Assembly (NCBI GenBank): GCA_022402565.1
Contig: JAKRSC010000008.1
Location: 124,001 to 188,000 of the forward strand
Reading direction: 5' to 3'
Length of the DNA stretch: 64,000 bases
From: Hydrotalea sp.
GTDB lineage: Bacteria; Bacteroidota; Bacteroidia; Chitinophagales; Chitinophagaceae
Shown one piece after another: positions 1-64,000 of the stretch. Numbering within the stretch: the first letter of the stretch is position 1; the number at the start of each line of letters is the position of its first letter. The position numbers and the translations under genes are program-made. Under the pieces are notes generated by a model. The model was not told where the DNA came from. It saw only the letters and a program-made list of their open reading frames with translations, and made no database searches.

Positions 1-273
1 TACCTCTCCATTTTTATTGCTTAGCAGTTCAACAGTATGATTACCTATTTGTGCAATATTATTTTTTTTATCGTTGAAAACAGCTTTATCCATGCCTTCA
101 AGCCACCCATTCCAAGCAGTTAAAGTTCCAACATGTGCTTGAGCTGTTTCAGCACTTGCTTGCATATCAATAGCCCTTGATACCAAGACATTAGAAGGGA
201 AAAGTAGTCCCATAGCTGTTAACAAAAGAAACAAAAAAACAACGCTGAATAGAATTAGTTTTAAGAATCTCAT
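1..273 (-). CDS. SRPBCC/polyketide-cyclase-like protein, N-terminal part only
   Basis: The reading frame starts at ATG 273-271 and runs off the left edge of the window, so only the first 91 codons are seen. The protein opens with a short basic stretch and a hydrophobic segment (residues about 4-25), a signal anchor or signal peptide. The following part, with SRAIDMQAS and TAWNGW, resembles the start of SRPBCC ligand-binding proteins of Bacteroidota, which typically have one N-terminal membrane segment and then the hydrophobic-pocket domain. The ATG overlaps the stop codon of the upstream permease by one base (TAATG), so the two are probably translationally coupled. The missing C-terminus prevents a firm family call, and no ligand can be proposed. 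Confidence 0.55.
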   Translation of the reverse strand, partial: MRFLKLILFSVVFLFLLLTAMGLLFPSNVLVSRAIDMQASAETAQAHVGTLTAWNGWLEGMDKAVFNDKKNNIAQIGNHTVELLSNKNGEV

Positions 274-1382
274 TATTCCCATTTAAATGTTTTAATGGCT
301 ATTGCATAAACTACAACAGTCCATATTGCAAGAATGCCTAATTCAAAACCCACATCAGTTATACTAGCTCCTTCAAAAGCAATACTTCTCATGGCATTGT
401 TGAAATGTGTGAGTGGTAATACATTACAAAATGGTTGTAGCCATTTTGGAAAAGCATCGATTGAGAAAAATGTTCCTGCTAATAAAAATTGAGGGAGTGT
501 AATCATATTAGCAAACGGTGGAATGGTGCTTTCAGTTTTAGCAAGACTGCTTACAATAAATCCGAAACCCATAAATAGCAGAAGAGAAAAACTACTTAAT
601 AGTAAGATGTCTAAAAAAGTTCTTAAGCCATGAACTAAAGTGAAATTAAAAGCAAAATGTCCAATACCAACAATGATCACAGCGGTCATAAGCTGAAAGA
701 GCATCCTTCCTAATCCTTCTCCCACAACAATATAGCCTCTTCGAATTGGAGTAGCATAGAATCGCTTTAGCACTAGTTGTTGTCGAAGATTGAAAAATAA
801 AAATGCAACACCAAAAACACCTGCACTTAGCAATGAAAAGCCTAATTGTCCAGGTAAAATAAAATCAATTGTGCGGTAAATTCTACCTGGAATTTTTTCT
901 ACTTGTTGGTTGATTCTTGCAATGGTAGCATTATTTGGAAACTGTTTTTGATTAACACCTGCAATTACAGCTTCTAATAATGATCTAAGTATCGCTAAAT
1001 TCTGTGGTTGAACTGCTTCTGAACTAATTATGTTAATTTGATAGGTACTATTGTTAGAAGAATTTTCTTGAATATGAATGAGCGCAGTAATTCTACCTTT
1101 TTCTAAATCTTCTCTTATCAAGTTTGTATCTTTTTGTACAATCTTTAAAGAGCTAATTTTTTGAAGGCTTTGGAACAAAACATTTGAAGTGTCGCTTGTA
1201 GGTGTAAAAGCGATTTGTACAGAAGTACCTCTATTATTCCCTAAAAATCCAAAAACTAGAATAAAAACCAATGGAAAGCCAATTGAAAATAAAACTGCAG
1301 AAGGAGAACGAAAGATTGCTTTCAAGCTGGCTTTCGTAACTGCCAACATCGCTTTTATTTGACTGTAGGGCTTGTTTTGCAT
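273..1382 (-). CDS. ABC-2 type transporter permease
   Basis: A 369-residue inner-membrane protein. One membrane segment lies near residues 25-47, then a soluble extracytoplasmic region to about residue 170, then a block of about five membrane segments ending near the C-terminus. This is the architecture of ABC-2 (YhgE/DrrB-like) export permeases, which work with a separate ATPase to export drugs, lipids or polymers. No ATPase gene lies beside it in the window; the upstream neighbour is sppA and the downstream one is an SRPBCC gene whose ATG overlaps this stop codon. The partner ATPase must be elsewhere or beyond the left edge. The substrate is unknown. The family call is secure from topology and the conserved C-terminal hydrophobic block. 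Confidence 0.8.
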   Translation of the reverse strand: MQNKPYSQIKAMLAVTKASLKAIFRSPSAVLFSIGFPLVFILVFGFLGNNRGTSVQIAFTPTSDTSNVLFQSLQKISSLKIVQKDTNLIREDLEKGRITALIHIQENSSNNSTYQINIISSEAVQPQNLAILRSLLEAVIAGVNQKQFPNNATIARINQQVEKIPGRIYRTIDFILPGQLGFSLLSAGVFGVAFLFFNLRQQLVLKRFYATPIRRGYIVVGEGLGRMLFQLMTAVIIVGIGHFAFNFTLVHGLRTFLDILLLSSFSLLLFMGFGFIVSSLAKTESTIPPFANMITLPQFLLAGTFFSIDAFPKWLQPFCNVLPLTHFNNAMRSIAFEGASITDVGFELGILAIWTVVVYAIAIKTFKWE

Positions 1383-1428
1383 TGTTCTTAAGAAAGGACA
1401 AAGCTATTTGAATAATGCCATTTGACAA

Positions 1429-3189
1429 TTATTTGATATTTACCTCGAATGGAATACGAGTTTGAGGACCATTCCCCATGAATTTAATTTGTTGTACATA
1501 TTGAAAGAATGGGTATAATTCAGGACCTAATGCGCTGGCAGCTGCATTTTGGCTGATGTTCTTTTTGTATTGTCCAGTTATTTGTGAAACAATATCAACT
1601 GGTTCAGGGTATTCACGTAGTTTATAGCTGCTTAATTTAGCTAGTTTGGCAGCAGAAGAAATAGCATCTTGTAATCCTCCTAATTTGTCGGTTAAACCAA
1701 TTTTTAAGGCTCTCTTTCCAGTCCATACTCTTCCTTGAGCAATAGAATCAACGTGAGATGCTTCAAGTTTTCTGCCGTCTGCAACTCTTTTTGTGAATAC
1801 TGCATAAACTGTATCAATTCCATTTTGGAAAATTCTCTTTTCTCCTTCATTCAATGGTCTATCAATGGATCCGAAATTTGCATAGGGGCCTGTAGCTACA
1901 CCGTCAAACGTAATACCAAGCTTGTTATTAAAGAATCCCTTCATGTTGGGAATCATTCCAAAAACGCCAATAGAGCCAGTTAATGTATTATTATTTGCAA
2001 ATACAGAGTCTGCAATACAAGATATATAATAGCCGCCAGAAGCTGCTAAATTACCCATACTAACAACGAGTGGTTTTTCCTGTTTTAACAAACTTAATTC
2101 CCTCCAGATAACATCACTAGCTAAAGCACTTCCCCCAGGAGAATTTACTCTAAGTACAACGGCTTTAATGGATTTATTTTTTCTAATATCACTTATGATT
2201 GATCTGTATTTGGCACTAGCAATGTAGCCATTCATTTCGTTTCCATCTATAATATCTCCATCTGCATATATAACTGCAATTTTATCATTTGCATTATTGC
2301 CTTCATTCAAATTAACTCCTGCAGCATATTCACCTAATCGAACGAAATTTATCTTGTCAGTACTTTTTTTACCAAGTTTATTAAGCATAACTGCTTTTAC
2401 TTCGTCATCATACATTAATCCATCAATGAGGCCATATTTTTTTGCATCAAATGAGGTTTGAATTGCTGCTGTATTGGCCCATTCTTTTAAATTGCTATTA
2501 CTTATTTTTCTATCACTAGCAACAGTTTCTATAAAGTGGTCATATAAGTCATTCAAATAAACTGAAGTTTGTAACTTATTCTCAGCTGTCATTGCTGTTG
2601 CTCTAAATGGCTCGGTTGCACTTTTAAACTTCCCTGCATAAAATACTTGTGCTTCAATTCCAAGCTTATCCAACATGCCTTTCAAGAAAATTATATTGGA
2701 TGAAAATCCAAGCCATTCCATACCTCCTTGTGGGTGTAAGAAAACGCTATCTGCTACGCTTGCTAAGTAATAAGCACTCTGCGGCATAACCTCCGCATAG
2801 GCAAATACAAACTTTTTTGATTCTTTGAATGTAGAAATAGCTTTTCTTAGTTCTTCACTACTTCCCCAACTATTAGCGTTATAACCTGTTTTTAAATAGA
2901 TGCCTTTAATTTTATCATCTTTTGTGGCATGCTCAATTAGTCGGATAGTTGTAAACAAAGAAGGGACTGTAGCACTAGGATCATCCTGCAATAAAAGAAG
3001 AGGATCCTCCTCTACAACTTCTGGATAGTTTTCACTAATGTCAATAACCAAAACACTATTATCACCTATGGAGGTTTGTGTTCCGGAAGAAACAACAGCT
3101 ACCAAACCTATAACTGTAAAAATTGCTGTTAAGGTAAAAACTACTAATGCTAAAAAAGAAGCAAAAAAGGTCTTAAAAAAGCTGCGCAT
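1429..3189 (-). CDS. sppA: Signal peptide peptidase SppA, 67K type
   Basis: A 586-residue membrane-anchored serine protease that degrades cleaved signal peptides and other membrane peptides at the periplasmic face of the inner membrane. The length fits the long two-domain form. There is one N-terminal membrane anchor (about residues 8-34). The expected Ser/Lys dyad is visible: Lys187 in AGKFKSATEPF and Ser384 in LAASGGYY, preceded by the conserved VNSPGGSA loop near residue 350. It is transcribed away from folK, with about 60 bp between the two start codons. The order sppA then permease on the same strand, 46 bp apart, may be an operon, but nothing shows a functional link. Confidence 0.93.
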   Translation of the reverse strand: MRSFFKTFFASFLALVVFTLTAIFTVIGLVAVVSSGTQTSIGDNSVLVIDISENYPEVVEEDPLLLLQDDPSATVPSLFTTIRLIEHATKDDKIKGIYLKTGYNANSWGSSEELRKAISTFKESKKFVFAYAEVMPQSAYYLASVADSVFLHPQGGMEWLGFSSNIIFLKGMLDKLGIEAQVFYAGKFKSATEPFRATAMTAENKLQTSVYLNDLYDHFIETVASDRKISNSNLKEWANTAAIQTSFDAKKYGLIDGLMYDDEVKAVMLNKLGKKSTDKINFVRLGEYAAGVNLNEGNNANDKIAVIYADGDIIDGNEMNGYIASAKYRSIISDIRKNKSIKAVVLRVNSPGGSALASDVIWRELSLLKQEKPLVVSMGNLAASGGYYISCIADSVFANNNTLTGSIGVFGMIPNMKGFFNNKLGITFDGVATGPYANFGSIDRPLNEGEKRIFQNGIDTVYAVFTKRVADGRKLEASHVDSIAQGRVWTGKRALKIGLTDKLGGLQDAISSAAKLAKLSSYKLREYPEPVDIVSQITGQYKKNISQNAAASALGPELYPFFQYVQQIKFMGNGPQTRIPFEVNIK

Positions 3190-3251
3190 ATCTTTTATCT
3201 AAATTGGATGTGAAAATAAAGATATTTGCCTGCTTAAAACAAGCAGTTTAT

Positions 3252-3740
3252 ATGAATTTGGCCTATTTGCTGATAGGAGGTAATTTGGGGGATAGAGAAC
3301 AATTATTATGTAAGGCTACAAGCTTAATTCAGCTAAGTTGCGGCAACATATTACAAAAATCTTCTATTTATGAAACCAGTCCTTGGGGGCTTACAAATCA
3401 ACCAGGATTTTTAAACCAAGTATTGGTATTAGAAACTTCTTTTAGAGCTGAGCAGCTCATGGGAGAGTTGTTGCTTATTGAAGAAGAAATGGGGAGAAAG
3501 AGGACTCAAAAATATGGTCCAAGAACTATCGATATTGATATTCTCTTCTTTAATCAAGATCTGATTCATTCTGAAATTGTTGTGATTCCCCATCCTAGAA
3601 TCCATGAAAGAAGGTTTGTTCTAGTGCCTCTTTGTGAACTCAATCCTAATTTGCAACATCCTGTTTTTAAACAATCAATGAAAAATTTATTGGAAAACTG
3701 TTCAGATGAGGGAATTGTGAAAAAGTTCTCTACAAACTAG
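3252..3740 (+). CDS. folK: 2-amino-4-hydroxy-6-hydroxymethyldihydropteridine diphosphokinase
   Basis: Transfers pyrophosphate from ATP to the pterin intermediate of folate synthesis. The family signature is clear: an N-terminal LLIGGNLGDRE, then YGPRTIDIDILFF and HPRIHERRFVLVPL. An open frame extends 48 bases further upstream to 3204, but the ATG at 3252 gives a protein of 162 residues beginning MNLAYLLIGGN, the usual FolK start, and is preferred. A deoxynucleoside kinase gene follows after 29 bp, an order I recall from many Bacteroidota. It is divergent from sppA. Confidence 0.93.
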   Translation: MNLAYLLIGGNLGDREQLLCKATSLIQLSCGNILQKSSIYETSPWGLTNQPGFLNQVLVLETSFRAEQLMGELLLIEEEMGRKRTQKYGPRTIDIDILFFNQDLIHSEIVVIPHPRIHERRFVLVPLCELNPNLQHPVFKQSMKNLLENCSDEGIVKKFSTN

Positions 3741-3769
3741 TAGACCACATTTGTATTTTTGACGCCTGC

Positions 3770-4402
3770 ATGAAGCATCATTTTATTACGATAGAAGGGA
3801 ATATTGGAGCAGGTAAAACAACCTTGGCTCATTTATTGGCAAAACATTTTGAAGCTCGATTAATTTTGGAGGAATTTGCAGATAATCCTTTTCTCCCTAA
3901 GTTTTACGATAATCCACAACAGTATGCTTTCCCATTAGAGCTGTTCTTTCTAGCGGAGCGATACAAGCAAATGAAGGAACAGTTACACACCAACGATTTG
4001 TTTCAATCTATTACTATTTCTGATTATTTGTTTACTAAGTGTTTGCTTTTTGCAAAGGTGAACTTACCTGAAGAAGAATTTAGACTTTATCAGAAACTAT
4101 TTGATATTATTCAGCAGCAAATGGTTTTCCCAGATATTTTAATATACCTGCATGCCCCTGTCAATAAGTTGCAGTCAAATATCAAAAAGCGTAATCGTCC
4201 TTACGAACAGCATATTCCTGATGAATATTTATTTAATATTCAAGAGACTTATACGAGCTATATTAAGCAGCATCACATAAAAACTATTTTTATTGATGCT
4301 TCCAATGCAGATTTTCTTGGAAACGAGAAACATCTTCAAGTTGTATTAGATGCGCTTGATAAAGATTACGAAACTGGACAACATTACTTTAGTCTTCCTT
4401 GA
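3770..4402 (+). CDS. Deoxynucleoside kinase (dAK/dGK-like)
   Basis: A 210-residue P-loop kinase phosphorylating deoxynucleosides for nucleotide salvage. The Walker A motif GNIGAGKTT sits at about residues 9-17, followed by the family pattern of an EEF motif after the first helix, ERYKQMKEQL near residue 65, and a DYLFTK motif near residue 83. The size equals typical bacterial deoxyadenosine/deoxyguanosine kinases. The specificity (dA, dG, dC) cannot be read from the sequence alone. A TATTTTTG box ends 8 nt before the ATG, matching the TAnnTTTG promoter motif of this phylum, so the mRNA may have a very short leader. The stop codon overlaps the TTG start of the next gene. Confidence 0.85.
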   Translation: MKHHFITIEGNIGAGKTTLAHLLAKHFEARLILEEFADNPFLPKFYDNPQQYAFPLELFFLAERYKQMKEQLHTNDLFQSITISDYLFTKCLLFAKVNLPEEEFRLYQKLFDIIQQQMVFPDILIYLHAPVNKLQSNIKKRNRPYEQHIPDEYLFNIQETYTSYIKQHHIKTIFIDASNADFLGNEKHLQVVLDALDKDYETGQHYFSLP

Positions 4403-5640
4403 GTGACCATCCATCCATACACCCCTTTCAAGTACTGCGCATTCGTGAGTATCGCTTTTTAATGATTGGTAGATTTTTCTTCATCATGGGATTACGCATG
4501 ATGGGAACTTTAGTTGGATGGTGGGTATATGAGTTAACTGGTAACCCTTTTGCAATTGGATTAATTGGGTTAGCAGAAGTGATCCCAGCAGTTGGATTGA
4601 GTTTGTATGCAGGACATGTGATTGATATTGGGGAGAAGCGAAAAATATTGCTTACAGGAGCGGGGATGTATTTTTTGATAGCAGCTGCATTGTTGGCATT
4701 ATCGTGGAAAGGAAATTTGTATTTTTCTGATCAGCAAACGGTTTATGTTATTTATGCTGCTATTTTTTTAACAGGTGTTTTTCGTGCTTTTACTGGTCCA
4801 AGCTTTGGAGCTATGCTCGGACAAATTGTTCCTAAAGAATTATTACAACAAGCAACAACGTGGAATCAAGGAACTTGGTTAACTGCATCGGTTTTTGGTC
4901 ATGCAGGAGCTGGATTGTTAATTGCATTTCTAGGGAATACAGGGACCCTCGCTACTTTACTCATAAGTGTTGGTATTGGTTGGATGTGCATGACAGGCAT
5001 TTTACCTAAGCCACCTTCATTGCAGTCTCTTGAAAGTAAAACATGGGATAGTGTTAAAGAAGGCTTACAATTTGTTTTTAAAACAAAAGAAATTTTGGGA
5101 GCTCTTACTTTAGATCTTTTTGCTGTTCTATTTGGAGGTGCTGTTGCAATGGTTCCAGTTTTTGCTAAAGATATTCTGAAAGTTGGTCCTAGTGGATTTG
5201 GGTGGCTAAATGCAGCAGTCGATATTGGAGCTATTTTAATAGTAATATTCTTAACATTGCGCCCAATTCAAAAACAACAAGGGAAAAAATTAATGTTGGC
5301 TGTAGGTGGATTCGGATTGTGCATTATCCTTTTTGCTATTAGTAAGTCATTTTGGTGGTCTTTTGTTTTATTAGTTATAGCAGGTATATTAGATGGAATT
5401 AGTGTAGTAATTCGTGGCACTATTCTTCAGCTAAAAACACCGCAACATATGCGTGGCAGGGTAATGAGCGTCAACTCAATGTTTATCAACAGCAGTAATG
5501 AATTAGGTCAATTTGAGAGTGGGGTAGCAGCTCGATACATGGGCGTGGTGCCTTCAGTAATTTTTGGCGGAAGTATGACTCTATTGGTAGTGTTGGTTAC
5601 TTGGTTGAAAGCTCCTTCTTTGAAGAAACTAGAATACTAA
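4399..5640 (+). CDS. MFS transporter (MFS_3/EntS-like)
   Basis: A 413-residue, twelve-segment major-facilitator protein. The N-terminal half carries the motif-A-like loop GHVIDIGEKRK between segments 2 and 3, and the layout resembles MFS_3 efflux proteins (EntS-like). The start appears to be TTG at 4399, which overlaps the TGA stop of the kinase gene by TTGA; no better ATG precedes the first membrane segment. Translation is therefore probably coupled to the kinase gene. The 3' end overlaps the convergent ligase gene by 4 bp. The substrate is unknown; context with folK and a nucleoside kinase hints at nothing specific. Confidence 0.82.
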   Translation: MSDHPSIHPFQVLRIREYRFLMIGRFFFIMGLRMMGTLVGWWVYELTGNPFAIGLIGLAEVIPAVGLSLYAGHVIDIGEKRKILLTGAGMYFLIAAALLALSWKGNLYFSDQQTVYVIYAAIFLTGVFRAFTGPSFGAMLGQIVPKELLQQATTWNQGTWLTASVFGHAGAGLLIAFLGNTGTLATLLISVGIGWMCMTGILPKPPSLQSLESKTWDSVKEGLQFVFKTKEILGALTLDLFAVLFGGAVAMVPVFAKDILKVGPSGFGWLNAAVDIGAILIVIFLTLRPIQKQQGKKLMLAVGGFGLCIILFAISKSFWWSFVLLVIAGILDGISVVIRGTILQLKTPQHMRGRVMSVNSMFINSSNELGQFESGVAARYMGVVPSVIFGGSMTLLVVLVTWLKAPSLKKLEY

Positions 5641-7238
5641 TTGCCATAGCTTTTTAGTAATGCTCTTAAATCTTCTATAGTGTTTGCTTCTTCTTTTGGT
5701 TTGTCTTTGCGCCATCTGTGTATTCTTGGAAAACGAACGGCTATTCCGCATTTATGTCTTTTGCTTACCGAAATCCCTTCAAATGCAATTTCGAAAACAA
5801 GTTCTGGTGGTACGGTTCTTACAGGACCAAATTTTTCAATAGCATGCTTTTTTACAAACTGATCTACTTCATTGAACTCTGCATCTGTTAGTCCACTATA
5901 TGCTTTTGCAAAGGGAATCCATTTCTCCCCATCTCTAACTGCAAATGTATAGTCTGTAAAAAGATTGCTCCTTCTACCATGTCCTTTCTGTGCATAAATT
6001 ATAACGGCATCAATCGTTAATGGATCTACTTTCCATTTCCACCAGTCACCTCTTTTTCTACCTGATAAATAAGGCGAATCTTTTCTTTTAATCATGAAAC
6101 CTTCTGCCAACATTTCCCTCGAATGTAATCGGAGTGATGCAAGTTGATTCCAGTCATCAAATTGAACAATCGGTGAAAGCTGAATGATAGAGGATGAAAT
6201 TTTTGATATAAACGATTCAAGTAAGATTTTTCTTTCTAAAAGAGGAGTGTTTCTCAAGTCTTTTCTTTCCGCTTCCAGTAAATCATAGGCAAAAAATCCA
6301 ACGGGCGCATCTTGCAGTAGTTTTTTTGAAACTTTTTTTCTTCCAAGTCTAGTTTGTAAAAGTGAAAATGGGAGGGGTTTTCCTGCTCTCATGCAAATAA
6401 TTTCTCCATCTATAACCGTCCCATCAGGCAGCTGCATAGCTAGTTCTTTTAACTCTGGAAACTGGTCTGTTACCAATTCCTCACCTCTGCTCCAAATATA
6501 GCATTGCAGGTTTCTAATTATGATTTGCCCTCTTATCCCATCCCATTTCCATTCTGCCAACCATTCACTTGGTGAGCCCAATTCTGTTGGCTTATGCTCG
6601 AGTGCGTAAGCAAGATAAAAAGGATAGGGTTTTGAATCATCTGATTCTATAGAGCTATTATCAAAAAAAGTAGTTAACTCGGTTGTTGCTGGCTCCCATT
6701 TGCCCGATAGTCGGTGTGTAAGTGTACTAATCTCAATTCCCGAAAATTTTGAAAGGCCTTTAATTACCATTTGTTCTGATATACCAATTCTAAATCCACC
6801 TGTAATGAGCTTATTGAAAATAAATTGGAAGGTTGGATGGGGAATGGACCAGTATTTTAATATCAATGTATGTTTTTCTTCATCAGGGCTTCCAGAGATA
6901 TTAATCATTTCTTGTATCAACTCAGTTAATGTTTGAGGCAATTCGGTCGTTTCAGAAGTATTAGTTTTATTCAGTAAAGCAATAGTCTCTGCTAAGTCGC
7001 CAACAGTATGGTAACATTCTTCAAAAAGCCATTCTTCAATTTTATTTTTCGAGCAGCACCATTGTTTTAAGAGGCTAGTTTTTACAATACGTTTTGGTCT
7101 TCTTCCACTAAATAAGGCAATCGTCCAAACAATATCTTTAGAAATTGCTTCATTACAGTATTTCACAATAGCATCTACTTTGTCGTTTGTGCTTGTACTT
7201 TGATCAAGTTGTTGAATAAGGTGAATGAACTGTTTCAT
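5637..7238 (-). CDS. ATP-dependent DNA ligase (ligase-associated DNA-damage-response type)
   Basis: A 533-residue ATP-dependent DNA ligase. An N-terminal DNA-binding domain spans about residues 1-200. The nucleotidyltransferase domain has the adenylated lysine in EWKWDGIRGQ (K at about 230), motif III near FFAYDLLEA, motif IV EGFMIKR and motif V WWKWKVDPLT. The C-terminal OB domain follows. It lacks the polymerase and phosphoesterase domains of LigD, and no ku gene is nearby. The ATG overlaps the stop of the MBL-fold exonuclease by four bases. This pair is the known 'ligase-associated DNA damage response' module, which in other bacteria also includes a DEXH helicase and a phosphoesterase; neither is here. 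Confidence 0.9.
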   Translation of the reverse strand: MKQFIHLIQQLDQSTSTNDKVDAIVKYCNEAISKDIVWTIALFSGRRPKRIVKTSLLKQWCCSKNKIEEWLFEECYHTVGDLAETIALLNKTNTSETTELPQTLTELIQEMINISGSPDEEKHTLILKYWSIPHPTFQFIFNKLITGGFRIGISEQMVIKGLSKFSGIEISTLTHRLSGKWEPATTELTTFFDNSSIESDDSKPYPFYLAYALEHKPTELGSPSEWLAEWKWDGIRGQIIIRNLQCYIWSRGEELVTDQFPELKELAMQLPDGTVIDGEIICMRAGKPLPFSLLQTRLGRKKVSKKLLQDAPVGFFAYDLLEAERKDLRNTPLLERKILLESFISKISSSIIQLSPIVQFDDWNQLASLRLHSREMLAEGFMIKRKDSPYLSGRKRGDWWKWKVDPLTIDAVIIYAQKGHGRRSNLFTDYTFAVRDGEKWIPFAKAYSGLTDAEFNEVDQFVKKHAIEKFGPVRTVPPELVFEIAFEGISVSKRHKCGIAVRFPRIHRWRKDKPKEEANTIEDLRALLKSYGN

Positions 7239-8248
7239 GAAGTCTCTATGTTTGTTTGTTCTTCTTCATCTTGACCAAATAAAGTTGATAATGTTTCAGC
7301 CTGGTATCCCCGTTCATTGAGATACTTGGTAAGTACATGTGTGAATCCATGAGTGGCTAAAATATGCTGAGCACCAGTTGCTTCAATTGCTGAAAGTAAT
7401 CCATTCCAATCGGCATGATCACTTAATACAAATCCTTTATCAACATTTCTTCTTCTTTGGTTACCCCTCACTTGCATCCATCCACTGCAAATAGCTCTCT
7501 GAGAAGGGCCTAATTTTTTGAGCCAATTAGTTTGATCAGCTGAAGGAGGCGCAATAACAACGCCTTTGGAAAAATCAATTGGTTTTAATCCATTATGTAT
7601 GCGTATTACGGGTTGAAGTGAATGTTGTTGCTGAATTAATATTTCTTGAGTATTTGCAATTGCTCCATGAGCGTAAATAGGAATATTCAAAGGAGCTAAG
7701 GCTTCAATAACTCTTTGTGCTTTTCCTAAGCTATAGGTGAATAATACTGGAGTCACCTGCTTTTCATGTGCTTCTTTTACCCAATGTCTAATGGAGGAAT
7801 ACACTTGCTCTTGTTCCTCCCATTGATAAATTGGTAGACCAAAAGTTGACTCTGTAATAAAATGATTGCAACTAATAGGTTCAAATGAACCGCTAATACC
7901 ATCATTTTTTGTTTTATAATCACCACTAACCACCCATGTATCATCTTTGTAACGAACTCTAATCTGAGAAGATCCAATGATATGTCCAGCAGGAAAAAAT
8001 GTAATTTCTATGCTATTGATAAAAATTGATTTACCCCATGCAATTCCTTGATAAGGATGGTTGCCTAAACGAAGTTGCAGAAGTGGAACAGTATGTTCAT
8101 GGCATAAATAGGATGTACAACCCCACCTTGCATGGTCGCTGTGGGCATGGGTAATTAATGCTTTATTAACAGGGCGCCAAGGATCAATGAAGAAGTCACC
8201 TAGCTCGCAATACAAACCATGACTAGTTAATTCCAATAATGGCTTCAT
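7235..8248 (-). CDS. Ligase-associated DNA-damage-response exonuclease (MBL fold)
   Basis: A 337-residue metallo-beta-lactamase-fold nuclease of the SNM1/Pso2-like group. Metal-binding residues are visible in THAHSDHARWG (HxHxDH, about residues 33-40), in FFPAGHIIGSSQ, in VVSGDYK and in the C-terminal FVLSDHADW. It is expected to process damaged or cross-linked DNA ends ahead of the ligase encoded by the next gene, with which it overlaps by ATGA. The DUF2256 gene ends 6 nt upstream, so the three genes 8403-5637 look like one transcript. The role in repair is inferred from the family; nothing in the sequence shows induction by damage. Confidence 0.9.
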   Translation of the reverse strand: MKPLLELTSHGLYCELGDFFIDPWRPVNKALITHAHSDHARWGCTSYLCHEHTVPLLQLRLGNHPYQGIAWGKSIFINSIEITFFPAGHIIGSSQIRVRYKDDTWVVSGDYKTKNDGISGSFEPISCNHFITESTFGLPIYQWEEQEQVYSSIRHWVKEAHEKQVTPVLFTYSLGKAQRVIEALAPLNIPIYAHGAIANTQEILIQQQHSLQPVIRIHNGLKPIDFSKGVVIAPPSADQTNWLKKLGPSQRAICSGWMQVRGNQRRRNVDKGFVLSDHADWNGLLSAIEATGAQHILATHGFTHVLTKYLNERGYQAETLSTLFGQDEEEQTNIETS

Positions 8249-8253
8249 GGTAA

Positions 8254-8403
8254 TTACTTTTTGGTTTGACTTCTATTGCTTCTACATTTATCGCTGCAAT
8301 ATTTTACTTCATCCCAAACTTTTTCCCATTTTTTTCTCCAGGAAAAAGGTCTCTTGCAAACTTCACAAATCTTCTTAGGTAAATGAGGTTTTTTGTGTGC
8401 CAT
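8254..8403 (-). CDS. DUF2256 zinc-ribbon-like small protein
   Basis: A 49-residue basic protein starting [16 protein letters not shown]. It carries two cysteine pairs (ICEVC at residues 12-16 and YCSDKC at 35-40) flanking a W-rich basic stretch ([11 protein letters not shown]), the pattern of DUF2256, a presumed small zinc-binding protein. In other bacteria DUF2256 genes are often next to photolyase/cryptochrome genes. Here it directly precedes the exonuclease-ligase pair with a 6-nt gap and the same direction, again a repair context. Function unknown. The start is secure because the ATG begins the conserved basic N-terminus. Confidence 0.85.
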
Positions 8404-8428
8404 ACACAAGTAACCAATAAATTCGAAA

Positions 8429-9616
8429 TTAGTTGACTTGTCGAATCACGCCATTAATTCTTCTAATAAAATAAAGTTTTCTGTTTTCAATATAGTCTGG
8501 CTCATTTCTAGATTTATCTGTGAAGTAAGGTTTGAATTGGAATTCATGAAACACTTTCGCATCAGAGTCTGATAAATTTCTTACTAAATCACCTTTATGC
8601 TTTATCAACAATACTCCAAAATGATACATTGCCTCATATCCTTTCCATACCATATCACTCGGACGTCCAGCATATTTTTCTTTAAAAATTTCAGTGAGAC
8701 GATTGATTGTACTATCATTTGGTTGGAAATAATATGGTGTAGAGTGAACCAATTCAATGTCTTTAAATTCTGATCTTTGTAAGTTTTTTAGGCCGTCCCA
8801 AGTAGGCATTCCAATCATACTAAGGTTATATTTTTTGCCAAAAGGGCTTAGCTGTGCAATTAAACGCTGTGCAAAATTTTCTTGAACAGAACCAACAAAA
8901 ACTGTATTTCTTTTTGTACTGTCTAATAGTGGAACTATATCTGTTGCTTGAACACTATCACTTACCTGCACTATTGTATAGTTAAGATTAGTTCCTCTAC
9001 TGTTTCTCTTCGCATCTGCTAGTAAATCAAGAATCATTTTTTCTGTTGAACCATTTTTTGTAACGACGACCATTTTCCCTAGCGAATAATACTTCTGCAT
9101 AAATTGGTATAGCTCTTCAATATGTACTCGAAGTGTTGGGTTCATCATAATAAATTCGGGATGATTGGTCAGCCCTCCATCATTTGGTAGTGTAGCAGAA
9201 AGTAGGGGTATGTTTTTTTCTCTAGTAAAATCTGCAAGAGTTTGAATATCGTTTCTCGACGAAAAGTGGGCAATAATTAAATCAACATCTTGAATTGTAG
9301 CTAATTCCTGATTAACACCTCTAGATGATTTGCTATCCACTACAATAACTTCTAATCCTTCCCAATTCTTTTTTAAATCATCTAAAGCTAACATTGCTCC
9401 ATTATAAAATTCTAGTCCAGGTATCATGACCCTTGGCAATGCAGTTGCATTACCTTTATAAACTCCATTAGCATCAAAAACAGAATCAATATAAAGTGGA
9501 AGTACCAAACCAATTTTAACTGGTTTTTCATTTTGCGCAAAAGCAACTTGGCCTCTGATAAGCACAAAAAGAAATGCAATAAGTCTATAAATATTTCGAA
9601 TATTAGCTTTCAACAT
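8429..9616 (-). CDS. Exported amino-acid-type periplasmic binding protein (Peripla_BP_6 fold)
   Basis: A 395-residue protein with a signal peptide (residues 1-28, ending GQVAFAQ) and a mature part resembling the LivK/Peripla_BP_6 receptor fold, starting [11 protein letters not shown]. Such proteins in Bacteroidota often lack a cognate ABC transporter nearby, as here, and are sometimes accessory to peptidoglycan-binding modules; no LysM is visible. The open frame continues 78 bases further upstream into guaA, but the ATG at 9616 immediately precedes the signal peptide and lies 28 bp after the guaA stop, so it is preferred. Probably cotranscribed with guaA. The ligand is unknown. Confidence 0.72.
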
Positions 9617-9644
9617 AAAATATGTTTTATCAAATACAGTGCCA

Positions 9645-11180
9645 CTATTCCCACTCAATGGTAGCGGGTGGTTTGCTACTGATATCATAAACAACTCTAT
9701 TAATGCCCTTTACCTGATTGATAATGTCGTTTGAAACTTGAGCAAGAAATTCATAAGGTAAATGTGCCCAATCTGCAGTCATACCATCGGTGCTTGTTAC
9801 AGCTCTAAGGGCTACTGTATACTCGTAAGTTCTTTCATCCCCCATAACACCCACACTCTTCACTGGCAATAATATAGTACCTGCTTGCCATACTTTTTCA
9901 TAGAGTCCAGATTTTTTTAGCAGTTCAGTATAAATAGCATCTGCTTCTTGTAATAATTGAACTTTTTCTTCTGTTACTTCTCCTAAAATACGGATAGCTA
10001 AGCCTGGACCAGGGAATGGATGTCTGTATAGTAATTCATATGGAATTCCTAATTCCAATCCAACTTTTCTAACTTCATCTTTGAATAAAAAACGCAATGG
10101 TTCTACCAGGCCTAGCTTCATGGTTTCTGGTAATCCACCTACATTATGGTGCGATTTAATAGTTACAGAAGGTCCATGAACACTAACACTCTCAATTACA
10201 TCGGGATAAATAGTGCCTTGTCCCAACATTTCTATTCCTTCAACTTTTTGCGCCTCTTGATCAAAAATTTCTATAAAACAGTTGCCAATAATTTTCCTTT
10301 TTTCTTCTGGGTCTGTTTTGCCAGCAAGTTTTGTATAAAAATGTTCTCTGGCATCAACGCCTTTTACATTTAAATCGAGTTGTTTGTATGTTTCTAAAAC
10401 TTGTTGAAACTCATTTTTTCTAAGCACTCCATTGTCTACAAATATGCCAAATAGGTTTTTCCCAATAGCTCTGCTAATAAGTGTTGCAGCAACCGTGCTG
10501 TCTACACCACCACTCAATGCCATGATTACCTTGCGGTCACCAATTTGTTGTTTTAAAGCGCTAACTGTGTCCTCAACAAAGTGAGCAGGAGTGAAGTCAC
10601 AATTGCATCCACAAATTTTGGTCAAAAAGTTTTGAAGAATTTTTTTACCTTCTAACGAATGGTAAACCTCTGGATGAAATTGTAAGCCATATAATGCATT
10701 GCCTTCGTTACTATTTCTTTTAAATGCGGCAACAGGAATACTATCGGTGTTAGCCAAAATAGTGAAGTTGGAAGGAAGTTCTTTGATAGAGTCGCTGTGA
10801 CTCATCCAAACTTGGCTCATATCTCCAACTCCTTCAAGTAAAGTGTCATTTTGAATGATATGCATATTAGCCCTTCCGTATTCTCTTTTATTGCTTTTTT
10901 GAACTAATCCGCCAAATTGCTTGGCTGTTAGTTGAGCACCGTAACAAACGCCTAGAACCGGGAGTTGGTCAAGGATAGATGCAATATCTGGATTAGGAGC
11001 TTGCTCGTCATTAACACTAAAAGGAGAGCCACTCAGAATGATCCCTTTTAATTCGGGGGTAAAATCGAAGCGTTTATGAAATGGTATGATTTCACAATAA
11101 ACATTTGCTTCACGAACAGCCCTAGCAATAAGTTGTGTATACTGGCTACCAAAATCGAGGATTAGGATCTTTTCTGTCAT
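9645..11180 (-). CDS. guaA: GMP synthase (glutamine-hydrolysing)
   Basis: Converts XMP to GMP using glutamine and ATP. It has 511 residues from the ATG at 11180 ([16 protein letters not shown], the standard GuaA N-terminus); the frame is open for a further 36 bases upstream but that part is not conserved. The class I amidotransferase has Cys in [10 protein letters not shown] and the His-Glu pair in QFHPEV. The ATP pyrophosphatase P-loop ALSGGVDST follows near residue 225. The C-terminal dimerisation domain ends with the conserved [18 protein letters not shown] box ends 4 nt upstream of the ATG, close to the TAnnTTTG promoter motif, so the mRNA could be nearly leaderless. Confidence 0.96.
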
Positions 11181-11375
11181 GCTGCGAAAGTAAAACAATG
11201 CCTGCAAATAGGGCATAAAACTCCATTCCTCCCTCTATTCTTTCATTTATCCCCATTTTTGAAACTTCAAATAAGTAAGGTCAAATTGCTCCTTTTTTAT
11301 TTTACTTTCGTAATGTCATAGTCAAGAATAGAACCCGGCGGCATTTTCAAATGGCTATGTCATAATGCAAACAAC

Positions 11376-12098
11376 ATGAAAGCTTTATTTACTGGTTTTG
11401 TCTTTTTTGCTCTTTTTTTTCAGGGCTGCATTTACACTGGAGATGTTACCAAAGGCGATGGTAATATCGTTAGAGAGGAGAGAGCGTTTAAAGCTTTATC
11501 CAAATTACGGTTTAATGGAAATTTTGAGGTGGTTATTACCCAAGATCAAGAACCCAAATTAGAGATTGAAACAGACCTCAATATTCAGAAATATATATTG
11601 ATAAAGGAAGATGAAGGTATACTGAACATAAAAATCAAAAGAGGTGTTTCATTAGAAACTAGCAGTCCCATTAAAGTATTTGTTAGTACACCCATGCTCA
11701 AATATCTTGCTATTGATGGTAGCACAGAGGTGAATGGAAATGGACTTTTCTCTGGAGCTGATGAGGTAAAGATTAAGATTGCGGGATCAGGAAAAGTGAA
11801 GCTAGATGTGAATACTCCAATCACTCAGGTTGAAGTTGCTGGTTCTGGAGATGTAGTAATGAGTGGACAAACACGTGAACATATTATTAAATGCATAGGT
11901 TCCGGAAACGTACAATCTGAAAAGTTATTGGCAGAAAAAGTTAAAGTGAAACTTGCGGGATCTGGAAATGCACACGTGTATGCATCAGATAAGTTGGATG
12001 TAAGTATTACAGGTTCAGGTGATGTTTATTATGTAGGAAGTCCATCTATTCAGCAAAAGATTGCAGGAAGCGGTCATATCAAAAAAAATGATGAATAA
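11376..12098 (+). CDS. Head GIN domain protein (DUF2807), probable lipoprotein
   Basis: A 240-residue exported protein. The N-terminal hydrophobic segment ends in FFQGC, a plausible lipobox with Cys17. The rest is a repetitive beta-helix-like domain with recurring GSG steps (for example KIAGSGKVKL, EVAGSGDVVM, KLAGSGNAHV, SITGSGDVYY), the hallmark of the DUF2807 'putative auto-transporter adhesin, head GIN domain'. Function is unknown; cell-surface or envelope attachment is inferred. A paralogue lies at 35005-35727. A TACTTTCG box about 65 bp upstream is a candidate promoter. The 195 bp between it and guaA hold nothing else recognisable. Confidence 0.85.
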   Translation: MKALFTGFVFFALFFQGCIYTGDVTKGDGNIVREERAFKALSKLRFNGNFEVVITQDQEPKLEIETDLNIQKYILIKEDEGILNIKIKRGVSLETSSPIKVFVSTPMLKYLAIDGSTEVNGNGLFSGADEVKIKIAGSGKVKLDVNTPITQVEVAGSGDVVMSGQTREHIIKCIGSGNVQSEKLLAEKVKVKLAGSGNAHVYASDKLDVSITGSGDVYYVGSPSIQQKIAGSGHIKKNDE

Positions 12099-12128
12099 CT
12101 TTTTCATCTTGTTGTTTTAAAGTAAGCC

Positions 12129-13334
12129 ATGAAACAGAAAAAGATAGTTTTATGGTTATTGGCTGCGTTAAATTTTACGCACATACTCGATTTTATGATT
12201 ATGATGCCATTAGGTAATTACTTAATGCCATATTTCAATATCAGCCCAAAGCAATTTAGTTGGTTGGTTGCTGCTTATACTGTAAGCGCGGCTATTACAG
12301 GCTTTTCTGCAGCATTTATTGTTGACCGATATGACAGAAAAAAAATTTTATTGATAGGCTATTTTGGTTTTTTACTTGGAACAATTGCTTGTGGAATTGC
12401 ACCAACTTATTGGCTATTAGTAGTTTCAAGAACAGTTGCTGGATTATTTGGTGGATTAATTGGCGCTCAGGTACTTTCAATTATTGCAGATTTATTTTCT
12501 TATGAAGAAAGAGGGAAAGCAATGGGCACTGTAATGAGTGCTTTTGCAGCAGCTTCAACACTTGGCGTACCATTTTCATTATACTTAGCCAATTTAATTA
12601 GTTGGCATGCGCCTTTTCTTTTTGTTGGTCTAATTGGTATTGTTTTAATTCCTTTATTGAATAAAAACATCCCTCGCATGACCAAGCATATTCGCTCAAA
12701 AGAGGATAAGGAGCGCATATGGGAGGCTCTATATCAAGTTCTTAGAAATCCCCAAGCCATTTGGGCATTGGTATTTTCTTTTCTGTTGCTTACGGGTCAT
12801 TTCCTAATTATCCCTTTCATAAATCCATTTATGGAGTTTAATATGGGGTTTTCTAAAGTACAAACACCTATGATTTATTTAGTTGGTGGAATTGCATCTT
12901 TGGCAACATCTCGTTGGTTGGGTAGAATGGCAGATCAATATGGGAAACTTAAAGTTTTTTCTATTTCTGTGTTTTTGAGCTTAGGGTTAGTTGCAATTAT
13001 TACAAATATGCCTGCTATATCTTTCTTCTGGATTTTGCTTGTATTTGGAGTATGGTTTATAATGGGTACCGGAAGAGGTGTAACTGCACAATCTATGATT
13101 AGTAATGTAGTGCCGCCTCAACAAAGAGGTAGCTTTATGAGCTTTAACAGCAGTATGCAGCAGTTGGGAACAAGCTTTGCTTCATTTATTGCAGGATTTA
13201 TTGTAACCAGTGATCCAATAACCCACAAAATCAGTAATTACCCATGGCTTGGTTTCATGAGTGTGGTTACTTTAGGCATTGCATTATTAATAGCAAGAAA
13301 GCTATTTATAGGCATGGATATCCAAAAACAATAA
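12129..13334 (+). CDS. MFS transporter (DHA1-like)
   Basis: A 401-residue, twelve-segment major-facilitator transporter starting 30 bp after the GIN gene on the same strand. Motif A appears as AFIVDRYDRKK between segments 2 and 3, and VVSRTVAGLFGGLIGAQ in segment 4 resembles drug/sugar efflux proteins of the DHA1 group. No substrate can be assigned. It ends 2 bp before the convergent M14 peptidase gene, with no visible intrinsic terminator between them. Confidence 0.85.
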   Translation: MKQKKIVLWLLAALNFTHILDFMIMMPLGNYLMPYFNISPKQFSWLVAAYTVSAAITGFSAAFIVDRYDRKKILLIGYFGFLLGTIACGIAPTYWLLVVSRTVAGLFGGLIGAQVLSIIADLFSYEERGKAMGTVMSAFAAASTLGVPFSLYLANLISWHAPFLFVGLIGIVLIPLLNKNIPRMTKHIRSKEDKERIWEALYQVLRNPQAIWALVFSFLLLTGHFLIIPFINPFMEFNMGFSKVQTPMIYLVGGIASLATSRWLGRMADQYGKLKVFSISVFLSLGLVAIITNMPAISFFWILLVFGVWFIMGTGRGVTAQSMISNVVPPQQRGSFMSFNSSMQQLGTSFASFIAGFIVTSDPITHKISNYPWLGFMSVVTLGIALLIARKLFIGMDIQKQ

Positions 13335-13336
13335 TT

Positions 13337-15064
13337 TTATTTCACCAATCTAAATACTGGATACCTCATGTGCGCAGGTTCATAGTAAGGGGAGTTTTTG
13401 TATACAAAGTCTAACTGAGCAGCAGCATTGGCAGCAAATTTTGGGTCATCTGCCTTCTTCTGATCCAATAGTTTTCTAATATTTGGATTATTTGTGATGA
13501 ATTCTCCAGCAACATCTTCCCATCTATAAGAACTGTAACCTTCTTTTTGCTGTAAAATAGCATCAAAAAAGTTCCAACTAAAGTAACTATCATCTCCCAA
13601 AGGTTCTAATACTTCCATTAAAAATCGGTCAGCGGGCTGACCAGTATAAATTAAGAGGTCTCCTTTTCTAAGAGCTATTTGCTGTTTTATTGTAGAAATT
13701 TTTGTATCAAAATGACGGTAATGTTTTTCGTAAGGTCTTGTTTGCGTTTTTGTATCATCTATTTTATAAACTTCTAAAGTGAGAACGGTATCTTTCTTGA
13801 GAGGTGTTAGTTGCACATGGTTATTTCTAAGAAGGTCAATTACCTCATGCCATCCCTGAGGAATAACATAAGCAATTGGTTTTTGAATAAATGAAGCAGG
13901 CTGGAAAAAATTAAAAAAGCGAATATCTTTTGAATAAGGTTTGGTTCGGTCGTAATACATTCTATCCATACCTGTTACTATGCTTCGCTTCTTTCCTGTT
14001 TCATAACCTTCGAAAGTAACTGTTTGCCACTTGGTAGTATCTACTTTCCAATTTAAAGGAAGTTGGGTCGCTTTTTGCATTTCTTCACGACTGTTTTTTC
14101 TTTTCTCTTTTATTTGTGCTGCTTCTTTTGAGGCAATGTTGGCAAAGCTCACCATTAAATCATACGTACTTTTAACCCTTTCGGCATATGGCTTTAGCAT
14201 ATGAGTTTCGGGAACAAATGCCATTGTTTGAAAAAGGGCTGCATATCCACTGCTGTAACGTGGGCCTTCAAAATAAGCCACCCATCCGCGCTCGGGGTTT
14301 GAAATTTCAAAATTCACATATGGAATTAAATTCCATCCCTTTTTCTTCATATCCCCATAAATCATCGGCTCAAATACTTCATTCATATATGTGCCTATTT
14401 GTCCGCCCAGTTTGTTGTGTTGCGTGGTAAGTAAAGTCATTGTATGCTGATAGTCAGCTCCATCACTAACATGGTTATCAATGAAAATATCAGGGTTTAA
14501 AAAATGAAAAATCTTGGAAAACTCTCTGGCATTCCTGCTATCATTTTTAATAAAATCTCTATTCAGGTCGAGGTTTTGGGCATTTCCTCTAAAACCATAT
14601 TCTTTTGGTCCATTTTGGTTAACCCTTGAAAAAGCGGTTCTATTCAACGATCCGCCAATATTGTATATAGGAATAACTGCTAATACAACATTTGATGGTA
14701 ATTTGGTTTTATTGGTTACAATGTCTCGTAAAAGCATCATACTTGCATCTATTCCATCTGGTTCTCCAGGGTGAATACCATTGTTTACAAGAATCACAAC
14801 CTTTCCTTGTTTGTGCCATTTGAGTGGATCAAACTGCTTGTCGGCACTATACATGACAATTTCAAGCGGCATTCCTGAATCGGTCAAACCAAATACTTTT
14901 CTCTTAATTGTTGGGAACTGTTTTTCCAACAACTTATAAAACTCAATACACTGCTGATACGTAGCAGTTTCCTCATTCTTTGAACGCTCGTATGGAGTAA
15001 TAAAAGATTGAGCCCAAAGAATTTGGGTAGATAAAAAAAAGCTTAAAAGTGTAATAAATTTCAT
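13337..15064 (-). CDS. Exported M14-family zinc carboxypeptidase
   Basis: A 575-residue protein with a signal peptide (MKFITLLSFFLSTQILWAQ) starting at ATG 15064; an open extension of 36 bases upstream is not signal-like. The M14 zinc-binding site is visible: HxxE in GIHPGEPDG (about residues 100-110) and the later His in DNHVSDGADYQHT. The family cleaves C-terminal residues of peptides or peptidoglycan stems; the specificity here is unknown. The C-terminal 200 residues are typical of Bacteroidota members of this family. It is divergent from a response regulator with only 15 bp between the two start codons. Confidence 0.86.
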   Translation of the reverse strand: MKFITLLSFFLSTQILWAQSFITPYERSKNEETATYQQCIEFYKLLEKQFPTIKRKVFGLTDSGMPLEIVMYSADKQFDPLKWHKQGKVVILVNNGIHPGEPDGIDASMMLLRDIVTNKTKLPSNVVLAVIPIYNIGGSLNRTAFSRVNQNGPKEYGFRGNAQNLDLNRDFIKNDSRNAREFSKIFHFLNPDIFIDNHVSDGADYQHTMTLLTTQHNKLGGQIGTYMNEVFEPMIYGDMKKKGWNLIPYVNFEISNPERGWVAYFEGPRYSSGYAALFQTMAFVPETHMLKPYAERVKSTYDLMVSFANIASKEAAQIKEKRKNSREEMQKATQLPLNWKVDTTKWQTVTFEGYETGKKRSIVTGMDRMYYDRTKPYSKDIRFFNFFQPASFIQKPIAYVIPQGWHEVIDLLRNNHVQLTPLKKDTVLTLEVYKIDDTKTQTRPYEKHYRHFDTKISTIKQQIALRKGDLLIYTGQPADRFLMEVLEPLGDDSYFSWNFFDAILQQKEGYSSYRWEDVAGEFITNNPNIRKLLDQKKADDPKFAANAAAQLDFVYKNSPYYEPAHMRYPVFRLVK

Positions 15065-15079
15065 TAATTTGGAATTGAT

Positions 15080-15775
15080 ATGGAGACCCAAAATATGCAA
15101 AATCCTTATAAGATTTTACTGTTAGAGGATGAGCGGATGTTCAGCGAAACAGTCAGGCGTTACCTTACCCAACATGGATTTGATGTTGAAGTAGCTTTCG
15201 ATGCGGATCAAGCCAGAAAAATGTTTGCAGAAAATCCCTACCAAGTTTTGTTACTAGATGTGTACGTTCCTGGTGATACAGGGATTGAATTATGTAGGTC
15301 ATTTAGAGAAGTTAATTCAAAGGTTCCTATCATTTTGTTGTCTTCTAGCAATGAAATGCAAAATAAAATGGATGCTTTTAGTTTAGGTGCCGATGACTTT
15401 ATCATTAAGCCAGTTAGCATGGAGGAGTTATTAGCTAAGGTTAAAGTTTTCATTAAAAGGACTTATGAGGAAACTACTGAAAAGAAAATTGTTGTTCACG
15501 ACTTAGAAATTGACACGCAGCATAAATCTGTAAAGCGTCAAGGTCAAGAAATTCAACTTACTGCAAAAGAATATGCATTATTGCTGATGTTGGCTAAAAA
15601 TAAAGGCGTAGTTGTTTCCAAGCATGACATTATGGAGAAAGTGTGGGATTTGAGTTTTGATACTGGCACCAATAGCATTGAAGTGTATATTAATTTCTTG
15701 AGAAAGAAAATTGATCGTCCATTCGATGAAAAGCTTATTCATACGAAACCTGGATTTGGCTACTATATTAAATAA
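15080..15775 (+). CDS. OmpR/PhoB-family response regulator, orphan
   Basis: A 231-residue two-component regulator. The receiver domain has acidic E16/D17, phosphoacceptor D60 in LLLDVYVPGD and K110 in DDFIIKPVS. The C-terminal winged-helix domain (about residues 135-231) ends with the usual TKPGFGYYIK. No histidine kinase gene is adjacent, so the partner is elsewhere. The start at 15080 is 15 bp from the start of the divergent M14 peptidase; an alternative in-frame ATG at 15095 (MQNPYK) would widen the gap to 30 bp. Either way the promoters of the two genes must overlap coding sequence. Confidence 0.92.
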   Translation: METQNMQNPYKILLLEDERMFSETVRRYLTQHGFDVEVAFDADQARKMFAENPYQVLLLDVYVPGDTGIELCRSFREVNSKVPIILLSSSNEMQNKMDAFSLGADDFIIKPVSMEELLAKVKVFIKRTYEETTEKKIVVHDLEIDTQHKSVKRQGQEIQLTAKEYALLLMLAKNKGVVVSKHDIMEKVWDLSFDTGTNSIEVYINFLRKKIDRPFDEKLIHTKPGFGYYIK

Positions 15776-15804
15776 GTCATCTTTGCGCATACTATAATTT
15801 TTAC

Positions 15805-16425
15805 ATGCTGCTACAGCTACATATTTTAGATGGGCTACTCAATGCAGATAGAGATTTATTTCTATTGCTCAATCGAACGCTAACACACCCATTACTTGAT
15901 GGTATTTTTCCATGGTGGCGTCATGAATTTACATGGGTGCCGTTGTATATTTTTTTATTGATGTTGGTGATCATCAATAACCCATCCCGTTGGTTCGGTT
16001 GGTTATTAATGGCTATAATTACCATAACAATTACTGACCAAGTGAGCAGTTCAATTATGAAACCATTATTTGAAAGAATTCGCCCGTGTAACGAACCGAG
16101 TCTCATTGGTGAAATGCGTTTGTTATTGAAATCTTGCTCGGGTGGATTTAGTTTTACTTCATCACATGCTACTAATCATATTGGCTTTGCATTTTATTTA
16201 ATAATTACAATGCAACCTATTTTAAAAAAATGGAAATGGCTATTGTGGGCATGGGCTACATCTATTTGCTATGCTCAAATTTATGTAGGTGTTCATTATC
16301 CCCTAGATGTGCTGGGCGGTGCTATGTTGGGTATATTTCTTGGTGGAATTACAGGGTATATATCTATTCGTTTTTTCGAATTGCCTTGGCTTCATACTAA
16401 AGGAAATATAGTCAACAGAGTTTAA
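15805..16425 (+). CDS. PAP2-family membrane phosphatase
   Basis: A 206-residue protein with about five membrane segments. The three phosphatase motifs are present: KPLFERIRP (K-x6-RP type), SFTSSHATN (in place of PSGH) and VGVHYPLDVLGG (H-x3-D). The active-site His and Asp are intact. Members dephosphorylate undecaprenyl diphosphate or lipid phosphates at the outer face of the inner membrane; which one is acted on here cannot be told. It starts 29 bp after the response regulator and may share its transcript. Its 3' end overlaps the convergent membrane-protein gene by 4 bp. Confidence 0.88.
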   Translation: MLLQLHILDGLLNADRDLFLLLNRTLTHPLLDGIFPWWRHEFTWVPLYIFLLMLVIINNPSRWFGWLLMAIITITITDQVSSSIMKPLFERIRPCNEPSLIGEMRLLLKSCSGGFSFTSSHATNHIGFAFYLIITMQPILKKWKWLLWAWATSICYAQIYVGVHYPLDVLGGAMLGIFLGGITGYISIRFFELPWLHTKGNIVNRV

Positions 16426-17108
16426 GGTTGCATTTTTTGTGATTGCTTCATTTGTTCTATAGCTTTACCAAACTGATTTGCCATAAACTTACTTTGCTCT
16501 ACCCATAATTTTATAGCTATAAATACCGCTATAAAAATTTTTGCTGCTCCAAAAAGGAGAAAGAAGGACCCAATTATAACAACAAATTGTTGCACAACTA
16601 CTCTAGGATAAGGTCGAAACATTTCCATATAAATATTTGTTTCATGGAATTTTTTGGGGATTATGAAATTCATAACCAGATCCATCATGTAAGCAGCCCA
16701 AAGTGCAAGTAGCATCATCCAACTTTGTAAAGTCATAACAGAGGGAATAGCTTGTATTGTTTCAAAAGGTCCTCTCGCTTTTGGAATCATATTGCTTACG
16801 CCGAAGAAAATACCCATTTGAATGGCCAAAAAAAATCCATAATGAACTATAAAAAAAAGTACTAGGCCCACCCACGCGGAACCACTATTAGTAGATGTTT
16901 GACTTGAGCTACTTCCAAAAAGGCCAGTTAGAGTCATTCTACCTATAGTCATTAATCCTACTATTACGCTTTCCAAGCAATACACTAAAAATATTTGTTT
17001 GGCATCCCAGTTCCAAAACCATACTCCGTATAATGGTAACAGATTCGCCAGTAAGAAAAATACTTTTGTTAGGTTTGAAATAAACTGTTGGTTGCGGGTT
17101 GAATCCAT
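16422..17108 (-). CDS. Multi-pass membrane protein, DUF6498-like
   Basis: A 228-residue integral membrane protein with about five or six hydrophobic segments, several charged residues and a glutamine-rich C-terminus. The order of segments and the WNWDAKQIFLVYCLE motif near residue 35 resemble proteins annotated DUF6498. No catalytic motif is visible and the role is unknown. It is divergent from the isoaspartyl peptidase gene with 42 bp between starts, and convergent with the PAP2 gene. Confidence 0.6.
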   Translation of the reverse strand: MDSTRNQQFISNLTKVFFLLANLLPLYGVWFWNWDAKQIFLVYCLESVIVGLMTIGRMTLTGLFGSSSSQTSTNSGSAWVGLVLFFIVHYGFFLAIQMGIFFGVSNMIPKARGPFETIQAIPSVMTLQSWMMLLALWAAYMMDLVMNFIIPKKFHETNIYMEMFRPYPRVVVQQFVVIIGSFFLLFGAAKIFIAVFIAIKLWVEQSKFMANQFGKAIEQMKQSQKMQP

Positions 17109-17150
17109 AACCTAAAATAAGTACTAATTTCGAGCCAACAAGAAGAATAT

Positions 17151-18086
17151 ATGTTTACAATTGCTATTCATGGTGGTGCTGGAACTTTATTGCCAGGCGA
17201 TATGTCGGCGGAGAAGGAAGCTTTATATAAAGGGGGATTACAAAAGGCTTTGGATATTGGATTCAGAATACTTGAAAAGGGGGGATCTTCTTTAGATGCA
17301 GTAACTGCTGCTGTTATAGAACTAGAAAATAATCCTTTATTCAACGCTGGCAAAGGAGCCGTTTTTACAAATTCAGGTTCACATGCCCTCGATGCTTCTA
17401 TTATGGAGGGGCAATCAAAATCTTGTGGGGCAGTTACTGGTGTTATTGGTGTTCAAAATCCAATTGTTCTTGCAAAATTAGTGATGGAAAAAAGCGGTCA
17501 TGTATTTCTTTCTGGCAAAGGCGCAGAAGAGTTTGCTCAACAAGAAGGATGCATATTTCAGCCTGAAACTTATTTTTATGATGAGTTCAGGTATCATCAA
17601 TGGCAGTTGGTAAAAGACTCAGACCGATATCAATTAGATCATACACCAGAAGATGCTTCACTTAGAGAAAAGAAGTTTGGAACAGTTGGAGCTGTTGCCT
17701 GTGATAGTTTTGGTAATATAGCTGCTGCTACAAGTACTGGAGGAATGACTAATAAGCGATTTGATAGGATTGGAGATACACCTATTATTGGGGCAGGTAA
17801 TTATGCAAATAATGCTACCTGTGCAATCAGCTGTACTGGGCATGGTGAAAAATTTATTCAAGCTGTTGCAGCTTATGATGTAAGTTGTTTAATGGAGTAC
17901 AAAGGGTTAAGCCTACAATCTGCTATGGAAGAAGTAGTGATGGTAAAACTCATGAGTATAGATGGTGAGGGAGGTATGATTGGGGTTGATGCTAAAGGTG
18001 CACATGCCCTAATTTTTAATAGTGAGGGAATGTATAGGGGGGTAAGGAATAGTTTGGAGTTGAATGAAGTAAAAATTTATAGATGA
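17151..18086 (+). CDS. Isoaspartyl peptidase/L-asparaginase (Ntn hydrolase)
   Basis: A 311-residue type 2 asparaginase/isoaspartyl dipeptidase. The precursor autocleaves before the nucleophile threonine in KKFGTVGAVACD (T at about residue 178), generating alpha and beta subunits. The GGAGT near the N-terminus, the STGGMTNKRFDRIGDTP substrate loop and the GTGHGE-like CTGHGEKF motif are all present. No signal peptide is seen, so it is probably cytoplasmic and clears isoaspartyl dipeptides. A TAATTTCG box lies about 20 bp upstream. It overlaps ispD by ATGA. Confidence 0.92.
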   Translation: MFTIAIHGGAGTLLPGDMSAEKEALYKGGLQKALDIGFRILEKGGSSLDAVTAAVIELENNPLFNAGKGAVFTNSGSHALDASIMEGQSKSCGAVTGVIGVQNPIVLAKLVMEKSGHVFLSGKGAEEFAQQEGCIFQPETYFYDEFRYHQWQLVKDSDRYQLDHTPEDASLREKKFGTVGAVACDSFGNIAAATSTGGMTNKRFDRIGDTPIIGAGNYANNATCAISCTGHGEKFIQAVAAYDVSCLMEYKGLSLQSAMEEVVMVKLMSIDGEGGMIGVDAKGAHALIFNSEGMYRGVRNSLELNEVKIYR

Positions 18087-18766
18087 TAAAGAAGAGTGCA
18101 TACGCGGTTATAGTAGCAGGAGGTTCAGGTACACGAATGGGCACTTCTGTACCTAAACAATTCTTGGAAATTCTTGGAAAGCCTGTTTTGTATTATACCA
18201 TCGAAGCTTTTCTAAATTGTGGAGTGGATTGCTCAATTGTTTTAGTAGTTCCAGCAGAACATGAATTACTTGCAAAGTCAATTGTAGCAATATCATCTAA
18301 ACCAAGTAGTATTCAAGTTATTCATGGGGGAGCAACGCGTTTTGAATCAATGAAGAATGGCTTGTCTTTTGTTCCTGAAGATGCCATTGTGTGGGTGCAT
18401 GATGCTGTAAGGTGTCTAGTAGATCAATCACTCATACTTAGGTGCTATGATCAAGCTATAGAATTAGGTAGTGCTATTCCTGCAGTTGCAGCAACAGATA
18501 GTATTCGTGTTGTAGAAGATAATAAGCATAAAGTGATTGATAGGAATACAATTCAATTGATTCAAACCCCTCAAACCTTCAAAGCTGCTATTTTAAAGCA
18601 GGCTTGTCAACAAGAATTTAATCCTTCTTTTACTGATGAGGCAACAGTAGTTGAAGCATCAGGGAAAGAAGTTTTTTTATGCAAAGGGTCTTACGATAAT
18701 ATAAAAATAACCCGACCAGCCGATTTAATTATTGCCGAACAAATCTTAAGTCAGCGTTTAAAATAG
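18083..18766 (+). CDS. ispD: 2-C-methyl-D-erythritol 4-phosphate cytidylyltransferase
   Basis: Third step of the MEP isoprenoid pathway: CTP plus methylerythritol phosphate to CDP-ME. It has 227 residues. The CTP-binding loop AGGSGTRMGTSVPKQF lies at residues 13-28, followed by VHDAVRCLV (cytidylyl-binding Asp), the TDSIRVV loop and the C-terminal FTDEATVVEASG and NIKITRPADL motifs. The start overlaps the peptidase stop codon by four bases, so translation is coupled. The 3' end overlaps the convergent transferase gene by 16 bp. Confidence 0.95.
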   Translation: MIKKSAYAVIVAGGSGTRMGTSVPKQFLEILGKPVLYYTIEAFLNCGVDCSIVLVVPAEHELLAKSIVAISSKPSSIQVIHGGATRFESMKNGLSFVPEDAIVWVHDAVRCLVDQSLILRCYDQAIELGSAIPAVAATDSIRVVEDNKHKVIDRNTIQLIQTPQTFKAAILKQACQQEFNPSFTDEATVVEASGKEVFLCKGSYDNIKITRPADLIIAEQILSQRLK

Positions 18767-19647
18767 TTTAGAGGAAAAGGCAGTGCATTGATGTGATAAT
18801 GATGATACATGTGTTTTTCCGATCCCCATCCTTCATAAAATCTAGCTATACCAGGTATATCCGAACCCTCCCAATCCAAACGAGAACTTTGTTTATTACA
18901 CCAATCTAAAATATGTGCATATAAACTATAATTAGCTCTTGTAGACTTGCCTTTTTCTGTAACTACATTAAGCATGTTGTAGACCGTATTTCGATGGTAA
19001 AAGAGAATGGCAGCTGCTTGTATTTCGCCATTTAAATAAGCACAATATGTTTGAATTGTATTAGGTTGTTGCCCACACCATTCTAATAAACGATTGTAAT
19101 CTTTATTACTCACATGCCCTATTTTATTTTTATAATTCTGCTTGAACAAAGCAATTATAACAGGTGCTTGTATACTTTCTTGGATCTCAAAATTTTGTTT
19201 ATTCGCTTTTTCTAATGCTCTTTTATGGTGGTCATTGATCTTATTTTGCCAATTAGAAGAAGCAAGTGTAAAATTTGTCTTAATAGCATGATTGATTTTC
19301 TTATTAGTCAAAAGTCCTCCTTGTAAAAACAAGTCGCCATAATGAACAATGCTCAATAATTTATTGCTTAATCTTACAATGTCATCTTCATTGTACTTCC
19401 CAATGATGCTGGTTTGCGGGAAAAATGAGGGAGTATAAGCATAAGTGATACCCATTTTTTTTCTAATAGGTACGGGTAGTAAGAGCTTCTGATTGTGATT
19501 ACTAATGCAAATCCAATCATCGCAAAAATGTTGTAGATATTCATATCTGCAATAGAGCCCTTGATAGTTTAATTCCTCAATAAGATTATTCCATTTTTCT
19601 TTTGAGAATTGTTCAGATGGAATGATATGGAATGAATTCTGTTCCAT
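18751..19647 (-). CDS. FemAB/GNAT-like acyl- or aminoacyltransferase
   Basis: A 298-residue protein resembling the GNAT-fold transferases used in cell-wall bridge or polysaccharide modification (FemAB/Acetyltransf_6 group). Visible cues are the C-terminal half pattern with AYLNGEIQAAAILFYH and NMLNVVTEKGKSTRANYSLY, and the closing WEGSDIPGIARFYEGWG, typical of that group. It is the last gene of a three-gene set with 1-bp gaps (oxidoreductase, sugar-phosphate transferase, this gene), so a role in tailoring a surface glycan is likely. The exact acyl donor is unknown. Confidence 0.68.
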   Translation of the reverse strand: MEQNSFHIIPSEQFSKEKWNNLIEELNYQGLYCRYEYLQHFCDDWICISNHNQKLLLPVPIRKKMGITYAYTPSFFPQTSIIGKYNEDDIVRLSNKLLSIVHYGDLFLQGGLLTNKKINHAIKTNFTLASSNWQNKINDHHKRALEKANKQNFEIQESIQAPVIIALFKQNYKNKIGHVSNKDYNRLLEWCGQQPNTIQTYCAYLNGEIQAAAILFYHRNTVYNMLNVVTEKGKSTRANYSLYAHILDWCNKQSSRLDWEGSDIPGIARFYEGWGSEKHMYHHYHINALPFPLNYFKR

Positions 19648-19648
19648 T

Positions 19649-21031
19649 TTATTTTCCCTTCCCTTTTGCTATGATCAAAAAAGTATGCAACATTATTTTG
19701 ATATCGAGTAGAAGAGAAGCGTTTTCAACATAAGCAAGATCATATTGCATACGCTCTATCATTTCTTCAACTGAAGACGCATAACCAAATTGTACCATTC
19801 CCCAAGAAGTAAGTCCTGGACGCATTCTTAGTAAGTATTTATAGTAAGGTGTTTTTTTACTAATAGCATCAATATAATAAGCTCTTTCTGGTCTTGGGCC
19901 AACAAAGCTCATATCACCTTTTATAATATTCCACAGCTGAGGTAGCTCATCTATTCGCCATTTTCTCATAAACTTACCCCACGATGTGATTCTTGGGTCA
20001 TAATCTGAAGAAAGTGCTGGCCCATTTGGCTCGGCATCTTCTATCATGCTTCTAAATTTATAAATCACAAATTTGTTTCCTTGCAGACCTAATCTTTCTT
20101 GAGCATAAATAATGGATCCTTTAGATGAAAAATAAGTTCTGATAGCCGCAAATAAGAAAATAGGAGAAAGAATGATAAGTAAGATAAATGCTCCTAATAA
20201 ATCCATGAGTCTTTTTATATTTCTTTGCCAAGCGGGGAGCGGGCTCGGATCGAGGTCAATTAAAACATCTCTAAAAACATTGGTCGTTCTGACTGAGCCC
20301 GATAAAATATCCAAGGTTTCGGGCGCAAGCTTAATAGCAACTTGAAAAGGTGATAGTAAACTGATGCAATTTTCAATTTGCTCCTGTTGCTTTTTTGGAA
20401 TAGTAATTATAACCTGTTCAATATTGTGCTTTTGGACTGTATCTTGTATGGCATCAAAATCGCCCCAATAGGGCAGCCACTTACTTAAACCATTTTTTGC
20501 ATCCTGTTGTGGGGCAATAAATCCCATAAGGTCATATCCAACAAAATAATTCTGGTCGTTTAGTTTTTTGAACAATTTCACCGATTGCTTGGTGTTGCCA
20601 ATAATCAGTGTTCTTACTACTACTTGTCGGGTTTGTAATTGACGTTTAGCAATCCAGAGAATAATAGATCTTCCAACAGAGAGTGATATCAAATTCCAGA
20701 GCGAATAAGATAAGACTTGACTTGAGAAAGAAACAGAGTTTTCAGAATAAATAAAAAACCAACAAACCAAAGTAGATATTGGGATCCCTATAAATATGGT
20801 TTGAAGAAATTCTTGTAGTCTAGATTTTTGGTAAAGCGATTGTGCATAGGCACCTGCAATCGAAAATGCAATTAGCCAAACAATGCCTATACTAAGAGAT
20901 ATTAACAAATGCTGTAATGAATGTTCAATTGGATAGTTCAAATAATAACTCATCCAAAAGAACGCCGTAAAAGATCCGGCCAAAAAGTCCCAGGCACCGT
21001 ACCAGATAACCCGTAGTTTGGTGCCTATCAT
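19649..21031 (-). CDS. Polyprenyl-phosphate sugar-phosphate transferase (initiating glycosyltransferase)
   Basis: A 460-residue membrane protein of the polyisoprenyl-phosphate hexose-1-phosphate transferase family, which loads the first sugar of an exopolysaccharide or capsule onto undecaprenyl phosphate. Four N-terminal membrane segments (residues about 10-125) are followed by a CoA-binding-like (Rossmann) domain. A fifth hydrophobic segment lies near residue 270, and the catalytic domain carries VIYKFRSMIEDAE, WRIDELPQLWNIIKGDMS and VGPRPER. All key residues are intact. It lies between an oxidoreductase and a FemAB-like gene with single-base gaps. No flippase or polymerase is in the window, so the rest of the pathway is elsewhere. 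Confidence 0.9.
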   Translation of the reverse strand: MIGTKLRVIWYGAWDFLAGSFTAFFWMSYYLNYPIEHSLQHLLISLSIGIVWLIAFSIAGAYAQSLYQKSRLQEFLQTIFIGIPISTLVCWFFIYSENSVSFSSQVLSYSLWNLISLSVGRSIILWIAKRQLQTRQVVVRTLIIGNTKQSVKLFKKLNDQNYFVGYDLMGFIAPQQDAKNGLSKWLPYWGDFDAIQDTVQKHNIEQVIITIPKKQQEQIENCISLLSPFQVAIKLAPETLDILSGSVRTTNVFRDVLIDLDPSPLPAWQRNIKRLMDLLGAFILLIILSPIFLFAAIRTYFSSKGSIIYAQERLGLQGNKFVIYKFRSMIEDAEPNGPALSSDYDPRITSWGKFMRKWRIDELPQLWNIIKGDMSFVGPRPERAYYIDAISKKTPYYKYLLRMRPGLTSWGMVQFGYASSVEEMIERMQYDLAYVENASLLLDIKIMLHTFLIIAKGKGK

Positions 21032-21032
21032 A

Positions 21033-22007
21033 TTACACTAAAATATTAGTATGATTGATTTTGTCAAGGATTTGATGAGCCACTTCCATAGCTAAAAACC
21101 CATCTATTTCACTTACAATTGTAGGTTTATGCTGTAAAATAGAATCAACAAAAGCAGTTAGTTCGGCTTTAATTGCATTATTTCCAGCAATTTCCGGATT
21201 AGCAATAGCAATGGTTTTTTTGCCATTAGGAGTTTCTAAATCAAATGAAAATACTTTTTCGTCGCTTGGCTGCTTGAGCTTAATAACTTCAGCTTTCTTT
21301 TGCAAAAAATCAACTCCAATGTATGCATCTTTTTGAAACATGCGCATCTTTCGCATTTTTTTCATACTTATTCTGCTGCTGGTTAAGTTTGCAACACAAC
21401 CGTTATTAAATTCAATGCGTACATTGGCTATATCTGGTGTATCTGTTATGACTGCAACTCCGCTTGCAGAAATATTTTTTACATCACTCTTTACAATACT
21501 TAGAATGATATCAATATCATGAATCATTAAATCAAGAATTACACTTACCTCTGTGCCTCTTGGATTGAATTGTGCTAGCCGGTGTACCTCAATAAACATA
21601 GGTTGAATTGCCATTTCTTTAACGGCAAGGAAAGCAGGATTGAATCTTTCTACGTGTCCAACCTGTAGCTTCACATTTGCTTCTCTAACTGTATTTACAA
21701 TATCTCTTCCTTCCTGTATAGTATGTGCCAAGGGCTTCTCAACAAAAACATGTTTTCCTTTTCTGAGCGCTTGCATGCAAACAGAATAATGCTGATCAGT
21801 TGGTGTTACAATATCCACTATATCAACAGCATCCATGAGTTTTTCTGGATCAGTAAATCGTTTGATTTGATATTGAGAGATTACCTCAGCAGCATGCTCA
21901 TTGTTAGGATCGTAAAACCCAACAATTTGAGCTTGTTCAATTTCTTTCCAATTCGCAATATGAAATTTGCCTAAATGTCCTACCCCAAAAACTCCAACTT
22001 TTAACAT
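21033..22007 (-). CDS. Gfo/Idh/MocA-family oxidoreductase
   Basis: A 324-residue NAD(P)-dependent sugar oxidoreductase. The nucleotide-binding GVGHLGKFH is at residues 7-15, and the catalytic-lysine motif VFVEKPLAH at about 95. The C-terminal alpha/beta domain includes LMIHDIDIIL with the usual histidine. It is the first gene of the polysaccharide-linked trio, 1 bp ahead of the sugar-phosphate transferase. It could make a modified UDP-sugar for that pathway; a UDP-GlcNAc 3-dehydrogenase role would be possible but is not shown by the sequence. Confidence 0.88.
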   Translation of the reverse strand: MLKVGVFGVGHLGKFHIANWKEIEQAQIVGFYDPNNEHAAEVISQYQIKRFTDPEKLMDAVDIVDIVTPTDQHYSVCMQALRKGKHVFVEKPLAHTIQEGRDIVNTVREANVKLQVGHVERFNPAFLAVKEMAIQPMFIEVHRLAQFNPRGTEVSVILDLMIHDIDIILSIVKSDVKNISASGVAVITDTPDIANVRIEFNNGCVANLTSSRISMKKMRKMRMFQKDAYIGVDFLQKKAEVIKLKQPSDEKVFSFDLETPNGKKTIAIANPEIAGNNAIKAELTAFVDSILQHKPTIVSEIDGFLAMEVAHQILDKINHTNILV

Positions 22008-22053
22008 ACCCGCTTTTTCGTTTAGAGGTCAAATATAAGCAAGCTGTGAAAGC

Positions 22054-22764
22054 TTATTTCACAAAACGGCTTTTTTGTTGATAAGCAGTGTATGGAGCAT
22101 ATATGTAAAGGCAAGAACCTCCCTGAATATAGTCAACTACCCAGCTATTTAATTCCTCTGGTAAGGCTGGACAACCATGACTTCTTCCTAAATAACCTTG
22201 ATTATCAATCCAAGACTCACTCACATATTTTGCACCATGCACTACAATAGCGCGTTTATAGGCCAAATCGTTAATCCCTTTTTCAACACCTTTCAAGCGA
22301 AGCGATTTGCCGTGTGCTCCTTGATAGGGTTCTTCCGTTATAAAAAGGCCTAAACTACTTTGATGGGAGTTTGGTTTATTCGAGAACCTGTTGGCTATTT
22401 CTTTTCCTGAGTTTTTACCATGTGCAACTAAGCTGTGTACCAAAACATCTTTTGTTTCAACGTTTAGTGTTACCCATCGTTTAGCAGAGCTAGGTAAGCT
22501 AAAATCTATAATGGTTAAGTATTTTGAATTGCTAACCCAGTTGTGTTCTATTGCTTTATGATAAGCATTCCAGGCTAGCTCAAATGCTCGCATTGAAATC
22601 CCCAATTCATGGAGACCAAATGATGTATAAGTATCATCAATACTGCTGCTTTTTGTAGCAACAACTTCACCTCTGTCAGGTGCTTTTTCATTCGTCAATT
22701 TTGCATGATGAAACGACAAGGACAGCAGTCCAAATACAACACTATGTCGAATTTTTTTTCGCAT
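22054..22764 (-). CDS. Murein L,D-transpeptidase catalytic-domain protein
   Basis: A 236-residue exported protein. A short N-terminal hydrophobic stretch could act as a signal peptide. The catalytic core is in the C-terminal half: IVVHGAKYVSE with the conserved His, then LGRSHGCPALP holding the nucleophile cysteine, the (S/H)GC motif of YkuD-like L,D-transpeptidases. It probably cross-links or trims peptidoglycan. It is 46 bp upstream of the polysaccharide trio on the same strand, so it may be part of the same envelope transcript. Confidence 0.82.
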   Translation of the reverse strand: MRKKIRHSVVFGLLSLSFHHAKLTNEKAPDRGEVVATKSSSIDDTYTSFGLHELGISMRAFELAWNAYHKAIEHNWVSNSKYLTIIDFSLPSSAKRWVTLNVETKDVLVHSLVAHGKNSGKEIANRFSNKPNSHQSSLGLFITEEPYQGAHGKSLRLKGVEKGINDLAYKRAIVVHGAKYVSESWIDNQGYLGRSHGCPALPEELNSWVVDYIQGGSCLYIYAPYTAYQQKSRFVK

Positions 22765-22843
22765 TAAGGGTGCAAAGTTACAACAGAAATTGGAGGGATA
22801 GGGTTAAAATATGCCTAAAATGAAGTTTGCCTTCGCACCTAAG

Positions 22844-23113
22844 TCATTCAATTTCAGTATATTGTATTTCTTGCTTGCTGCTAGTTAATTTAGATTCATT
22901 AGAAGGTGTGCATCCTTCTTCTAGACATCTTTTTGGCCTGAAAAATCCTGTTACTACAAGAATAGCACCTAGTATAATAGCTGGCCATGCGCCTTCAGCA
23001 CGAAAAGCGTACCCAAAATAAATAGCAACAGCACCTAAAGACCACCTGAGCAAGCTGCTGAACCAGATGACTATTTGAGTATCGCGGGTATCTGTAGATT
23101 GAAACATGTTCAT
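22844..23113 (-). CDS. Small DUF2892/YgaP-like membrane protein
   Basis: An 89-residue protein with two close hydrophobic segments (about residues 18-60), a short FRPKRCLEEGCTPSN loop with two cysteines, and a polar tail. This is like the transmembrane part of YgaP rhodaneses. It is the last gene of the rhodanese-thioredoxin operon, directly after the exported rhodanese with no gap, suggesting membrane-linked sulfur handling. Function unproven. Confidence 0.7.
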   Translation of the reverse strand: MNMFQSTDTRDTQIVIWFSSLLRWSLGAVAIYFGYAFRAEGAWPAIILGAILVVTGFFRPKRCLEEGCTPSNESKLTSSKQEIQYTEIE

Positions 23114-23512
23114 TTATTTTTGAAGTGGGCCATCCCAACTTATAATACCCCATTTTAAGTGAAAGACATGCGGAATTCCTTTTTGCTGAAACAGTTTGAC
23201 AGCTTGTCCTGTCCTATTACCAGATCTGCAATACAACAAATAAGTTTTTGCAGTATCTAGCTGGCTTATTTTCTGAACGAAATCATTTTGATAAAAGTCA
23301 ATATTAATTGCATTGGATAAATGTCCACTTTGAAATTCTTCCGCAGTTCTTATATCCAGTATAACCACGTTGGCTTCTTTCATTTTTTTCTGAAATGCTC
23401 CATTCGTTAAGTGCACAGTATTTTGTTGCGATTGAGCAGAACAACTCCAAATGTGAAAGCTGAAAACAATTAAAAATGTCCAGCGTGCAAGTATAACAAA
23501 TTGCTTAAGCAT
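23114..23512 (-). CDS. Exported rhodanese-domain lipoprotein
   Basis: A single rhodanese domain of 132 residues. The preferred start is ATG 23512, which begins MLKQFVILARWTFLIVF, a signal segment leading to HIWSCSAQ, a possible lipobox cysteine. The frame is open for 15 bases upstream. The active-site loop is intact: LLYCRSGNRTGQA with the catalytic Cys near residue 95. It would transfer sulfane sulfur outside the cytoplasm, unlike the other two rhodaneses of this operon, which have no signal. The start overlaps the OsmC stop by 8 bp. Confidence 0.82.
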   Translation of the reverse strand: MLKQFVILARWTFLIVFSFHIWSCSAQSQQNTVHLTNGAFQKKMKEANVVILDIRTAEEFQSGHLSNAINIDFYQNDFVQKISQLDTAKTYLLYCRSGNRTGQAVKLFQQKGIPHVFHLKWGIISWDGPLQK

Positions 23513-23957
23513 GACTCGGTGTTGCAATTAAAACCGTTGGTTCAAAAATGATTTTTGATTTCACAGAATTAGAGATTAAGCATGCCGCTTCAGATTTATG
23601 TAAAACACGCATAGCTTTTTCTTGGTCATTAGCATCTTCTATCACTAAGCTGGGCTGAAGTAAAATTTCACTAATCATATATTTACTTTCAACAATCTCT
23701 AATTTACCAACTGCTTTAGAATTGAAACTTTGAAAAGATAGTTTAAAATTTTCAGCGATTGCTAAAAACGTAGTCATTAGGCAACTGTTAACTGCTGCGA
23801 CTAATAAATGCTCTGGCGACCAAATTCCAGGCATTCCTTTAGGAAATTCAGGAGGAGTAGCCACATCTAAATTATGTTCTAGAACAGGAGAGCTAAGGTT
23901 GCCTTTTCTGTCGGTAGTCCATTGTAAATTAACTTCGTAATGATGAATATTAGACAT
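23505..23957 (-). CDS. OsmC-family protein
   Basis: A 150-residue OsmC/Ohr-fold protein. The two redox cysteines of the family are present in AVNSCLMTTFLAIAENF (about residue 57) and EAACLISNSVK (about residue 124). The family reduces organic peroxides or persulfides using thiols or lipoyl proteins. In a sulfur island a persulfide-related function is plausible but is only inferred from context. Located between a thioredoxin gene and an exported rhodanese gene on one transcript. Confidence 0.85.
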   Translation of the reverse strand: MSNIHHYEVNLQWTTDRKGNLSSPVLEHNLDVATPPEFPKGMPGIWSPEHLLVAAVNSCLMTTFLAIAENFKLSFQSFNSKAVGKLEIVESKYMISEILLQPSLVIEDANDQEKAMRVLHKSEAACLISNSVKSKIIFEPTVLIATPSHA

Positions 23958-23973
23958 GTAGGTTGTTTTAAGG

Positions 23974-24282
23974 TCATGAATAGGTTTGAATAACCTGTTT
24001 AATTTGTGCAGCAGGAACTACACCAGATTTTCTCCAAATAGCTTGTCCTTTTTTGAAAAGAATTAGAGTCGGAACCCCTTGTATTTGATAAGCAGAAGCT
24101 ACTTGAGGATTCACATCAACATCTACTTTAATGATTTTTACTTGATCTTGTAATTCCTTTTTAACATCTTGCAATATTGGTGACATCATTTTGCACGGTC
24201 CGCACCAAGTCGCAAAAAAGTCCACCAAAACTGGTTGCTCGCTATGAATAAGTTCTTGAAAACTAGGATTTCCGTTTTGCAT
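23974..24282 (-). CDS. Thioredoxin
   Basis: A 102-residue thioredoxin with the active-site FATWCGPCK (cysteines 27 and 30) and the cis-proline loop QGVPTLILF near residue 75. It has no signal peptide, so it is cytoplasmic. Its gene overlaps the preceding small membrane protein gene by 20 bp. In this operon it could reduce persulfides released by the rhodaneses and carriers. It is probably not the only thioredoxin of the cell. Confidence 0.92.
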   Translation of the reverse strand: MQNGNPSFQELIHSEQPVLVDFFATWCGPCKMMSPILQDVKKELQDQVKIIKVDVDVNPQVASAYQIQGVPTLILFKKGQAIWRKSGVVPAAQIKQVIQTYS

Positions 24283-24487
24283 GAGCTCTTTCTTTTGTGT
24301 TAATTTCTAGTGTGCCTACTACAACTGCTCCAGTTACTGCAAAGTAAATGGTGCTATTTACTGGATCTGAAGTAAACATGCATGTACCAGTTGAACAACC
24401 AACATAATACCAATATGCATAGCCACTTACTGCACCTATTGATGCTCCAATTAAGTACTTTTTATTTTTTATTATCCACTTCTTCAT
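24263..24487 (-). CDS. Small DUF6132-like membrane protein
   Basis: A 74-residue protein starting MKKWIIKNKKYLIG at ATG 24487. It has two hydrophobic segments separated by YVGCSTGTCMFTSDPV, a GCxTGTC pair of cysteines characteristic of DUF6132. The frame is open 39 bases further upstream but that part overlaps the previous gene and looks unrelated. The function is unknown; the conserved cysteine pair at the membrane surface would suit sulfur or thiol chemistry. It overlaps both its neighbours, so translation of the operon is tightly coupled. Confidence 0.72.
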   Translation of the reverse strand: MKKWIIKNKKYLIGASIGAVSGYAYWYYVGCSTGTCMFTSDPVNSTIYFAVTGAVVVGTLEINTKERAHAKRKS

Positions 24488-24722
24488 ATGTAATAGGTTT
24501 ATTTTCTTGAATGGTTCTTTTGTCATTATATCTTGGTGTACATCCGTTCACTCCACAACATCCAATATTTGCTAGTGCCATTCCGGCAAATAAAAGTCCA
24601 GCCATTCCTAGTACCCATTCTCTCATTCCAATGGCTTGAATAATGATTACAATACCCAATATTAAACGGAGTATTCTAACAAAATCCCAACCCATTACGT
24701 ACCATTTAATCCTATTGAGCAT
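24462..24722 (-). CDS. Small DUF2892/YgaP-like membrane protein with cysteine cluster
   Basis: An 86-residue protein from ATG 24722 (MLNRIKWYVMGWDF). There are two hydrophobic segments (about residues 16-54), then ANIGCCGVNGCTPRYN with three cysteines, then a polar tail. It is paralogous in layout to 22844-23113 at the end of this operon. Such proteins resemble the membrane half of YgaP, which is a rhodanese fused to two membrane segments. Here the rhodanese is a separate gene 10 bp upstream, so the two could work as a split YgaP. Inferred from order only. Confidence 0.7.
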   Translation of the reverse strand: MLNRIKWYVMGWDFVRILRLILGIVIIIQAIGMREWVLGMAGLLFAGMALANIGCCGVNGCTPRYNDKRTIQENKPITYEEVDNKK

Positions 24723-24732
24723 GTGCTTTATT

Positions 24733-25050
24733 TTAAGATTGAATTTGTTGTTGTAAAACATTCCATGGTCCACCATTTACAGTTTCAACTCCACCAGACA
24801 GTAAAATTGATTTTGCAACTCCACTTCTATTTCCACTTCTACAAACTGTGATGATAGGTTTATTCCATTTTTTTATTTCTTGCAATTTACTCTTTACTTG
24901 TTCAACAGGAATATTTTTTGACCCTTTAATATGTCCCGATTGAAATTCTCTGGGTGTTCTCACATCTAAAATGATAGCACCTTCTTGAATCATTGCATTG
25001 TAATTAGGTGGTGGGGCTGAACTGAAAAGCTTTTTCAAAAAATTGAGCAT
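24733..25050 (-). CDS. Rhodanese-domain protein (sulfurtransferase)
   Basis: A 105-residue single-domain rhodanese. DVRTPREFQSGHIKGSKNIP is at residues 29-48, and the active loop is TVCRSGNRSG with the catalytic Cys70. The N-terminus (MLNFLKKLFSSAPPP) is amphipathic rather than a signal peptide. Lying 10 bp after the first rhodanese gene and ahead of the YgaP-like membrane gene, it is part of the sulfane-sulfur operon. Confidence 0.9.
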   Translation of the reverse strand: MLNFLKKLFSSAPPPNYNAMIQEGAIILDVRTPREFQSGHIKGSKNIPVEQVKSKLQEIKKWNKPIITVCRSGNRSGVAKSILLSGGVETVNGGPWNVLQQQIQS

Positions 25051-25060
25051 AGGGTACGTA

Positions 25061-25342
25061 TTAATTCATGTAAAATTTAACATCTTCAATTCCACCTGCA
25101 TTGTATACATCTGAAAAGCCCGATTGCTTGAGCATTGATGCAGCCATTCCACTTCTGTTTCCACTTCTGCAATACAAAATGTAAGGTGCTTGTAATTTTC
25201 TCATTTCTTCAATTCTGTGTGGTACTTCATCCAATGGAATATTAATTGCTCCTTGTATGTGCTCCATTTCAAACTCCATTGTGCTTCGCACATCAATTAA
25301 AGTTCCCGAATTGTTTAAGATCATTTCTTTAAGTGTTTCCAT
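25061..25342 (-). CDS. Rhodanese-domain protein (sulfurtransferase), first gene of the operon
   Basis: A 93-residue single-domain rhodanese from ATG 25342. DVRSTMEFEMEHIQG is followed by the catalytic Cys58 in YILYCRSGNRSGMAAS. A GTG at 25366 is in frame, but that base is also the last base of a TAACTTTG promoter box, so the later ATG is preferred. It is the first gene of an eight-gene operon running to 22844. A Crp/Fnr-like palindrome sits 22 bp ahead of the promoter box. Confidence 0.88.
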   Translation of the reverse strand: METLKEMILNNSGTLIDVRSTMEFEMEHIQGAINIPLDEVPHRIEEMRKLQAPYILYCRSGNRSGMAASMLKQSGFSDVYNAGGIEDVKFYMN

Positions 25343-25365
25343 AATTGCTTGTTTTTTGGATGACA

Positions 25366-25409
25366 CAAAGTTAAAATGGCCATTTTCTATGAACAGTGAC
25401 TCAAATCAC
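25366..25409 (-). promoter_or_regulatory. Predicted promoter with Crp/Fnr-like site for the rhodanese operon
   Basis: On the minus strand GTGATTTGAGTCAC (25409-25396) is a dyad with perfect GTGA/TCAC half sites. It is followed after 22 bp by TAACTTTG (25373-25366), matching the Bacteroidota -7 motif TAnnTTTG. If transcription starts about 5 nt after the box, the palindrome is centred near -41.5, the classical position of an activator that contacts RNA polymerase directly. There is no TTTG at the usual -33 position, as expected for an activator-dependent promoter. The regulator gene is not in the window. Confidence 0.6.
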
Positions 25410-25417
25410 TTATACAT

Positions 25418-26194
25418 CTAAAGCAAATCCCAGCTTAAGCGAATGATTAGAACCGACATAACAAAAAGAAAAACATAACGAATAAATTGATTGCCTCTTA
25501 ACATGGCTGCCCTACTTCCTATAAAGCCACCCAACATATTTGCAGCCATCATTGGAATAGCCAACTTAAACAAGACAGCGCCTGATAATAAAAATCCTAT
25601 AAGCGATGCCGCATCGGCCATAGCATTGATTACTTTACTTTGAGCAGACGATTCCAAAAATCCCATCCCAAGGATACTTACAAAAGAAAACACCAACAAG
25701 GTTCCTGTTCCTGGACCAATAAATCCATTGTAAAATCCCATGGTTGCACCAATCAAACTGCTGAATAAAATGAGTTTGTTTCCTTGGTATTTCAATGCAT
25801 GTTTATTGCCTAAATCTTTTTTTATAAATGAGTAAATGGTGAGTGCTATTAAAATAACTAACAACATTGGCTTGAAAGTAGCAGAATCAATACTTCTCAT
25901 TGCAAAAGTTCCTCCGTATGCTGCTAGAGCAGTGAAAATACCCGTAATACCTATAATTTTCCAAGGCATTTTCATTTTTCTGCCATATTGAAAAGCAGCA
26001 ACTGTTGTTCCAGATAAAGATGCAAAGCGATTGCTTGCAATGACTTGAACATGACTTAATTCGGGGAACAGAATAAACAGTAAAGGCACTTGTACCAATC
26101 CACCACCGCCGACCACTGCATCGATAAAGCCGGCAAACAAAGCACCAATAGTTGCAGCTACAATTAACCAAACTGAAAGCTCATGTACATCCAT
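25418..26194 (-). CDS. TSUP-family (TauE/SafE-like) sulfur-anion exporter
   Basis: A 258-residue membrane protein with about seven or eight segments. The two repeated family motifs are visible: AGFIDAVVGGGGLVQVPLLF near residue 20 and MGFYNGFIGPGTGTLLVF near residue 150. The family exports sulfite, sulfoacetate, thiosulfate or related anions, though substrates vary. Placement between an SQR-type operon and a rhodanese operon supports a sulfur oxyanion. The start codon is 122 bp from the divergent SQR-like gene. Confidence 0.86.
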   Translation of the reverse strand: MDVHELSVWLIVAATIGALFAGFIDAVVGGGGLVQVPLLFILFPELSHVQVIASNRFASLSGTTVAAFQYGRKMKMPWKIIGITGIFTALAAYGGTFAMRSIDSATFKPMLLVILIALTIYSFIKKDLGNKHALKYQGNKLILFSSLIGATMGFYNGFIGPGTGTLLVFSFVSILGMGFLESSAQSKVINAMADAASLIGFLLSGAVLFKLAIPMMAANMLGGFIGSRAAMLRGNQFIRYVFLFVMSVLIIRLSWDLL

Positions 26195-26232
26195 AGGGCA
26201 AGCTAATAAACAATATTCAATTAGTCCTTAAA

Positions 26233-26246
26233 CTGATATAAATCAT
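26233..26246. promoter_or_regulatory. Crp/Fnr-like palindrome in the divergent TSUP/SQR spacer
   Basis: CTGATATAAATCAT has a perfect TGAT-N4-ATCA dyad, the core of the Fnr consensus. Its centre is 22 bp (about two helical turns) upstream of the second site at 26255-26268 and about 45 bp from the TSUP start codon. It could serve the TSUP promoter, act as a tandem site for the SQR operon, or both. The binding protein and its signal are unknown. Confidence 0.5.
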
Positions 26247-26254
26247 ATTCGAAA

Positions 26255-26298
26255 GTAACAAAAATCACTCAGCAGGCTTTTCATCTAAAATAGCTTTG
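26255..26298 (+). promoter_or_regulatory. Predicted promoter with Crp/Fnr-like site for the SQR operon
   Basis: GTAACAAAAATCAC (26255-26268) is followed after exactly 22 bp by TAGCTTTG (26291-26298), a match to TAnnTTTG. Site length, spacer and box match the rhodanese-operon promoter at 25366-25409. The left half site departs from the dyad by one base (TAAC for TGAC). With a start about 5 nt after the box, the mRNA leader would be about 14 nt. Confidence 0.55.
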
Positions 26299-26316
26299 AA
26301 CTCTTAAAACAACCAA

Positions 26317-27558
26317 ATGAAACGTCTTGTAATTTTAGGCGCTGGAACAGGTGGAACTATGATGGCAAACCACCTGCGTGACAAGCTGCCGCAATCGAAC
26401 TGGGAAATCAATATCATTGATGAAAGAACAGAACACCACTACCAACCAGGATATCTATTTCTCCCTTTTGATATTTACATTCCTGAAGATATTACTAAGC
26501 CCGTTGCAGATTTTATACCCAATGGAGTTCGCTGGGTGAATGATGCTATAGAGCTTATTGATCCCAAAGAACAACTTATTCATTTGGGATCCGGCGACAG
26601 ACTGCATTATGATATTTTGATTGTTGCTACAGGATGTAGGATAGCTCCTGAAGAAGTAGAAGGTATGAAGGGTGCAGAATGGCAAAAATCAGTTTTTGAT
26701 TTTTACACTTTTGAAGGCGCTTTAGCACTTAGAAATCATTTACGTAATTGGAAAGGAGGAAGACTACTTGTACATATTACAGAAATGCCTATTAAATGCC
26801 CAGTAGCTCCCTTAGAATTTGCATTTCTTGCCGATCATTATTTTAAAGAGAAAGGCATGAGAGATCAGGTTGAAATTGTTTATGTAACACCTTTAAGTGG
26901 AGCATTTACTAAGCCAACAGCTGCTGCTACACTAGGACATTTACTTGAGTCGAAAGACATTAAAATTGAATCTGATTTTGCTATTGCTGAAGTGGACAAT
27001 GAGAGAAAAGTGATTGTAGATTATGGTGGAAGGGAGTTGTCATTCGACTTGTTGGTCACTGTTCCAACTAATAAAGGAAGTGATGTAATTGAGAAGTCGG
27101 GTTTGGGTGATGACTTGAATTATATACCAACAAATAAAGCTACCCTTCAATCAAAAGCGTACAGCAATATATTTGTTATTGGCGATGCTTCTGATGTGCC
27201 CACTTCAAAAGCTGGATCTGTTGCGCACTTTGAAGCTGATATCTTAACTGAAAATATTATTCGGTTTATTAACAGCGAACCTTTACAAGAAGAGTTTGAC
27301 GGACATGCCAATTGTTTTGTTGAAACAGGCGGTGGTAAAGCTTTATTAATAGATTTTAACTACACCCATGAACCTGTTGAAGGGACCTTTCCTTTTCCTG
27401 GAGTTGGACCTTTAAGACTTTTAAAAGAAAATAGAATGAATCATATGGGTAAGATGGCATTTAGGTGGATTTATTGGAATATGCTCTTGAAAGGAACGCC
27501 CATTCCTTTCGTATCAACAAAGATGCAAGAAGCAGGTAAAAATTTTGTTCAAGCATAA
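26317..27558 (+). CDS. Sulfide:quinone oxidoreductase-like FAD flavoprotein
   Basis: A 413-residue pyridine-nucleotide-disulfide-fold flavoprotein. The FAD loop is LGAGTGGTMMANHL (residues 7-20), the second nucleotide motif ATGCRIAP is at 105-112, and the C-terminal FAD motif VIGDASDVPTSKAG is at 287-300. Three cysteines are present: C107, C161 (in MPIKCPVAPLE) and C333. C161 and C333 fall where the redox pair of sulfide:quinone oxidoreductases normally lies. The enzyme would oxidise sulfide at the membrane, delivering electrons to quinone and producing a polysulfide or persulfide. It heads an operon with TusE-like and DsrE2-like genes. A related flavoprotein with another sulfur substrate cannot be excluded. 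Confidence 0.82.
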   Translation: MKRLVILGAGTGGTMMANHLRDKLPQSNWEINIIDERTEHHYQPGYLFLPFDIYIPEDITKPVADFIPNGVRWVNDAIELIDPKEQLIHLGSGDRLHYDILIVATGCRIAPEEVEGMKGAEWQKSVFDFYTFEGALALRNHLRNWKGGRLLVHITEMPIKCPVAPLEFAFLADHYFKEKGMRDQVEIVYVTPLSGAFTKPTAAATLGHLLESKDIKIESDFAIAEVDNERKVIVDYGGRELSFDLLVTVPTNKGSDVIEKSGLGDDLNYIPTNKATLQSKAYSNIFVIGDASDVPTSKAGSVAHFEADILTENIIRFINSEPLQEEFDGHANCFVETGGGKALLIDFNYTHEPVEGTFPFPGVGPLRLLKENRMNHMGKMAFRWIYWNMLLKGTPIPFVSTKMQEAGKNFVQA

Positions 27559-27569
27559 AATATAAAATC

Positions 27570-27878
27570 ATGGAAAAAATAATTGCAGGAAAACAAATTG
27601 ATGTAACCGAAGAGGGATTTATGACAGATTTTGGTCAGTGGGATAAAACTGTTGGAGAAGCTTTGGCGCAGGAATCAAGTATTCAATTAACACCACGACA
27701 TTGGGAAGTGATTGCATACTTGCAAGATCAGTTTAAGCAAGAAGTTCCTTTAAGTATTCGAAAAATTGGTAAAAGTGGCGTATTAGATATTAAAGAGTTC
27801 TATGCGTTGTTTCCGAATGCACCTCTGAAGACAGCCACCAAAATTGCTGGTATTCCTAAACCAGTTAGTTGTATTTAA
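27570..27878 (+). CDS. DsrC/TusE-family sulfur carrier, single-cysteine (TusE-type)
   Basis: A 102-residue protein of the DsrC/TusE fold: DVTEEGFMTDFGQWD at 11-25, TPRHWEVIAYLQDQF at 41-55, then the C-terminal arm ending PKPVSCI. The penultimate-position cysteine (C101, CysA) is present, while the position of the second DsrC cysteine, eleven residues earlier, is T90. That makes it TusE-like, able to carry a persulfide on one thiol but not to form the intramolecular trisulfide of true DsrC. No dsrAB, tusBCD or mnmA is nearby, so a role in sulfide oxidation or sulfur relay is more likely than tRNA thiolation. It is 11 bp after the SQR-like gene. Confidence 0.88.
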   Translation: MEKIIAGKQIDVTEEGFMTDFGQWDKTVGEALAQESSIQLTPRHWEVIAYLQDQFKQEVPLSIRKIGKSGVLDIKEFYALFPNAPLKTATKIAGIPKPVSCI

Positions 27879-27895
27879 ACTTTAAAATATTGTTT

Positions 27896-28384
27896 ATGGA
27901 ACAAAATAATTATCAGGGTGAAATTAGAAAGATGATGATAATCCTGTCAAAAGCTACGCTCGATAATGTGTATGCAGCATTTGTATTGGCAAATGGCGCA
28001 AGAATGGAGGGAATAGAAGCTGAAATGTTTTTTACATTCTTTGGATTAGAAGCTGTTCATAAAAAGAAACTAGAACATCTACACATTGCCACAGTTGGTA
28101 ATCCTGCTATGCATATGCCAACTTTACTTGGCGGATTGCCAGGAATGGAGGCGCTTGCAACCAGTATGATGAAAAAAGAAATGGAAAGATTAGATATGCC
28201 CGATGTGGCTGAATTTCTGGAAATTCTAAAAGCATCTGGTGTAAAACTTTGGGCTTGTAAACTAGCAATGGATATGTTCCATTATCAGCGAGAAGATTTA
28301 ATAGAAGATTTAGATGGGGTGTTGACAGTCGGAGATTTTTATAAGCAGGGATCAGGCTTGGGAACACATATCTTATTTATATAA
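27896..28384 (+). CDS. DsrE/DsrF/DrsH-like (DsrE2-type) protein
   Basis: A 162-residue protein from ATG 27896 (MEQNNYQGEIRKMMIILSK). The DsrE-like fold is seen from IILSKATLDNVYAAFVLANG through EAEMFFTFFGLEAV and the C-terminal LTVGDFY. The single cysteine C121 in GVKLWACKLAMDMF is at the conserved persulfide-carrying position of the DsrE2 group. These proteins pass sulfane sulfur between rhodaneses, TusA and other carriers. An open 27-base extension upstream overlaps the previous gene's end and is not conserved-looking. Last gene of the SQR operon; a hairpin terminator follows 19 bp after the stop. Confidence 0.84.
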   Translation: MEQNNYQGEIRKMMIILSKATLDNVYAAFVLANGARMEGIEAEMFFTFFGLEAVHKKKLEHLHIATVGNPAMHMPTLLGGLPGMEALATSMMKKEMERLDMPDVAEFLEILKASGVKLWACKLAMDMFHYQREDLIEDLDGVLTVGDFYKQGSGLGTHILFI

Positions 28385-28402
28385 ATTTTAACATTTGAAT
28401 TT

Positions 28403-28432
28403 AAAAGGCGTCAAAATATTGGCGTCTTTTTT
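28403..28432 (+). terminator. Intrinsic terminator after the SQR operon
   Basis: AAAAGGCGTC and GGCGTCTTTT pair over ten positions (two G-U pairs) around an 8-nt loop, followed by more T residues. It lies 19 bp after the DsrE2 stop and 25 bp before the start of the next gene, so it either ends the SQR transcript or also attenuates the next gene. Confidence 0.7.
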
Positions 28433-28456
28433 GTTGAGTTTATAATAAACTCAGCT

Positions 28457-29671
28457 ATGAAAAAAGTTATATCATGCTTAATCTGTGTAGTTTATATACA
28501 AACAATTTTTGCACAAATCACTGGAAGAATAATAGATGCATATAATCAATATCCAGTTAATGGAGCTAGTGTTTTTTTAAATAAGACAACAAAGGGGACA
28601 GTCACTAATCGAGATGGAAATTTTCAGTTATCACTTCCAGAAGAGGGACGTTTCCATTTAGTGGTAAGTGCTCCTGGTTATGAGATTTATACAGCTACCA
28701 TTCAATCAAATAAGCTGCCTTCAAAGTTGGATATAAATTTAAGGCCTAAAACAAACGAACCGGTGGAGGTTTCTTCAGAGTCGTATGAAAAAAATGGTTG
28801 GGTAAAATGGGGTAGAACTTTTAGAGAAGCATTTTTAGGATCAGTAGAAGAAGCAAAGCGATGTAGAATAGTTAATCCAGAAGTTTTAAACTTTAGATTC
28901 AATAATAAATCTCGAATACTAAAGGTTACTACTTCAGCTCCTCTTAAAATTCAAAATCGAGCGTTAGGTTATAATGTTATATTTCACTTAGAGGAGTTTA
29001 TTCTTGATTTTTCAGTAGACTATGTACTGTATATTGGGTATCCATTTTTCGAAGAGATAAAATCCGATCCTTCTAACAGATCTGATACGTGGACCCAAAA
29101 TAGGGCATATGCATACGACGGATCTGTGATGCACTTTATGCGAGCATTATATCGAAACCAACTTGAGGAAGAGGGATTTGAAATAAGAAAAGTTACTATG
29201 ATTCCAAATAGTAATAAGGAAGTTAAAAAGGCAACTGCTCAAGGATTCTTAATTAAAAATGATTTTGTTACTCTACAGCCTTCTTTTGCTTTTTATTCAA
29301 CTCCATTTTTGTTAGAGCCTGATTCTCTTTATATAGCTAGTAGTTCTTTATTCAACTTAAATAGTATTGCATTTTCAGTTGATTCTACAACACGTGGTTT
29401 ATATTTTGATGATTACATTGAAGTTAATTATACAAAAAGGGTCGAGCCGATAGTTTATTGGCAAACAATAGGACTGAACTTCAATAGTAGTATAAATCAT
29501 CCAGATGCTGAGAAAACTCTATTATCTAAAATTCGTATTAAAGGGGACAAACCTATACATGTATTTAGTAATGGAATATTCAATGATCAAAGAGATATTG
29601 TCTATTCAGGCTTCTGGTCTAATTATGAAGTAATTTCAAGAATGCTTCCTTATGATTATAAGCGTAAATAA
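28457..29671 (+). CDS. Exported protein with carboxypeptidase-like regulatory domain, paralogue 1
   Basis: A 404-residue protein with a signal peptide (MKKVISCLICVVYIQTIFAQ) and an N-terminal carboxypeptidase-regulatory (beta-sandwich) domain (residues about 21-95: ITGRIIDAYNQYPVNGASVFLN and onward). A 300-residue C-terminal part of unknown fold follows. It lacks a TonB plug and barrel. The next gene is a tandem paralogue with the same architecture and strings of identical residues (for example YEKNGW, RALGYN/H, YDGSV-HFMRALYRNQL, RMLPYDYKRK). Function unknown; probably periplasmic or attached to the outer membrane. Confidence 0.8.
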   Translation: MKKVISCLICVVYIQTIFAQITGRIIDAYNQYPVNGASVFLNKTTKGTVTNRDGNFQLSLPEEGRFHLVVSAPGYEIYTATIQSNKLPSKLDINLRPKTNEPVEVSSESYEKNGWVKWGRTFREAFLGSVEEAKRCRIVNPEVLNFRFNNKSRILKVTTSAPLKIQNRALGYNVIFHLEEFILDFSVDYVLYIGYPFFEEIKSDPSNRSDTWTQNRAYAYDGSVMHFMRALYRNQLEEEGFEIRKVTMIPNSNKEVKKATAQGFLIKNDFVTLQPSFAFYSTPFLLEPDSLYIASSSLFNLNSIAFSVDSTTRGLYFDDYIEVNYTKRVEPIVYWQTIGLNFNSSINHPDAEKTLLSKIRIKGDKPIHVFSNGIFNDQRDIVYSGFWSNYEVISRMLPYDYKRK

Positions 29672-29972
29672 TAAATAAGCGAAGTCATAGAGGAAATACT
29701 TTTTATAAAGCTTATGGGTTGTATGATGTTTAAACCGACTGCAATCACTGCTGTTTTTTAGTTATACATTTATCTAATCAATTTGAGTAACATGCTTTAT
29801 AAAGATTGATAAAGTCTTCACATAAATGGCCGCTCTCGGAGGCAGATTTTGAGGAAAGTGTGTGTATGTTTCGGAATTAGGTTCTTGAATAATATATTTT
29901 GTTTAATATCTTCACTAGGAAATTTAAAAGTGTCCACTTGATTTAGGCACTTTTTTTGTTATATATTTCAGC
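29672..29972. other. 301-bp spacer between the two paralogues
   Basis: No convincing coding frame, tRNA or repeat unit is seen here. The longest ATG frames are around 15 codons. The first 250 bases are unremarkable AT-rich sequence. The last part holds a hairpin with a T-run (29926-29957) just ahead of the second paralogue. A TATATTTTG stretch near 29893-29901 is one base off the -7 promoter motif and may be the promoter of that gene. Confidence 0.5.
29926..29957 (+). terminator. Hairpin with T-run immediately upstream of paralogue 2
   Basis: AAAAGTGTC pairs with GGCACTTTT over nine positions (one G-U pair) around an 11-nt loop, followed by further T residues. It lies 16 bp before the ATG of the second paralogue and about 255 bp after the stop of the first. 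A similar hairpin lies at the same place before the first paralogue, so it may be an attenuator travelling with the gene rather than a simple terminator. Confidence 0.6.
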
Positions 29973-31181
29973 ATGAAGAAGGCCTCGTTTTTTTTCATCT
30001 TTATTTTATTGATTCAAAACATCTTTGCTCAAATTACTGGGAGGGTAGTAGATGCTAGTAATCAACAGCCCATTCTTGGTGCCAGTGTTTTCTTTAGCAA
30101 TACTTCTCGGGGCACAGTCACACAACAAGATGGAACTTTTCAGTTATTACTGCCAGGAAATGGCCGATTTGAATTAGTAATTAGTTATATAGGCTATGAA
30201 ACCTATACAACCACTATTCTTTCAAATCAAATTCCCTCCAAACTAGAGATCAAGTTGAAGCCTAAAGCAACTGAATTGGATGAAGTAATTGTTGAACCTT
30301 ATGAAAAAAATGGTTGGGAGAAATGGGGGAGGAGCTTCACTGAACTTTTTTTGGGTACTACAGAAGAATCTAAATTATGTAGGCTTTTGAATCCAGAAGT
30401 ACTCAGATTTAGATTTAGTAAAAAAACACAAACCTTAAGAGTCAGTGCTAACGCTCCACTCTTGATTGAAAACCGGGCGCTGGGTTATCATATAAAATAT
30501 CAATTGGAAGCATTCTCTTATGATTTTTCAAAGCGTTATTTGTTATTTGTGGGCTATCCTTTTTTTGAAGAGATGGAAGCTAAGCGAAACAGACAGATAG
30601 AAAGTTGGAAAAGTAATAGGGCATATGTGTATGATGGATCTGTCACTCATTTTATGAGAGCCTTGTATCGAAATCAGCTTATTGAGGAAGGCTTTGAAAT
30701 AAGGAGTTTAGTCAAGATAGTTAATCAAAATAAAGCCCAACAGAAAGCCGCTTTAAGAGAGTCAATGCTTGAATCTAATCAAATTGTTGTTCAGGCTACT
30801 CCCAGCGCTTACAGTCAATCAATATATAGTGGATCTCCCATGTCTGAGCCCGATTCTTTCTCAGTTGCCAGTTCTACATTGTTACCGGCAGATAGTGTTG
30901 CATTTGCAGTAGATTCAACTGTTTGTGGTTTATATTTCAAAAACTATATACAAGTAATTTATATAAAGCAACCTGCACCAAAATTATACCAACAACAGCA
31001 GGGGAATAATACTGGAAATGATAGCCAAACTTCTGAAATACGTATTACAGGTGGTCGTACAATTCTTATTTTAAGTAATGGAAGTTACTTTGAACCAACT
31101 GAATTGGTGTACCAAGGTTTCTGGGCATGGTCTGAAAAAATTTCTAGGATGCTTCCCTATGACTATAAGCGTAAGAAATAA
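29973..31181 (+). CDS. Exported protein with carboxypeptidase-like regulatory domain, paralogue 2
   Basis: A 402-residue protein, a tandem copy of 28457-29671, with a signal peptide (MKKASFFFIFILLIQNIFAQ), a carboxypeptidase-regulatory domain starting ITGRVVDASNQQPILGASVF, and the same C-terminal region of unknown fold. The regulatory domain is closer to the consensus (YIGYETYTTTI, ELDEVIVEPYEKNGW) than that of paralogue 1, which has lost the VIV segment. The copies differ widely across the middle, so the duplication is not recent. Function unknown. Confidence 0.8.
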   Translation: MKKASFFFIFILLIQNIFAQITGRVVDASNQQPILGASVFFSNTSRGTVTQQDGTFQLLLPGNGRFELVISYIGYETYTTTILSNQIPSKLEIKLKPKATELDEVIVEPYEKNGWEKWGRSFTELFLGTTEESKLCRLLNPEVLRFRFSKKTQTLRVSANAPLLIENRALGYHIKYQLEAFSYDFSKRYLLFVGYPFFEEMEAKRNRQIESWKSNRAYVYDGSVTHFMRALYRNQLIEEGFEIRSLVKIVNQNKAQQKAALRESMLESNQIVVQATPSAYSQSIYSGSPMSEPDSFSVASSTLLPADSVAFAVDSTVCGLYFKNYIQVIYIKQPAPKLYQQQQGNNTGNDSQTSEIRITGGRTILILSNGSYFEPTELVYQGFWAWSEKISRMLPYDYKRKK

Positions 31182-31183
31182 AA

Positions 31184-31209
31184 AAAGCCATACTGAATAG
31201 CATGGCTTT
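31184..31209. terminator. Bidirectional hairpin terminator
   Basis: AAAGCCAT (31184-31191) and ATGGCTTT (31202-31209) form a perfect 8-bp stem with a 10-nt loop, flanked by A-rich sequence on the left and T on the right. It lies between the stop of paralogue 2 and the stop of the convergent queA and can serve both strands. Confidence 0.7.
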
Positions 31210-31228
31210 GAATGAATATTGTTGCTAG

Positions 31229-32278
31229 TTAGATAATTAACAAGGCATCTCCGTAACTGAAGAAGCGATATTTATCCTTAATAGCTTTTTTGTAAGCTTC
31301 CATAGCCAAATCATAGCCCGCAAATGCACAAGTCATAATCAACAAGCTACTTTTTGGTATATGAAAATTAGTTACTAAGCTATCAGCTACATTAAAATCG
31401 TAAGGTGGATGAATGAAATGGTTGGTCCATCCTTCGCTTGGCTTTAATAATTTTTGAGCTGTAAAGCTGCTTTCCATGGCACGCATAGTTGTTGTTCCAA
31501 TAGAACAAATTCTATGTCCATTTTCTTTGGCCTTATTCACAATTTTGCAAGCTTCTTCATCTATTCTATAGTACTCAGCATCCATTTTATGTTTGCTCAA
31601 GTCTTCCACTTCAATTTGTCTGAAAGTACCAAGTCCTGTGTGAAGTGTTACCTCTGCAAAACGAATGCCTTTAATTTCGCAACGTTTGATTAGCTCCTTG
31701 CTAAAATGCAAACCTGCTGTAGGCGCAGCAACTGCTCCTTCGTATTTTGCATATACAGTTTGGTATCTTTCCTTATCCTCTTCGTCGGGTTTTCTTTTGA
31801 TGTATTTTGGAAGTGGTGTTTCTCCTAAGAACTCAAGCATTTTCTTGAAACTAGCTTCATCATCTTCCCACAAAAAGCGAATGGTTCTTCCGCGGCTGGT
31901 GGTATTATCAATTACTTCAGCAACTAATTCTTCGTTTTCTCCAAAATATAATTTATTACCCACCCGAATTTTACGTGCTGGGTCAACAATAACATCCCAT
32001 AATCTATTGGCTTTGTTCAATTCGCGCAATAAGAAAACTTCAATTTTGGCACCAGTTTTTTCTTTTCTGCCATACATCCGAGCAGGAAATACTTTGGTGT
32101 TGTTCACCACAAATACATCTTTGTCGTCGAAGTAGTCTAGAATGTCGCGGAAGTTTTTGTTTTCCATATTGCCCGTTCTACGATCTACAACCATCATGCG
32201 ACTGTCTTCGCGCTTTTTAGCAGGTTGCTGGGCAATTAAATTCAAAGGGAGGTCGAACCGGAACTGTGATAATTTCAT
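31229..32278 (-). CDS. queA: S-adenosylmethionine:tRNA ribosyltransferase-isomerase
   Basis: Adds the ribosyl part of SAM to preQ1-modified tRNA to form epoxyqueuosine. It has 349 residues. The N-terminal [19 protein letters not shown], the central [16 protein letters not shown] and [13 protein letters not shown], and the C-terminal [19 protein letters not shown] are the family's hallmark segments. A single-gene transcript is likely, with a GC-rich inverted repeat in its 5' region. No other queuosine gene is in the window. Confidence 0.96.
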
Positions 32279-32304
32279 GTGTCTATTATATTTTAGAAAT
32301 AGGT

Positions 32305-32347
32305 CACATGCATTTCACCGCCGCCTTACGGGGCGGGTCGTGACATG
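32305..32347. repeat. GC-rich imperfect inverted repeat upstream of queA
   Basis: ACATG ... CACCGCCGCC-TTAC-GGGGCGG ... CATGT can fold into a hairpin with a CCGCC/GGCGG core and an ACATG/CATGT base. It stands out for its GC content in an AT-rich spacer. It lies about 30-70 nt before the queA start codon, so it would be in the queA leader or its promoter region. It does not match a preQ1 riboswitch as I know the class. Function unknown. Confidence 0.45.
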
Positions 32348-32376
32348 TAATTTTGAAGCGTGCAAAGGTAGTGAAA

Positions 32377-32408
32377 TGCCGGGAGATGCCCAAACCTCAT
32401 TCCCGGCA
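32377..32408 (-). terminator. Possible terminator after the TonB receptor
   Basis: TGCCGGGA (32377-32384) and TCCCGGCA (32401-32408) form a perfect 8-bp stem with a 16-nt loop, 6 bp after the receptor stop codon. The T-run after it on the minus strand is short, so it may be a weak or factor-dependent terminator, or an mRNA-stabilising 3' hairpin. Confidence 0.5.
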
Positions 32409-32413
32409 ATTAG

Positions 32414-34789
32414 TTAAAGCTTCCATTGAACACCCAACATCCAGTTGGTTCCCGCCATGGGAAAGAAAAAGTTTTCTTGCACTCTTGCTCCGCCTGTGAT
32501 ATAGCTAAATGTATAGCCATTTGGCTCATACATATAGTTGAACAGGTTGTTGACTTGCAGTGTCATAGATGCATCTTTCCACCATTTCGATGCAATTTTC
32601 CAGTTGATTCTGAGGTCATTTACCCAAAATGGGTTCAGGCTGCGACTGGCATTTTGGGTATTATCTAGGTATTGTCGGCCTACATACTTTTGAATCCAAC
32701 TAGCGGTTAATCCCCTTGTGATTTGTGCATCAAAGGTTAATCCTCCAACCACATTTGGTGAAAAGGCAATATCTGTAGCTCTGTGTTCAATGCTCTCTTG
32801 GACGCCTGTATCAAAATTGTCTACAAACTCCGTAAATGAAGCAATCTTATTTATACTTAGAGCGAGGTTGCCTTGTACTTGTAACCAATTATTGAAAATG
32901 TAACTTCCCTGAAGCTCTATTCCCATGCGGTAGCTCGATGCAATATTCTGACGAGCATAGGCACCTACATCATTTATTTTACCTGTTAATACTAATTGAT
33001 TTACATAGTACATATAAAAGAAGTTTGCCTGAATTTGACCCTTGCTCCATTTCTTTTCCCATCCACTTTCAATATTGTGAAGGGTTTCATGAACCGGCTG
33101 AGTTGTTGCACCAGCTTCAAAATCGTCTCTATTCGGTTCGCGGTTACCTACTGCATAACTCAAGTACCACTGATGACCATTCTTTTTATAACTAATACCT
33201 GCTTTTGGATTTACAAAGAAAAACTGCCTTTGCGTAAACAAGGTTGGGTTATCTCTAAAACCTGTCATGGTATAATCAACATCCCGCACTTGTAAATCAG
33301 CAAATGCTTCCCATGAATGGTTGATTTTTCTTTGCCATTTTACATAAGCATTGGCATCTTTCTTAATAGCTGGTAAGTCATACCAACGATGTCCAACAGG
33401 TACATTTCCAATAGAAGACCAAATAACCGTTCCAAAATGATCACCCATATATGTGTTCCATCCGCCACCAATTGTTACGATATTTTTTTCGTCTTTGTAC
33501 TCCGTAGAAAATGTTTGCCCATAGAACCAATTGTCTAACCACAACTGACGAATAATATCCGTTCTACTAATACTCACTCCATTAATCACAGGATTAGGTA
33601 AACCAATACTGCTAAAGCGACGGTTCGCTTTGTATTGCTCGTAATAACCTCTACCTCTTGTGAAAAAGGTAGCCGCTTGAAACGACCAGTTTCTTTTTAA
33701 GCGATGGTTTATAAAAAGTTGATAATGATCTTGCTGGTAATTGTCAGTTTCATTTTCATAAGGATCGCCAGGTTTTTCTGTACCTGCTGAATTAAATCTT
33801 CTATTGCTTCTCAACATAGATTCGGGAATGCCATACCAAGCTTGATACGTTTTTTCAGCGCCGGAGAATGCGTTAAATCGAATAGAAGTCCTATCAGCCA
33901 CATAGGCACCCGACAAGTAAAAAGAGCGTAAATCGGTTTTGCCTCTGTCAATGAAACCATCGCTGTTAATTTGACTCAATCTAGCATCAATTGTAAAATG
34001 ATTGTTCAGTAATCCACTTCCAGCTTTTACCGTGCTTTTCCATGTATTAAATGATCCTGCACTTCCACTAAATTCAGCATAAGCCTGGTCATTGAACTCA
34101 TTCGTACTTAAATTCAAAGTTGCACCAAAAGCACCTGCACCATTAGAAGAGGTTCCCACACCTCTTTGAATTTGAATAGATTGTACTGAAGAAGCTAAGT
34201 CGGGTAAGTTCACAAAGAATATACCCTGACTTTCAGCATCGTTATAAGGAATGCCATTTATAGTCATATTGATACGTGTAGGGTCGCTGCCGCGAATACG
34301 AATACCAGTATAACCAACTCCATTACCCGCATCTGAGTTCACTACAACCGAAGGAGTCTGATTCAATAAAAATGGAAGATCTTGGCCTAAATTGTTTTTT
34401 TCAATTTCAGCTTTGTTCAAGTTGGTTTTAGTAAAAGGTGCTCGGTCCGATGCTCGAATTGCTTTCACCTCAAGCGGTGCCAGGTGAAGCGAATAAGGTT
34501 GAAGCCCAATTTTTAGTTCATTCGGGAGGGGTGGTGTCCATTTTTTTTCAACTGTTCTATAGCCTACAGCCGAAACACGAATGATTAATTCGCTGGGTGA
34601 ACCGGTTATTGTTAATTGTGCATAGCCGGTTTCGGTGGCAATTTTAGTTTCTTGTTTCCACTGAATGGTAGCACCTGAAATAGGTTGTTGGTTTGACTGG
34701 TCCACTACTTGTAGTTGGATGGTCTTGTTTTGTGCCGGAACGGATGCAGCAAATAATAAAGCCGCCAGCGTTCCCAATGTTTTTTTCAT
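32414..34789 (-). CDS. TonB-dependent outer-membrane receptor, probable thiamin uptake
   Basis: A 791-residue outer-membrane receptor from ATG 34789. It has a signal peptide (MKKTLGTLAALLFAASVPAQ), a carboxypeptidase-regulatory domain (about residues 22-100), a plug domain (about 110-225, with GYTGIRIRGSDPTRINMTI and NGIPYND), then the 22-strand barrel ending in MLGVQWKL. It has the TonB-linked SusC-like N-terminal extension but is shorter than true SusC proteins and has no SusD partner. A TPP riboswitch in its leader (34845-34923) argues that the substrate is thiamin or a precursor such as HMP, as reported for riboswitch-controlled TonB receptors in this phylum. The open frame upstream of the ATG overlaps the riboswitch region and is not used. 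Confidence 0.9.
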   Translation of the reverse strand: MKKTLGTLAALLFAASVPAQNKTIQLQVVDQSNQQPISGATIQWKQETKIATETGYAQLTITGSPSELIIRVSAVGYRTVEKKWTPPLPNELKIGLQPYSLHLAPLEVKAIRASDRAPFTKTNLNKAEIEKNNLGQDLPFLLNQTPSVVVNSDAGNGVGYTGIRIRGSDPTRINMTINGIPYNDAESQGIFFVNLPDLASSVQSIQIQRGVGTSSNGAGAFGATLNLSTNEFNDQAYAEFSGSAGSFNTWKSTVKAGSGLLNNHFTIDARLSQINSDGFIDRGKTDLRSFYLSGAYVADRTSIRFNAFSGAEKTYQAWYGIPESMLRSNRRFNSAGTEKPGDPYENETDNYQQDHYQLFINHRLKRNWSFQAATFFTRGRGYYEQYKANRRFSSIGLPNPVINGVSISRTDIIRQLWLDNWFYGQTFSTEYKDEKNIVTIGGGWNTYMGDHFGTVIWSSIGNVPVGHRWYDLPAIKKDANAYVKWQRKINHSWEAFADLQVRDVDYTMTGFRDNPTLFTQRQFFFVNPKAGISYKKNGHQWYLSYAVGNREPNRDDFEAGATTQPVHETLHNIESGWEKKWSKGQIQANFFYMYYVNQLVLTGKINDVGAYARQNIASSYRMGIELQGSYIFNNWLQVQGNLALSINKIASFTEFVDNFDTGVQESIEHRATDIAFSPNVVGGLTFDAQITRGLTASWIQKYVGRQYLDNTQNASRSLNPFWVNDLRINWKIASKWWKDASMTLQVNNLFNYMYEPNGYTFSYITGGARVQENFFFPMAGTNWMLGVQWKL

Positions 34790-34844
34790 TTTCTTTTTTT
34801 TGAAAGTGATACAATGGGAACAGGGAGTTTGCAAAAAGTGCAGG

Positions 34845-34923
34845 AGTTCTTCCTTTCCTTCGCAGGCATTACCCTGTTCAGGTTCAACGGGTATGATCTC
34901 AGCCAGTTAGGCACCCCGGGAAC
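34845..34923 (-). promoter_or_regulatory. TPP (THI-box) riboswitch
   Basis: On the minus strand the conserved blocks appear in order: CGGGGTGCC (34919-34911), then GGCTGAGATCATACCCG, then GAACCTGAACAGGGTAAT, then GCCTGCGAAGGAAAG, and a closing P1 strand near 34845. These are the sensor helix (CTGAGA), the pyrophosphate arm (ACCTGA, GGGTAAT) and the GCGNAGGAA element of the TPP aptamer. About 55 nt separate it from the receptor ATG, with no clear T-run terminator, so control of translation initiation is more likely than termination. Confidence 0.93.
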
Positions 34924-35004
34924 GAGTGCAAAAGTAGATGGATAAATTTAATTTCAAAACTGTAACCTTTTGTTTTAGTTTCCGTTTTACGAAAAAACAT
35001 ACCA

Positions 35005-35727
35005 ATGAGAAAAATTTTCATTCTAGCATGTACCCTAGTGTTTTCTGGCTTTTTGATGGCTCAGGAAGAGAAAACGGTGGTATTTGATAAAAATGTACAG
35101 CAAAGAAGTGTAAGTGAATTTAATGCTATTCAGGTTTCATCAGCTATTGATTTATATCTGTCTCAAGGAAAAGAAGATGCAGTGGCTGTTAGTGCAGGGT
35201 CTGATGAAATTAGAGATCAAATTAAAACAGTAGTAAGCAATGGCGTGCTAAAAATTTATTTTGATGGGAAGTCTATTCGTAATTGGTCGAATACAAAGAT
35301 GAAAGCCTATGTTACTTTCAAAACTTTGCAAAGAATTGAGGCAAGTGGTGCTTGTAATGTGCGTTTGGTTGATCCACTGCAAAGTGAAAGCTTAATTATT
35401 GAATTGTCGGGGGCAAGCGATTTCCGAGGAAAAGTCACATTAAATAACTTGGCGATAGAGTCAAGTGGTGCATCTAACATAACAATTGAGGGTAAGGCTC
35501 AAACAGCAAAATTTGATTTAAGTGGAGCAAGTAGTATAAAAGCATTTGACTTAGAAATTGCAAAATGTAAGGCTATTGCATCTGGTGCTTCTGTTTTACG
35601 CATGTTTGTTCAGGAAGAATTAAGTGTACAGGCTTCTGGCGCGAGTAGTGTTCAATACAAAGGGAGTGGAGTAATTAAGGATGTGAGTTCAACTGGTGGA
35701 GCAAGTATCAAAAGAAAGGAAAACTAA
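35005..35727 (+). CDS. Head GIN domain protein (DUF2807), second copy
   Basis: A 240-residue exported protein with a signal peptide (MRKIFILACTLVFSGFLMAQ) and no lipobox cysteine, unlike the copy at 11376. The repeated SGA steps (IEASGACNVRL, ELSGASDFRG, IESSGASNITI, DLSGASSIKA, IASGASVLRM, QASGASSVQY) show the GIN-domain beta-helix. Same length as the other copy but diverged in sequence and in anchoring. Function unknown. Divergent from the TPP-controlled receptor transcript, with a short intergenic region between. Confidence 0.85.
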   Translation: MRKIFILACTLVFSGFLMAQEEKTVVFDKNVQQRSVSEFNAIQVSSAIDLYLSQGKEDAVAVSAGSDEIRDQIKTVVSNGVLKIYFDGKSIRNWSNTKMKAYVTFKTLQRIEASGACNVRLVDPLQSESLIIELSGASDFRGKVTLNNLAIESSGASNITIEGKAQTAKFDLSGASSIKAFDLEIAKCKAIASGASVLRMFVQEELSVQASGASSVQYKGSGVIKDVSSTGGASIKRKEN

Positions 35728-35743
35728 GATTGCCTTAATAAAA

Positions 35744-35775
35744 TTTGGATGTAAATTAGGAAAAGCCTAATTTTG
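35744..35775 (+). promoter_or_regulatory. Predicted promoter of tRNA-fMet
   Basis: TTTG, then 20 bp, then TAATTTTG (35768-35775): an exact match to the Bacteroidota pattern TTTG-N19-21-TAnnTTTG. Transcription would begin about 5 nt later, giving a 5' extension of about 10 nt before the tRNA. Confidence 0.6.
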
Positions 35776-35789
35776 CAACCCAATTACAT

Positions 35790-35861
<72 letters not shown>

Positions 35862-35866
35862 CTAAG

Positions 35867-35888
35867 TTCCCGCACAGCGGGAATTTTT
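35867..35888 (+). terminator. Intrinsic terminator of tRNA-fMet
   Basis: TTCCCGC-ACA-GCGGGAA makes a perfect 7-bp stem with a 3-nt loop, followed by TTTTT. It separates the tRNA from era. Confidence 0.85.
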
Positions 35889-35955
35889 ATTTTCAGAGGT
35901 TTGGTTGCTAAGTCGGACCTTTGTTGGTCCAAACAAAAAAACTAGTTGACCCATC

Positions 35956-36825
35956 ATGAAAGTAGGCTTCGTAAATATTTTTGGTAAGCCCAATGCAGGT
36001 AAGAGTACCTTATTGAATGCATTGATGGGGGAAAAATTGGCCATTGTTTCATCTAAGGTTCAAACAACCAGGCATCGCATTAAAGCATTTCTTTCGAAGC
36101 CGGGTGAATACCAAATTATTTTTTCAGATACACCTGGCATTATTGAAGCTAAATATAAGCTACATGAAAAAATGATGGCTGCGGTAAAAAGTGCTTTGGA
36201 AGATGCCGATGTGGCGTTGCTATTGGTAGATATTACTTCTTCTTGGGAAGAATCGGATGAATTGTTTCAAAGCTTACGATTAAAAGTTCCCACTTTGGTT
36301 ATCATCAATAAAATTGATCAAAGCAAAAAAACAGATGAGGCTATTCGCTTTTTTTCAAGTAAGCCGTATGCACAAAAAGTGGTTGCATTATCAGCACTTC
36401 AAAATACAAATACGCCAGAATTGATAGCAGCTATTTTGGAATTACTTCCAGAAGGCTTTCCTTTTTATAGCGAAGAAGATTTGAGTGATTTGCCAACTCG
36501 CTTTTTTGTATCTGAACTGGTGAGGGAAAAAATTTATGAGTTGTATGGAGATGAAATTCCATATCATACTGCCGTCTTGGTAAATGAGTATAAAGAAAAG
36601 GGACATTTGGTGAAGATTCAGGCAGATATTATTGTGCAGCGAGAAACACAGAAAATGATTGTGTTGGGGGAAAAGGGGAAAATGATTCGGGAGTTGGGTA
36701 CAAAAGCTAGAATTGACATTGAACAGTTCATTGGTTCCAAGGTTTTTTTGGAACTTTTTGTGAAAGTTCGACCAAAGTGGAGAGATAATGACACCCATTT
36801 GAGAGAGTATGGGTATTTTGGATAA
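35956..36825 (+). CDS. era: GTPase Era
   Basis: A 289-residue GTPase assisting 16S rRNA maturation and 30S assembly. G1 is GKPNAGKSTL (residues 10-19), G2 lies in VQTTRHRI, G3 DTPGI, G4 INKID and G5 SAL. The C-terminal KH domain includes VLGEKGKMIRELGTKAR. Only 12 bp separate it from der, a neighbour I recall from many Bacteroidota. Confidence 0.97.
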   Translation: MKVGFVNIFGKPNAGKSTLLNALMGEKLAIVSSKVQTTRHRIKAFLSKPGEYQIIFSDTPGIIEAKYKLHEKMMAAVKSALEDADVALLLVDITSSWEESDELFQSLRLKVPTLVIINKIDQSKKTDEAIRFFSSKPYAQKVVALSALQNTNTPELIAAILELLPEGFPFYSEEDLSDLPTRFFVSELVREKIYELYGDEIPYHTAVLVNEYKEKGHLVKIQADIIVQRETQKMIVLGEKGKMIRELGTKARIDIEQFIGSKVFLELFVKVRPKWRDNDTHLREYGYFG

Positions 36826-36837
36826 GAAAATAAGGGT

Positions 36838-38154
36838 ATGAGTTATACAGTTGCAATTGTTGGAAGACCCAATGTGGGCAAGAGTACGTTTTTTAATCGT
36901 ATGCTAGAGCAGCGAAAAGCTATTGTTGATGATTTAAGTGGTGTTACACGCGATCGTCAGTATGGTGTGGCCGATTGGAATGGCAAGCATTTTAACGTAA
37001 TTGATACAGGTGGATTTGTTCCAGAAAGCGATGATATTTTTGAGCGTGAAATACGCAAGCAAGTTAAAATTGCTATCGAAGAAGCAAATGCCTTGGTATT
37101 CATGGTGGATGTAGTTACTGGTATTACAGACCTCGATGAGTCGATGGCGCAACTGCTTAGAACGTCTAATAGGCCTGTTTATTTGGTTGTAAATAAAGTT
37201 GACAACCATGAAAGACAATTGGATGCTACTGAATTTTATGCGCTTGGTTTTGATCAGCTCTTTATGGTAAGTAGTATCAGCGGCAGTGGAACAGGTGAAT
37301 TGTTGGATGCTATTACAGATGCTATTTCTGATGAAGATGCCCAGGAAACAGTTCGTGAAAGTGAACTTCCGAGAATTGCCATCATTGGACAACCTAATGT
37401 GGGTAAGTCTTCTCTTTTGAACGCTATGGTAGGTGAGGAGAGAACCATTGTGAGTGATATTGCAGGCACTACTAGAGATACCATTCATACCTACTATAAC
37501 CTCTTTCAAAAGGAGTTCATCTTAATTGATACAGCAGGCTTGCGTAAAAAGACCAAAGAGAAAGACGATCTGGAGTTCTACTCTGTCATTCGCGCCGTAA
37601 AAGCAATGGATGAAGCGGATGTTTGTTTGCTGGTCATTGATGCTGAGAAAGGAATCACCGCGCAGGATATAAATATTTTTAGTCTTGCCGCTAGAAAAGG
37701 GAAGGGAATGGTTGTGTTGGTGAATAAGTGGGATTTAATTCCCGATAAACAAACCAATACTGCGAGAGATTATGAAAAAGTTTTGTTGCAGAGAATGGCT
37801 CCTTTCACTGATGTGCCGGTATTGTTTATTTCTGCGAAAGAGAAAACCAGAATTTTTAAAGCTGTTGAACTGGCTTTGGAAGTGTATGAGAACAAACAAA
37901 GAAAAGTGCCCACTTCTAAGTTAAATGAAGTGATGTTGAAAGCGGTTCAGTCATATCAAGCTCCTGTTGTAAGAGGACATCAGGTGAAGATTAAATATAT
38001 CACGCAACTGCCAACAGTAGTTCCTTCGTTTGCATTTTTTACCAACTTTCCGGATGATATTAAAATGCCATACAAGAACTATCTAGAAAATCAGCTGAGA
38101 AAAAGCTTTAACTTCAGGGGGGTACCTATAAGGATCTTTTTTAGAAAAAAATAA
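36838..38154 (+). CDS. der: Ribosome biogenesis GTPase Der (EngA)
   Basis: A 438-residue protein with two tandem GTPase domains, each complete: GRPNVGKSTF (residues 8-17), with DTGGF and NKVD, and GQPNVGKSSL (about 182-191), with DTAGL and NKWD. A KH-like C-terminal domain ends in GVPIRIFFRKK. It acts in 50S ribosome assembly. Cotranscribed with era. It ends 5 bp before the convergent DUF1801 gene. Confidence 0.97.
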   Translation: MSYTVAIVGRPNVGKSTFFNRMLEQRKAIVDDLSGVTRDRQYGVADWNGKHFNVIDTGGFVPESDDIFEREIRKQVKIAIEEANALVFMVDVVTGITDLDESMAQLLRTSNRPVYLVVNKVDNHERQLDATEFYALGFDQLFMVSSISGSGTGELLDAITDAISDEDAQETVRESELPRIAIIGQPNVGKSSLLNAMVGEERTIVSDIAGTTRDTIHTYYNLFQKEFILIDTAGLRKKTKEKDDLEFYSVIRAVKAMDEADVCLLVIDAEKGITAQDINIFSLAARKGKGMVVLVNKWDLIPDKQTNTARDYEKVLLQRMAPFTDVPVLFISAKEKTRIFKAVELALEVYENKQRKVPTSKLNEVMLKAVQSYQAPVVRGHQVKIKYITQLPTVVPSFAFFTNFPDDIKMPYKNYLENQLRKSFNFRGVPIRIFFRKK

Positions 38155-38158
38155 CAGT

Positions 38159-38554
38159 CTATTTTTTACTTCTTTTTTTATTGACCAAAGGTGTGCCCAT
38201 CATAAAGCATTCTTTATTCCAGGCTGCACCAGCTTCTAGAAGTTGAAAGATTTCTTTTTCTCTAATGTCTTTTTTTGAGTGGAGAGTAATTCCTGCAATA
38301 AGTTTCCTCTCTTTTTGTTCTAATTGAGGGAATGCAACTGACAGATCTTTGCCCCTACAAAAACAAAGCTCTAACCCACTGTTAACCTTATTGATATAAC
38401 AAAACATACCATAGTAATGATAGAAGGGGAGTTTGAAGCTATATCTTTCTTCTATACCTGCAACGTTGTGAAATAAGTAGTTTCTAATAGCAGTAGCTAC
38501 TTCTGCTAAATGTTCTGGTAAGTCATCAATGTATAAATCAACTTTTGGGTGCAT
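38159..38554 (-). CDS. DUF1801/YdhG-like protein
   Basis: A 131-residue cytoplasmic protein from ATG 38554. The first residues match the DUF1801 (YdhG) pattern, MHPKVDLYIDDLPEHL, and the central YSFKLPFYHYYGMFCYIN is typical. The family has a small alpha/beta fold of unknown function related to the iron-chaperone-like YdhG fold. It follows DUF4954 by 5 bp and may be a by-product of that transcript. Confidence 0.7.
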   Translation of the reverse strand: MHPKVDLYIDDLPEHLAEVATAIRNYLFHNVAGIEERYSFKLPFYHYYGMFCYINKVNSGLELCFCRGKDLSVAFPQLEQKERKLIAGITLHSKKDIREKEIFQLLEAGAAWNKECFMMGTPLVNKKRSKK

Positions 38555-38559
38555 CAATT

Positions 38560-40767
38560 TTATAGCTTATCCATAATACTTTGAATGTTTGCCTTTGTTT
38601 TGGCTAGCAATTCGTTTTGCTGAAGTATAAATGAATTGTCTTGTAATTTACCTAAAACAGCATTCATCTCTGCATTTGAATCGTATGTCATTTTTCTAAA
38701 TGAACTTACATAATCTTTTGCTCTAGATTCATAAATCGACTTGGTTAATCGCTCATAAATTGATAGTGTTCTGTTTAACCAAGTTTGTACTGTATGTTGT
38801 TCAATTTGTTCTTGAGATACATTGGTAATTTCAAGCAAGCATGAAAGTGCGTGTGATTGCTTGAGTTGTTCATAATTATTGGATTCCTGTAAATAGAAGT
38901 CATGCACGTGGTCCCAAGAAGAAATTTTGCCGCTATAAATTTCTTTTCTGAAGTTTTCAAAATGTAGTACAGGTATTAACTGTCCGCCTATATTCATCCA
39001 TTCACCAACATCAGCCAATTTGTTAAATGCTGATTGAAGTGTAGTTTGATTGATTTCAATTTGAGCTTGTAAATAGTTCATAAAGGCTTCCATACCATAC
39101 AAGAAAATCATATCCTCATATTGATGAAATGCTTCGTACGCTTTTTTGATTACTACTTTTCTTTTGCTGTTTTCAAATCCGTCGGCAAGTACTTCTAATC
39201 CTTTTACCACATCTGCGTTTGCTTTTAGCAATTTCAAGCCAGTCTCTATGGCTTCTTGATCAGCCACTTTTTTCTGTTGACTTCTCCAATAAGCTCTGCC
39301 AGTAAATAATGCAAGCAATTGCATGCCTTTTTGCATTTCTATTACAGTATCTGGCGCTAAGTAATGATAATCTAAATGTTGAATAATATCAGTTCTCTTA
39401 TCTCTATCCTGGTATTTCCATGCGTTTCGTTCAAGCGCATACATGTTGTACATAAACCAATACGCAGGCATTACTACCAATTGATCTTTACTCAAATCAT
39501 TGCTTACTAAGCTAAATGGTAATTGAATATTTAATTCAGTTTGATAATCGCTTTTTGCAACAATAGTAAAGCTGGCAAATTTTGAATTGTGTTTTAAGCT
39601 CACACATAGCCCAGGCCAGAAGCCTCTACCTGCTATGATTTCGCCATCCGCAGCGCGACTATTATGATTTGAACCAATGGTTGCTCCGGCAGCAATATTG
39701 CTTTGTCCCATTACCATGGCTGCGCACAAAAATGAATTATTGTGGTGTTGCTCATGTGCAGGAAATATCAATGAGTTTAATACTTCACAACATGAAATGG
39801 TAGCATTGTCACCCAAAAAGCTATTAATTAATCTTGCGCCGTATTTAAGCTGACTATTATCAGACATGATAAATCGAACAGCTTTTGAACCATAGAAGAT
39901 TCTGCAACCATAGCCTATTATTCCGTTAACCAACTCAACTCCTTCGCCAATTTGTGTTCTTCCTTTTTCTCCTGAATTGATGGTTAGATTTTTGAGTTTA
40001 TTTGCACCCTTTACATAGCAGTCGCTTCCAAACCAAACATCTTTAATAATCTTTGAGTTTTTGATCACGCTTCTGTCGCCAACTTTCCCATAATAACCTC
40101 TGTTAGAAGGGAATTTATTCTCAGTAAATTCTTTAAGTTTTTCTTGTAGAATTTGATCGTCTTTGAATTTACTCCAGATATAAGCATCACCTGCGAGCAT
40201 GCCATTAAAAGGCATGATTTTTCGACCTGTATTTTCATTACAAAGTTCCAGCCAAATTCTAACTTCTTCTTTTTCACCTTTTTTAACAATACCATTTCCA
40301 AATTTGGAATGGTTGGTATTAATCATTTCATTGATGTTGCTAATAATAACATCGTTACCAATAATGTAGTGCGATAAATAATTTACGTTATCTATTACAA
40401 CATTATCACCAAAGTCGCAACTGATGATAGTAGAATTATACAAACCTACAGGGAGTCTTAAATCGCTAAAGCCAACACAATAAGGTTCTAACTTTCCAAT
40501 TCTTACTAGCCCGAAGAATTTACAGTTTTTAACAAGTTCTGGGTTAAAGGCATCGGATACAAGAATATTATTCCAATCGTCGCTTGTATTCCTATTTCTT
40601 ACGAGCACTTCAATTTCGTATGCATTAAGCCTTCTGTAATGAATACCATTGTTAATTTGTAGGTTTCTTAAATAGTATTCATTCTCACCTTCGGGCAAGT
40701 AATCGCCTGATATAAAGTCATACCCTAATGAGGATAAAGGCGTTTTCTTGATAATATTTTGAGCCAT
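38560..40767 (-). CDS. DUF4954 protein with left-handed beta-helix
   Basis: A 735-residue protein from ATG 40767 (MAQNIIKKTPLSSLGYD). The central part (about residues 60-430) shows hexapeptide-like repeats rich in I/V-G-x-x steps, for example FGDNVVIDNVNYL, IGNDVIISNIN, FGSDCYVKGAN and GSNHNSRAADGEII. That is a left-handed parallel beta-helix as in acyl- and nucleotidyltransferases such as GlmU. The last 250 residues are helical. The family has no assigned reaction. It directly follows glmS (10 bp), so a link to amino-sugar metabolism is a reasonable inference. Confidence 0.78.
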   Translation of the reverse strand: MAQNIIKKTPLSSLGYDFISGDYLPEGENEYYLRNLQINNGIHYRRLNAYEIEVLVRNRNTSDDWNNILVSDAFNPELVKNCKFFGLVRIGKLEPYCVGFSDLRLPVGLYNSTIISCDFGDNVVIDNVNYLSHYIIGNDVIISNINEMINTNHSKFGNGIVKKGEKEEVRIWLELCNENTGRKIMPFNGMLAGDAYIWSKFKDDQILQEKLKEFTENKFPSNRGYYGKVGDRSVIKNSKIIKDVWFGSDCYVKGANKLKNLTINSGEKGRTQIGEGVELVNGIIGYGCRIFYGSKAVRFIMSDNSQLKYGARLINSFLGDNATISCCEVLNSLIFPAHEQHHNNSFLCAAMVMGQSNIAAGATIGSNHNSRAADGEIIAGRGFWPGLCVSLKHNSKFASFTIVAKSDYQTELNIQLPFSLVSNDLSKDQLVVMPAYWFMYNMYALERNAWKYQDRDKRTDIIQHLDYHYLAPDTVIEMQKGMQLLALFTGRAYWRSQQKKVADQEAIETGLKLLKANADVVKGLEVLADGFENSKRKVVIKKAYEAFHQYEDMIFLYGMEAFMNYLQAQIEINQTTLQSAFNKLADVGEWMNIGGQLIPVLHFENFRKEIYSGKISSWDHVHDFYLQESNNYEQLKQSHALSCLLEITNVSQEQIEQHTVQTWLNRTLSIYERLTKSIYESRAKDYVSSFRKMTYDSNAEMNAVLGKLQDNSFILQQNELLAKTKANIQSIMDKL

Positions 40768-40777
40768 AATTTCCCTT

Positions 40778-42613
40778 TTATTCCACAGTAACACTTTTTG
40801 CAAGATTCCGTGGTTTATCTACGTCTAATTCCTTTGCAACACCAGCATAGTAACTTAATAGTTGTAAAGGAATGACACTGAGTAGGGGGGCAATAATCTC
40901 ATCACAAGCAGGTACAAACATAACATCGTCTGCCATATGACTAATTTGCTGGTCGCCTTCTGTTGCAACCGCAATTACTTTACCTTTTCTGGCTTTGATT
41001 TCTTGTACGTTGGAAACAATTTTTTCATAGTAAGAGTCATGAGTTGCTACAAAAACGACCGGTAAAGTTTCTTCTACCAATGCAATAGGGCCATGTTTCA
41101 TTTCGGCAGCCGGATAGCCTTCTGCATGTATGTATGATATTTCTTTCAGTTTTAAAGCACCTTCTAACGCAACAGGGAAGTTATAACCTCTTCCTAAGAA
41201 CAAGAAGTCAGAAGCACTGGCATATTTTTCTGCAATCTTTTTAATATGGCTTGTATCAGTTAGAATTTCTTTTACTTTCTCAGGCACAGCATATAATTCA
41301 CGTACTAATTGTGTGTAGCGTTCTTGGTTAAGAGTGCCTTTTTTGTAACCAATTTTGAGCGCCATCATCGTTAATGCTGCTAACTGTCCAGTAAATGCCT
41401 TGGTACTCGCAACGCCAATTTCTGGCCCAGCATGAGTATAGGCACCTGCATGACTTAAACGGGCAATGCTACTTCCAACTGCGTTCACAACACCAAAAAT
41501 GAAAGCTCCTTTTTCTTTAGCACTTTCTAAAGCAACTAAGGTGTCTGCTGTTTCGCCACTTTGCGAAATGGCAATAATAACATCCCCTTCATTAATAACA
41601 GGATTTCTATACCTAAATTCAGACGCATATTCCACTTCAACAGGAATACGACAAAGTTCTTCAAAAATATATTCAGCAATTAGAGCGGCATGCCAACTAG
41701 TGCCACATCCTACCATAACTATTCTTGAAGCCTTTAAAAATGAGTCAATATGATTATCAATTCCACGCATAACAATTTCATCATGCTCAGGCAATAATCT
41801 ACCTCTTAAGCAATCGTAAATTGTTTGAGGCTGTTCAAAAATTTCTTTCAACATGAAATGATCATAACCACCCTTTTCAATATGGGCTAGTTCCATATCG
41901 AGTTTAGTAATAAAAGGCGTTTGCTTTTCATTACCCAAGTTCTTCAATATAAGTTCATCGGCTTTGACAATAGCAATTTCATAATCGTTTACGTAAACAA
42001 CCTCTTTGGTGTACTCAATAATTGGAGAAGCATCACTGGCAAGAAAGTGTTCACCCTTCCCAATACCAATTACAAGCGGACTGCCTTTGCGAGCTGCGAT
42101 AATAGTTTCAGGATCGTTTTGATCTATTAATAAAATACAATAAGCACCAACAATTCTCCTAAGTGCAATCCTCAATGCCTCTTCAAGCGTACATTGGTTA
42201 TTTATCTTAATGTCTTCAATAAAGTTTAAAAGAACTTCAGTATCTGTATCGCTGTGGAATTGGTATCCGTTATTGATTAATTCTTGTTTAATGGAAGCAT
42301 AGTTTTCAATAATTCCATTGTGAATCATTGCTAATTCACCGTTATTAGAAACATGTGGGTGAGAGTTTCTATCGCTCGGTTCGCCATGGGTTGCCCAACG
42401 CGTATGTCCAATTCCAACATTTCCGTCTAAGTTTTTTCCTAAGGTGGCTTCTTCCAAGTCTGCAACCTTGCCTTTTTTCTTATGAACTTTAAGTCCTCCA
42501 TTTAAAAGAGCTACTCCAGCACTATCATATCCTCTGTATTCTAATCTTTTGAGTCCTTTAATAACAACGGGGTAAGCATTACGATGGCCAATATAACCGA
42601 CAATTCCGCACAT
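40778..42613 (-). CDS. glmS: Glutamine--fructose-6-phosphate aminotransferase (isomerising)
   Basis: Makes glucosamine-6-phosphate for peptidoglycan and LPS. It has 611 residues, full length. The nucleophile Cys2 lies in the N-terminal MCGIVGYIG, and the GATase loop HTRWATHGEPS is present. Two SIS domains follow (GCGTSWHAAL and FLGRGYNFPVALEGALK). The C-terminus DKPRNLAKSVTVE is the standard family ending. The 148 bp upstream show no glmS ribozyme-like core. Confidence 0.97.
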   Translation of the reverse strand: MCGIVGYIGHRNAYPVVIKGLKRLEYRGYDSAGVALLNGGLKVHKKKGKVADLEEATLGKNLDGNVGIGHTRWATHGEPSDRNSHPHVSNNGELAMIHNGIIENYASIKQELINNGYQFHSDTDTEVLLNFIEDIKINNQCTLEEALRIALRRIVGAYCILLIDQNDPETIIAARKGSPLVIGIGKGEHFLASDASPIIEYTKEVVYVNDYEIAIVKADELILKNLGNEKQTPFITKLDMELAHIEKGGYDHFMLKEIFEQPQTIYDCLRGRLLPEHDEIVMRGIDNHIDSFLKASRIVMVGCGTSWHAALIAEYIFEELCRIPVEVEYASEFRYRNPVINEGDVIIAISQSGETADTLVALESAKEKGAFIFGVVNAVGSSIARLSHAGAYTHAGPEIGVASTKAFTGQLAALTMMALKIGYKKGTLNQERYTQLVRELYAVPEKVKEILTDTSHIKKIAEKYASASDFLFLGRGYNFPVALEGALKLKEISYIHAEGYPAAEMKHGPIALVEETLPVVFVATHDSYYEKIVSNVQEIKARKGKVIAVATEGDQQISHMADDVMFVPACDEIIAPLLSVIPLQLLSYYAGVAKELDVDKPRNLAKSVTVE

Positions 42614-42761
42614 AAGGGTCTGATTTTAAGGCTGCAATATCATTTTTTTTTCTCATACTTAATTTATTATGACTCACAAGTTCAATGAGGACTTATAATC
42701 TTGCAGAAAGCTGAAATATTCAGCATAGATAACCGCATAAAACCGCAATTAGGGGCAATTT

Positions 42762-44153
42762 CTAAAGAAGAGTTCCTTGTAAAAACCAATAAGCTAGGGT
42801 AAAATAGATAATTAATCCAGTTACATCCACTAATGTAGCTACAAAAGGAGCCGATGAAACAGCAGGGTCTGCCCCCGCTTTTTTTAGAAGTAGGGGTAGC
42901 ATGGATCCTGTGAGGGTACCCCAAAGAACAACCCCTAAAAGTGAGCATCCTATAGTTAAGCCAATAAAGAAATAATGTTCTCCATAAATTTCAGGAGCAA
43001 ATTGGTGCCAAATAACAACACGCATCAATCCAATTAAACCAAGTACTGAACCTAGTAGTAGTCCGCTAATAATTTCTCTTCTCATCACCCGCCACCAATC
43101 AGACACTGTAATTTCTCCAACAGCCATAGCTTGAATAATAAGCGTTGAAGCTTGTGAACCACTGTTACCACCACTTGAAATAATTAAGGGTACAAATAAT
43201 GCAAGCACAACAGCCTTTGCAATTTCATCTTCGAAATAACCCATAGCGGTGGCTGTAAGCATTTCACCCATAAACAATACAATGAGCCAAATCACCCTCT
43301 TCTTGAATAGTTTGAAAATAGGAATATCTAAATAAGGTTCATTCAACGCTTCAGTACCACCAATCTTTTGCATATCCTCGCTGAACTCTTCATTAGCCAC
43401 CCATAAGATATCATCAATTGTTACAATGCCTAGTAGAATATTTTGATCGTCGGTAACGGGTAAGGCAACTCGGTTATTCATTTTGAAAACCTGACTGGCA
43501 TGTTCTTGGTCGTCGTGAACATGGAGTGCAACAACCCGTCCGTCTATAAGCTCATCCATTCGCTTGTCTGGAGACGCAAGAATAATGTCCCTAATACGAA
43601 TGTCATCAACCAATTCTCCTTTAGAATTAATCACATAAATCACATCAATGGTTTCACTATTCTTAGCATATTTTCGAATAGTTGCAAACGCCTCGTCTAC
43701 AGTATTTTGCTCATACACATACACATAGTCGGGAGTCATGATTCTTCCCACGCTATCTTCTGGATAACCCAACATTGCGAGGGTTATTTTTCTCTCTTCT
43801 GGGTCCAGTAATTTTATTAGGTCGCGAATAGCTTCTTTTGGCAATTCCTCCAAAAAGTCGGTACGGTCATCTGGCGATAATTCATTTAATAGCTCAACAG
43901 CCGTGTTACTTGGAAGGGTTTGGATGATTCTCTTTTGCGTAGAAACATCCAATATTTTAAAAACTTTTGCAGCCCTATGAAGTGCGAGGTGGGCCATGAT
44001 TTGCGCCTCATATTCTTCATTTTGATCAATTAATTCTGCAACGTCGCTAATATTCAGATCGTTTAAAAACGCTCTGATTTCCAACTTATCTTCTTTTGAG
44101 ATGAGTTGCTCGAAAAGTTCTTGATAGCTGATTTCTTCCAGATCGAGTGACAT
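42762..44153 (-). CDS. mgtE: Magnesium transporter MgtE
   Basis: A 463-residue Mg2+ channel. The N-terminal MgtE_N superhelical domain covers about residues 10-135 (DRTDFLEELP, SVGRIMTPDYV), followed by two CBS domains (about 140-265) and five membrane segments at the C-terminus with GGNSGSQASTLIIQAMA. All regulatory parts are present, so it should gate on cytoplasmic Mg2+. It is divergent from a SET-domain gene with 32 bp between the ATGs. The two promoters share an inverted repeat (44157-44182). Confidence 0.93.
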   Translation of the reverse strand: MSLDLEEISYQELFEQLISKEDKLEIRAFLNDLNISDVAELIDQNEEYEAQIMAHLALHRAAKVFKILDVSTQKRIIQTLPSNTAVELLNELSPDDRTDFLEELPKEAIRDLIKLLDPEERKITLAMLGYPEDSVGRIMTPDYVYVYEQNTVDEAFATIRKYAKNSETIDVIYVINSKGELVDDIRIRDIILASPDKRMDELIDGRVVALHVHDDQEHASQVFKMNNRVALPVTDDQNILLGIVTIDDILWVANEEFSEDMQKIGGTEALNEPYLDIPIFKLFKKRVIWLIVLFMGEMLTATAMGYFEDEIAKAVVLALFVPLIISSGGNSGSQASTLIIQAMAVGEITVSDWWRVMRREIISGLLLGSVLGLIGLMRVVIWHQFAPEIYGEHYFFIGLTIGCSLLGVVLWGTLTGSMLPLLLKKAGADPAVSSAPFVATLVDVTGLIIYFTLAYWFLQGTLL

Positions 44154-44156
44154 GGT

Positions 44157-44182
44157 CGCAAGTTACATATTTGTATCTTGCG
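44157..44182. promoter_or_regulatory. Symmetric divergent promoter/operator between mgtE and the SET gene
   Basis: CGCAAGTTAC (44157-44166) and GTATCTTGCG (44173-44182) are inverted copies with one mismatch. Read outward each gives TAACTTGCG or TATCTTGCG, resembling the -7 box, and each ends exactly 3 nt before the ATG of mgtE (44153) or of the SET gene (44186). The arrangement suggests back-to-back leaderless promoters or an operator shared by both genes. Confidence 0.5.
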
Positions 44183-44185
44183 AAT

Positions 44186-44572
44186 ATGATATTGCCCTCT
44201 TTATTCGTTGCACCTTCCGAATTGGGCGGTCGAGGTGTGTTTACTGCAGAAGACTTAGATGCTGGATTATTGATTGAAGTTTCTCCTGTTTTAGTGTTAT
44301 CTGAGGAGGAGCGGGCTATTGTTGAAAAGACTGAATTGAACAATTATATTTTTGCTTGGGGTGAAGATGACAAGCAGGCGGTTGTTGCTTGGGGATATGT
44401 GAGCATCTACAATCATTCTTATGAACCCAATTGCAGGTATGAAATGGATATGGAGGATGATTGGATCCGAATTGTTACCTTGAAGCCGATTTCTTTAGGA
44501 ACTGAATTAACCATTAATTATTTAGGAGATGATCCAAAGCTTGGTGAGAAGGTTTGGTTCGAAGCAAAATAA
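44186..44572 (+). CDS. Small SET-domain protein (putative lysine methyltransferase)
   Basis: A 128-residue stand-alone SET domain from ATG 44186. Key motifs are GGRGVFTAEDLDAG near the N-terminus (SAM-binding glycine turn), IYNHSYEPNCRY (NHSxxPN) near residue 75 and LGTELTINYLGD (ELTxxY) near 110. It lacks pre-SET and post-SET cysteine regions. Such small SET proteins occur in scattered bacteria and the targets are unknown. An upstream in-frame TTG would add 13 residues overlapping the inverted repeat; the ATG is preferred. Confidence 0.82.
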   Translation: MILPSLFVAPSELGGRGVFTAEDLDAGLLIEVSPVLVLSEEERAIVEKTELNNYIFAWGEDDKQAVVAWGYVSIYNHSYEPNCRYEMDMEDDWIRIVTLKPISLGTELTINYLGDDPKLGEKVWFEAK

Positions 44573-44579
44573 AAAAAAT

Positions 44580-45596
44580 ATGAAACGTTTATTGCTGATT
44601 GTACTTGTATTTGTATTTAGTGCTGAATGTTCACAAGCACAAGTTGATACTGCTTTCTCATGGCAAATCCCAGATTCTGTTAGAGGATCCCAAGTATTGG
44701 TTCAATGGAAAGCTTCCAAATTTAATAAGTGGGAAATGGAAGTGAAACTCCATGATTTTGAATTTGAGTTGAAGTCGGAAAAAGGCCAATTAAAAGTAGA
44801 AGTCGATCTTGAGAAAAGTCATCAATTAGTGAGTGCTGGATGGAAAGTGAAGGCTGCAAAAAATAAATTAAACTGGCCTATTCCTGACTCTTTATCGGCC
44901 CCATCTCAGCTTTCTATTAGCGTTGTACCTGACACCTCTATAAAGCAAACTTTGTATAGTACATACTTATTCTTTCCTTCATTAGGAAGATGGAAATGGA
45001 TTGGAAGTTTTTTGCACAAAGAAGAATCATCTTGGGTGAAAAAATTAGAAGTTGATTGGGAGAATGCAAGTGAAAATTTAGCCGATCTTGCTCTAGAAGC
45101 ATGGGTACAAAGACCCAATGGTTCATGGAAAAATTTGACATCAAAAGCTATGCCTCAGTTAGTGCCAGTTACAAAGCATGTTGATAGTCTTGCATTTCAA
45201 ATGAGAGATAGAAACTTACTCAATCGTGCGATTCGTAAGCGCCAAATAGACACCACAGGAACCATTGAGGGGGTATATTATTATCACTTAGCAAAAGGAA
45301 ATGGGAATCCAGTAAATGTGACTGATTCAGTTACCGTTCATTATAAAGGTTCATTGTTTTCGGATGGTTCTGTGTTTGATGCCACAAAGGATAAGCCAGC
45401 TACTTTTCCTTTAAATAGACTAATAAGAGGATGGCAATTAGCAGTTCCAACCAATTCTGTAGGTGGTAAAACAAGAATTTATATTCCTTCTGAACAGGCC
45501 TATTCCATAAGATCCAGAAGTTTTAAAATTCCACCAGCAAGTATTTTGGTGTTTGATGTGGAAGTGTTGGCTGCAAAGCCTAGTTTAAGTCGATAA
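44580..45596 (+). CDS. Exported protein with C-terminal FKBP-type peptidyl-prolyl isomerase domain
   Basis: A 338-residue protein from ATG 44580. It has a signal peptide (MKRLLLIVLVFVFSAECSQAQ), about 200 residues of beta-rich sequence unlike any domain I know, then an FKBP domain over the last 100 residues (DSVTVHYKGSLF, VFDATKDKPATFPL, VGGKTRIYIPSEQAY). FKBP active-site aromatic positions appear kept (Y, F, W). Probably a periplasmic folding helper. Its 3' end overlaps the convergent lactonase-fold gene by 17 bp. Confidence 0.82.
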   Translation: MKRLLLIVLVFVFSAECSQAQVDTAFSWQIPDSVRGSQVLVQWKASKFNKWEMEVKLHDFEFELKSEKGQLKVEVDLEKSHQLVSAGWKVKAAKNKLNWPIPDSLSAPSQLSISVVPDTSIKQTLYSTYLFFPSLGRWKWIGSFLHKEESSWVKKLEVDWENASENLADLALEAWVQRPNGSWKNLTSKAMPQLVPVTKHVDSLAFQMRDRNLLNRAIRKRQIDTTGTIEGVYYYHLAKGNGNPVNVTDSVTVHYKGSLFSDGSVFDATKDKPATFPLNRLIRGWQLAVPTNSVGGKTRIYIPSEQAYSIRSRSFKIPPASILVFDVEVLAAKPSLSR

Positions 45597-46722
45597 ACTC
45601 TACATAAGTAGGGTTAGGGATTTTGATTTCAATATCTAATGGGTTAAGAGCGCCTGTTTGGGTATCTCTTTTAAAAATTTGAATTTGATGGCTGTGTTGA
45701 AATGCAATTGCTAAGTAAGTCTCGGTATAGTCGAGGGTAAAATGTCGAGGCCATTTATTTTGAAGGGGATAAATTGTAGGTTGGTTTACTCTTCCATTCT
45801 CTTGAATAGTAAAATGTGTAATAGAGTTATTTTCTCCTCTGTTGCTACAATATATATGCTTTGCATCTTTACTTATAGCGATATGCGCTGAAGCTTTTTC
45901 TCCTAAATCATCTTTGTCATATAAATTAATCCTTTGTAATAGATCCCATGTTTGTTCCTTTTTTTCATATACAGCAAGCATACCACTTATTTCTTCTAGC
46001 ACGTACATGATTGGTAGAACTGGATGAAAACTTACATGACGGGGCCCTGCTCCTGGTGTTGTTTTAACTGTTTCAATATTGTTCTCAATAGGCCTTGGTG
46101 ATTTTTTGTTATTAATAGAATAGAATTTTATTTCATCAGTTCCTAAATCGGCCACTACAAGGTCACTTTGCTTGCTTCTATAAATCACTTGATGTACATG
46201 TGGACTTCTTTGATACTTGGAATGTACGCTTGATCCATTGTGTTGAATAGTTTGAGTGGCTTCTCCAAGCATTCCTTTAGAATAAATAGGAATCGTACTA
46301 AGATTACCTCCACTATAGTTTGCTGTATAAAGAATTTTATTTTTAGTGTCAACAAAGAGATGACATGGATGATCGCCACCCGTGTATGATGAATTAATAA
46401 ATGAAAGGGTTAATTTTTTTGAGTTGAACTTCCAACTAACTGCCAATGCATTTTCTTTTCCTCGTCCTTCACTCACTCCATAAAGAATTTGCTCTTTTTT
46501 TGAGAAAAACAGATAGGAGGGATTAGATACTACACTATCCAATTCTTTGATTTGAACATTTGTGTTGTTTAAATTGATTGAAATTAAATGGATGCCAGCT
46601 TTATTTTCTTTAGTATAGCTACCTGATATAATATTGAGTTGTTGTGCATACAATAGTTGTGCTGCAAAAAACAAGTATATGCCAATCAAGTAACTTATAT
46701 AAGTTGTTAAAGGTCTTTTCAT
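45580..46722 (-). CDS. Exported lactonase-family beta-propeller protein
   Basis: A 380-residue protein with a signal peptide (ending FFAAQLLYAQQ) and a seven-bladed propeller of the lactonase (6-phosphogluconolactonase, YbhE-like) family. The blade signature PGAGPRHVSFHP is near residue 240 and a WPRHFTLD repeat near 340. Because it is exported, a cytoplasmic pentose-phosphate role is unlikely; the substrate is unknown. Divergent from the gliding-motility CTD gene. Confidence 0.8.
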   Translation of the reverse strand: MKRPLTTYISYLIGIYLFFAAQLLYAQQLNIISGSYTKENKAGIHLISINLNNTNVQIKELDSVVSNPSYLFFSKKEQILYGVSEGRGKENALAVSWKFNSKKLTLSFINSSYTGGDHPCHLFVDTKNKILYTANYSGGNLSTIPIYSKGMLGEATQTIQHNGSSVHSKYQRSPHVHQVIYRSKQSDLVVADLGTDEIKFYSINNKKSPRPIENNIETVKTTPGAGPRHVSFHPVLPIMYVLEEISGMLAVYEKKEQTWDLLQRINLYDKDDLGEKASAHIAISKDAKHIYCSNRGENNSITHFTIQENGRVNQPTIYPLQNKWPRHFTLDYTETYLAIAFQHSHQIQIFKRDTQTGALNPLDIEIKIPNPTYVEFIDLN

Positions 46723-46756
46723 TGTGAACTATTAGCGTGTAAGTTAAGTCACTATT

Positions 46757-49648
46757 TTGTATCTTTATACAGTGTTCAAATTACTTGATTTTAGATTGTT
46801 TTCCGCAACATTGTTCATCTTAATTGTTGTATTTGCTGGTTCGGTTCAAGCTCAGAATCTAATTAGTAATGGCAACTTTGAATTAGAGGGTAGTAGTGGG
46901 TTTAAATATTCTGAACCTCCCTATTTCTGGCGTACACCTCCTTTTGCACTCACTTCTCAACCAGGAGATATTGCTTTTGTAGCATCACCGCATATTTTTA
47001 ATAGAGATTTTGAAATTGATGGGGATCATTCAACTGGATTTGGAAAAATGATGGTTGTTGATGGCGCGACCGTAGCTGGTACAAATATATACATATGGCA
47101 AGCGGGGTTGAATGCTGAAGGAGTATGTAATTTGCAAGTTGGACAAACCTACACCTTTAGTTATTGGATACGATCTGTTTCTCAAGAAGTAACAAGTAAT
47201 TCTACAAGAGCAAACCTAGTTATAGATTTTGAAAATGCTTCCCAAATAGTTTTAGTGGAAGGAGCCACTATGGCGCCACTTCCAGTAGACAAATGGCGTA
47301 GAGTGGTATACAGATTTAGAGCTGACCAGCCTTGTGTGAAAATTGCATTGAGAAATACTAATACCAGTGCTTTAGGTAATGATTTTGCTTTAGATGATAT
47401 GGAGCTTTTTGCACCTGCAGAATTTTTGAATTTGGTGTACAATGCCATTCCTACATCCTGTTATAACACCAATGATGGAGCGTTGGTTGTTTATGGAATA
47501 GGTGGTAAGCCTCCTTATGAATTTCAATTGAATAATCAAGGTTGGACTTCTCAATTTATATTCAATAATCTTGCAGCACAAGGCTCATATTTACTTCGAG
47601 TAAAAGATGCAAATCAAACTGTTGTTTCGGTTGCAAATGTTGTAGTAAATGCCCCTACTAATCCGCTACAAATTTCCTCATCATTAGCAGATCCTGCTTG
47701 TGGTAATACACCTATTAATTTATTAGTCATGGGTGGTTCTAGCTATACATGGACATCAAGCCCTTTAGATCCAAACCTCACTCCTCAAACAGGTTCGCTG
47801 GTTCAAGCAAGACCTTCTATTAATACAATTTATACAGTTAACTCAACTTCAACGGGAAATAGGAATCTAATCTTTAATGGCGATTTTAGTTTAGGGAATG
47901 TTGGCTTTGTAACTGACTATACTTTTTATTTAGACGGCACTTCAGGGGGCATACAAAAAGCTTATGGAATTACAGCGAGTTCACGACAATACTTTCAGTT
48001 TTTTGTAGACTGTAATGACAAATCTGGTTCAGGTCAAATGATGGTTATTGATGGATCCTCCAACGCTTCAGATAGGGTTTGGAGTCAAACAATTCCAGTT
48101 ACACCTAACACTCAATATAGATTTTCTTATTGGATTCAAAGTGTGGTAAGTACTAGTCCTGCTAGAATTCAAACAAATGTAAATAATGCTCCTATAACAG
48201 GAGATCCTACTACAAGTACTTTTACAGCGCCATCAAGTACTTGTCAATGGCAGCAAGTTCAATACAACTGGAATTCGGGTAGTAATACTGTTGCAACAAT
48301 AACATTATTTGATAGAAATGAGCAAACCAACGGAAACGATTTTGCAATCGACGATATAAGCATGGTGAATAGCTACAATTGTAATTTGTCTAGGAGCATT
48401 GCTATATCTGTTTTGCCAACTCCAGCTATTGCAACGGTTAGTATTCAGGCGCCTACTTGCGGAGAAACAGTTGGGTCATTTCAAGTGAACTCCCCAGTAG
48501 GTGCAGGACTGAGTTACAGTATTAATGGAACAACTTATACAAATACCACTGGTTTATTTGGATCTTTAGCTCCAGGTACGTATTCATTAACCACAAGAAA
48601 CAATATAGGTTGTGTTTCTGCGCCCTTATCGGTTATTATTCCTCAACCTCCTGATATTCCTGTTCAACCAGTCGTTCAAATTTTAGAACAGCCTACATGT
48701 AATAATGCACAAGGTAGATTACAAATTACTCAACCTGTTGGAGCAGGAATTGTTTATACCATCAATAATCAACCTACAGAATACCCATCGGGTCAAGTTA
48801 TAAGCCTGCCTCCTGGTACTTATTCAATTCGAGCCAGAAATGGAGCGGGATGTATATCGGCAATTTCTCAGTTTATCATTAATCCAATACCATCTCCTCC
48901 AACTGTTGCTCCAATAATTGGATTAGATGAAATTTGTAGAAGGGGAAACAATGAAACATTGTTCAGTTCATCAACTGCTGGCGGAGTTTGGACTAGCTTA
49001 CAACCTAATATTGCACAAGTTGATAATAGTGGAAGGGTGACTGCAAATAATAATGGTACTGCAACCATTCAATATGCGGTAGTAGTTAGTGGATGTACTA
49101 CAACAGTTAGTAAGAATATTCTTGTAACTGATTTTGATGTTCAATTATCTGCAAACCCACAGCCAGTTATTGAGCAACAATTACTTAGATTAAATAGCAG
49201 TGCAGCAGAACCTTATCAGGTATTAAATTGGATTCCATCAGATAAGTTTAGCCAACCTTTATTGTTTAGTCAGCAAATTATAGCAGATAGCACATCTCGT
49301 TATGGTGTTGTGGCTCGTTCAAACAAAGGATGTGTAGATACTACTTTTGTGAATGTGACGGTAGTTCCAATTTCGCGTGACATATTTGTACCAAATGCAT
49401 TTACTCCAAACGGAGATGGGAAAAATGATGTTTTTAGAGTGTATGGAAACTTTATTCATAAAATTGAGTTGCGAGTATTTGATGCGTGGGGTAGATTGTT
49501 ATTTGTATCAACTCAGGCCGATAGGGGATGGGATGGAAGACATCAAGGTCAAAATCAACCCTCCGCTGTATATCTGTATACGCTTGTAGCAGAAATACAA
49601 GGTGGTCGTGAAGTAAGAAAGTCTGGTTCATTTCAATTGATAAGATGA
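46757..49648 (+). CDS. Type IX secretion substrate with gliding-motility-associated C-terminal domain
   Basis: A 963-residue secreted protein. No ATG precedes the signal peptide (FSATLFILIVVFAGSVQAQ); the start is TTG at 46757 or the GTG 15 bases later. Two similar N-terminal modules begin with NLISNGNFELEG and NLIFNGDFSLGN, likely carbohydrate-binding-like sandwiches. SprB-type repeats follow (SCYNTNDGALVVYGIGGKPP, TCNNAQGRLQIT), then a bacterial Ig-like segment. The last 85 residues are a type B sorting domain (VPNAFTPNGDGKNDVFRVYG ... GWDGRHQG). It should be exported through the type IX system and anchored at the surface. The next gene overlaps it by ATGA. Confidence 0.88.
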   Translation: MYLYTVFKLLDFRLFSATLFILIVVFAGSVQAQNLISNGNFELEGSSGFKYSEPPYFWRTPPFALTSQPGDIAFVASPHIFNRDFEIDGDHSTGFGKMMVVDGATVAGTNIYIWQAGLNAEGVCNLQVGQTYTFSYWIRSVSQEVTSNSTRANLVIDFENASQIVLVEGATMAPLPVDKWRRVVYRFRADQPCVKIALRNTNTSALGNDFALDDMELFAPAEFLNLVYNAIPTSCYNTNDGALVVYGIGGKPPYEFQLNNQGWTSQFIFNNLAAQGSYLLRVKDANQTVVSVANVVVNAPTNPLQISSSLADPACGNTPINLLVMGGSSYTWTSSPLDPNLTPQTGSLVQARPSINTIYTVNSTSTGNRNLIFNGDFSLGNVGFVTDYTFYLDGTSGGIQKAYGITASSRQYFQFFVDCNDKSGSGQMMVIDGSSNASDRVWSQTIPVTPNTQYRFSYWIQSVVSTSPARIQTNVNNAPITGDPTTSTFTAPSSTCQWQQVQYNWNSGSNTVATITLFDRNEQTNGNDFAIDDISMVNSYNCNLSRSIAISVLPTPAIATVSIQAPTCGETVGSFQVNSPVGAGLSYSINGTTYTNTTGLFGSLAPGTYSLTTRNNIGCVSAPLSVIIPQPPDIPVQPVVQILEQPTCNNAQGRLQITQPVGAGIVYTINNQPTEYPSGQVISLPPGTYSIRARNGAGCISAISQFIINPIPSPPTVAPIIGLDEICRRGNNETLFSSSTAGGVWTSLQPNIAQVDNSGRVTANNNGTATIQYAVVVSGCTTTVSKNILVTDFDVQLSANPQPVIEQQLLRLNSSAAEPYQVLNWIPSDKFSQPLLFSQQIIADSTSRYGVVARSNKGCVDTTFVNVTVVPISRDIFVPNAFTPNGDGKNDVFRVYGNFIHKIELRVFDAWGRLLFVSTQADRGWDGRHQGQNQPSAVYLYTLVAEIQGGREVRKSGSFQLIR

Positions 49649-50652
49649 GAGGAAAAGTTGTCTATATCATTTTAATGGGCTATCTGTTAACAAAGTCTGC
49701 TGCATTTGGACAACTCGATCCAATGACTTCACAGTATTTTAGATTTCCGATGCAAGTCAATCCAGCCTTGACAGGGGCATTTGGCGGAGATGTAAGAGCT
49801 TCAGCAATTCATAGAAATCAATGGCTCGGAACAATATCACCTTTACAAACTGCTGCTTTTTCAGCCGACCTTAGAACAAATAGTAGTTTTCATCCTGGCA
49901 TGCAAGTGCTTCAAATGCAAACAGGTAATGGTGCATTTAGATATACACAAGCATACGCAACACTTGCTTATGACGGAATTAAATTTGGGACTATGGGTCG
50001 ACATCAGGTTCGAGTTGGCTTTTTAGCAGGAATATTGAATAGAAGCATTCAACCAGGTCGATTAGAATTTGGAGATCAATGGAATCAAATAACGGGATTT
50101 CAACCAGGCAATCCAACTACTGAAGTATTCGATAGAACTTCAACATTGGTTCCAGATGTAGGATTTGGTCTTGCTTATTTTGATACTAAAGAAGATGGAG
50201 TGATTCAATTTTTTGGCGGTGGTTCTGCATTTCATATTAATCGTCCAGAAGATAGATTTATGGCAGGCTCAGGAGTGAATCGTGTTCCAATTCGTTGGTT
50301 AGCACATGGCGGATTTTCTTGGAAGATGACACCAGATGTTTACATAGTACCTCATGCTGTTTGGATGCGTCAAGGAACAGCTGAAGTAAGAATGGTAGGG
50401 TTGTATAGCATGTTCCCAGTAAATGAAACAACTGAATTTATGTTAGGAGCTAATTTCAGATGGAGAGATGCGTTGGTGCCTTATGCTGGCTTAACTATTG
50501 GAAACTTTACGATGGGAGTTAGCTATGATATTCCAGCTATGACAACCAGACAAGCATTTCAAAATACATCTGCATTTGAAATAACGCTTTCGTATATGCG
50601 TAAGAAGAGTTTTGCAGAAGTACCAAGTTATATGCGTTGTCCAAGGTTCTAA
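49645..50652 (+). CDS. PorP/SprF-family type IX secretion membrane protein
   Basis: A 335-residue outer-membrane beta-barrel with a signal peptide. It opens with MTSQYFRFPMQVNPALTGAF and RASAIHRNQWLG, the family signature, and ends in a long barrel region. PorP/SprF proteins pair with type IX substrates carrying a type B C-terminal domain and help anchor or export them. The four-base overlap with the substrate gene is the usual paired arrangement. Confidence 0.92.
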   Translation: MRGKVVYIILMGYLLTKSAAFGQLDPMTSQYFRFPMQVNPALTGAFGGDVRASAIHRNQWLGTISPLQTAAFSADLRTNSSFHPGMQVLQMQTGNGAFRYTQAYATLAYDGIKFGTMGRHQVRVGFLAGILNRSIQPGRLEFGDQWNQITGFQPGNPTTEVFDRTSTLVPDVGFGLAYFDTKEDGVIQFFGGGSAFHINRPEDRFMAGSGVNRVPIRWLAHGGFSWKMTPDVYIVPHAVWMRQGTAEVRMVGLYSMFPVNETTEFMLGANFRWRDALVPYAGLTIGNFTMGVSYDIPAMTTRQAFQNTSAFEITLSYMRKKSFAEVPSYMRCPRF

Positions 50653-50659
50653 AAAGAAA

Positions 50660-50679
50660 GGCTGCCCAAATGGACAGCC
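50660..50679. terminator. Hairpin terminator between convergent genes
   Basis: GGCTGCCC and GGACAGCC form a stem (one mismatch) with a 4-nt loop, followed within about 8 bp by a T-rich stretch. It lies between the PorP/SprF gene and the convergent S9 peptidase gene. Confidence 0.6.
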
Positions 50680-50704
50680 CTACTTAGTTTTATTTTAAAT
50701 GGAT

Positions 50705-53122
50705 TTATTTGGCATTCTTCACATATTTTTCCAACCATTGGTGTTGTTCCCAAAGCATATGTAATACATTCTCTCTTCCTCTGTAACCGTGCGCTTCGTA
50801 TGGTAATACAACATATCTACTAGTACCACCATGACCTTTAATTGCACTATAATATCTTTCACTTTGAATTGGGAAAGTACCTTGGTTGTCATCCATTTCG
50901 CCGTGAATTAACAAAATTGGTGTCTTTACCTTGTTGGCGTAGCTAAAAGGACTCATATCAAAGTACAATTGCGAAGCTTGCCAATAAGTTCTGTCTTCAT
51001 TTTGAAAACCAAATGGAGTTAAAGAACGATTGTATGCTCCACTTCTTGCGATACCTGCTTTAAAAAGATTGGTGTGTGAAAGTAAATGTGCAGTCATAAA
51101 TGCACCATAACTATGTCCACCAACTGCCATCCTGTTTTTGTCACCTACACCCATATCAACTAATTTTTGAACGGCAGCTTCTGCATTCAGTTTTAACTGC
51201 TCAATAAAATTGTCGTTAGGTTTTTTATCGCTGGAAGTAGCTACAATTGGCATCTCAGCATTATCTAATACAGCATATCCTTGCGTTACCCAGAAGATAG
51301 GAGAGCCCCAGCTAATATTAGTAAAACGGTCTTTGCTTCCTCTTACTTGAGCAGCATCAGCAGCATTATTAAATTCACGAGGGTAAGCCCACATAAATAC
51401 AGGTAGTGGTCCGTCTTTTGCTGCATTGTATCCTTTTGGCAGATAAAGATCACCAGTTAAGTCAACACCATCTGCTCTCTTGTATTTAATTTTTTCTTTT
51501 GTAATACCCTCAAGCTGAGGATATGGATTGGTGAATTTTGTAATTGGTCTGTCAGCAATTTTTTTCAAAAGATCTTTCATGAAATAATTAGGTGTGCTGG
51601 TCTGAGTTTCTTTTCTGCTGATGAATGTCATAGTCTTTGCATCAACTACATCAGAGATAAATTCAAACTGTCCAGGAGTACAGCGCCAAATAATTTCTTG
51701 TTGTTTTGTTTGTAAATCGAACTTAGCCAAGAATGGAAGATCGCCATTGGGTGAGCTACCTGTTGTATTATTCATTAATAGTTTTGTACCATTATCAACC
51801 AACAGCAAAACTTGACGTCCGAATTGATTCTTTGTTGTAACTGGTGAACCTGGGTTATTGTAAGCATCTGTTGTGTTTCTCTGCATAAGCATTTCTAGAC
51901 TTCCAGTAGAAGGGTTAAAACGGTGCATTCTTGCAACTTGCTTTCCTGTTAAACCTTCCATAACAAGAGCTAATTCAGATGTTCCCCAAGAAACTCCACG
52001 AAAACGCATGGTTGTCTTAAAGAGTTCTGTAGCTTCACCTTGAAAAGGTGCTTTTAATGCATATACTGCATCATGGAATTCAGCTTTTTTTGCAATCATC
52101 CCACTATCCAATGGCATACACCAAGTTATGGTTGCAGCTTCATCATCTCGCCAATCAAAACTTCTTGGTACATTCTGCACATTATCAAAGCCTGAGGGAG
52201 AACCTTCACCAGATGGCAAATCAGCCAGTTTTTTAAGTTCTTTGCCATTTAAATCAATAATAGAAACTGTAGAGGCAAATAACTGAGCTGGAACAAGATA
52301 TGAGAATGGCTTTCTTAAAGTTCGAATCATCAAATATTGCTTATCTGGAGAGGCGCTAATTGTTGTATAAATATTAGGTTTCCCAATATTGGTTTCTGCA
52401 CCATTTTTGTTCATAACCAATTGTGCAGTGGCCATGAAACTAAACAATTGTTCATCATATGGTGTCTTCATGAGATCTTGGTAAGTTCTAATTGGCGCTG
52501 CTTTTCCATAATTCTCTTGAATAGAGGGCCCCATTGGTGTGATAGGTCGTTTGGGTGCAGCACTCGCTGGTTGAAGCGTTGTTTTATAAATGAGTGTGTT
52601 ATCATCTAACCAGCTGTATGCACCACCCATTAATGTATTTAAAGGGCGCTTATTAATTTTCTTTGCTGTTTGTGTAGCAACATCGATCACATACAAATCA
52701 ACTGCATCAGCATTATTTTGTAGAAAGGCAATTTTAGTTTGAGATGGGCTCCAACTAACTGATGAAGCCAATAAGGAAGTTGGTAAACCTTTTACCTGTA
52801 ATTCATTTTCTTGATTCACTCTCCTCAACTTAAAATTGTTGATGAAAGTTTGACGGCTTAAAGAGAAATTATTGGGGTTAATTCGCATCCCAGCAATACG
52901 TGCTTCTGGCTGGCCTAACTCTTCAACAGAGGGGTAACTATTTCTTTCACTTAGAAGCATCCAATTTGCTTTGTCATCAAAACTAACTGCCGGAGTTGGC
53001 TTAGCTAATAGCATTTCGGCCATTAGTTTTGGGGGTTGCTGGTACTGGAATGCATCTTGAGCAATTCCCAAAAATGTTAGGCAAAACCCAACAAAGACCA
53101 TCAAAATTTGTTTCATGTGCAT
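50705..53122 (-). CDS. Exported S9-family serine peptidase (prolyl-oligopeptidase type)
   Basis: An 805-residue protein with a signal peptide (MKQILMVFVGFCLTFLGIAQ, the second ATG), a beta-propeller-like N-terminal part of about 500 residues, and an alpha/beta-hydrolase C-terminus. The catalytic serine is in VGGHSYGAF (near residue 665), with Asp in HGEMDDNQG and His in YEAHGYRGR close to the C-terminus. It probably cleaves peptides in the periplasm. It resembles glutamyl-peptidase-like members of the family; specificity is uncertain. Confidence 0.85.
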   Translation of the reverse strand: MHMKQILMVFVGFCLTFLGIAQDAFQYQQPPKLMAEMLLAKPTPAVSFDDKANWMLLSERNSYPSVEELGQPEARIAGMRINPNNFSLSRQTFINNFKLRRVNQENELQVKGLPTSLLASSVSWSPSQTKIAFLQNNADAVDLYVIDVATQTAKKINKRPLNTLMGGAYSWLDDNTLIYKTTLQPASAAPKRPITPMGPSIQENYGKAAPIRTYQDLMKTPYDEQLFSFMATAQLVMNKNGAETNIGKPNIYTTISASPDKQYLMIRTLRKPFSYLVPAQLFASTVSIIDLNGKELKKLADLPSGEGSPSGFDNVQNVPRSFDWRDDEAATITWCMPLDSGMIAKKAEFHDAVYALKAPFQGEATELFKTTMRFRGVSWGTSELALVMEGLTGKQVARMHRFNPSTGSLEMLMQRNTTDAYNNPGSPVTTKNQFGRQVLLLVDNGTKLLMNNTTGSSPNGDLPFLAKFDLQTKQQEIIWRCTPGQFEFISDVVDAKTMTFISRKETQTSTPNYFMKDLLKKIADRPITKFTNPYPQLEGITKEKIKYKRADGVDLTGDLYLPKGYNAAKDGPLPVFMWAYPREFNNAADAAQVRGSKDRFTNISWGSPIFWVTQGYAVLDNAEMPIVATSSDKKPNDNFIEQLKLNAEAAVQKLVDMGVGDKNRMAVGGHSYGAFMTAHLLSHTNLFKAGIARSGAYNRSLTPFGFQNEDRTYWQASQLYFDMSPFSYANKVKTPILLIHGEMDDNQGTFPIQSERYYSAIKGHGGTSRYVVLPYEAHGYRGRENVLHMLWEQHQWLEKYVKNAK

Positions 53123-53205
53123 GATTTTAAGAGGTTGAAGTTACTTGCTTCAATGAATTAATGAAACCGCTCATAAAATTTTATGACTTCAAAACAAGAT
53201 CATGT

Positions 53206-53213
53206 TATATTTG
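53206..53213 (+). promoter_or_regulatory. Predicted -7 box of the his operon
   Basis: TATATTTG matches TAnnTTTG exactly and ends 5 nt before the GTG start of the leader peptide. A weak TTTA occupies the -33 region. Transcription would begin at or next to the leader start codon, so the leader peptide mRNA looks leaderless. Confidence 0.5.
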
Positions 53214-53217
53214 CATC

Positions 53218-53268
53218 GTGAAATCAGTATTAACACACAGCCATCATCATTTCTTGCCCCAGGGGTAA
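53218..53268 (+). CDS. hisL: His operon leader peptide
   Basis: A 16-residue frame (GTG start) reading MKSVLTHSHHHFLPQG, with four histidines in positions 7 and 9-11. Stop TAA at 53266-53268. Ribosome stalling at the His codons during histidine shortage would expose the region that overlaps the stop codon. It directly precedes an attenuator hairpin and hisG. Short and in a leader position, it is assigned from composition and location. Confidence 0.88.
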   Translation: MKSVLTHSHHHFLPQG

Positions 53269-53338
53269 GCAATTTGGCGTGTTTATACAGGATAAAATAA
53301 CTGCCGGGCTTACCAAAAGGGTGAGCCCGGTTTTTTTT
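53253..53338 (+). terminator. His operon transcription attenuator
   Basis: Terminator: CCGGGCTTACC (53304-53314) pairs with GGTGAGCCCGG (53320-53330), followed by eight T. Antiterminator: GGTAAGC (53264-53270) is the exact complement of GCTTACC (53308-53314), which sits inside the terminator stem. Protector: CTTGCCCC (53253-53260) can pair with GGGGTAAG (53262-53269), masking the antiterminator strand. A ribosome stalled at the His codons would leave the antiterminator strand free, allowing read-through; one that reaches the stop codon covers it, allowing termination. Confidence 0.88.
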
Positions 53339-53352
53339 AAACCAATTTACAT

Positions 53353-54204
53353 ATGTTAAAAATTGCTATTCAAAAATCTGGTCGACTATCAGAAGACTCT
53401 CTAAAACTGCTGAAGGACTGTGGAATTGACTTAAGAAATGTAAAAGACAGGTTGAGAACTGAATCAGATAATTTTCCTGTTGAGGTTTTCTTCCTTAGAG
53501 ATGATGATATTCCTCAATATGTTGAAGACGGCGTGGCAGATATTGGATTTGTGGGTGAGAATGTCGTGTACGAGAAAAAGAAGGCAGTTCAGGTGCGGGA
53601 GAAACTTGGATTTGGGAAGTGTCGATTAAGCATTGCGGTTAAAAAGTCAGACGATTATTCAGCCGTTTCTTTTCTACAAGGCAAGAAAATTGCTACTTCT
53701 TATCCAGTTTTGGTGCAAGATTATTTGGATAAGAAGGGTATTTCTGCAGAAATTCATGAAATCAGTGGCAGTGTTGAAATTGCTCCTGGTATTGGTCTTG
53801 CAGATGCGGTTTGTGATTTAGTAAGCAGTGGTTCTACTTTGTTTATGAATGGGTTGAAGGAAGTGGAAAACATTTTGCAGTCGCAGGCTGTTCTGATAAC
53901 TGGAAAACACTTGGATAAAGAGAAAGAGCAAATACTCGAGCGATTGCTTTTTAGAATGCAAGCAGTTAAAAAAGCAAAAAATAATAAGTATGTCTTACTG
54001 AATGCTCCCAATGATCAACTTCAAAAAATTATTGCTCTTTTACCTGGCATGAAAAGTCCAACAGTACTGCCTTTGGCAGAGCCGGGTTGGAGTAGTGTTC
54101 ACAGCGTGATTGAAGAAAATGATTTTTGGAACATCATTGAGCAACTCAAGGATAATGGCGCTCAAGGTATTTTAGTGGTCCCTATAGAAAAAATGATCGT
54201 ATAA
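53353..54204 (+). CDS. hisG: ATP phosphoribosyltransferase, long form
   Basis: First enzyme of histidine synthesis. It has 283 residues: the long (hexameric) form with a C-terminal ACT-like regulatory domain, so no HisZ is needed. The N-terminus LKIAIQKSGRLSEDSLKLL and the phosphate-binding DLVSSGSTLFMNGLK (around residue 155) are characteristic. The stop codon touches the hisD ATG (TAAATG), so the two are coupled. Confidence 0.96.
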   Translation: MLKIAIQKSGRLSEDSLKLLKDCGIDLRNVKDRLRTESDNFPVEVFFLRDDDIPQYVEDGVADIGFVGENVVYEKKKAVQVREKLGFGKCRLSIAVKKSDDYSAVSFLQGKKIATSYPVLVQDYLDKKGISAEIHEISGSVEIAPGIGLADAVCDLVSSGSTLFMNGLKEVENILQSQAVLITGKHLDKEKEQILERLLFRMQAVKKAKNNKYVLLNAPNDQLQKIIALLPGMKSPTVLPLAEPGWSSVHSVIEENDFWNIIEQLKDNGAQGILVVPIEKMIV

Positions 54205-55497
54205 ATGAAAGTATTTATCAATCCTTCTAAAGCCGAATGGCCGTCTATACTAGCACGGCCTGTTATGAATATTCAACAAGCGCTTGAAAAGGTACGTCCT
54301 ATTTTAAAAGACGTTCAATCTCGGGGAGATGAGGCGCTTAGAGAATGGACAAAAAAACTCGATGGGGTTGATCTCAATGAGCTTTCAGTTTCTAGTAGTG
54401 AAGTTGATTTTGCTGATAATAGTTTAAGTAGTGAATTAAAGCAAGCAATTCAGATTGCTGCAAAAAACATTGAAAAGTTTCATGCACATCAACTGACTGA
54501 ACCAGTAGTTATTGAAACCATGTTAGGCATCCGTTGTTGGAGAAAATCCATTGCAATGGAGTCTGTTGGTATCTATATTCCTGGTGGTTCGGCTCCATTG
54601 TTTTCAACTGTTCTCATGTTGGGTATTCCAGCTAGATTAGCTGGATGTAAAGAGGTGGTTTTATGTTCACCTCCAAATTCTGAAGGACAGTTACACCCAG
54701 CAATTTTGTATGCAGCGAAATTAGTAGGAGTTACAAAAATTTTTAAAGTAGGAGGGGCACAGGCAATTGCTGCAATGGCTTATGGAACAGAAAGTATCCC
54801 TTCAGTTGTAAAAATATTTGGTCCAGGTAATCAATATGTAACTGCTGCAAAGCAATGGGTGCAAAGTGAAGGTATAGCAATTGATATGCCAGCTGGTCCT
54901 AGTGAAGTTTGTGTTTGGGCCGATGAAACTGCTATTCCCGATTTTGTGGCTGCAGATTTGTTAAGTCAAGCTGAACATGGCCCAGATAGTCAAGTTTTGC
55001 TCATTACCACTGATTCGAAATTCCCTAATAAAGTGCAATCAAGTATTCAAGAACAACTAAAAAAACTTTCAAGAGCTTCAATTGCAAATGCAGCTTTAGA
55101 TAATAGCAGAATTGTAGTTGTTGAAGATAATTATACAGCGCTTGCAATGGTGAATGCTTATGCCGCAGAACATTTAATTATTGCTACTAAGCAAGCTCTA
55201 CAAGACTCTGAATTGGTTACTAATGCTGGTTCGATCTTTATTGGGCATTACTCTCCTGAAAGTGCAGGTGATTATGCAAGTGGCACAAATCACACTCTGC
55301 CAACAAATGGTTATGCAAAAGCATACAGTGGAGTAAGTGTAGATAGTTTTGTAAAGAAAGTCACTTTTCAAGAGTTAACGAAAGAAGGCATTGTAGGATT
55401 GTCAGGTACTGTTGAAGCAATGGCGAATGCAGAGGGATTACAAGCGCATGCATACGCTGTTACCGTAAGAGTTGAACATATTAAAAATAATAATTGA
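54205..55497 (+). CDS. hisD: Histidinol dehydrogenase
   Basis: A 430-residue zinc enzyme carrying out the last two oxidations of histidine synthesis. IYIPGGSAPLFSTVLMLGIP, FKVGGAQAIAAMAYGTE, GPGNQYVTAAK, MPAGPSEV, DLLSQAEHGPDSQ and the C-terminal EGLQAHAYAVTVR are all in place. Immediately follows hisG. Confidence 0.97.
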   Translation: MKVFINPSKAEWPSILARPVMNIQQALEKVRPILKDVQSRGDEALREWTKKLDGVDLNELSVSSSEVDFADNSLSSELKQAIQIAAKNIEKFHAHQLTEPVVIETMLGIRCWRKSIAMESVGIYIPGGSAPLFSTVLMLGIPARLAGCKEVVLCSPPNSEGQLHPAILYAAKLVGVTKIFKVGGAQAIAAMAYGTESIPSVVKIFGPGNQYVTAAKQWVQSEGIAIDMPAGPSEVCVWADETAIPDFVAADLLSQAEHGPDSQVLLITTDSKFPNKVQSSIQEQLKKLSRASIANAALDNSRIVVVEDNYTALAMVNAYAAEHLIIATKQALQDSELVTNAGSIFIGHYSPESAGDYASGTNHTLPTNGYAKAYSGVSVDSFVKKVTFQELTKEGIVGLSGTVEAMANAEGLQAHAYAVTVRVEHIKNNN

Positions 55498-55507
55498 TTT
55501 TAGATTC

Positions 55508-56569
55508 ATGACATTCGATTTACAGACATTGGTTCGGCCAAATATTGCAGCGCTAACACCTTATTCATCCGCAAGAGATGAGTTTTCTGGCACTGCTCAG
55601 GTATTTCTAGATGCGAATGAAAATAGTTTAGGAAGTCCACTTAAAAAGTGGTTTCATCGCTATCCCGATCCACAACAAATGGCGGTTAAAGCAAAATTAG
55701 CAACTATAAAGTCGGTTGATCCTTCTAATTTGCTGTTAGGTAACGGTAGTGATGAGTGTATTGATATTTTATTTAGATGTTTCTGTGAACCCGGTAAAGA
55801 CAATGTAGTTATTTGTCCGCCTACCTATGGTATGTATGAGGTAAGTGCTGATATCAACAATATTGAAATCAGAAAAGCTATGTTGCTCGATGATTATCAA
55901 TTGAACTTGGCGCATATTGAGCAGTTGGTTGATGCGCATACAAAGATTATCTGGTTGTGTTCTCCTAATAATCCAACAGGAAATTCATTGCTACGAGAAG
56001 ACATAGCTTATGTATTGAATAATTTCAATGGATTGGTAGTATTGGATGAAGCTTACATCAACTTTTCCAAACAAAAATCTTGGATTCAGGAGTTGCAAGA
56101 CTATCCAAATCTTGTGATTCTTCAAACAATGAGTAAAGCTTGGGGATTAGCTGGATTGCGATTAGGTATTACCGTTGCATCGAGGGAAATTATTGCAATT
56201 ATGAATAAGGTTAAGCCACCTTATAATATAAATCAGGCTACTCAAGATTTGATGTTAGAAGCATTAGAGGAAGTTGGCATGGTGAATGATATGATTCGAG
56301 AAATTGTAGCTATGCGCGACGCACTCATTCCAGTCTTTGAAAGTATGCCAATAGTTGAAAAAGTGTATCCAAGTGATGCAAACTTTTTTCTTGTGAAAAT
56401 AAAAGAAGCAAGAGCTGTTTATGAATTTTTACTTACAAAAGGCATCGTAGTAAGAGATAGAAGTAAAGTAGTGCTCTGTGACGATTGTTTACGAATAACT
56501 GTGGGAACAGAACATGAAAACACATTACTTGTAGATGCTTTTGCTGAGTGGATCAATCAAAAACAATAA
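55508..56569 (+). CDS. hisC: Histidinol-phosphate aminotransferase
   Basis: A 353-residue fold-type I PLP enzyme from ATG 55508. The PLP lysine lies in QTMSKAWGLAGLRLG (about residue 215), with LGNGSDECID, SPNNPTGN and VLDEAYINF. An open frame of 36 bases upstream overlaps nothing conserved. 10 bp after hisD. Confidence 0.95.
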   Translation: MTFDLQTLVRPNIAALTPYSSARDEFSGTAQVFLDANENSLGSPLKKWFHRYPDPQQMAVKAKLATIKSVDPSNLLLGNGSDECIDILFRCFCEPGKDNVVICPPTYGMYEVSADINNIEIRKAMLLDDYQLNLAHIEQLVDAHTKIIWLCSPNNPTGNSLLREDIAYVLNNFNGLVVLDEAYINFSKQKSWIQELQDYPNLVILQTMSKAWGLAGLRLGITVASREIIAIMNKVKPPYNINQATQDLMLEALEEVGMVNDMIREIVAMRDALIPVFESMPIVEKVYPSDANFFLVKIKEARAVYEFLLTKGIVVRDRSKVVLCDDCLRITVGTEHENTLLVDAFAEWINQKQ

Positions 56570-56577
56570 CTTTAATT

Positions 56578-57876
56578 ATGAAATACTTACAACTTTCCAA
56601 AAATGTTGCAATAGCAGCACTAAGTTTAGTAGCAACCACCTCTTTTGCAAAAGAGAATGATCCGCCTGCTAAAAAACCAGCCGATGAAATAAAAAATGCA
56701 GGTTTGACTCTACCAAAAGGATTTTCAGCTGAATCTGTTGTTGATAGCATGGGTGCCGTAAGGCATATTGTAGTGGACCAATCAGGTATACTTTACGCAA
56801 AGTTGGAAAGAAGAAGAGTAGCCAGTGGTTGGACAGGTGTAAGAGCTCTTCAGCTAAACGGAAACGCAAAAGCAACTGAACTTGCAGGTTTTGGTGATTA
56901 TACAGGGACTGGAATTTTAATCAAGAATAACTATTTGTATACTTCATCTAATAGTGAAGTATTTCGGTATAAGTTGGTTAATGGCAAAGTACAAAATCCC
57001 AGTCAGCCAGAAGTTATTGTTACTGGATTGATTGATAAAAGACAGCATGCTTCAAAATCAATTGCCATTGATGATGCAGATAATTTGTACGTTAATATTG
57101 GTGCACCTTCTAATGTTTGTCAAGAAAAGGATCGAGTGAAAGGCTCACCTGGAATGATGCCTTGTCCAATTTTAGATTCGGCTGGCGGTATTTGGAAGTT
57201 TTCAGCTAGCAAGCAAAAGCAATCTTATGCAGAAGGAAAGCGATACGCAACAGGACTTAGAAACGTAGTAGGTCTTGATTGGAACTCAAAGGAAAATGCA
57301 TTATATGTTACAGTTCATGGAAGAGATATGTTATTTCAGCATTTTCCTGAAATGTTTGATCAAAAGTTAGGCGCTGAATTACCAGCAGAGACCATGTATA
57401 AACTAAAGGAAGGTGATCATGCAGGTTGGCCTTATGCTTTCTGGGATCAAGGTCAAAAAAAGTATATCCTAAGTCCTGAATATGGTGGTGATGGTAAAAA
57501 AGAACCAACACAAAAATTCACACCACCAGTAATGGATTTCCCTGGACACCTTGCGCCCAATGCATTACTTTTTTATACCGGAAATATGTTTCCTGAAAGG
57601 TATAAGAATGGTGCATTCATTGCTTTCAGAGGCTCTTGGAATAGGGCCCCAGAACCTCAAAGTGGATACTTCATTGTTTTTGTTCCTTTCGAAAAGGGCA
57701 AGCCTACCGGCAAGTGGGAAATTTTTGCAGAAGGATTTAAAGGGAAAGAACTTATTATTAATCCGAATGATGCCTTATATAGACCATGTGGTCTTGCTCA
57801 GGGACCAGATGGATCACTCTATATTTCAGAAGACAACAAAGGCAAGATTTGGCGGGTAACTTATATTGGACAATAA
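56578..57876 (+). CDS. PQQ-dependent sugar dehydrogenase-like (sorbosone/glucose dehydrogenase fold)
   Basis: A 432-residue exported protein from ATG 56578 with a signal peptide (ending LVATTSFA). The mature part is a six-bladed propeller with the family's segments DNLYVNIGAPSNVC, ATGLRNVVGLDWN, YVTVHGRDMLFQHFPEMF, GDHAGWPYAFWD and CGLAQGPDGSLYISED. The family oxidises sugars or related alcohols in the periplasm using pyrroloquinoline quinone. Whether this host makes PQQ cannot be told. It is 8 bp after hisC and 2 bp before a cytochrome c gene, inside the his operon. Confidence 0.82.
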   Translation: MKYLQLSKNVAIAALSLVATTSFAKENDPPAKKPADEIKNAGLTLPKGFSAESVVDSMGAVRHIVVDQSGILYAKLERRRVASGWTGVRALQLNGNAKATELAGFGDYTGTGILIKNNYLYTSSNSEVFRYKLVNGKVQNPSQPEVIVTGLIDKRQHASKSIAIDDADNLYVNIGAPSNVCQEKDRVKGSPGMMPCPILDSAGGIWKFSASKQKQSYAEGKRYATGLRNVVGLDWNSKENALYVTVHGRDMLFQHFPEMFDQKLGAELPAETMYKLKEGDHAGWPYAFWDQGQKKYILSPEYGGDGKKEPTQKFTPPVMDFPGHLAPNALLFYTGNMFPERYKNGAFIAFRGSWNRAPEPQSGYFIVFVPFEKGKPTGKWEIFAEGFKGKELIINPNDALYRPCGLAQGPDGSLYISEDNKGKIWRVTYIGQ

Positions 57877-57878
57877 TT

Positions 57879-58289
57879 ATGAAACTTAAGAGTATAAGTA
57901 TCGCTTTACTTGTTATAGCTTCTGCCATCAGTTTTTTATCCTTTCAACCCAAATCAGATGTCATGGAGAGGGGAAAAAAATTGTATCAATCAGAATGTTT
58001 GGCTTGCCACCAAGCCGATGGAAAAGGTGTTTCTAGATTGGCCCCAACATTGGTTAAAACTCCATGGGTGCTTGGCGATAAGAAAGTTTTAATTGACATT
58101 GTCTTAAATGGCGTAAGTGGATTGGAAGTAGAAGGCGAATATTTTTATAATCCAATGCCTGATCATAGCAGATTGACTGATAAGGAAATTGCAGATGTGC
58201 TCACTTTTGTACGAAACAGTTTTGGGAATAAAGCAAGCGTAGTCTCTGCTGAAGAAGTCAAGCAAAGACGATTAGCGAAAAAGAAATAA
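57879..58289 (+). CDS. Class I cytochrome c, periplasmic
   Basis: A 136-residue protein with a signal peptide (MKLKSISIALLVIASAISFL) and a single haem c site: C40-L-A-C43-H44, with Met93 in YNPMPDHS as the likely axial ligand. It is the natural electron acceptor for the adjacent PQQ-type dehydrogenase. Start at ATG 57879; a long open frame upstream is within the previous gene. It ends 1 bp before hisB. Confidence 0.88.
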   Translation: MKLKSISIALLVIASAISFLSFQPKSDVMERGKKLYQSECLACHQADGKGVSRLAPTLVKTPWVLGDKKVLIDIVLNGVSGLEVEGEYFYNPMPDHSRLTDKEIADVLTFVRNSFGNKASVVSAEEVKQRRLAKKK

Positions 58290-58290
58290 C

Positions 58291-59421
58291 ATGAAATCGA
58301 TTTTATTTTTGGATAGAGATGGTGTGATTTTACAAGAGCCTCCTCAGGATTTTCAAATTGATCATATTGATAAAACAAGTTTTGTTCCTGGATCTATTTC
58401 AGCATTGAGTCAAATCGCTTCACAATTCGATTTTCATAAAGTGCTTGTAACAAATCAAGATGGTTTGGGAACTTCTAGTTATCCAGAAGACACCTTTTGG
58501 CCTTTTCAAAATTTGATGCTGAGAACTTTAGAGGGAGAGGGGTTTGTGTTCGATGAAATTTGCATAGATCGCAGTTTTGCAAGTGATCCATTACCGACTC
58601 GTAAACCAGGTATTGGTATGGTTCAATACTATCTGAATAATCCAAATTTCGATTTGAATCATTCATTTGTGGTGGGGGATCGATTGACAGATATGCAGTT
58701 GGCAAAAAATATTGGTTGTAAGGGAATATTAATACTGAATCCTTTACATAATTATGATTCAGCAACCCTTGAATCGCTAACTGATATTATTGCATTGAAA
58801 GCAACTTCTTGGACAGAGATAGTAGCATTCCTTAAATTAAGTATGCGCACGGTTGATCATCAACGCTATACAAACGAAACAAAAATTGATGTGTCATTAA
58901 ATATGGATGGCACAGGTAAAGCTGATATACATACAGGACTTGGTTTTTTTGATCATATGTTAGATCAAATTGCCCGTCATGGTAGTATTGATCTTGCTAT
59001 TCGAGTCCAGGGCGATTTACATATTGACGAGCACCATACCATTGAAGACACAGGACTGGCCTTAGGCGAAGCTTTTGCTAAAGCGCTGTTAGATAAAAGA
59101 GGCATGGAAAGATATGGTTTTGCACTCCCAATGGATGAAGCTTCAGCAAAAGTTTTAATTGATTTTGGTGGAAGACCTTGGATTGTTTGGAACGCAAGTT
59201 TTTCAAGGGAGAAAATTGGAGATATGCCTACTGAAATGTTTTTTCATTTCTTCAAGTCGTTTAGTGATGCCGCCAAGTGTAATCTTCATATTGAATGTAC
59301 CGGAGATAATGAGCACCATAAAATTGAGTCAATTTTTAAAGCTTTCGCAAAGGCAATTAGGATGGCGGTTAAAAGAAATCCGTTTAGTAATCAATTGCCC
59401 AGTACCAAAGGAGTTTTATAG
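58291..59421 (+). CDS. hisB: Bifunctional histidinol-phosphatase/imidazoleglycerol-phosphate dehydratase
   Basis: A 376-residue fusion. The N-terminal HAD phosphatase (FLDRDGVI, nucleophile D8 and D10; TNQDGLGT; VGDRLTDMQLAKNIGCKGI) is joined to an IGP dehydratase (FDHMLDQIARHG, DEHHTIEDTGLALGEAF, TGDNEHHKIESIFKAFAKA). The fused form is usual in Bacteroidota and enterobacteria. hisH, hisA, hisF and hisI do not follow in this window, so the operon is split. Confidence 0.95.
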   Translation: MKSILFLDRDGVILQEPPQDFQIDHIDKTSFVPGSISALSQIASQFDFHKVLVTNQDGLGTSSYPEDTFWPFQNLMLRTLEGEGFVFDEICIDRSFASDPLPTRKPGIGMVQYYLNNPNFDLNHSFVVGDRLTDMQLAKNIGCKGILILNPLHNYDSATLESLTDIIALKATSWTEIVAFLKLSMRTVDHQRYTNETKIDVSLNMDGTGKADIHTGLGFFDHMLDQIARHGSIDLAIRVQGDLHIDEHHTIEDTGLALGEAFAKALLDKRGMERYGFALPMDEASAKVLIDFGGRPWIVWNASFSREKIGDMPTEMFFHFFKSFSDAAKCNLHIECTGDNEHHKIESIFKAFAKAIRMAVKRNPFSNQLPSTKGVL

Positions 59422-59500
59422 ACAGCAGTTATATCTGGATGGGCTTAATTGATTTTTGAATAAGAAAAATGTGCAATTTGCTGCTCCAAATAAATCAATT

Positions 59501-60523
59501 ATGAGAAAACTATACTGGGTTTTACTAGGATTGTTTCTTTTTAATCAGGCAAGTGCTCAACAAGATAGCACCAATTCTGGAGGGTTCAATTTTGAGGATG
59601 TAGATGCTACTCCAATAAAACGTTATGCTTCTCAAAAGGTATTAAATCAATCACCTAACAGATTCATTTCTATAGGCTATGAATACCAAGGCGGGTTTGA
59701 TTACCAAGAGCCTCTGATTGGAATCGGTTTTCTTCCTGCAAATTTAGATGCACGACTACGTAGAGCTAGTGGATTAAGAATTTCCTCAAATAACCCAATC
59801 ATTTCTAGAAACAAGTTTATATGGAGTTTAGGAGTTAATTATTGGAATACTACAATACCCGTTGCTGAGGCTAATCCATTTAAAAGCGAGCTATTGAATA
59901 GTATGTCAGGAGGATTGCATTCAGCAGGTATTAACTCTACCATTTTTAAGCCTTTCAATGAGAAGAATTTTTTAATTGTTCAGGCTTCAGCTGATGCAAA
60001 CTTCTCAGCTAACTCATTAGATCAAGTTACTTCACAAGCATTAACATTTAGTGCTTCCGCAGTATATGGTTGGAAAAAGTCGGATAATTTGATGTGGGGA
60101 TTAGGTATTGCTAGAACATATAGATTAGGTAGAATTATATATGTACCTGTATGGATGTATAACAAAACATTTAATGATAAGTGGGGTGTTGAAGTATTGT
60201 TGCCAGCAAGGGCGCATGTTCGTAGAAACATCAATAGCAAATCCCTTATGTTGGCTGGGTTTGAATTGGAAGGAAATCAGTATGCACTGTATCAGCCAGG
60301 AAGAACAACGACTTTTTTACAAAGAGGTGAAATCAAACCAAGGATTAGTTACGAAAGGAGCTTATCTGGTTTTTGGTGGATCAGTATTCAAGCAGGATAC
60401 AGAGTCAATGGCAGGTTTGTAGTAGTTGACAAGTACGATGGTGGCGATAAAAGAGAAATTGTGGCGCCAACAATTGGAAATCCCTTCTACTTTAATATTT
60501 CGCTCAATCTTGTTAGTTTATAA
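59501..60523 (+). CDS. Exported protein, probable outer-membrane beta-barrel
   Basis: A 340-residue protein from ATG 59501 with a signal peptide (MRKLYWVLLGLFLFNQASAQ). The mature part has many alternating hydrophobic strands and aromatic girdle residues and ends with FYFNISLNLVSL, a terminal strand signal. It resembles DUF6268-type outer-membrane barrels, though I am not certain of the family. It is 79 bp after hisB and may be read through from the his promoter. A terminator follows. Confidence 0.6.
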   Translation: MRKLYWVLLGLFLFNQASAQQDSTNSGGFNFEDVDATPIKRYASQKVLNQSPNRFISIGYEYQGGFDYQEPLIGIGFLPANLDARLRRASGLRISSNNPIISRNKFIWSLGVNYWNTTIPVAEANPFKSELLNSMSGGLHSAGINSTIFKPFNEKNFLIVQASADANFSANSLDQVTSQALTFSASAVYGWKKSDNLMWGLGIARTYRLGRIIYVPVWMYNKTFNDKWGVEVLLPARAHVRRNINSKSLMLAGFELEGNQYALYQPGRTTTFLQRGEIKPRISYERSLSGFWWISIQAGYRVNGRFVVVDKYDGGDKREIVAPTIGNPFYFNISLNLVSL

Positions 60524-60526
60524 ACA

Positions 60527-60556
60527 AAAAAAGTCCCGCATTTGCGGGACTTTTTT
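60527..60556. terminator. Bidirectional intrinsic terminator
   Basis: GTCCCGC-ATTT-GCGGGAC flanked by A6 on the left and T6 on the right; a strong perfect hairpin that terminates transcripts from both sides. It overlaps the last bases of the convergent DUF2147 gene. Confidence 0.9.
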
Positions 60557-60998
60557 ATTTCTTCAAATTTTGTCGTTTCCAGGTATCCGTTCTACCAAAC
60601 AGTGAGATTCCAACATAACCTCTTACTTCAATGGTGTTGTCATCAATCATTTTAATGGTGCAACTGTAATCTTCTCCACCTTTTGGGTCATAAATTTTTC
60701 CTTCTTCCCATAATCCTTTCTTTACAAACTTAAAGTCGCGCAAGTTTTCCAGTCCAAGAATTGGCCTTGTTTTGAGTTTTTCATCGCTGTTCTTTTTGTC
60801 AACTTTCGCTTTCCCCGTTTCAGGATCAATAGGTTCTTGAAGCCAAATGATTTTTCCAAAGTATTTATCACCTGTTTTGTAAATCTGAACTATTGCTTTA
60901 CCATCGCCAGTTTTCCAATATCCTAAAACAGCATCTGGGTTAGCAAATGCGAAAAGGGATGAGAAAACCAATGCTAGCAAAGTGAACATTTTTTTCAT
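60555..60998 (-). CDS. DUF2147 exported protein
   Basis: A 147-residue protein from ATG 60998 with a signal peptide (MKKMFTLLALVFSSLFAFA). The mature part is a small beta-barrel of the DUF2147 type (VLGYWKTGDGKAIVQIYKTG, LGLENLRDF, YSCTIKMIDDNTIEVRGYVG, GRTDTWKR). The family is common in Bacteroidota and Proteobacteria, with unknown function. The frame is open upstream for 39 bases without signal-peptide character. Confidence 0.85.
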   Translation of the reverse strand: MKKMFTLLALVFSSLFAFANPDAVLGYWKTGDGKAIVQIYKTGDKYFGKIIWLQEPIDPETGKAKVDKKNSDEKLKTRPILGLENLRDFKFVKKGLWEEGKIYDPKGGEDYSCTIKMIDDNTIEVRGYVGISLFGRTDTWKRQNLKK

Positions 60999-61121
60999 AC
61001 TATTACTATTTTGCGGCAATTTAAAAAACTTTCCCAAATCTCTGGAAGTAGAATATCGCTTAAAGCTATAATGATTTGTTAAGCCATTTGTCCAAATTTC
61101 AGCGCTAGCTATTGACTTTTT

Positions 61122-61152
61122 TTTGGCAATTCAAAAAAACCTAGCATATTTG
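61122..61152 (+). promoter_or_regulatory. Predicted promoter of the trp operon
   Basis: TTTG (61122-61125), 19 bp, CATATTTG (61145-61152): a near match to TTTG-N19-21-TAnnTTTG. The box ends 6 nt before the leader peptide ATG, so the leader mRNA starts at or very near the start codon, as in the his operon. Confidence 0.5.
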
Positions 61153-61157
61153 CTTAA

Positions 61158-61211
61158 ATGAAACAAAATAACCAACATCAGTGGTGGCATATCAACCTCA
61201 ATCGGGGCTGA
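61158..61211 (+). CDS. trpL: Trp operon leader peptide
   Basis: A 17-residue frame reading MKQNNQHQWWHINLNRG, with tandem tryptophan codons at 61182-61187 and a TGA stop at 61209-61211. Its position ahead of an attenuator and trpE, and the tandem Trp codons in so short a peptide, identify it. The stop codon overlaps the antiterminator strand, as in the his leader. Confidence 0.9.
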   Translation: MKQNNQHQWWHINLNRG

Positions 61212-61274
61212 TTTGTTATGCATATATGTTGCATCATATTAGATAAGCCCCGGCATTTGTCGGGGCTTATTGCA
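61203..61274 (+). terminator. Trp operon transcription attenuator
   Basis: Terminator: ATAAGCCCCG (61243-61252) pairs perfectly with CGGGGCTTAT (61261-61270), with a poor T-run after it. Antiterminator: CGGGGCT (61203-61209), just at the leader stop codon, is the exact complement of AGCCCCG (61246-61252) in the terminator stem. A ribosome stalled at the Trp codons leaves CGGGGCT free; a ribosome at the stop codon hides it. Confidence 0.85.
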
Positions 61275-61288
61275 TTTTAAGGCTAAAC

Positions 61289-62704
61289 ATGAAAAAGATT
61301 TTAATAGAAACAACGGTCACACCAATGCTGGCAGATATTTATACTCCAGTAGGTATTTATTTGAGACTTCGTGATAAATTTAGGGATACCCTTCTTTTAG
61401 AAAGTACCGATCACAGAGCGTCAGAGAACAGCTACTCATTTATTTGTATCCAAGCAATTGCTGGTATTGAATGTTTAAACGACCAAGTTATAGAAACCAA
61501 ATTGCCAGGGTTGCCACCAGAAAAAGAGAAAATTGTAAGGGGAGTTTCAGTTGGAAACCGAATCCAAGAATTTATGAATGGATTTGAATGCACATCGGAT
61601 CATTCTGCTGCAAAATTTGCTCAAGGAATGTATGGTTACACCAGTTACGATGCTATTCCATTTTTTGAAAGCATTCAGTTTAATTCAGAAAAGCAAGGAG
61701 AACAAATTGGACAAGTTAGGTATCGTTTGTATCAATATGTGATTGTTATGAATCACTTTAAAGATGAATTGTATCTATGTGAAAATAAAATTGCAGGATT
61801 ACCTTCCAGAAAAGCTGAAATTGAAACACTCATAAAAAGCACAGATGTTCCTGTATTTCCATTTAAACTTGTTGGAGAGGAAACTACCAATGTTACAGAT
61901 GAGAAGTATTTACAAATGGTGGAAGCAGGAATTAAAGCCGCACAGCGTGGAGATGTTTTTCAAATTGTTTTAAGTAGAAGATTTCAACAAAAATTTAAAG
62001 GCGATGAATTCAATGTGTATAGAGCATTGAGGAGTGTAAACCCTTCACCTTATTTATTTTTCTTTGATTATGGCAACTACAAATTAATGGGTTCTTCACC
62101 TGAAGCACAACTTCAAATTAAAAATGGACAAGCTGTAGTTCATCCAATTGCCGGCACATTCCGTAGAACAGGACAAGATGAAGTAGATCAGGCAGCAGCT
62201 AAGCGTTTATTGGAAGATGCTAAAGAAAATGCTGAACATGTTATGTTGGTTGATTTAGCAAGGAACGATTTAAGTCGCCTTTGCAGTAATGTAGAAGTTA
62301 CTCATTACAGGGAGCTTCAATTTTATAGTCATGTTATTCATTTAGTAAGTGAAGTCTCAGGTAAAGTAAATGATATTAGTAAGCCGTTTTCATTGTTGGG
62401 AGCCACTTTTCCAGCAGGAACATTAAGCGGTGCTCCTAAGTTCAAAGCAATGGAACTTATTGATCAGCTTGAACCCACAAAGCGAAGTTACTATGGTGGT
62501 GCATTGGGATTTGTAGGGTTTGATGGAAGTTTTAATCATGCTATACTCATCAGAACCTTTTTGAGTAAGAATAATACACTCACTTATCAAGCTGGAGCTG
62601 GTGTAGTTGCTGCAAGTCAACCTCAACTTGAATTAGAAGAAGTGAATCATAAATTAGGGGCTTTGAAAAAAGCATTGGAACTAGCAGAACAAGTAGGCCG
62701 ATAA
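61289..62704 (+). CDS. trpE: Anthranilate synthase component I
   Basis: A 471-residue chorismate-binding enzyme. The catalytic half has the family motifs: SPSPYLFFFDY-like NPSPYLFFFDYGNYKLMGSS, HPIAGTFRRTG, ENAEHVMLVDLARND, TFPAGTLSGAPK and YYGGALGFVGFDG. It works with TrpG. It is 10 bp ahead of trpG. The early part should hold the tryptophan feedback site; its key residues were not checked. Confidence 0.96.
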   Translation: MKKILIETTVTPMLADIYTPVGIYLRLRDKFRDTLLLESTDHRASENSYSFICIQAIAGIECLNDQVIETKLPGLPPEKEKIVRGVSVGNRIQEFMNGFECTSDHSAAKFAQGMYGYTSYDAIPFFESIQFNSEKQGEQIGQVRYRLYQYVIVMNHFKDELYLCENKIAGLPSRKAEIETLIKSTDVPVFPFKLVGEETTNVTDEKYLQMVEAGIKAAQRGDVFQIVLSRRFQQKFKGDEFNVYRALRSVNPSPYLFFFDYGNYKLMGSSPEAQLQIKNGQAVVHPIAGTFRRTGQDEVDQAAAKRLLEDAKENAEHVMLVDLARNDLSRLCSNVEVTHYRELQFYSHVIHLVSEVSGKVNDISKPFSLLGATFPAGTLSGAPKFKAMELIDQLEPTKRSYYGGALGFVGFDGSFNHAILIRTFLSKNNTLTYQAGAGVVAASQPQLELEEVNHKLGALKKALELAEQVGR

Positions 62705-62713
62705 AACAAAATT

Positions 62714-63283
62714 ATGAAAGTACTAGTATTTGATAATTATGATTCTTTTACATACAACCTAGTTCATTTGGTTGAAAAAATTATAGACCAAAATGTTGTT
62801 GTGTGTAGAAATGATTCAATTTCTTTAGAGGATATTGATGAGTACGACAAAATTTTATTGTCACCAGGACCTGGCATTCCAGAAGAAGCTGGCCTCTTAT
62901 TACCATTAATAAAAACATATGCACATTCCAAAAGTATATTAGGAGTGTGTTTGGGACATCAGGCAATTGGACAAGCATTTGGAGCAGGACTTATAAATCT
63001 AAAACAAGTTTATCATGGTGTTGCAACACCAATAGATATCATAGCAAATGGTTCGTCACTTTATGAGGGTCTTCCAACTGAAATTGAAGTTGGTAGATAC
63101 CATAGTTGGGTCGTTGATCCTACAGGGTTGCCATCTTGTTTAAAAGTTACAGCGTTAGATAAGCAAGGACACATTATGGGACTTGAACACGCAACTTTTG
63201 ATGTGCAAGGAGTGCAGTTTCATCCAGAAAGTGTGCTTACTCCGCAAGGCGAAACAATTATAAAAAACTGGTTGAAAAGATAA
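62714..63283 (+). CDS. trpG: Anthranilate synthase component II (glutamine amidotransferase)
   Basis: A 189-residue class I amidotransferase. LVFDNYDSFTYNLVHLVEK opens it, the nucleophile cysteine is in LGVCLGHQAIGQAFG, and the His-Glu pair is in VQFHPESVLT. Supplies ammonia to TrpE. The trpD ATG follows after 9 bp. Confidence 0.95.
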   Translation: MKVLVFDNYDSFTYNLVHLVEKIIDQNVVVCRNDSISLEDIDEYDKILLSPGPGIPEEAGLLLPLIKTYAHSKSILGVCLGHQAIGQAFGAGLINLKQVYHGVATPIDIIANGSSLYEGLPTEIEVGRYHSWVVDPTGLPSCLKVTALDKQGHIMGLEHATFDVQGVQFHPESVLTPQGETIIKNWLKR

Positions 63284-63292
63284 ATTGAAGCA

Positions 63293-64000
63293 ATGAAAAG
63301 TATCTTAGAAAAATTATTCGAGCATCATACACTTTCACGTCAAGAAGCATATCAAATTCTTTTAGATATTGGCTTAGGAAAATACCATGAGTTTGAAGTT
63401 GCCTCATTCATGACAATTTATTTAATGCGAAGTATAACTATTGATGAATTACAAGGATTTAGAGATGCTTTATTAGAATTAGCAGTACCAGTAAAACTTA
63501 GCGCCGACAGTACTATGGATATTGTAGGTACAGGTGGCGATGGTAAAAATACATTCAATATTTCTACTTTGTCATGTTTCATTGTAGCAGGTGCTGGACA
63601 AAAAGTAGTTAAGCATGGTAATTATGGTGCTTCATCAGTAAGCGGTGCTTCGAATGTAATGGAGAAACTGGGCTATAAGTTTAAAAATGATGTGAGTCTT
63701 TTGCAAAAAGAGGTGGATAGAGTTGGGCTTTGTTTTTTACATGCTCCTATGTTTCATCCAGCTCTTAAATGGGTAGCTCCAATTAGAAAGCAATTGGGTG
63801 TTCGAACGTTTTTTAATATGCTTGGTCCTATGGTGAATCCTGCGCAACCAACACATCAATTGGTTGGAGTATATAATTTAGAAATGGCTAGGATATATAA
63901 TTATTTACTACAGCAAACAAGTACAGCATTTACAATTATACACGGCTTAGATGGTTATGATGAGATATCATTGACCAATGATACTAAAGTTATTACAGCA
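63293..64000 (+). CDS. trpD: Anthranilate phosphoribosyltransferase, truncated by the window edge
   Basis: Exactly 236 codons are visible from ATG 63293; the C-terminal third lies beyond the window. DIVGTGGDGKNTFNISTLS is the PRPP-binding glycine loop, followed by KHGNYGASSVSGASNVMEKL and LGVRTFFNMLGPMVNPAQP. No frameshift is seen. The trpC, F, B and A genes may follow but are not in view. Confidence 0.95.
   Translation, partial: MKSILEKLFEHHTLSRQEAYQILLDIGLGKYHEFEVASFMTIYLMRSITIDELQGFRDALLELAVPVKLSADSTMDIVGTGGDGKNTFNISTLSCFIVAGAGQKVVKHGNYGASSVSGASNVMEKLGYKFKNDVSLLQKEVDRVGLCFLHAPMFHPALKWVAPIRKQLGVRTFFNMLGPMVNPAQPTHQLVGVYNLEMARIYNYLLQQTSTAFTIIHGLDGYDEISLTNDTKVITA

Follow-up and report, generated by a model that had tools for sequence, protein, structure and literature searches.

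An island in the window, by which we mean the whole 64-kb stretch of DNA analyzed, encodes a type III sulfide:quinone oxidoreductase (SQR), a TusE-like sulfur carrier and a DsrE2-like sulfurtransferase in a row, and 73 of 78 related loci have this triad complete, collinear and on one strand. We consider it rather likely that the triad forms a membrane module for sulfide oxidation with protein acceptors of its own, followed by the persulfide dioxygenase (PDO)-rhodanese proteins of the genome, with sulfite and thiosulfate as output. The triad names likely acceptors for the sulfur of type III SQRs, a question that can be tested with three small proteins.

Genes were called as greedy open reading frames (ORFs) rather than with a gene finder. 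The ORFs and family scans agree with the preliminary description, which had seen a sulfane-sulfur island of twelve genes in two divergent sets: a 122-base gap separates nine minus-strand ORFs (22844-26194) from three plus-strand ORFs (26317-28384).

26317..27558, plus strand: type III SQR, 413 aa (NF049943, 642.7 bits; redox cysteines C161 and C333)
27570..27878, plus strand: TusE-like (single-cysteine DsrC-family) sulfur carrier (TIGR03342, 80.4 bits, cut-off 53.5; PF04358, 94 bits; penultimate C101)
27896..28384, plus strand: DsrE2-like sulfurtransferase, 162 aa (PF13686, DrsE_2, 118.2 bits, cut-off 25; C121)
25418..26194, minus strand: predicted TSUP (TauE/SafE) sulfite/thiosulfate-type exporter (PF01925, 138.5 bits, cut-off 32.6)
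25061..25366, minus strand: single-domain rhodanese, GTG start (PF00581, 66 bits; CRSGNR loop C66)
24733..25050, minus strand: single-domain rhodanese (PF00581, 55.1 bits; CRSGNR loop C70)
24462..24776, minus strand: small membrane protein, C73/C74/C79 (no Pfam family; in L046, L047 and L082, homologues are next to the same genes)
24263..24526, minus strand: DUF6132-like small membrane protein, C44/C49 (PF19628, 22.6 bits, narrowly missing the cut-off of 23.2; homologues in L046, L047 and L082)
23974..24282, minus strand: thioredoxin, CGPC, C27/C30 (TIGR01068, 123.1 bits, cut-off 96.8; homologues in L046, L047 and L082)
23505..23957, minus strand: OsmC/Ohr-family protein (PF02566, 52.8 bits; in L046 and L047, a 67% identical relative immediately precedes SQR)
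23114..23527, minus strand: exported or lipoprotein-like rhodanese, 137 aa (PF00581, 68.4 bits; CRSGNR loop C100; hydrophobic N-terminus)
22844..23113, minus strand: small YgaP-TM-like membrane protein, 89 aa, C63/C68 (PF11127, 22 bits, below the cut-off of 25.3)

The plus-strand triad is the core of the island; the minus-strand genes form an accessory set specific to the lineage. Parts of this set (3-6 genes each) recur only in loci L046, L047 and L082; elsewhere, only single rhodanese or OsmC relatives are near the triad (L083, L086, L088 and L105). A promoter and terminator scan gave results no better than shuffles. The active cysteines previously read in the carriers and one rhodanese are in place (TusE C101, DsrE2 C121 and rhodanese C70), and another rhodanese also has its active cysteine, numbered C66 here; the earlier number, C58, fits a later ATG start. 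A signal peptide with a possible lipobox had been proposed for one rhodanese. The hydrophobic N-terminus is present in the 137-aa protein, and the lipobox, read by eye at C29, is only possible.

SQR scores well above the curated NF049943 cut-off of 525 bits, which places it in the type III family and refines its earlier reading as an SQR-like flavoprotein. C161 and C333 correspond in alignment to two cysteines of the solved SQOR 8dhk, which we take to be the redox pair of that enzyme. Both are kept in all 76 aligned rows (rows under 250 bits or 360 aa, namely L078, L080 and L081, left out). The redox cysteines are intact, and sulfide-dependent quinone reduction is predicted.

The TusE-like protein belongs to the TusE/DsrC/DsvC family with C101 as the penultimate CysA, and falls under the cut-off of the TusE equivalog PRK11508 (68.2 bits versus 191). 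Among 73 aligned rows (those under 60 bits or 80 aa, namely L070, left out), C101 is kept in 72, and none has another cysteine among its last 20 residues. A dissimilatory two-cysteine DsrC is rejected, as the CysB position, 11 residues before CysA, is T90 here. The DsrE2-like protein, similarly, is a member of the broader PF13686 family and is under the cut-off of the DsrE2 equivalog NF047629 (107.1 bits versus 210). Its C121, counted from the ATG start at 27896, is kept in 74/74 rows; rows under 100 bits or 110 aa would be left out, and there were none among those with a match. The structure model (pLDDT 89.6) gives a DsrE fold in a PDB search. The genome encodes a second DsrE, which is rejected as a part of the triad, since it sits in another locus of the same contig (C33:83-93 kb).

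Of the five loci without the triad, two run off the end of their contig and three contain distantly related SQRs. Close SQR matches outside Bacteroidota carry the triad in 20 of 20 cases, distributed over three other phyla (11/11, 7/7 and 2/2 genomes), the phyla of these samples resting on L064, L074 and L075. The triad order is common to four bacterial phyla, and its recurrence in 73/78 loci is more than chance, although the loci, many of which are metagenome-assembled genomes (MAGs), are not independent because our G-numbered genomes may overlap GTDB loci. Gene order around SQR homologues is conserved, and the neighbors are not unrelated ones. Distances of SQR, TusE and DsrE2 co-vary over 69 loci with a Mantel r of 0.79-0.87 (maximum of 999 permutations, 0.18), which relatedness alone would also yield, as the test ignores it. 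Incidentally, the triad cannot be predicted from identity alone: at 48% each, G530 has it and G063 lacks it.

The association is also seen from the carrier side. All 38 Bacteroidota genomes with an SQR of at least 517 bits have a PF04358 protein, which adjoins SQR in each, and a DsrC-family match is absent from 291/395 Bacteroidota genomes. Leaving aside family f18 and four further genomes, a sulfide-oxidation gene adjoins the DsrC-family gene in every Bacteroidota genome where the latter is found.

The preliminary description had found no persulfide dioxygenase among these genes and inferred an incomplete or unusual relay. The observation is correct for the island and, by PF00753 search, for the entire window: the sole match to this metallo-beta-lactamase (MBL) fold, at 7235-8248 on the minus strand, is ruled out as a PDO, being a ligase-associated exonuclease (TIGR04122, 438.1 bits, cut-off 325). 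The inference of an incomplete relay is not supported at the genome level, and lack of a persulfide dioxygenase is rejected as a property of the organism, because three MBL-rhodanese (CstB-like, PDO-rhodanese) proteins are encoded elsewhere. Their activity is predicted from domain content; the best solved relatives of all three are 3tp9 and 3r2u, and they score 50-67 bits against the NCBIfam bifunctional sulfur transferase/dioxygenase (cut-off 625). The nearest is encoded in a sulfur locus of the same contig, about 39 kb beyond the window and 65 kb away from SQR. Best NCBIfam names for the remaining seven MBL-fold proteins of the genome are GloB-like, beta-CASP-like, lactonase-like (two), metal-dependent hydrolase, MBL hydrolase and RNase Z. 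The GloB-like one (L003), with ETHE1 among its weaker solved relatives, could conceivably be a small fourth PDO.

Three relatives (L083, L066 and L088) have a PDO-rhodanese gene no more than 8 kb from the triad. At E<=1e-60, PDO-rhodanese is found in 23/38 triad genomes versus 186/357 others (Fisher p 0.39, ignoring relatedness), a split that hangs on the threshold, as G089 (1.7e-61) and G187 (3.9e-61) barely pass and the fused query can miss short PDOs. It is missing from 15/38 triad genomes at this threshold, and therefore may not be an obligate outlet. All nine triads with a DUF1641 gene are without it. With no association over 395 genomes, PDO as an obligate triad partner is rejected.

A joined cluster was observed in genome G292. 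Its locus L083 reads on one strand TSUP-PDO-rhodanese-OMP-YeeE-YeeE-cytochrome-SoxB-like-SQR-TusE-DsrE2. Of these 11 genes, seven are matched by homologues in the C33:83-93 kb locus of the window genome at 34-60% identity, and the remaining four (rhodanese, SQR, TusE and DsrE2) by homologues in the island at 53-78%. The island and the C33:83-93 kb locus resemble the separated halves of a single sulfur-oxidation gene set, which is unbroken in G292. The PDO on C33 is only 34% identical to that of the G292 cluster, whose nearest copy (72%) is on another contig. The two YeeE genes resemble the YedE1E2 pair, which is reported to import zero-valent sulfur (PMC10812762).

Other known routes were searched for in the window genome. 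There is no TusA match, and TusA is over the cut-off in 1/38 triad genomes; the IscS-TusA route is therefore absent. CCG proteins are encoded on C30, C17 and C18, and the neighborhoods on C30 and C17 contain no recognizable sHdr set among ORFs of at least 100 aa. Triad genome G372 has no CCG match. The idea that the small membrane proteins take the place of part of YgaP stands weakly: the 89-aa protein matches the YgaP-TM family below its PF11127 cut-off and the other two have no match to it. A full YgaP-TM family protein (74.4 bits) is encoded separately near the triad in Ferruginibacter L046.

Heterotrophs use an SQR-PDO-rhodanese pathway, as in the Staphylococcus Cst system and Cupriavidus. 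The window genome encodes SQR and CstB-like proteins and also has rhodaneses and TSUP exporters, but here SQR is packaged with DsrE2 and TusE, and the PDO genes are outside the window. The Cupriavidus version has been described (PMC13047784). The TusBCDE and DsrEFH-DsrC relays likewise pair a DsrE-family with a DsrC-family protein and have conserved cysteines, whereas one DsrE2-like protein stands here for a three-subunit DsrE complex and the carrier is single-cysteine. The source of sulfur for the window carriers appears to be SQR rather than IscS-TusA. The closest characterized operon is SQR-TusA-DsrE2 of Methylacidiphilum fumariolicum SolV (MFUM_v2_0219-21), reported to be up about 1.7-fold with H2S (PMC10205796). 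There too, a type III SQR shares an operon with a small sulfur carrier and DsrE2, in that order; the carrier is a TusA homologue (PMC10205796) and not a DsrC-fold TusE with a penultimate cysteine. The two SQRs are likened by type. SQR-TusE-DsrE2 would be a variant of this SQR-carrier-DsrE2 arrangement; its relay direction and sink are proposed below. Among the matches listed from the open-access literature, the core arrangement was not found in print, in keeping with its earlier proposal as a candidate uncharacterized system.

We infer the enzyme activities, transfer order, sink and product as follows. SQR (FAD, C161/C333) would oxidize H2S and pass electrons to the quinone pool. DsrE2 (C121) and TusE (C101), rather than free thiols, would take the sulfane sulfur as persulfide, probably in the order DsrE2 to TusE by analogy with the relays from DsrEFH to DsrC and from TusBCD to TusE. 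Sulfur may then move to the rhodaneses and the CstB-like proteins encoded elsewhere, the PDO step yielding sulfite and thiosulfate to be exported by TSUP proteins. Thioredoxin and OsmC may reset cysteines or clear excess persulfide.

This sink is the point at which a different ending competes. The relay could end in zero-valent sulfur or polysulfide, the triad detoxifying sulfide with S0 deposited or exported and the PDOs forming a separate pathway. M. fumariolicum, with its SQR-TusA-DsrE2 operon, is reported to make elemental sulfur, not sulfite (PMC10205796). The 15 triad genomes lacking PDO-rhodanese at E<=1e-60 fit such an ending, as does G296, where the triad is accompanied by a single CCG protein, too few for sHdr, and neither PDO-rhodanese at that threshold nor TusA gives a match. 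In 9/78 loci the triad has a FadL-type outer membrane gene nearby (by clustering; one of the nine was family-scanned), but its role in sulfur transport is speculation. With PDO-rhodanese genes in the window genome, and close to the triad in L083, L066 and L088, we regard the S0 ending as unlikely. A broader form of the module reading would accommodate G296 as well: a self-contained protein-acceptor sulfide oxidase of bacteria that depend little on glutathione, as Bacteroidota probably do, in which the DsrC-fold carrier replaces TusA and small thiols, sulfane sulfur is never free and sinks are interchangeable, being PDO-rhodanese in some genomes and not in others. We hold this form only tentatively.

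The carrier could instead serve biosynthesis, SQR persulfide passing through DsrE2 and TusE to MnmA for tRNA 2-thiouridine, as with E. coli TusE. The TusE-type single-cysteine C-terminus and the missing TusA match agree with this, and MnmE (402.8 bits) and ThrRS genes are 0.5-5 kb from the triad in G126 (L082). However, L082 is a single case noticed, sulfur genes are recognized beside the triad in L046, L047, L066, L083 and L088, and the 291 Bacteroidota genomes without a DsrC-family match should still thiolate tRNA; we find this role quite improbable. That the island is a loose collection of stress genes without a shared pathway would suit the patchy recurrence of the minus-strand set, but it seems very improbable with the triad collinear in four phyla and accessory genes recurring beside it in Ferruginibacter and G126.

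The window SQR may also be compared with a selenoprotein subtype of NF049943. This subtype is reported to have the Sec motif HxxU (PMC13188914), which matches H330-x-x-C333 of the window SQR. A selenoprotein reading is ruled out here by Cys at the Sec site. Five Actinomycetota relatives have an in-frame TGA at that site, with no DsrE2 match in the 9-15 kb covered. In a survey of marine sediment, type III is reported as the most frequent SQR type, with 1,814 of 2,593 sequences (PMC12345210).

The island at window 22844-28384 holds 12 ORFs. Nine are on the minus strand; the three plus-strand ORFs encode SQR, a TusE-like protein and a DsrE2-like protein (the triad). The window belongs to contig C33, one of 35 contigs that make up a 2.98-Mb genome. 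Family scans of the island gave type III SQR, TusE/DsrC, DsrE2-like, TauE/SafE, three rhodaneses, thioredoxin and OsmC. Three small membrane proteins include one YgaP-TM match and one DUF6132 match, both under cut-off, and the third has no family. The closest SQRs among named loci are from Bacteroidetes and Ferruginibacter MAGs (73-75% identity). Downstream of the triad, 28457-29671 and 29973-31181 encode two similar proteins in tandem, each with a carboxypeptidase-regulatory-like domain at the N-terminus.

The triad is the core of the island. When 78 loci were compared (38 named and 40 from Bacteroidota genomes), 73 contained all three genes, always on the same strand and in the order SQR-TusE-DsrE2. 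Gaps are shorter than 50 bases between SQR and TusE in 59 of the 73, and between TusE and DsrE2 in 61. In the incomplete loci, either a contig edge comes right after SQR (L056, L073) or the SQR is at most 48% identical (L119-L121). Nine loci have a DUF1641-like gene between SQR and TusE, as assigned by clustering with two of the nine scanned. Five of these DUF1641-bearing triads (L093, L097, L107, L108 and L116) have a gene for a multi-cysteine MerR-type regulator immediately before SQR (by clustering, the L093 copy alone being scanned).

Genome-wide, SQR of at least 517 bits occurs in 38 of 395 Bacteroidota genomes, and a PF04358 protein is found in all 38, adjoining SQR in each region; G005 has an extra, unlinked copy. 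PF04358 also occurs in 66 other genomes, 62 of family f18, three of f33 and one below cut-off. Two cysteines are present in the C-termini of f18 DsrC-family proteins in 10 of 10 readable cases from 30 loci. TusA exceeds its cut-off in one of 38 triad genomes versus 86 of 357 others, a contrast that is strongly phylogenetic because most of the 86 are f18.

Beyond Bacteroidota, SQRs with 48% identity or more turned up in 11/130, 7/129 and 2/129 genomes sampled around a Gemmatimonadota, an Actinomycetota and a Planctomycetota locus, respectively. TusE and DsrE2 adjoin SQR in all 20 (17 further loci plus L074, L075 and L064 of the 78-locus set). Another 12 Actinomycetota genomes with an SQR match fall outside this set. 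Five of them (L201-L205, from G623, G549, G589, G612 and G564) encode SQRs of 42-44% identity in which an in-frame TGA occupies the very position of C333 (HATU, an HxxU site), consistent with selenocysteine. No DsrE2 match lies near these SQRs in the fetched stretches, and a divergent two-cysteine DsrC adjoins SQR in L205. Weak DsrE2-like matches (38-69 bits) were found near SQR in two of the remaining seven genomes and beside a second copy from one TGA-SQR genome, these three being the ones examined.

Some more distant SQRs have other carriers nearby. In L207-L210, four f18 genomes chosen for having both genes on one contig, 1.6-8.8 kb separate a two-cysteine DsrC from an SQR relative of 47% identity. 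In other f18 genomes (e.g. G040, G075), the two are far apart, and TusA and DsrC are ~2 kb apart. TusA is directly upstream of a 37-39% SQR in L121 and L215 (G018 and G073, family f21), another carrier in a neighbouring slot.

The active cysteines of the preliminary description agree with our counts, except that one rhodanese cysteine number was shifted by start-codon choice. All 76 aligned SQR rows have C161 and C333, which align with two cysteines of the solved SQOR 8dhk. Of 73 TusE rows, 72 retain C101, and no other cysteine occurs in the last 20 residues of any row. The exception, L100 (G239), has Tyr for the penultimate Cys, either because of a sequence error or because the carrier cysteine was lost naturally. 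DsrE2 C121 is kept in 74 of 74. Rows were left out for SQR below 250 bits or 360 aa (L078, L080, L081) and for TusE below 60 bits or 80 aa (L070); the DsrE2 cut-off (100 bits, 110 aa) dropped none with a match. The predicted DsrE2 model (pLDDT 89.6, 30 sequences) best matches the DsrE-family structures 2qs7, 3pnx and 3mc3, with DsrEFH subunits ranking lower.

Among the matches listed, no published description of SQR-TusE-DsrE2 was found in the open-access literature, and the nearest printed case among them is the SQR-TusA-DsrE2 operon of M. fumariolicum. That operon is ~1.7-fold up under H2S in cells making S0 (PMC10205796), but its carrier is TusA rather than TusE. In cable bacteria, a type III SQR occurs alongside TusA plus a DsrEFH-like complex (PMC13047784, PMC13293266).

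The proposed lack of a persulfide dioxygenase (PDO) does not hold genome-wide. Eleven metallo-beta-lactamase (MBL)-fold matches include three MBL-rhodanese fusions (467, 475 and 472 aa), candidate PDOs whose best solved relatives are all 3tp9 and 3r2u, the latter being S. aureus CstB. The other eight carry other family names, the window's own being an exonuclease. One fusion lies in a second sulfur locus on C33:

C33:84040-85395, PDO-type MBL-rhodanese fusion, at a distance of 65 kb from SQR, ~39 kb beyond the window
C33:83-93 kb, diheme SoxA/TsdA-type cytochrome, 49.2 bits over 27
C33:83-93 kb, SoxB-like protein, 221 bits, below the 550 cut-off
C33:83-93 kb, DsrE-family protein with a likely signal peptide

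The gene order is TSUP, PDO-rhodanese, HMA-like, Dps-like, Usp-like (these three labels read by eye), a YeeE/YedE-type pair, diheme cytochrome, SoxB-like, DsrE-family and OMP-like. YedE1E2 pairs are importers of zero-valent sulfur (PMC10812762). On contig C30 (L226:4897-6750), a 114-aa YtxJ-like gene, bacilliredoxin-type by eye, is directly upstream of a PDO-rhodanese, a neighbour that hints at bacillithiol persulfide as substrate.

Relatives have such genes joined or nearby. In G292 (L083), homologues of seven genes of the C33:83-93 kb locus (TSUP, PDO, OMP, both YeeE, cytochrome and SoxB-like) and, as an eighth, a rhodanese are directly upstream of SQR-TusE-DsrE2 in a single run. Lutibacter (L066) has PDO upstream of the triad and a YeeE pair and Usp directly downstream, and G134 (L088) has PDO and rhodanese within 8 kb. 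The Ferruginibacter locus L047 has homologues of the window accessory genes that continue into Usp, YeeE-pair and cytochrome genes. Gene order thus gives the island and the C33:83-93 kb locus the appearance of a single gene set in two pieces. PDO identities count against a simple one-set story: the G292 cluster PDO shares only 34% identity with the C33 copy but 72% with the C30 copy.

PDO may not be obligate for the triad. At E≤1e-60, PDO-rhodanese occurs in 23/38 triad genomes versus 186/357 others (Fisher p 0.39), and in 0/9 DUF1641 triads versus 23/29 other triads (p 3e-5, in a test that ignores relatedness). Absence is provisional because some positives (G089, G187) barely pass and short PDOs would escape the search. 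We infer two triad versions, one with an oxygen-dependent PDO and one without PDO. G296 combines a triad and one CCG protein with neither PDO-rhodanese at this threshold nor a TusA match.

SQR, from its family membership and intact cysteines, would oxidise H2S. The sulfur would probably pass on as DsrE2/TusE persulfides, rhodaneses and PDO-rhodanese would be the likely sink, and the putative product, sulfite or thiosulfate, would be exported by TSUP. That the triad instead serves tRNA thiolation seems quite unlikely; in its favour, in one locus, G126 (L082:3179-7428), MnmE and threonine-tRNA ligase genes lie 0.5-5 kb from the triad on its strand.

Nine of the 78 loci (L046, L049, L051, L053, L057, L088, L090, L101 and L118; by clustering, the L046 copy alone being scanned) have a FadL/OmpP1-type outer membrane gene no more than 4 kb from SQR, on either side. 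Speculatively, its product could be a channel for hydrophobic sulfur.
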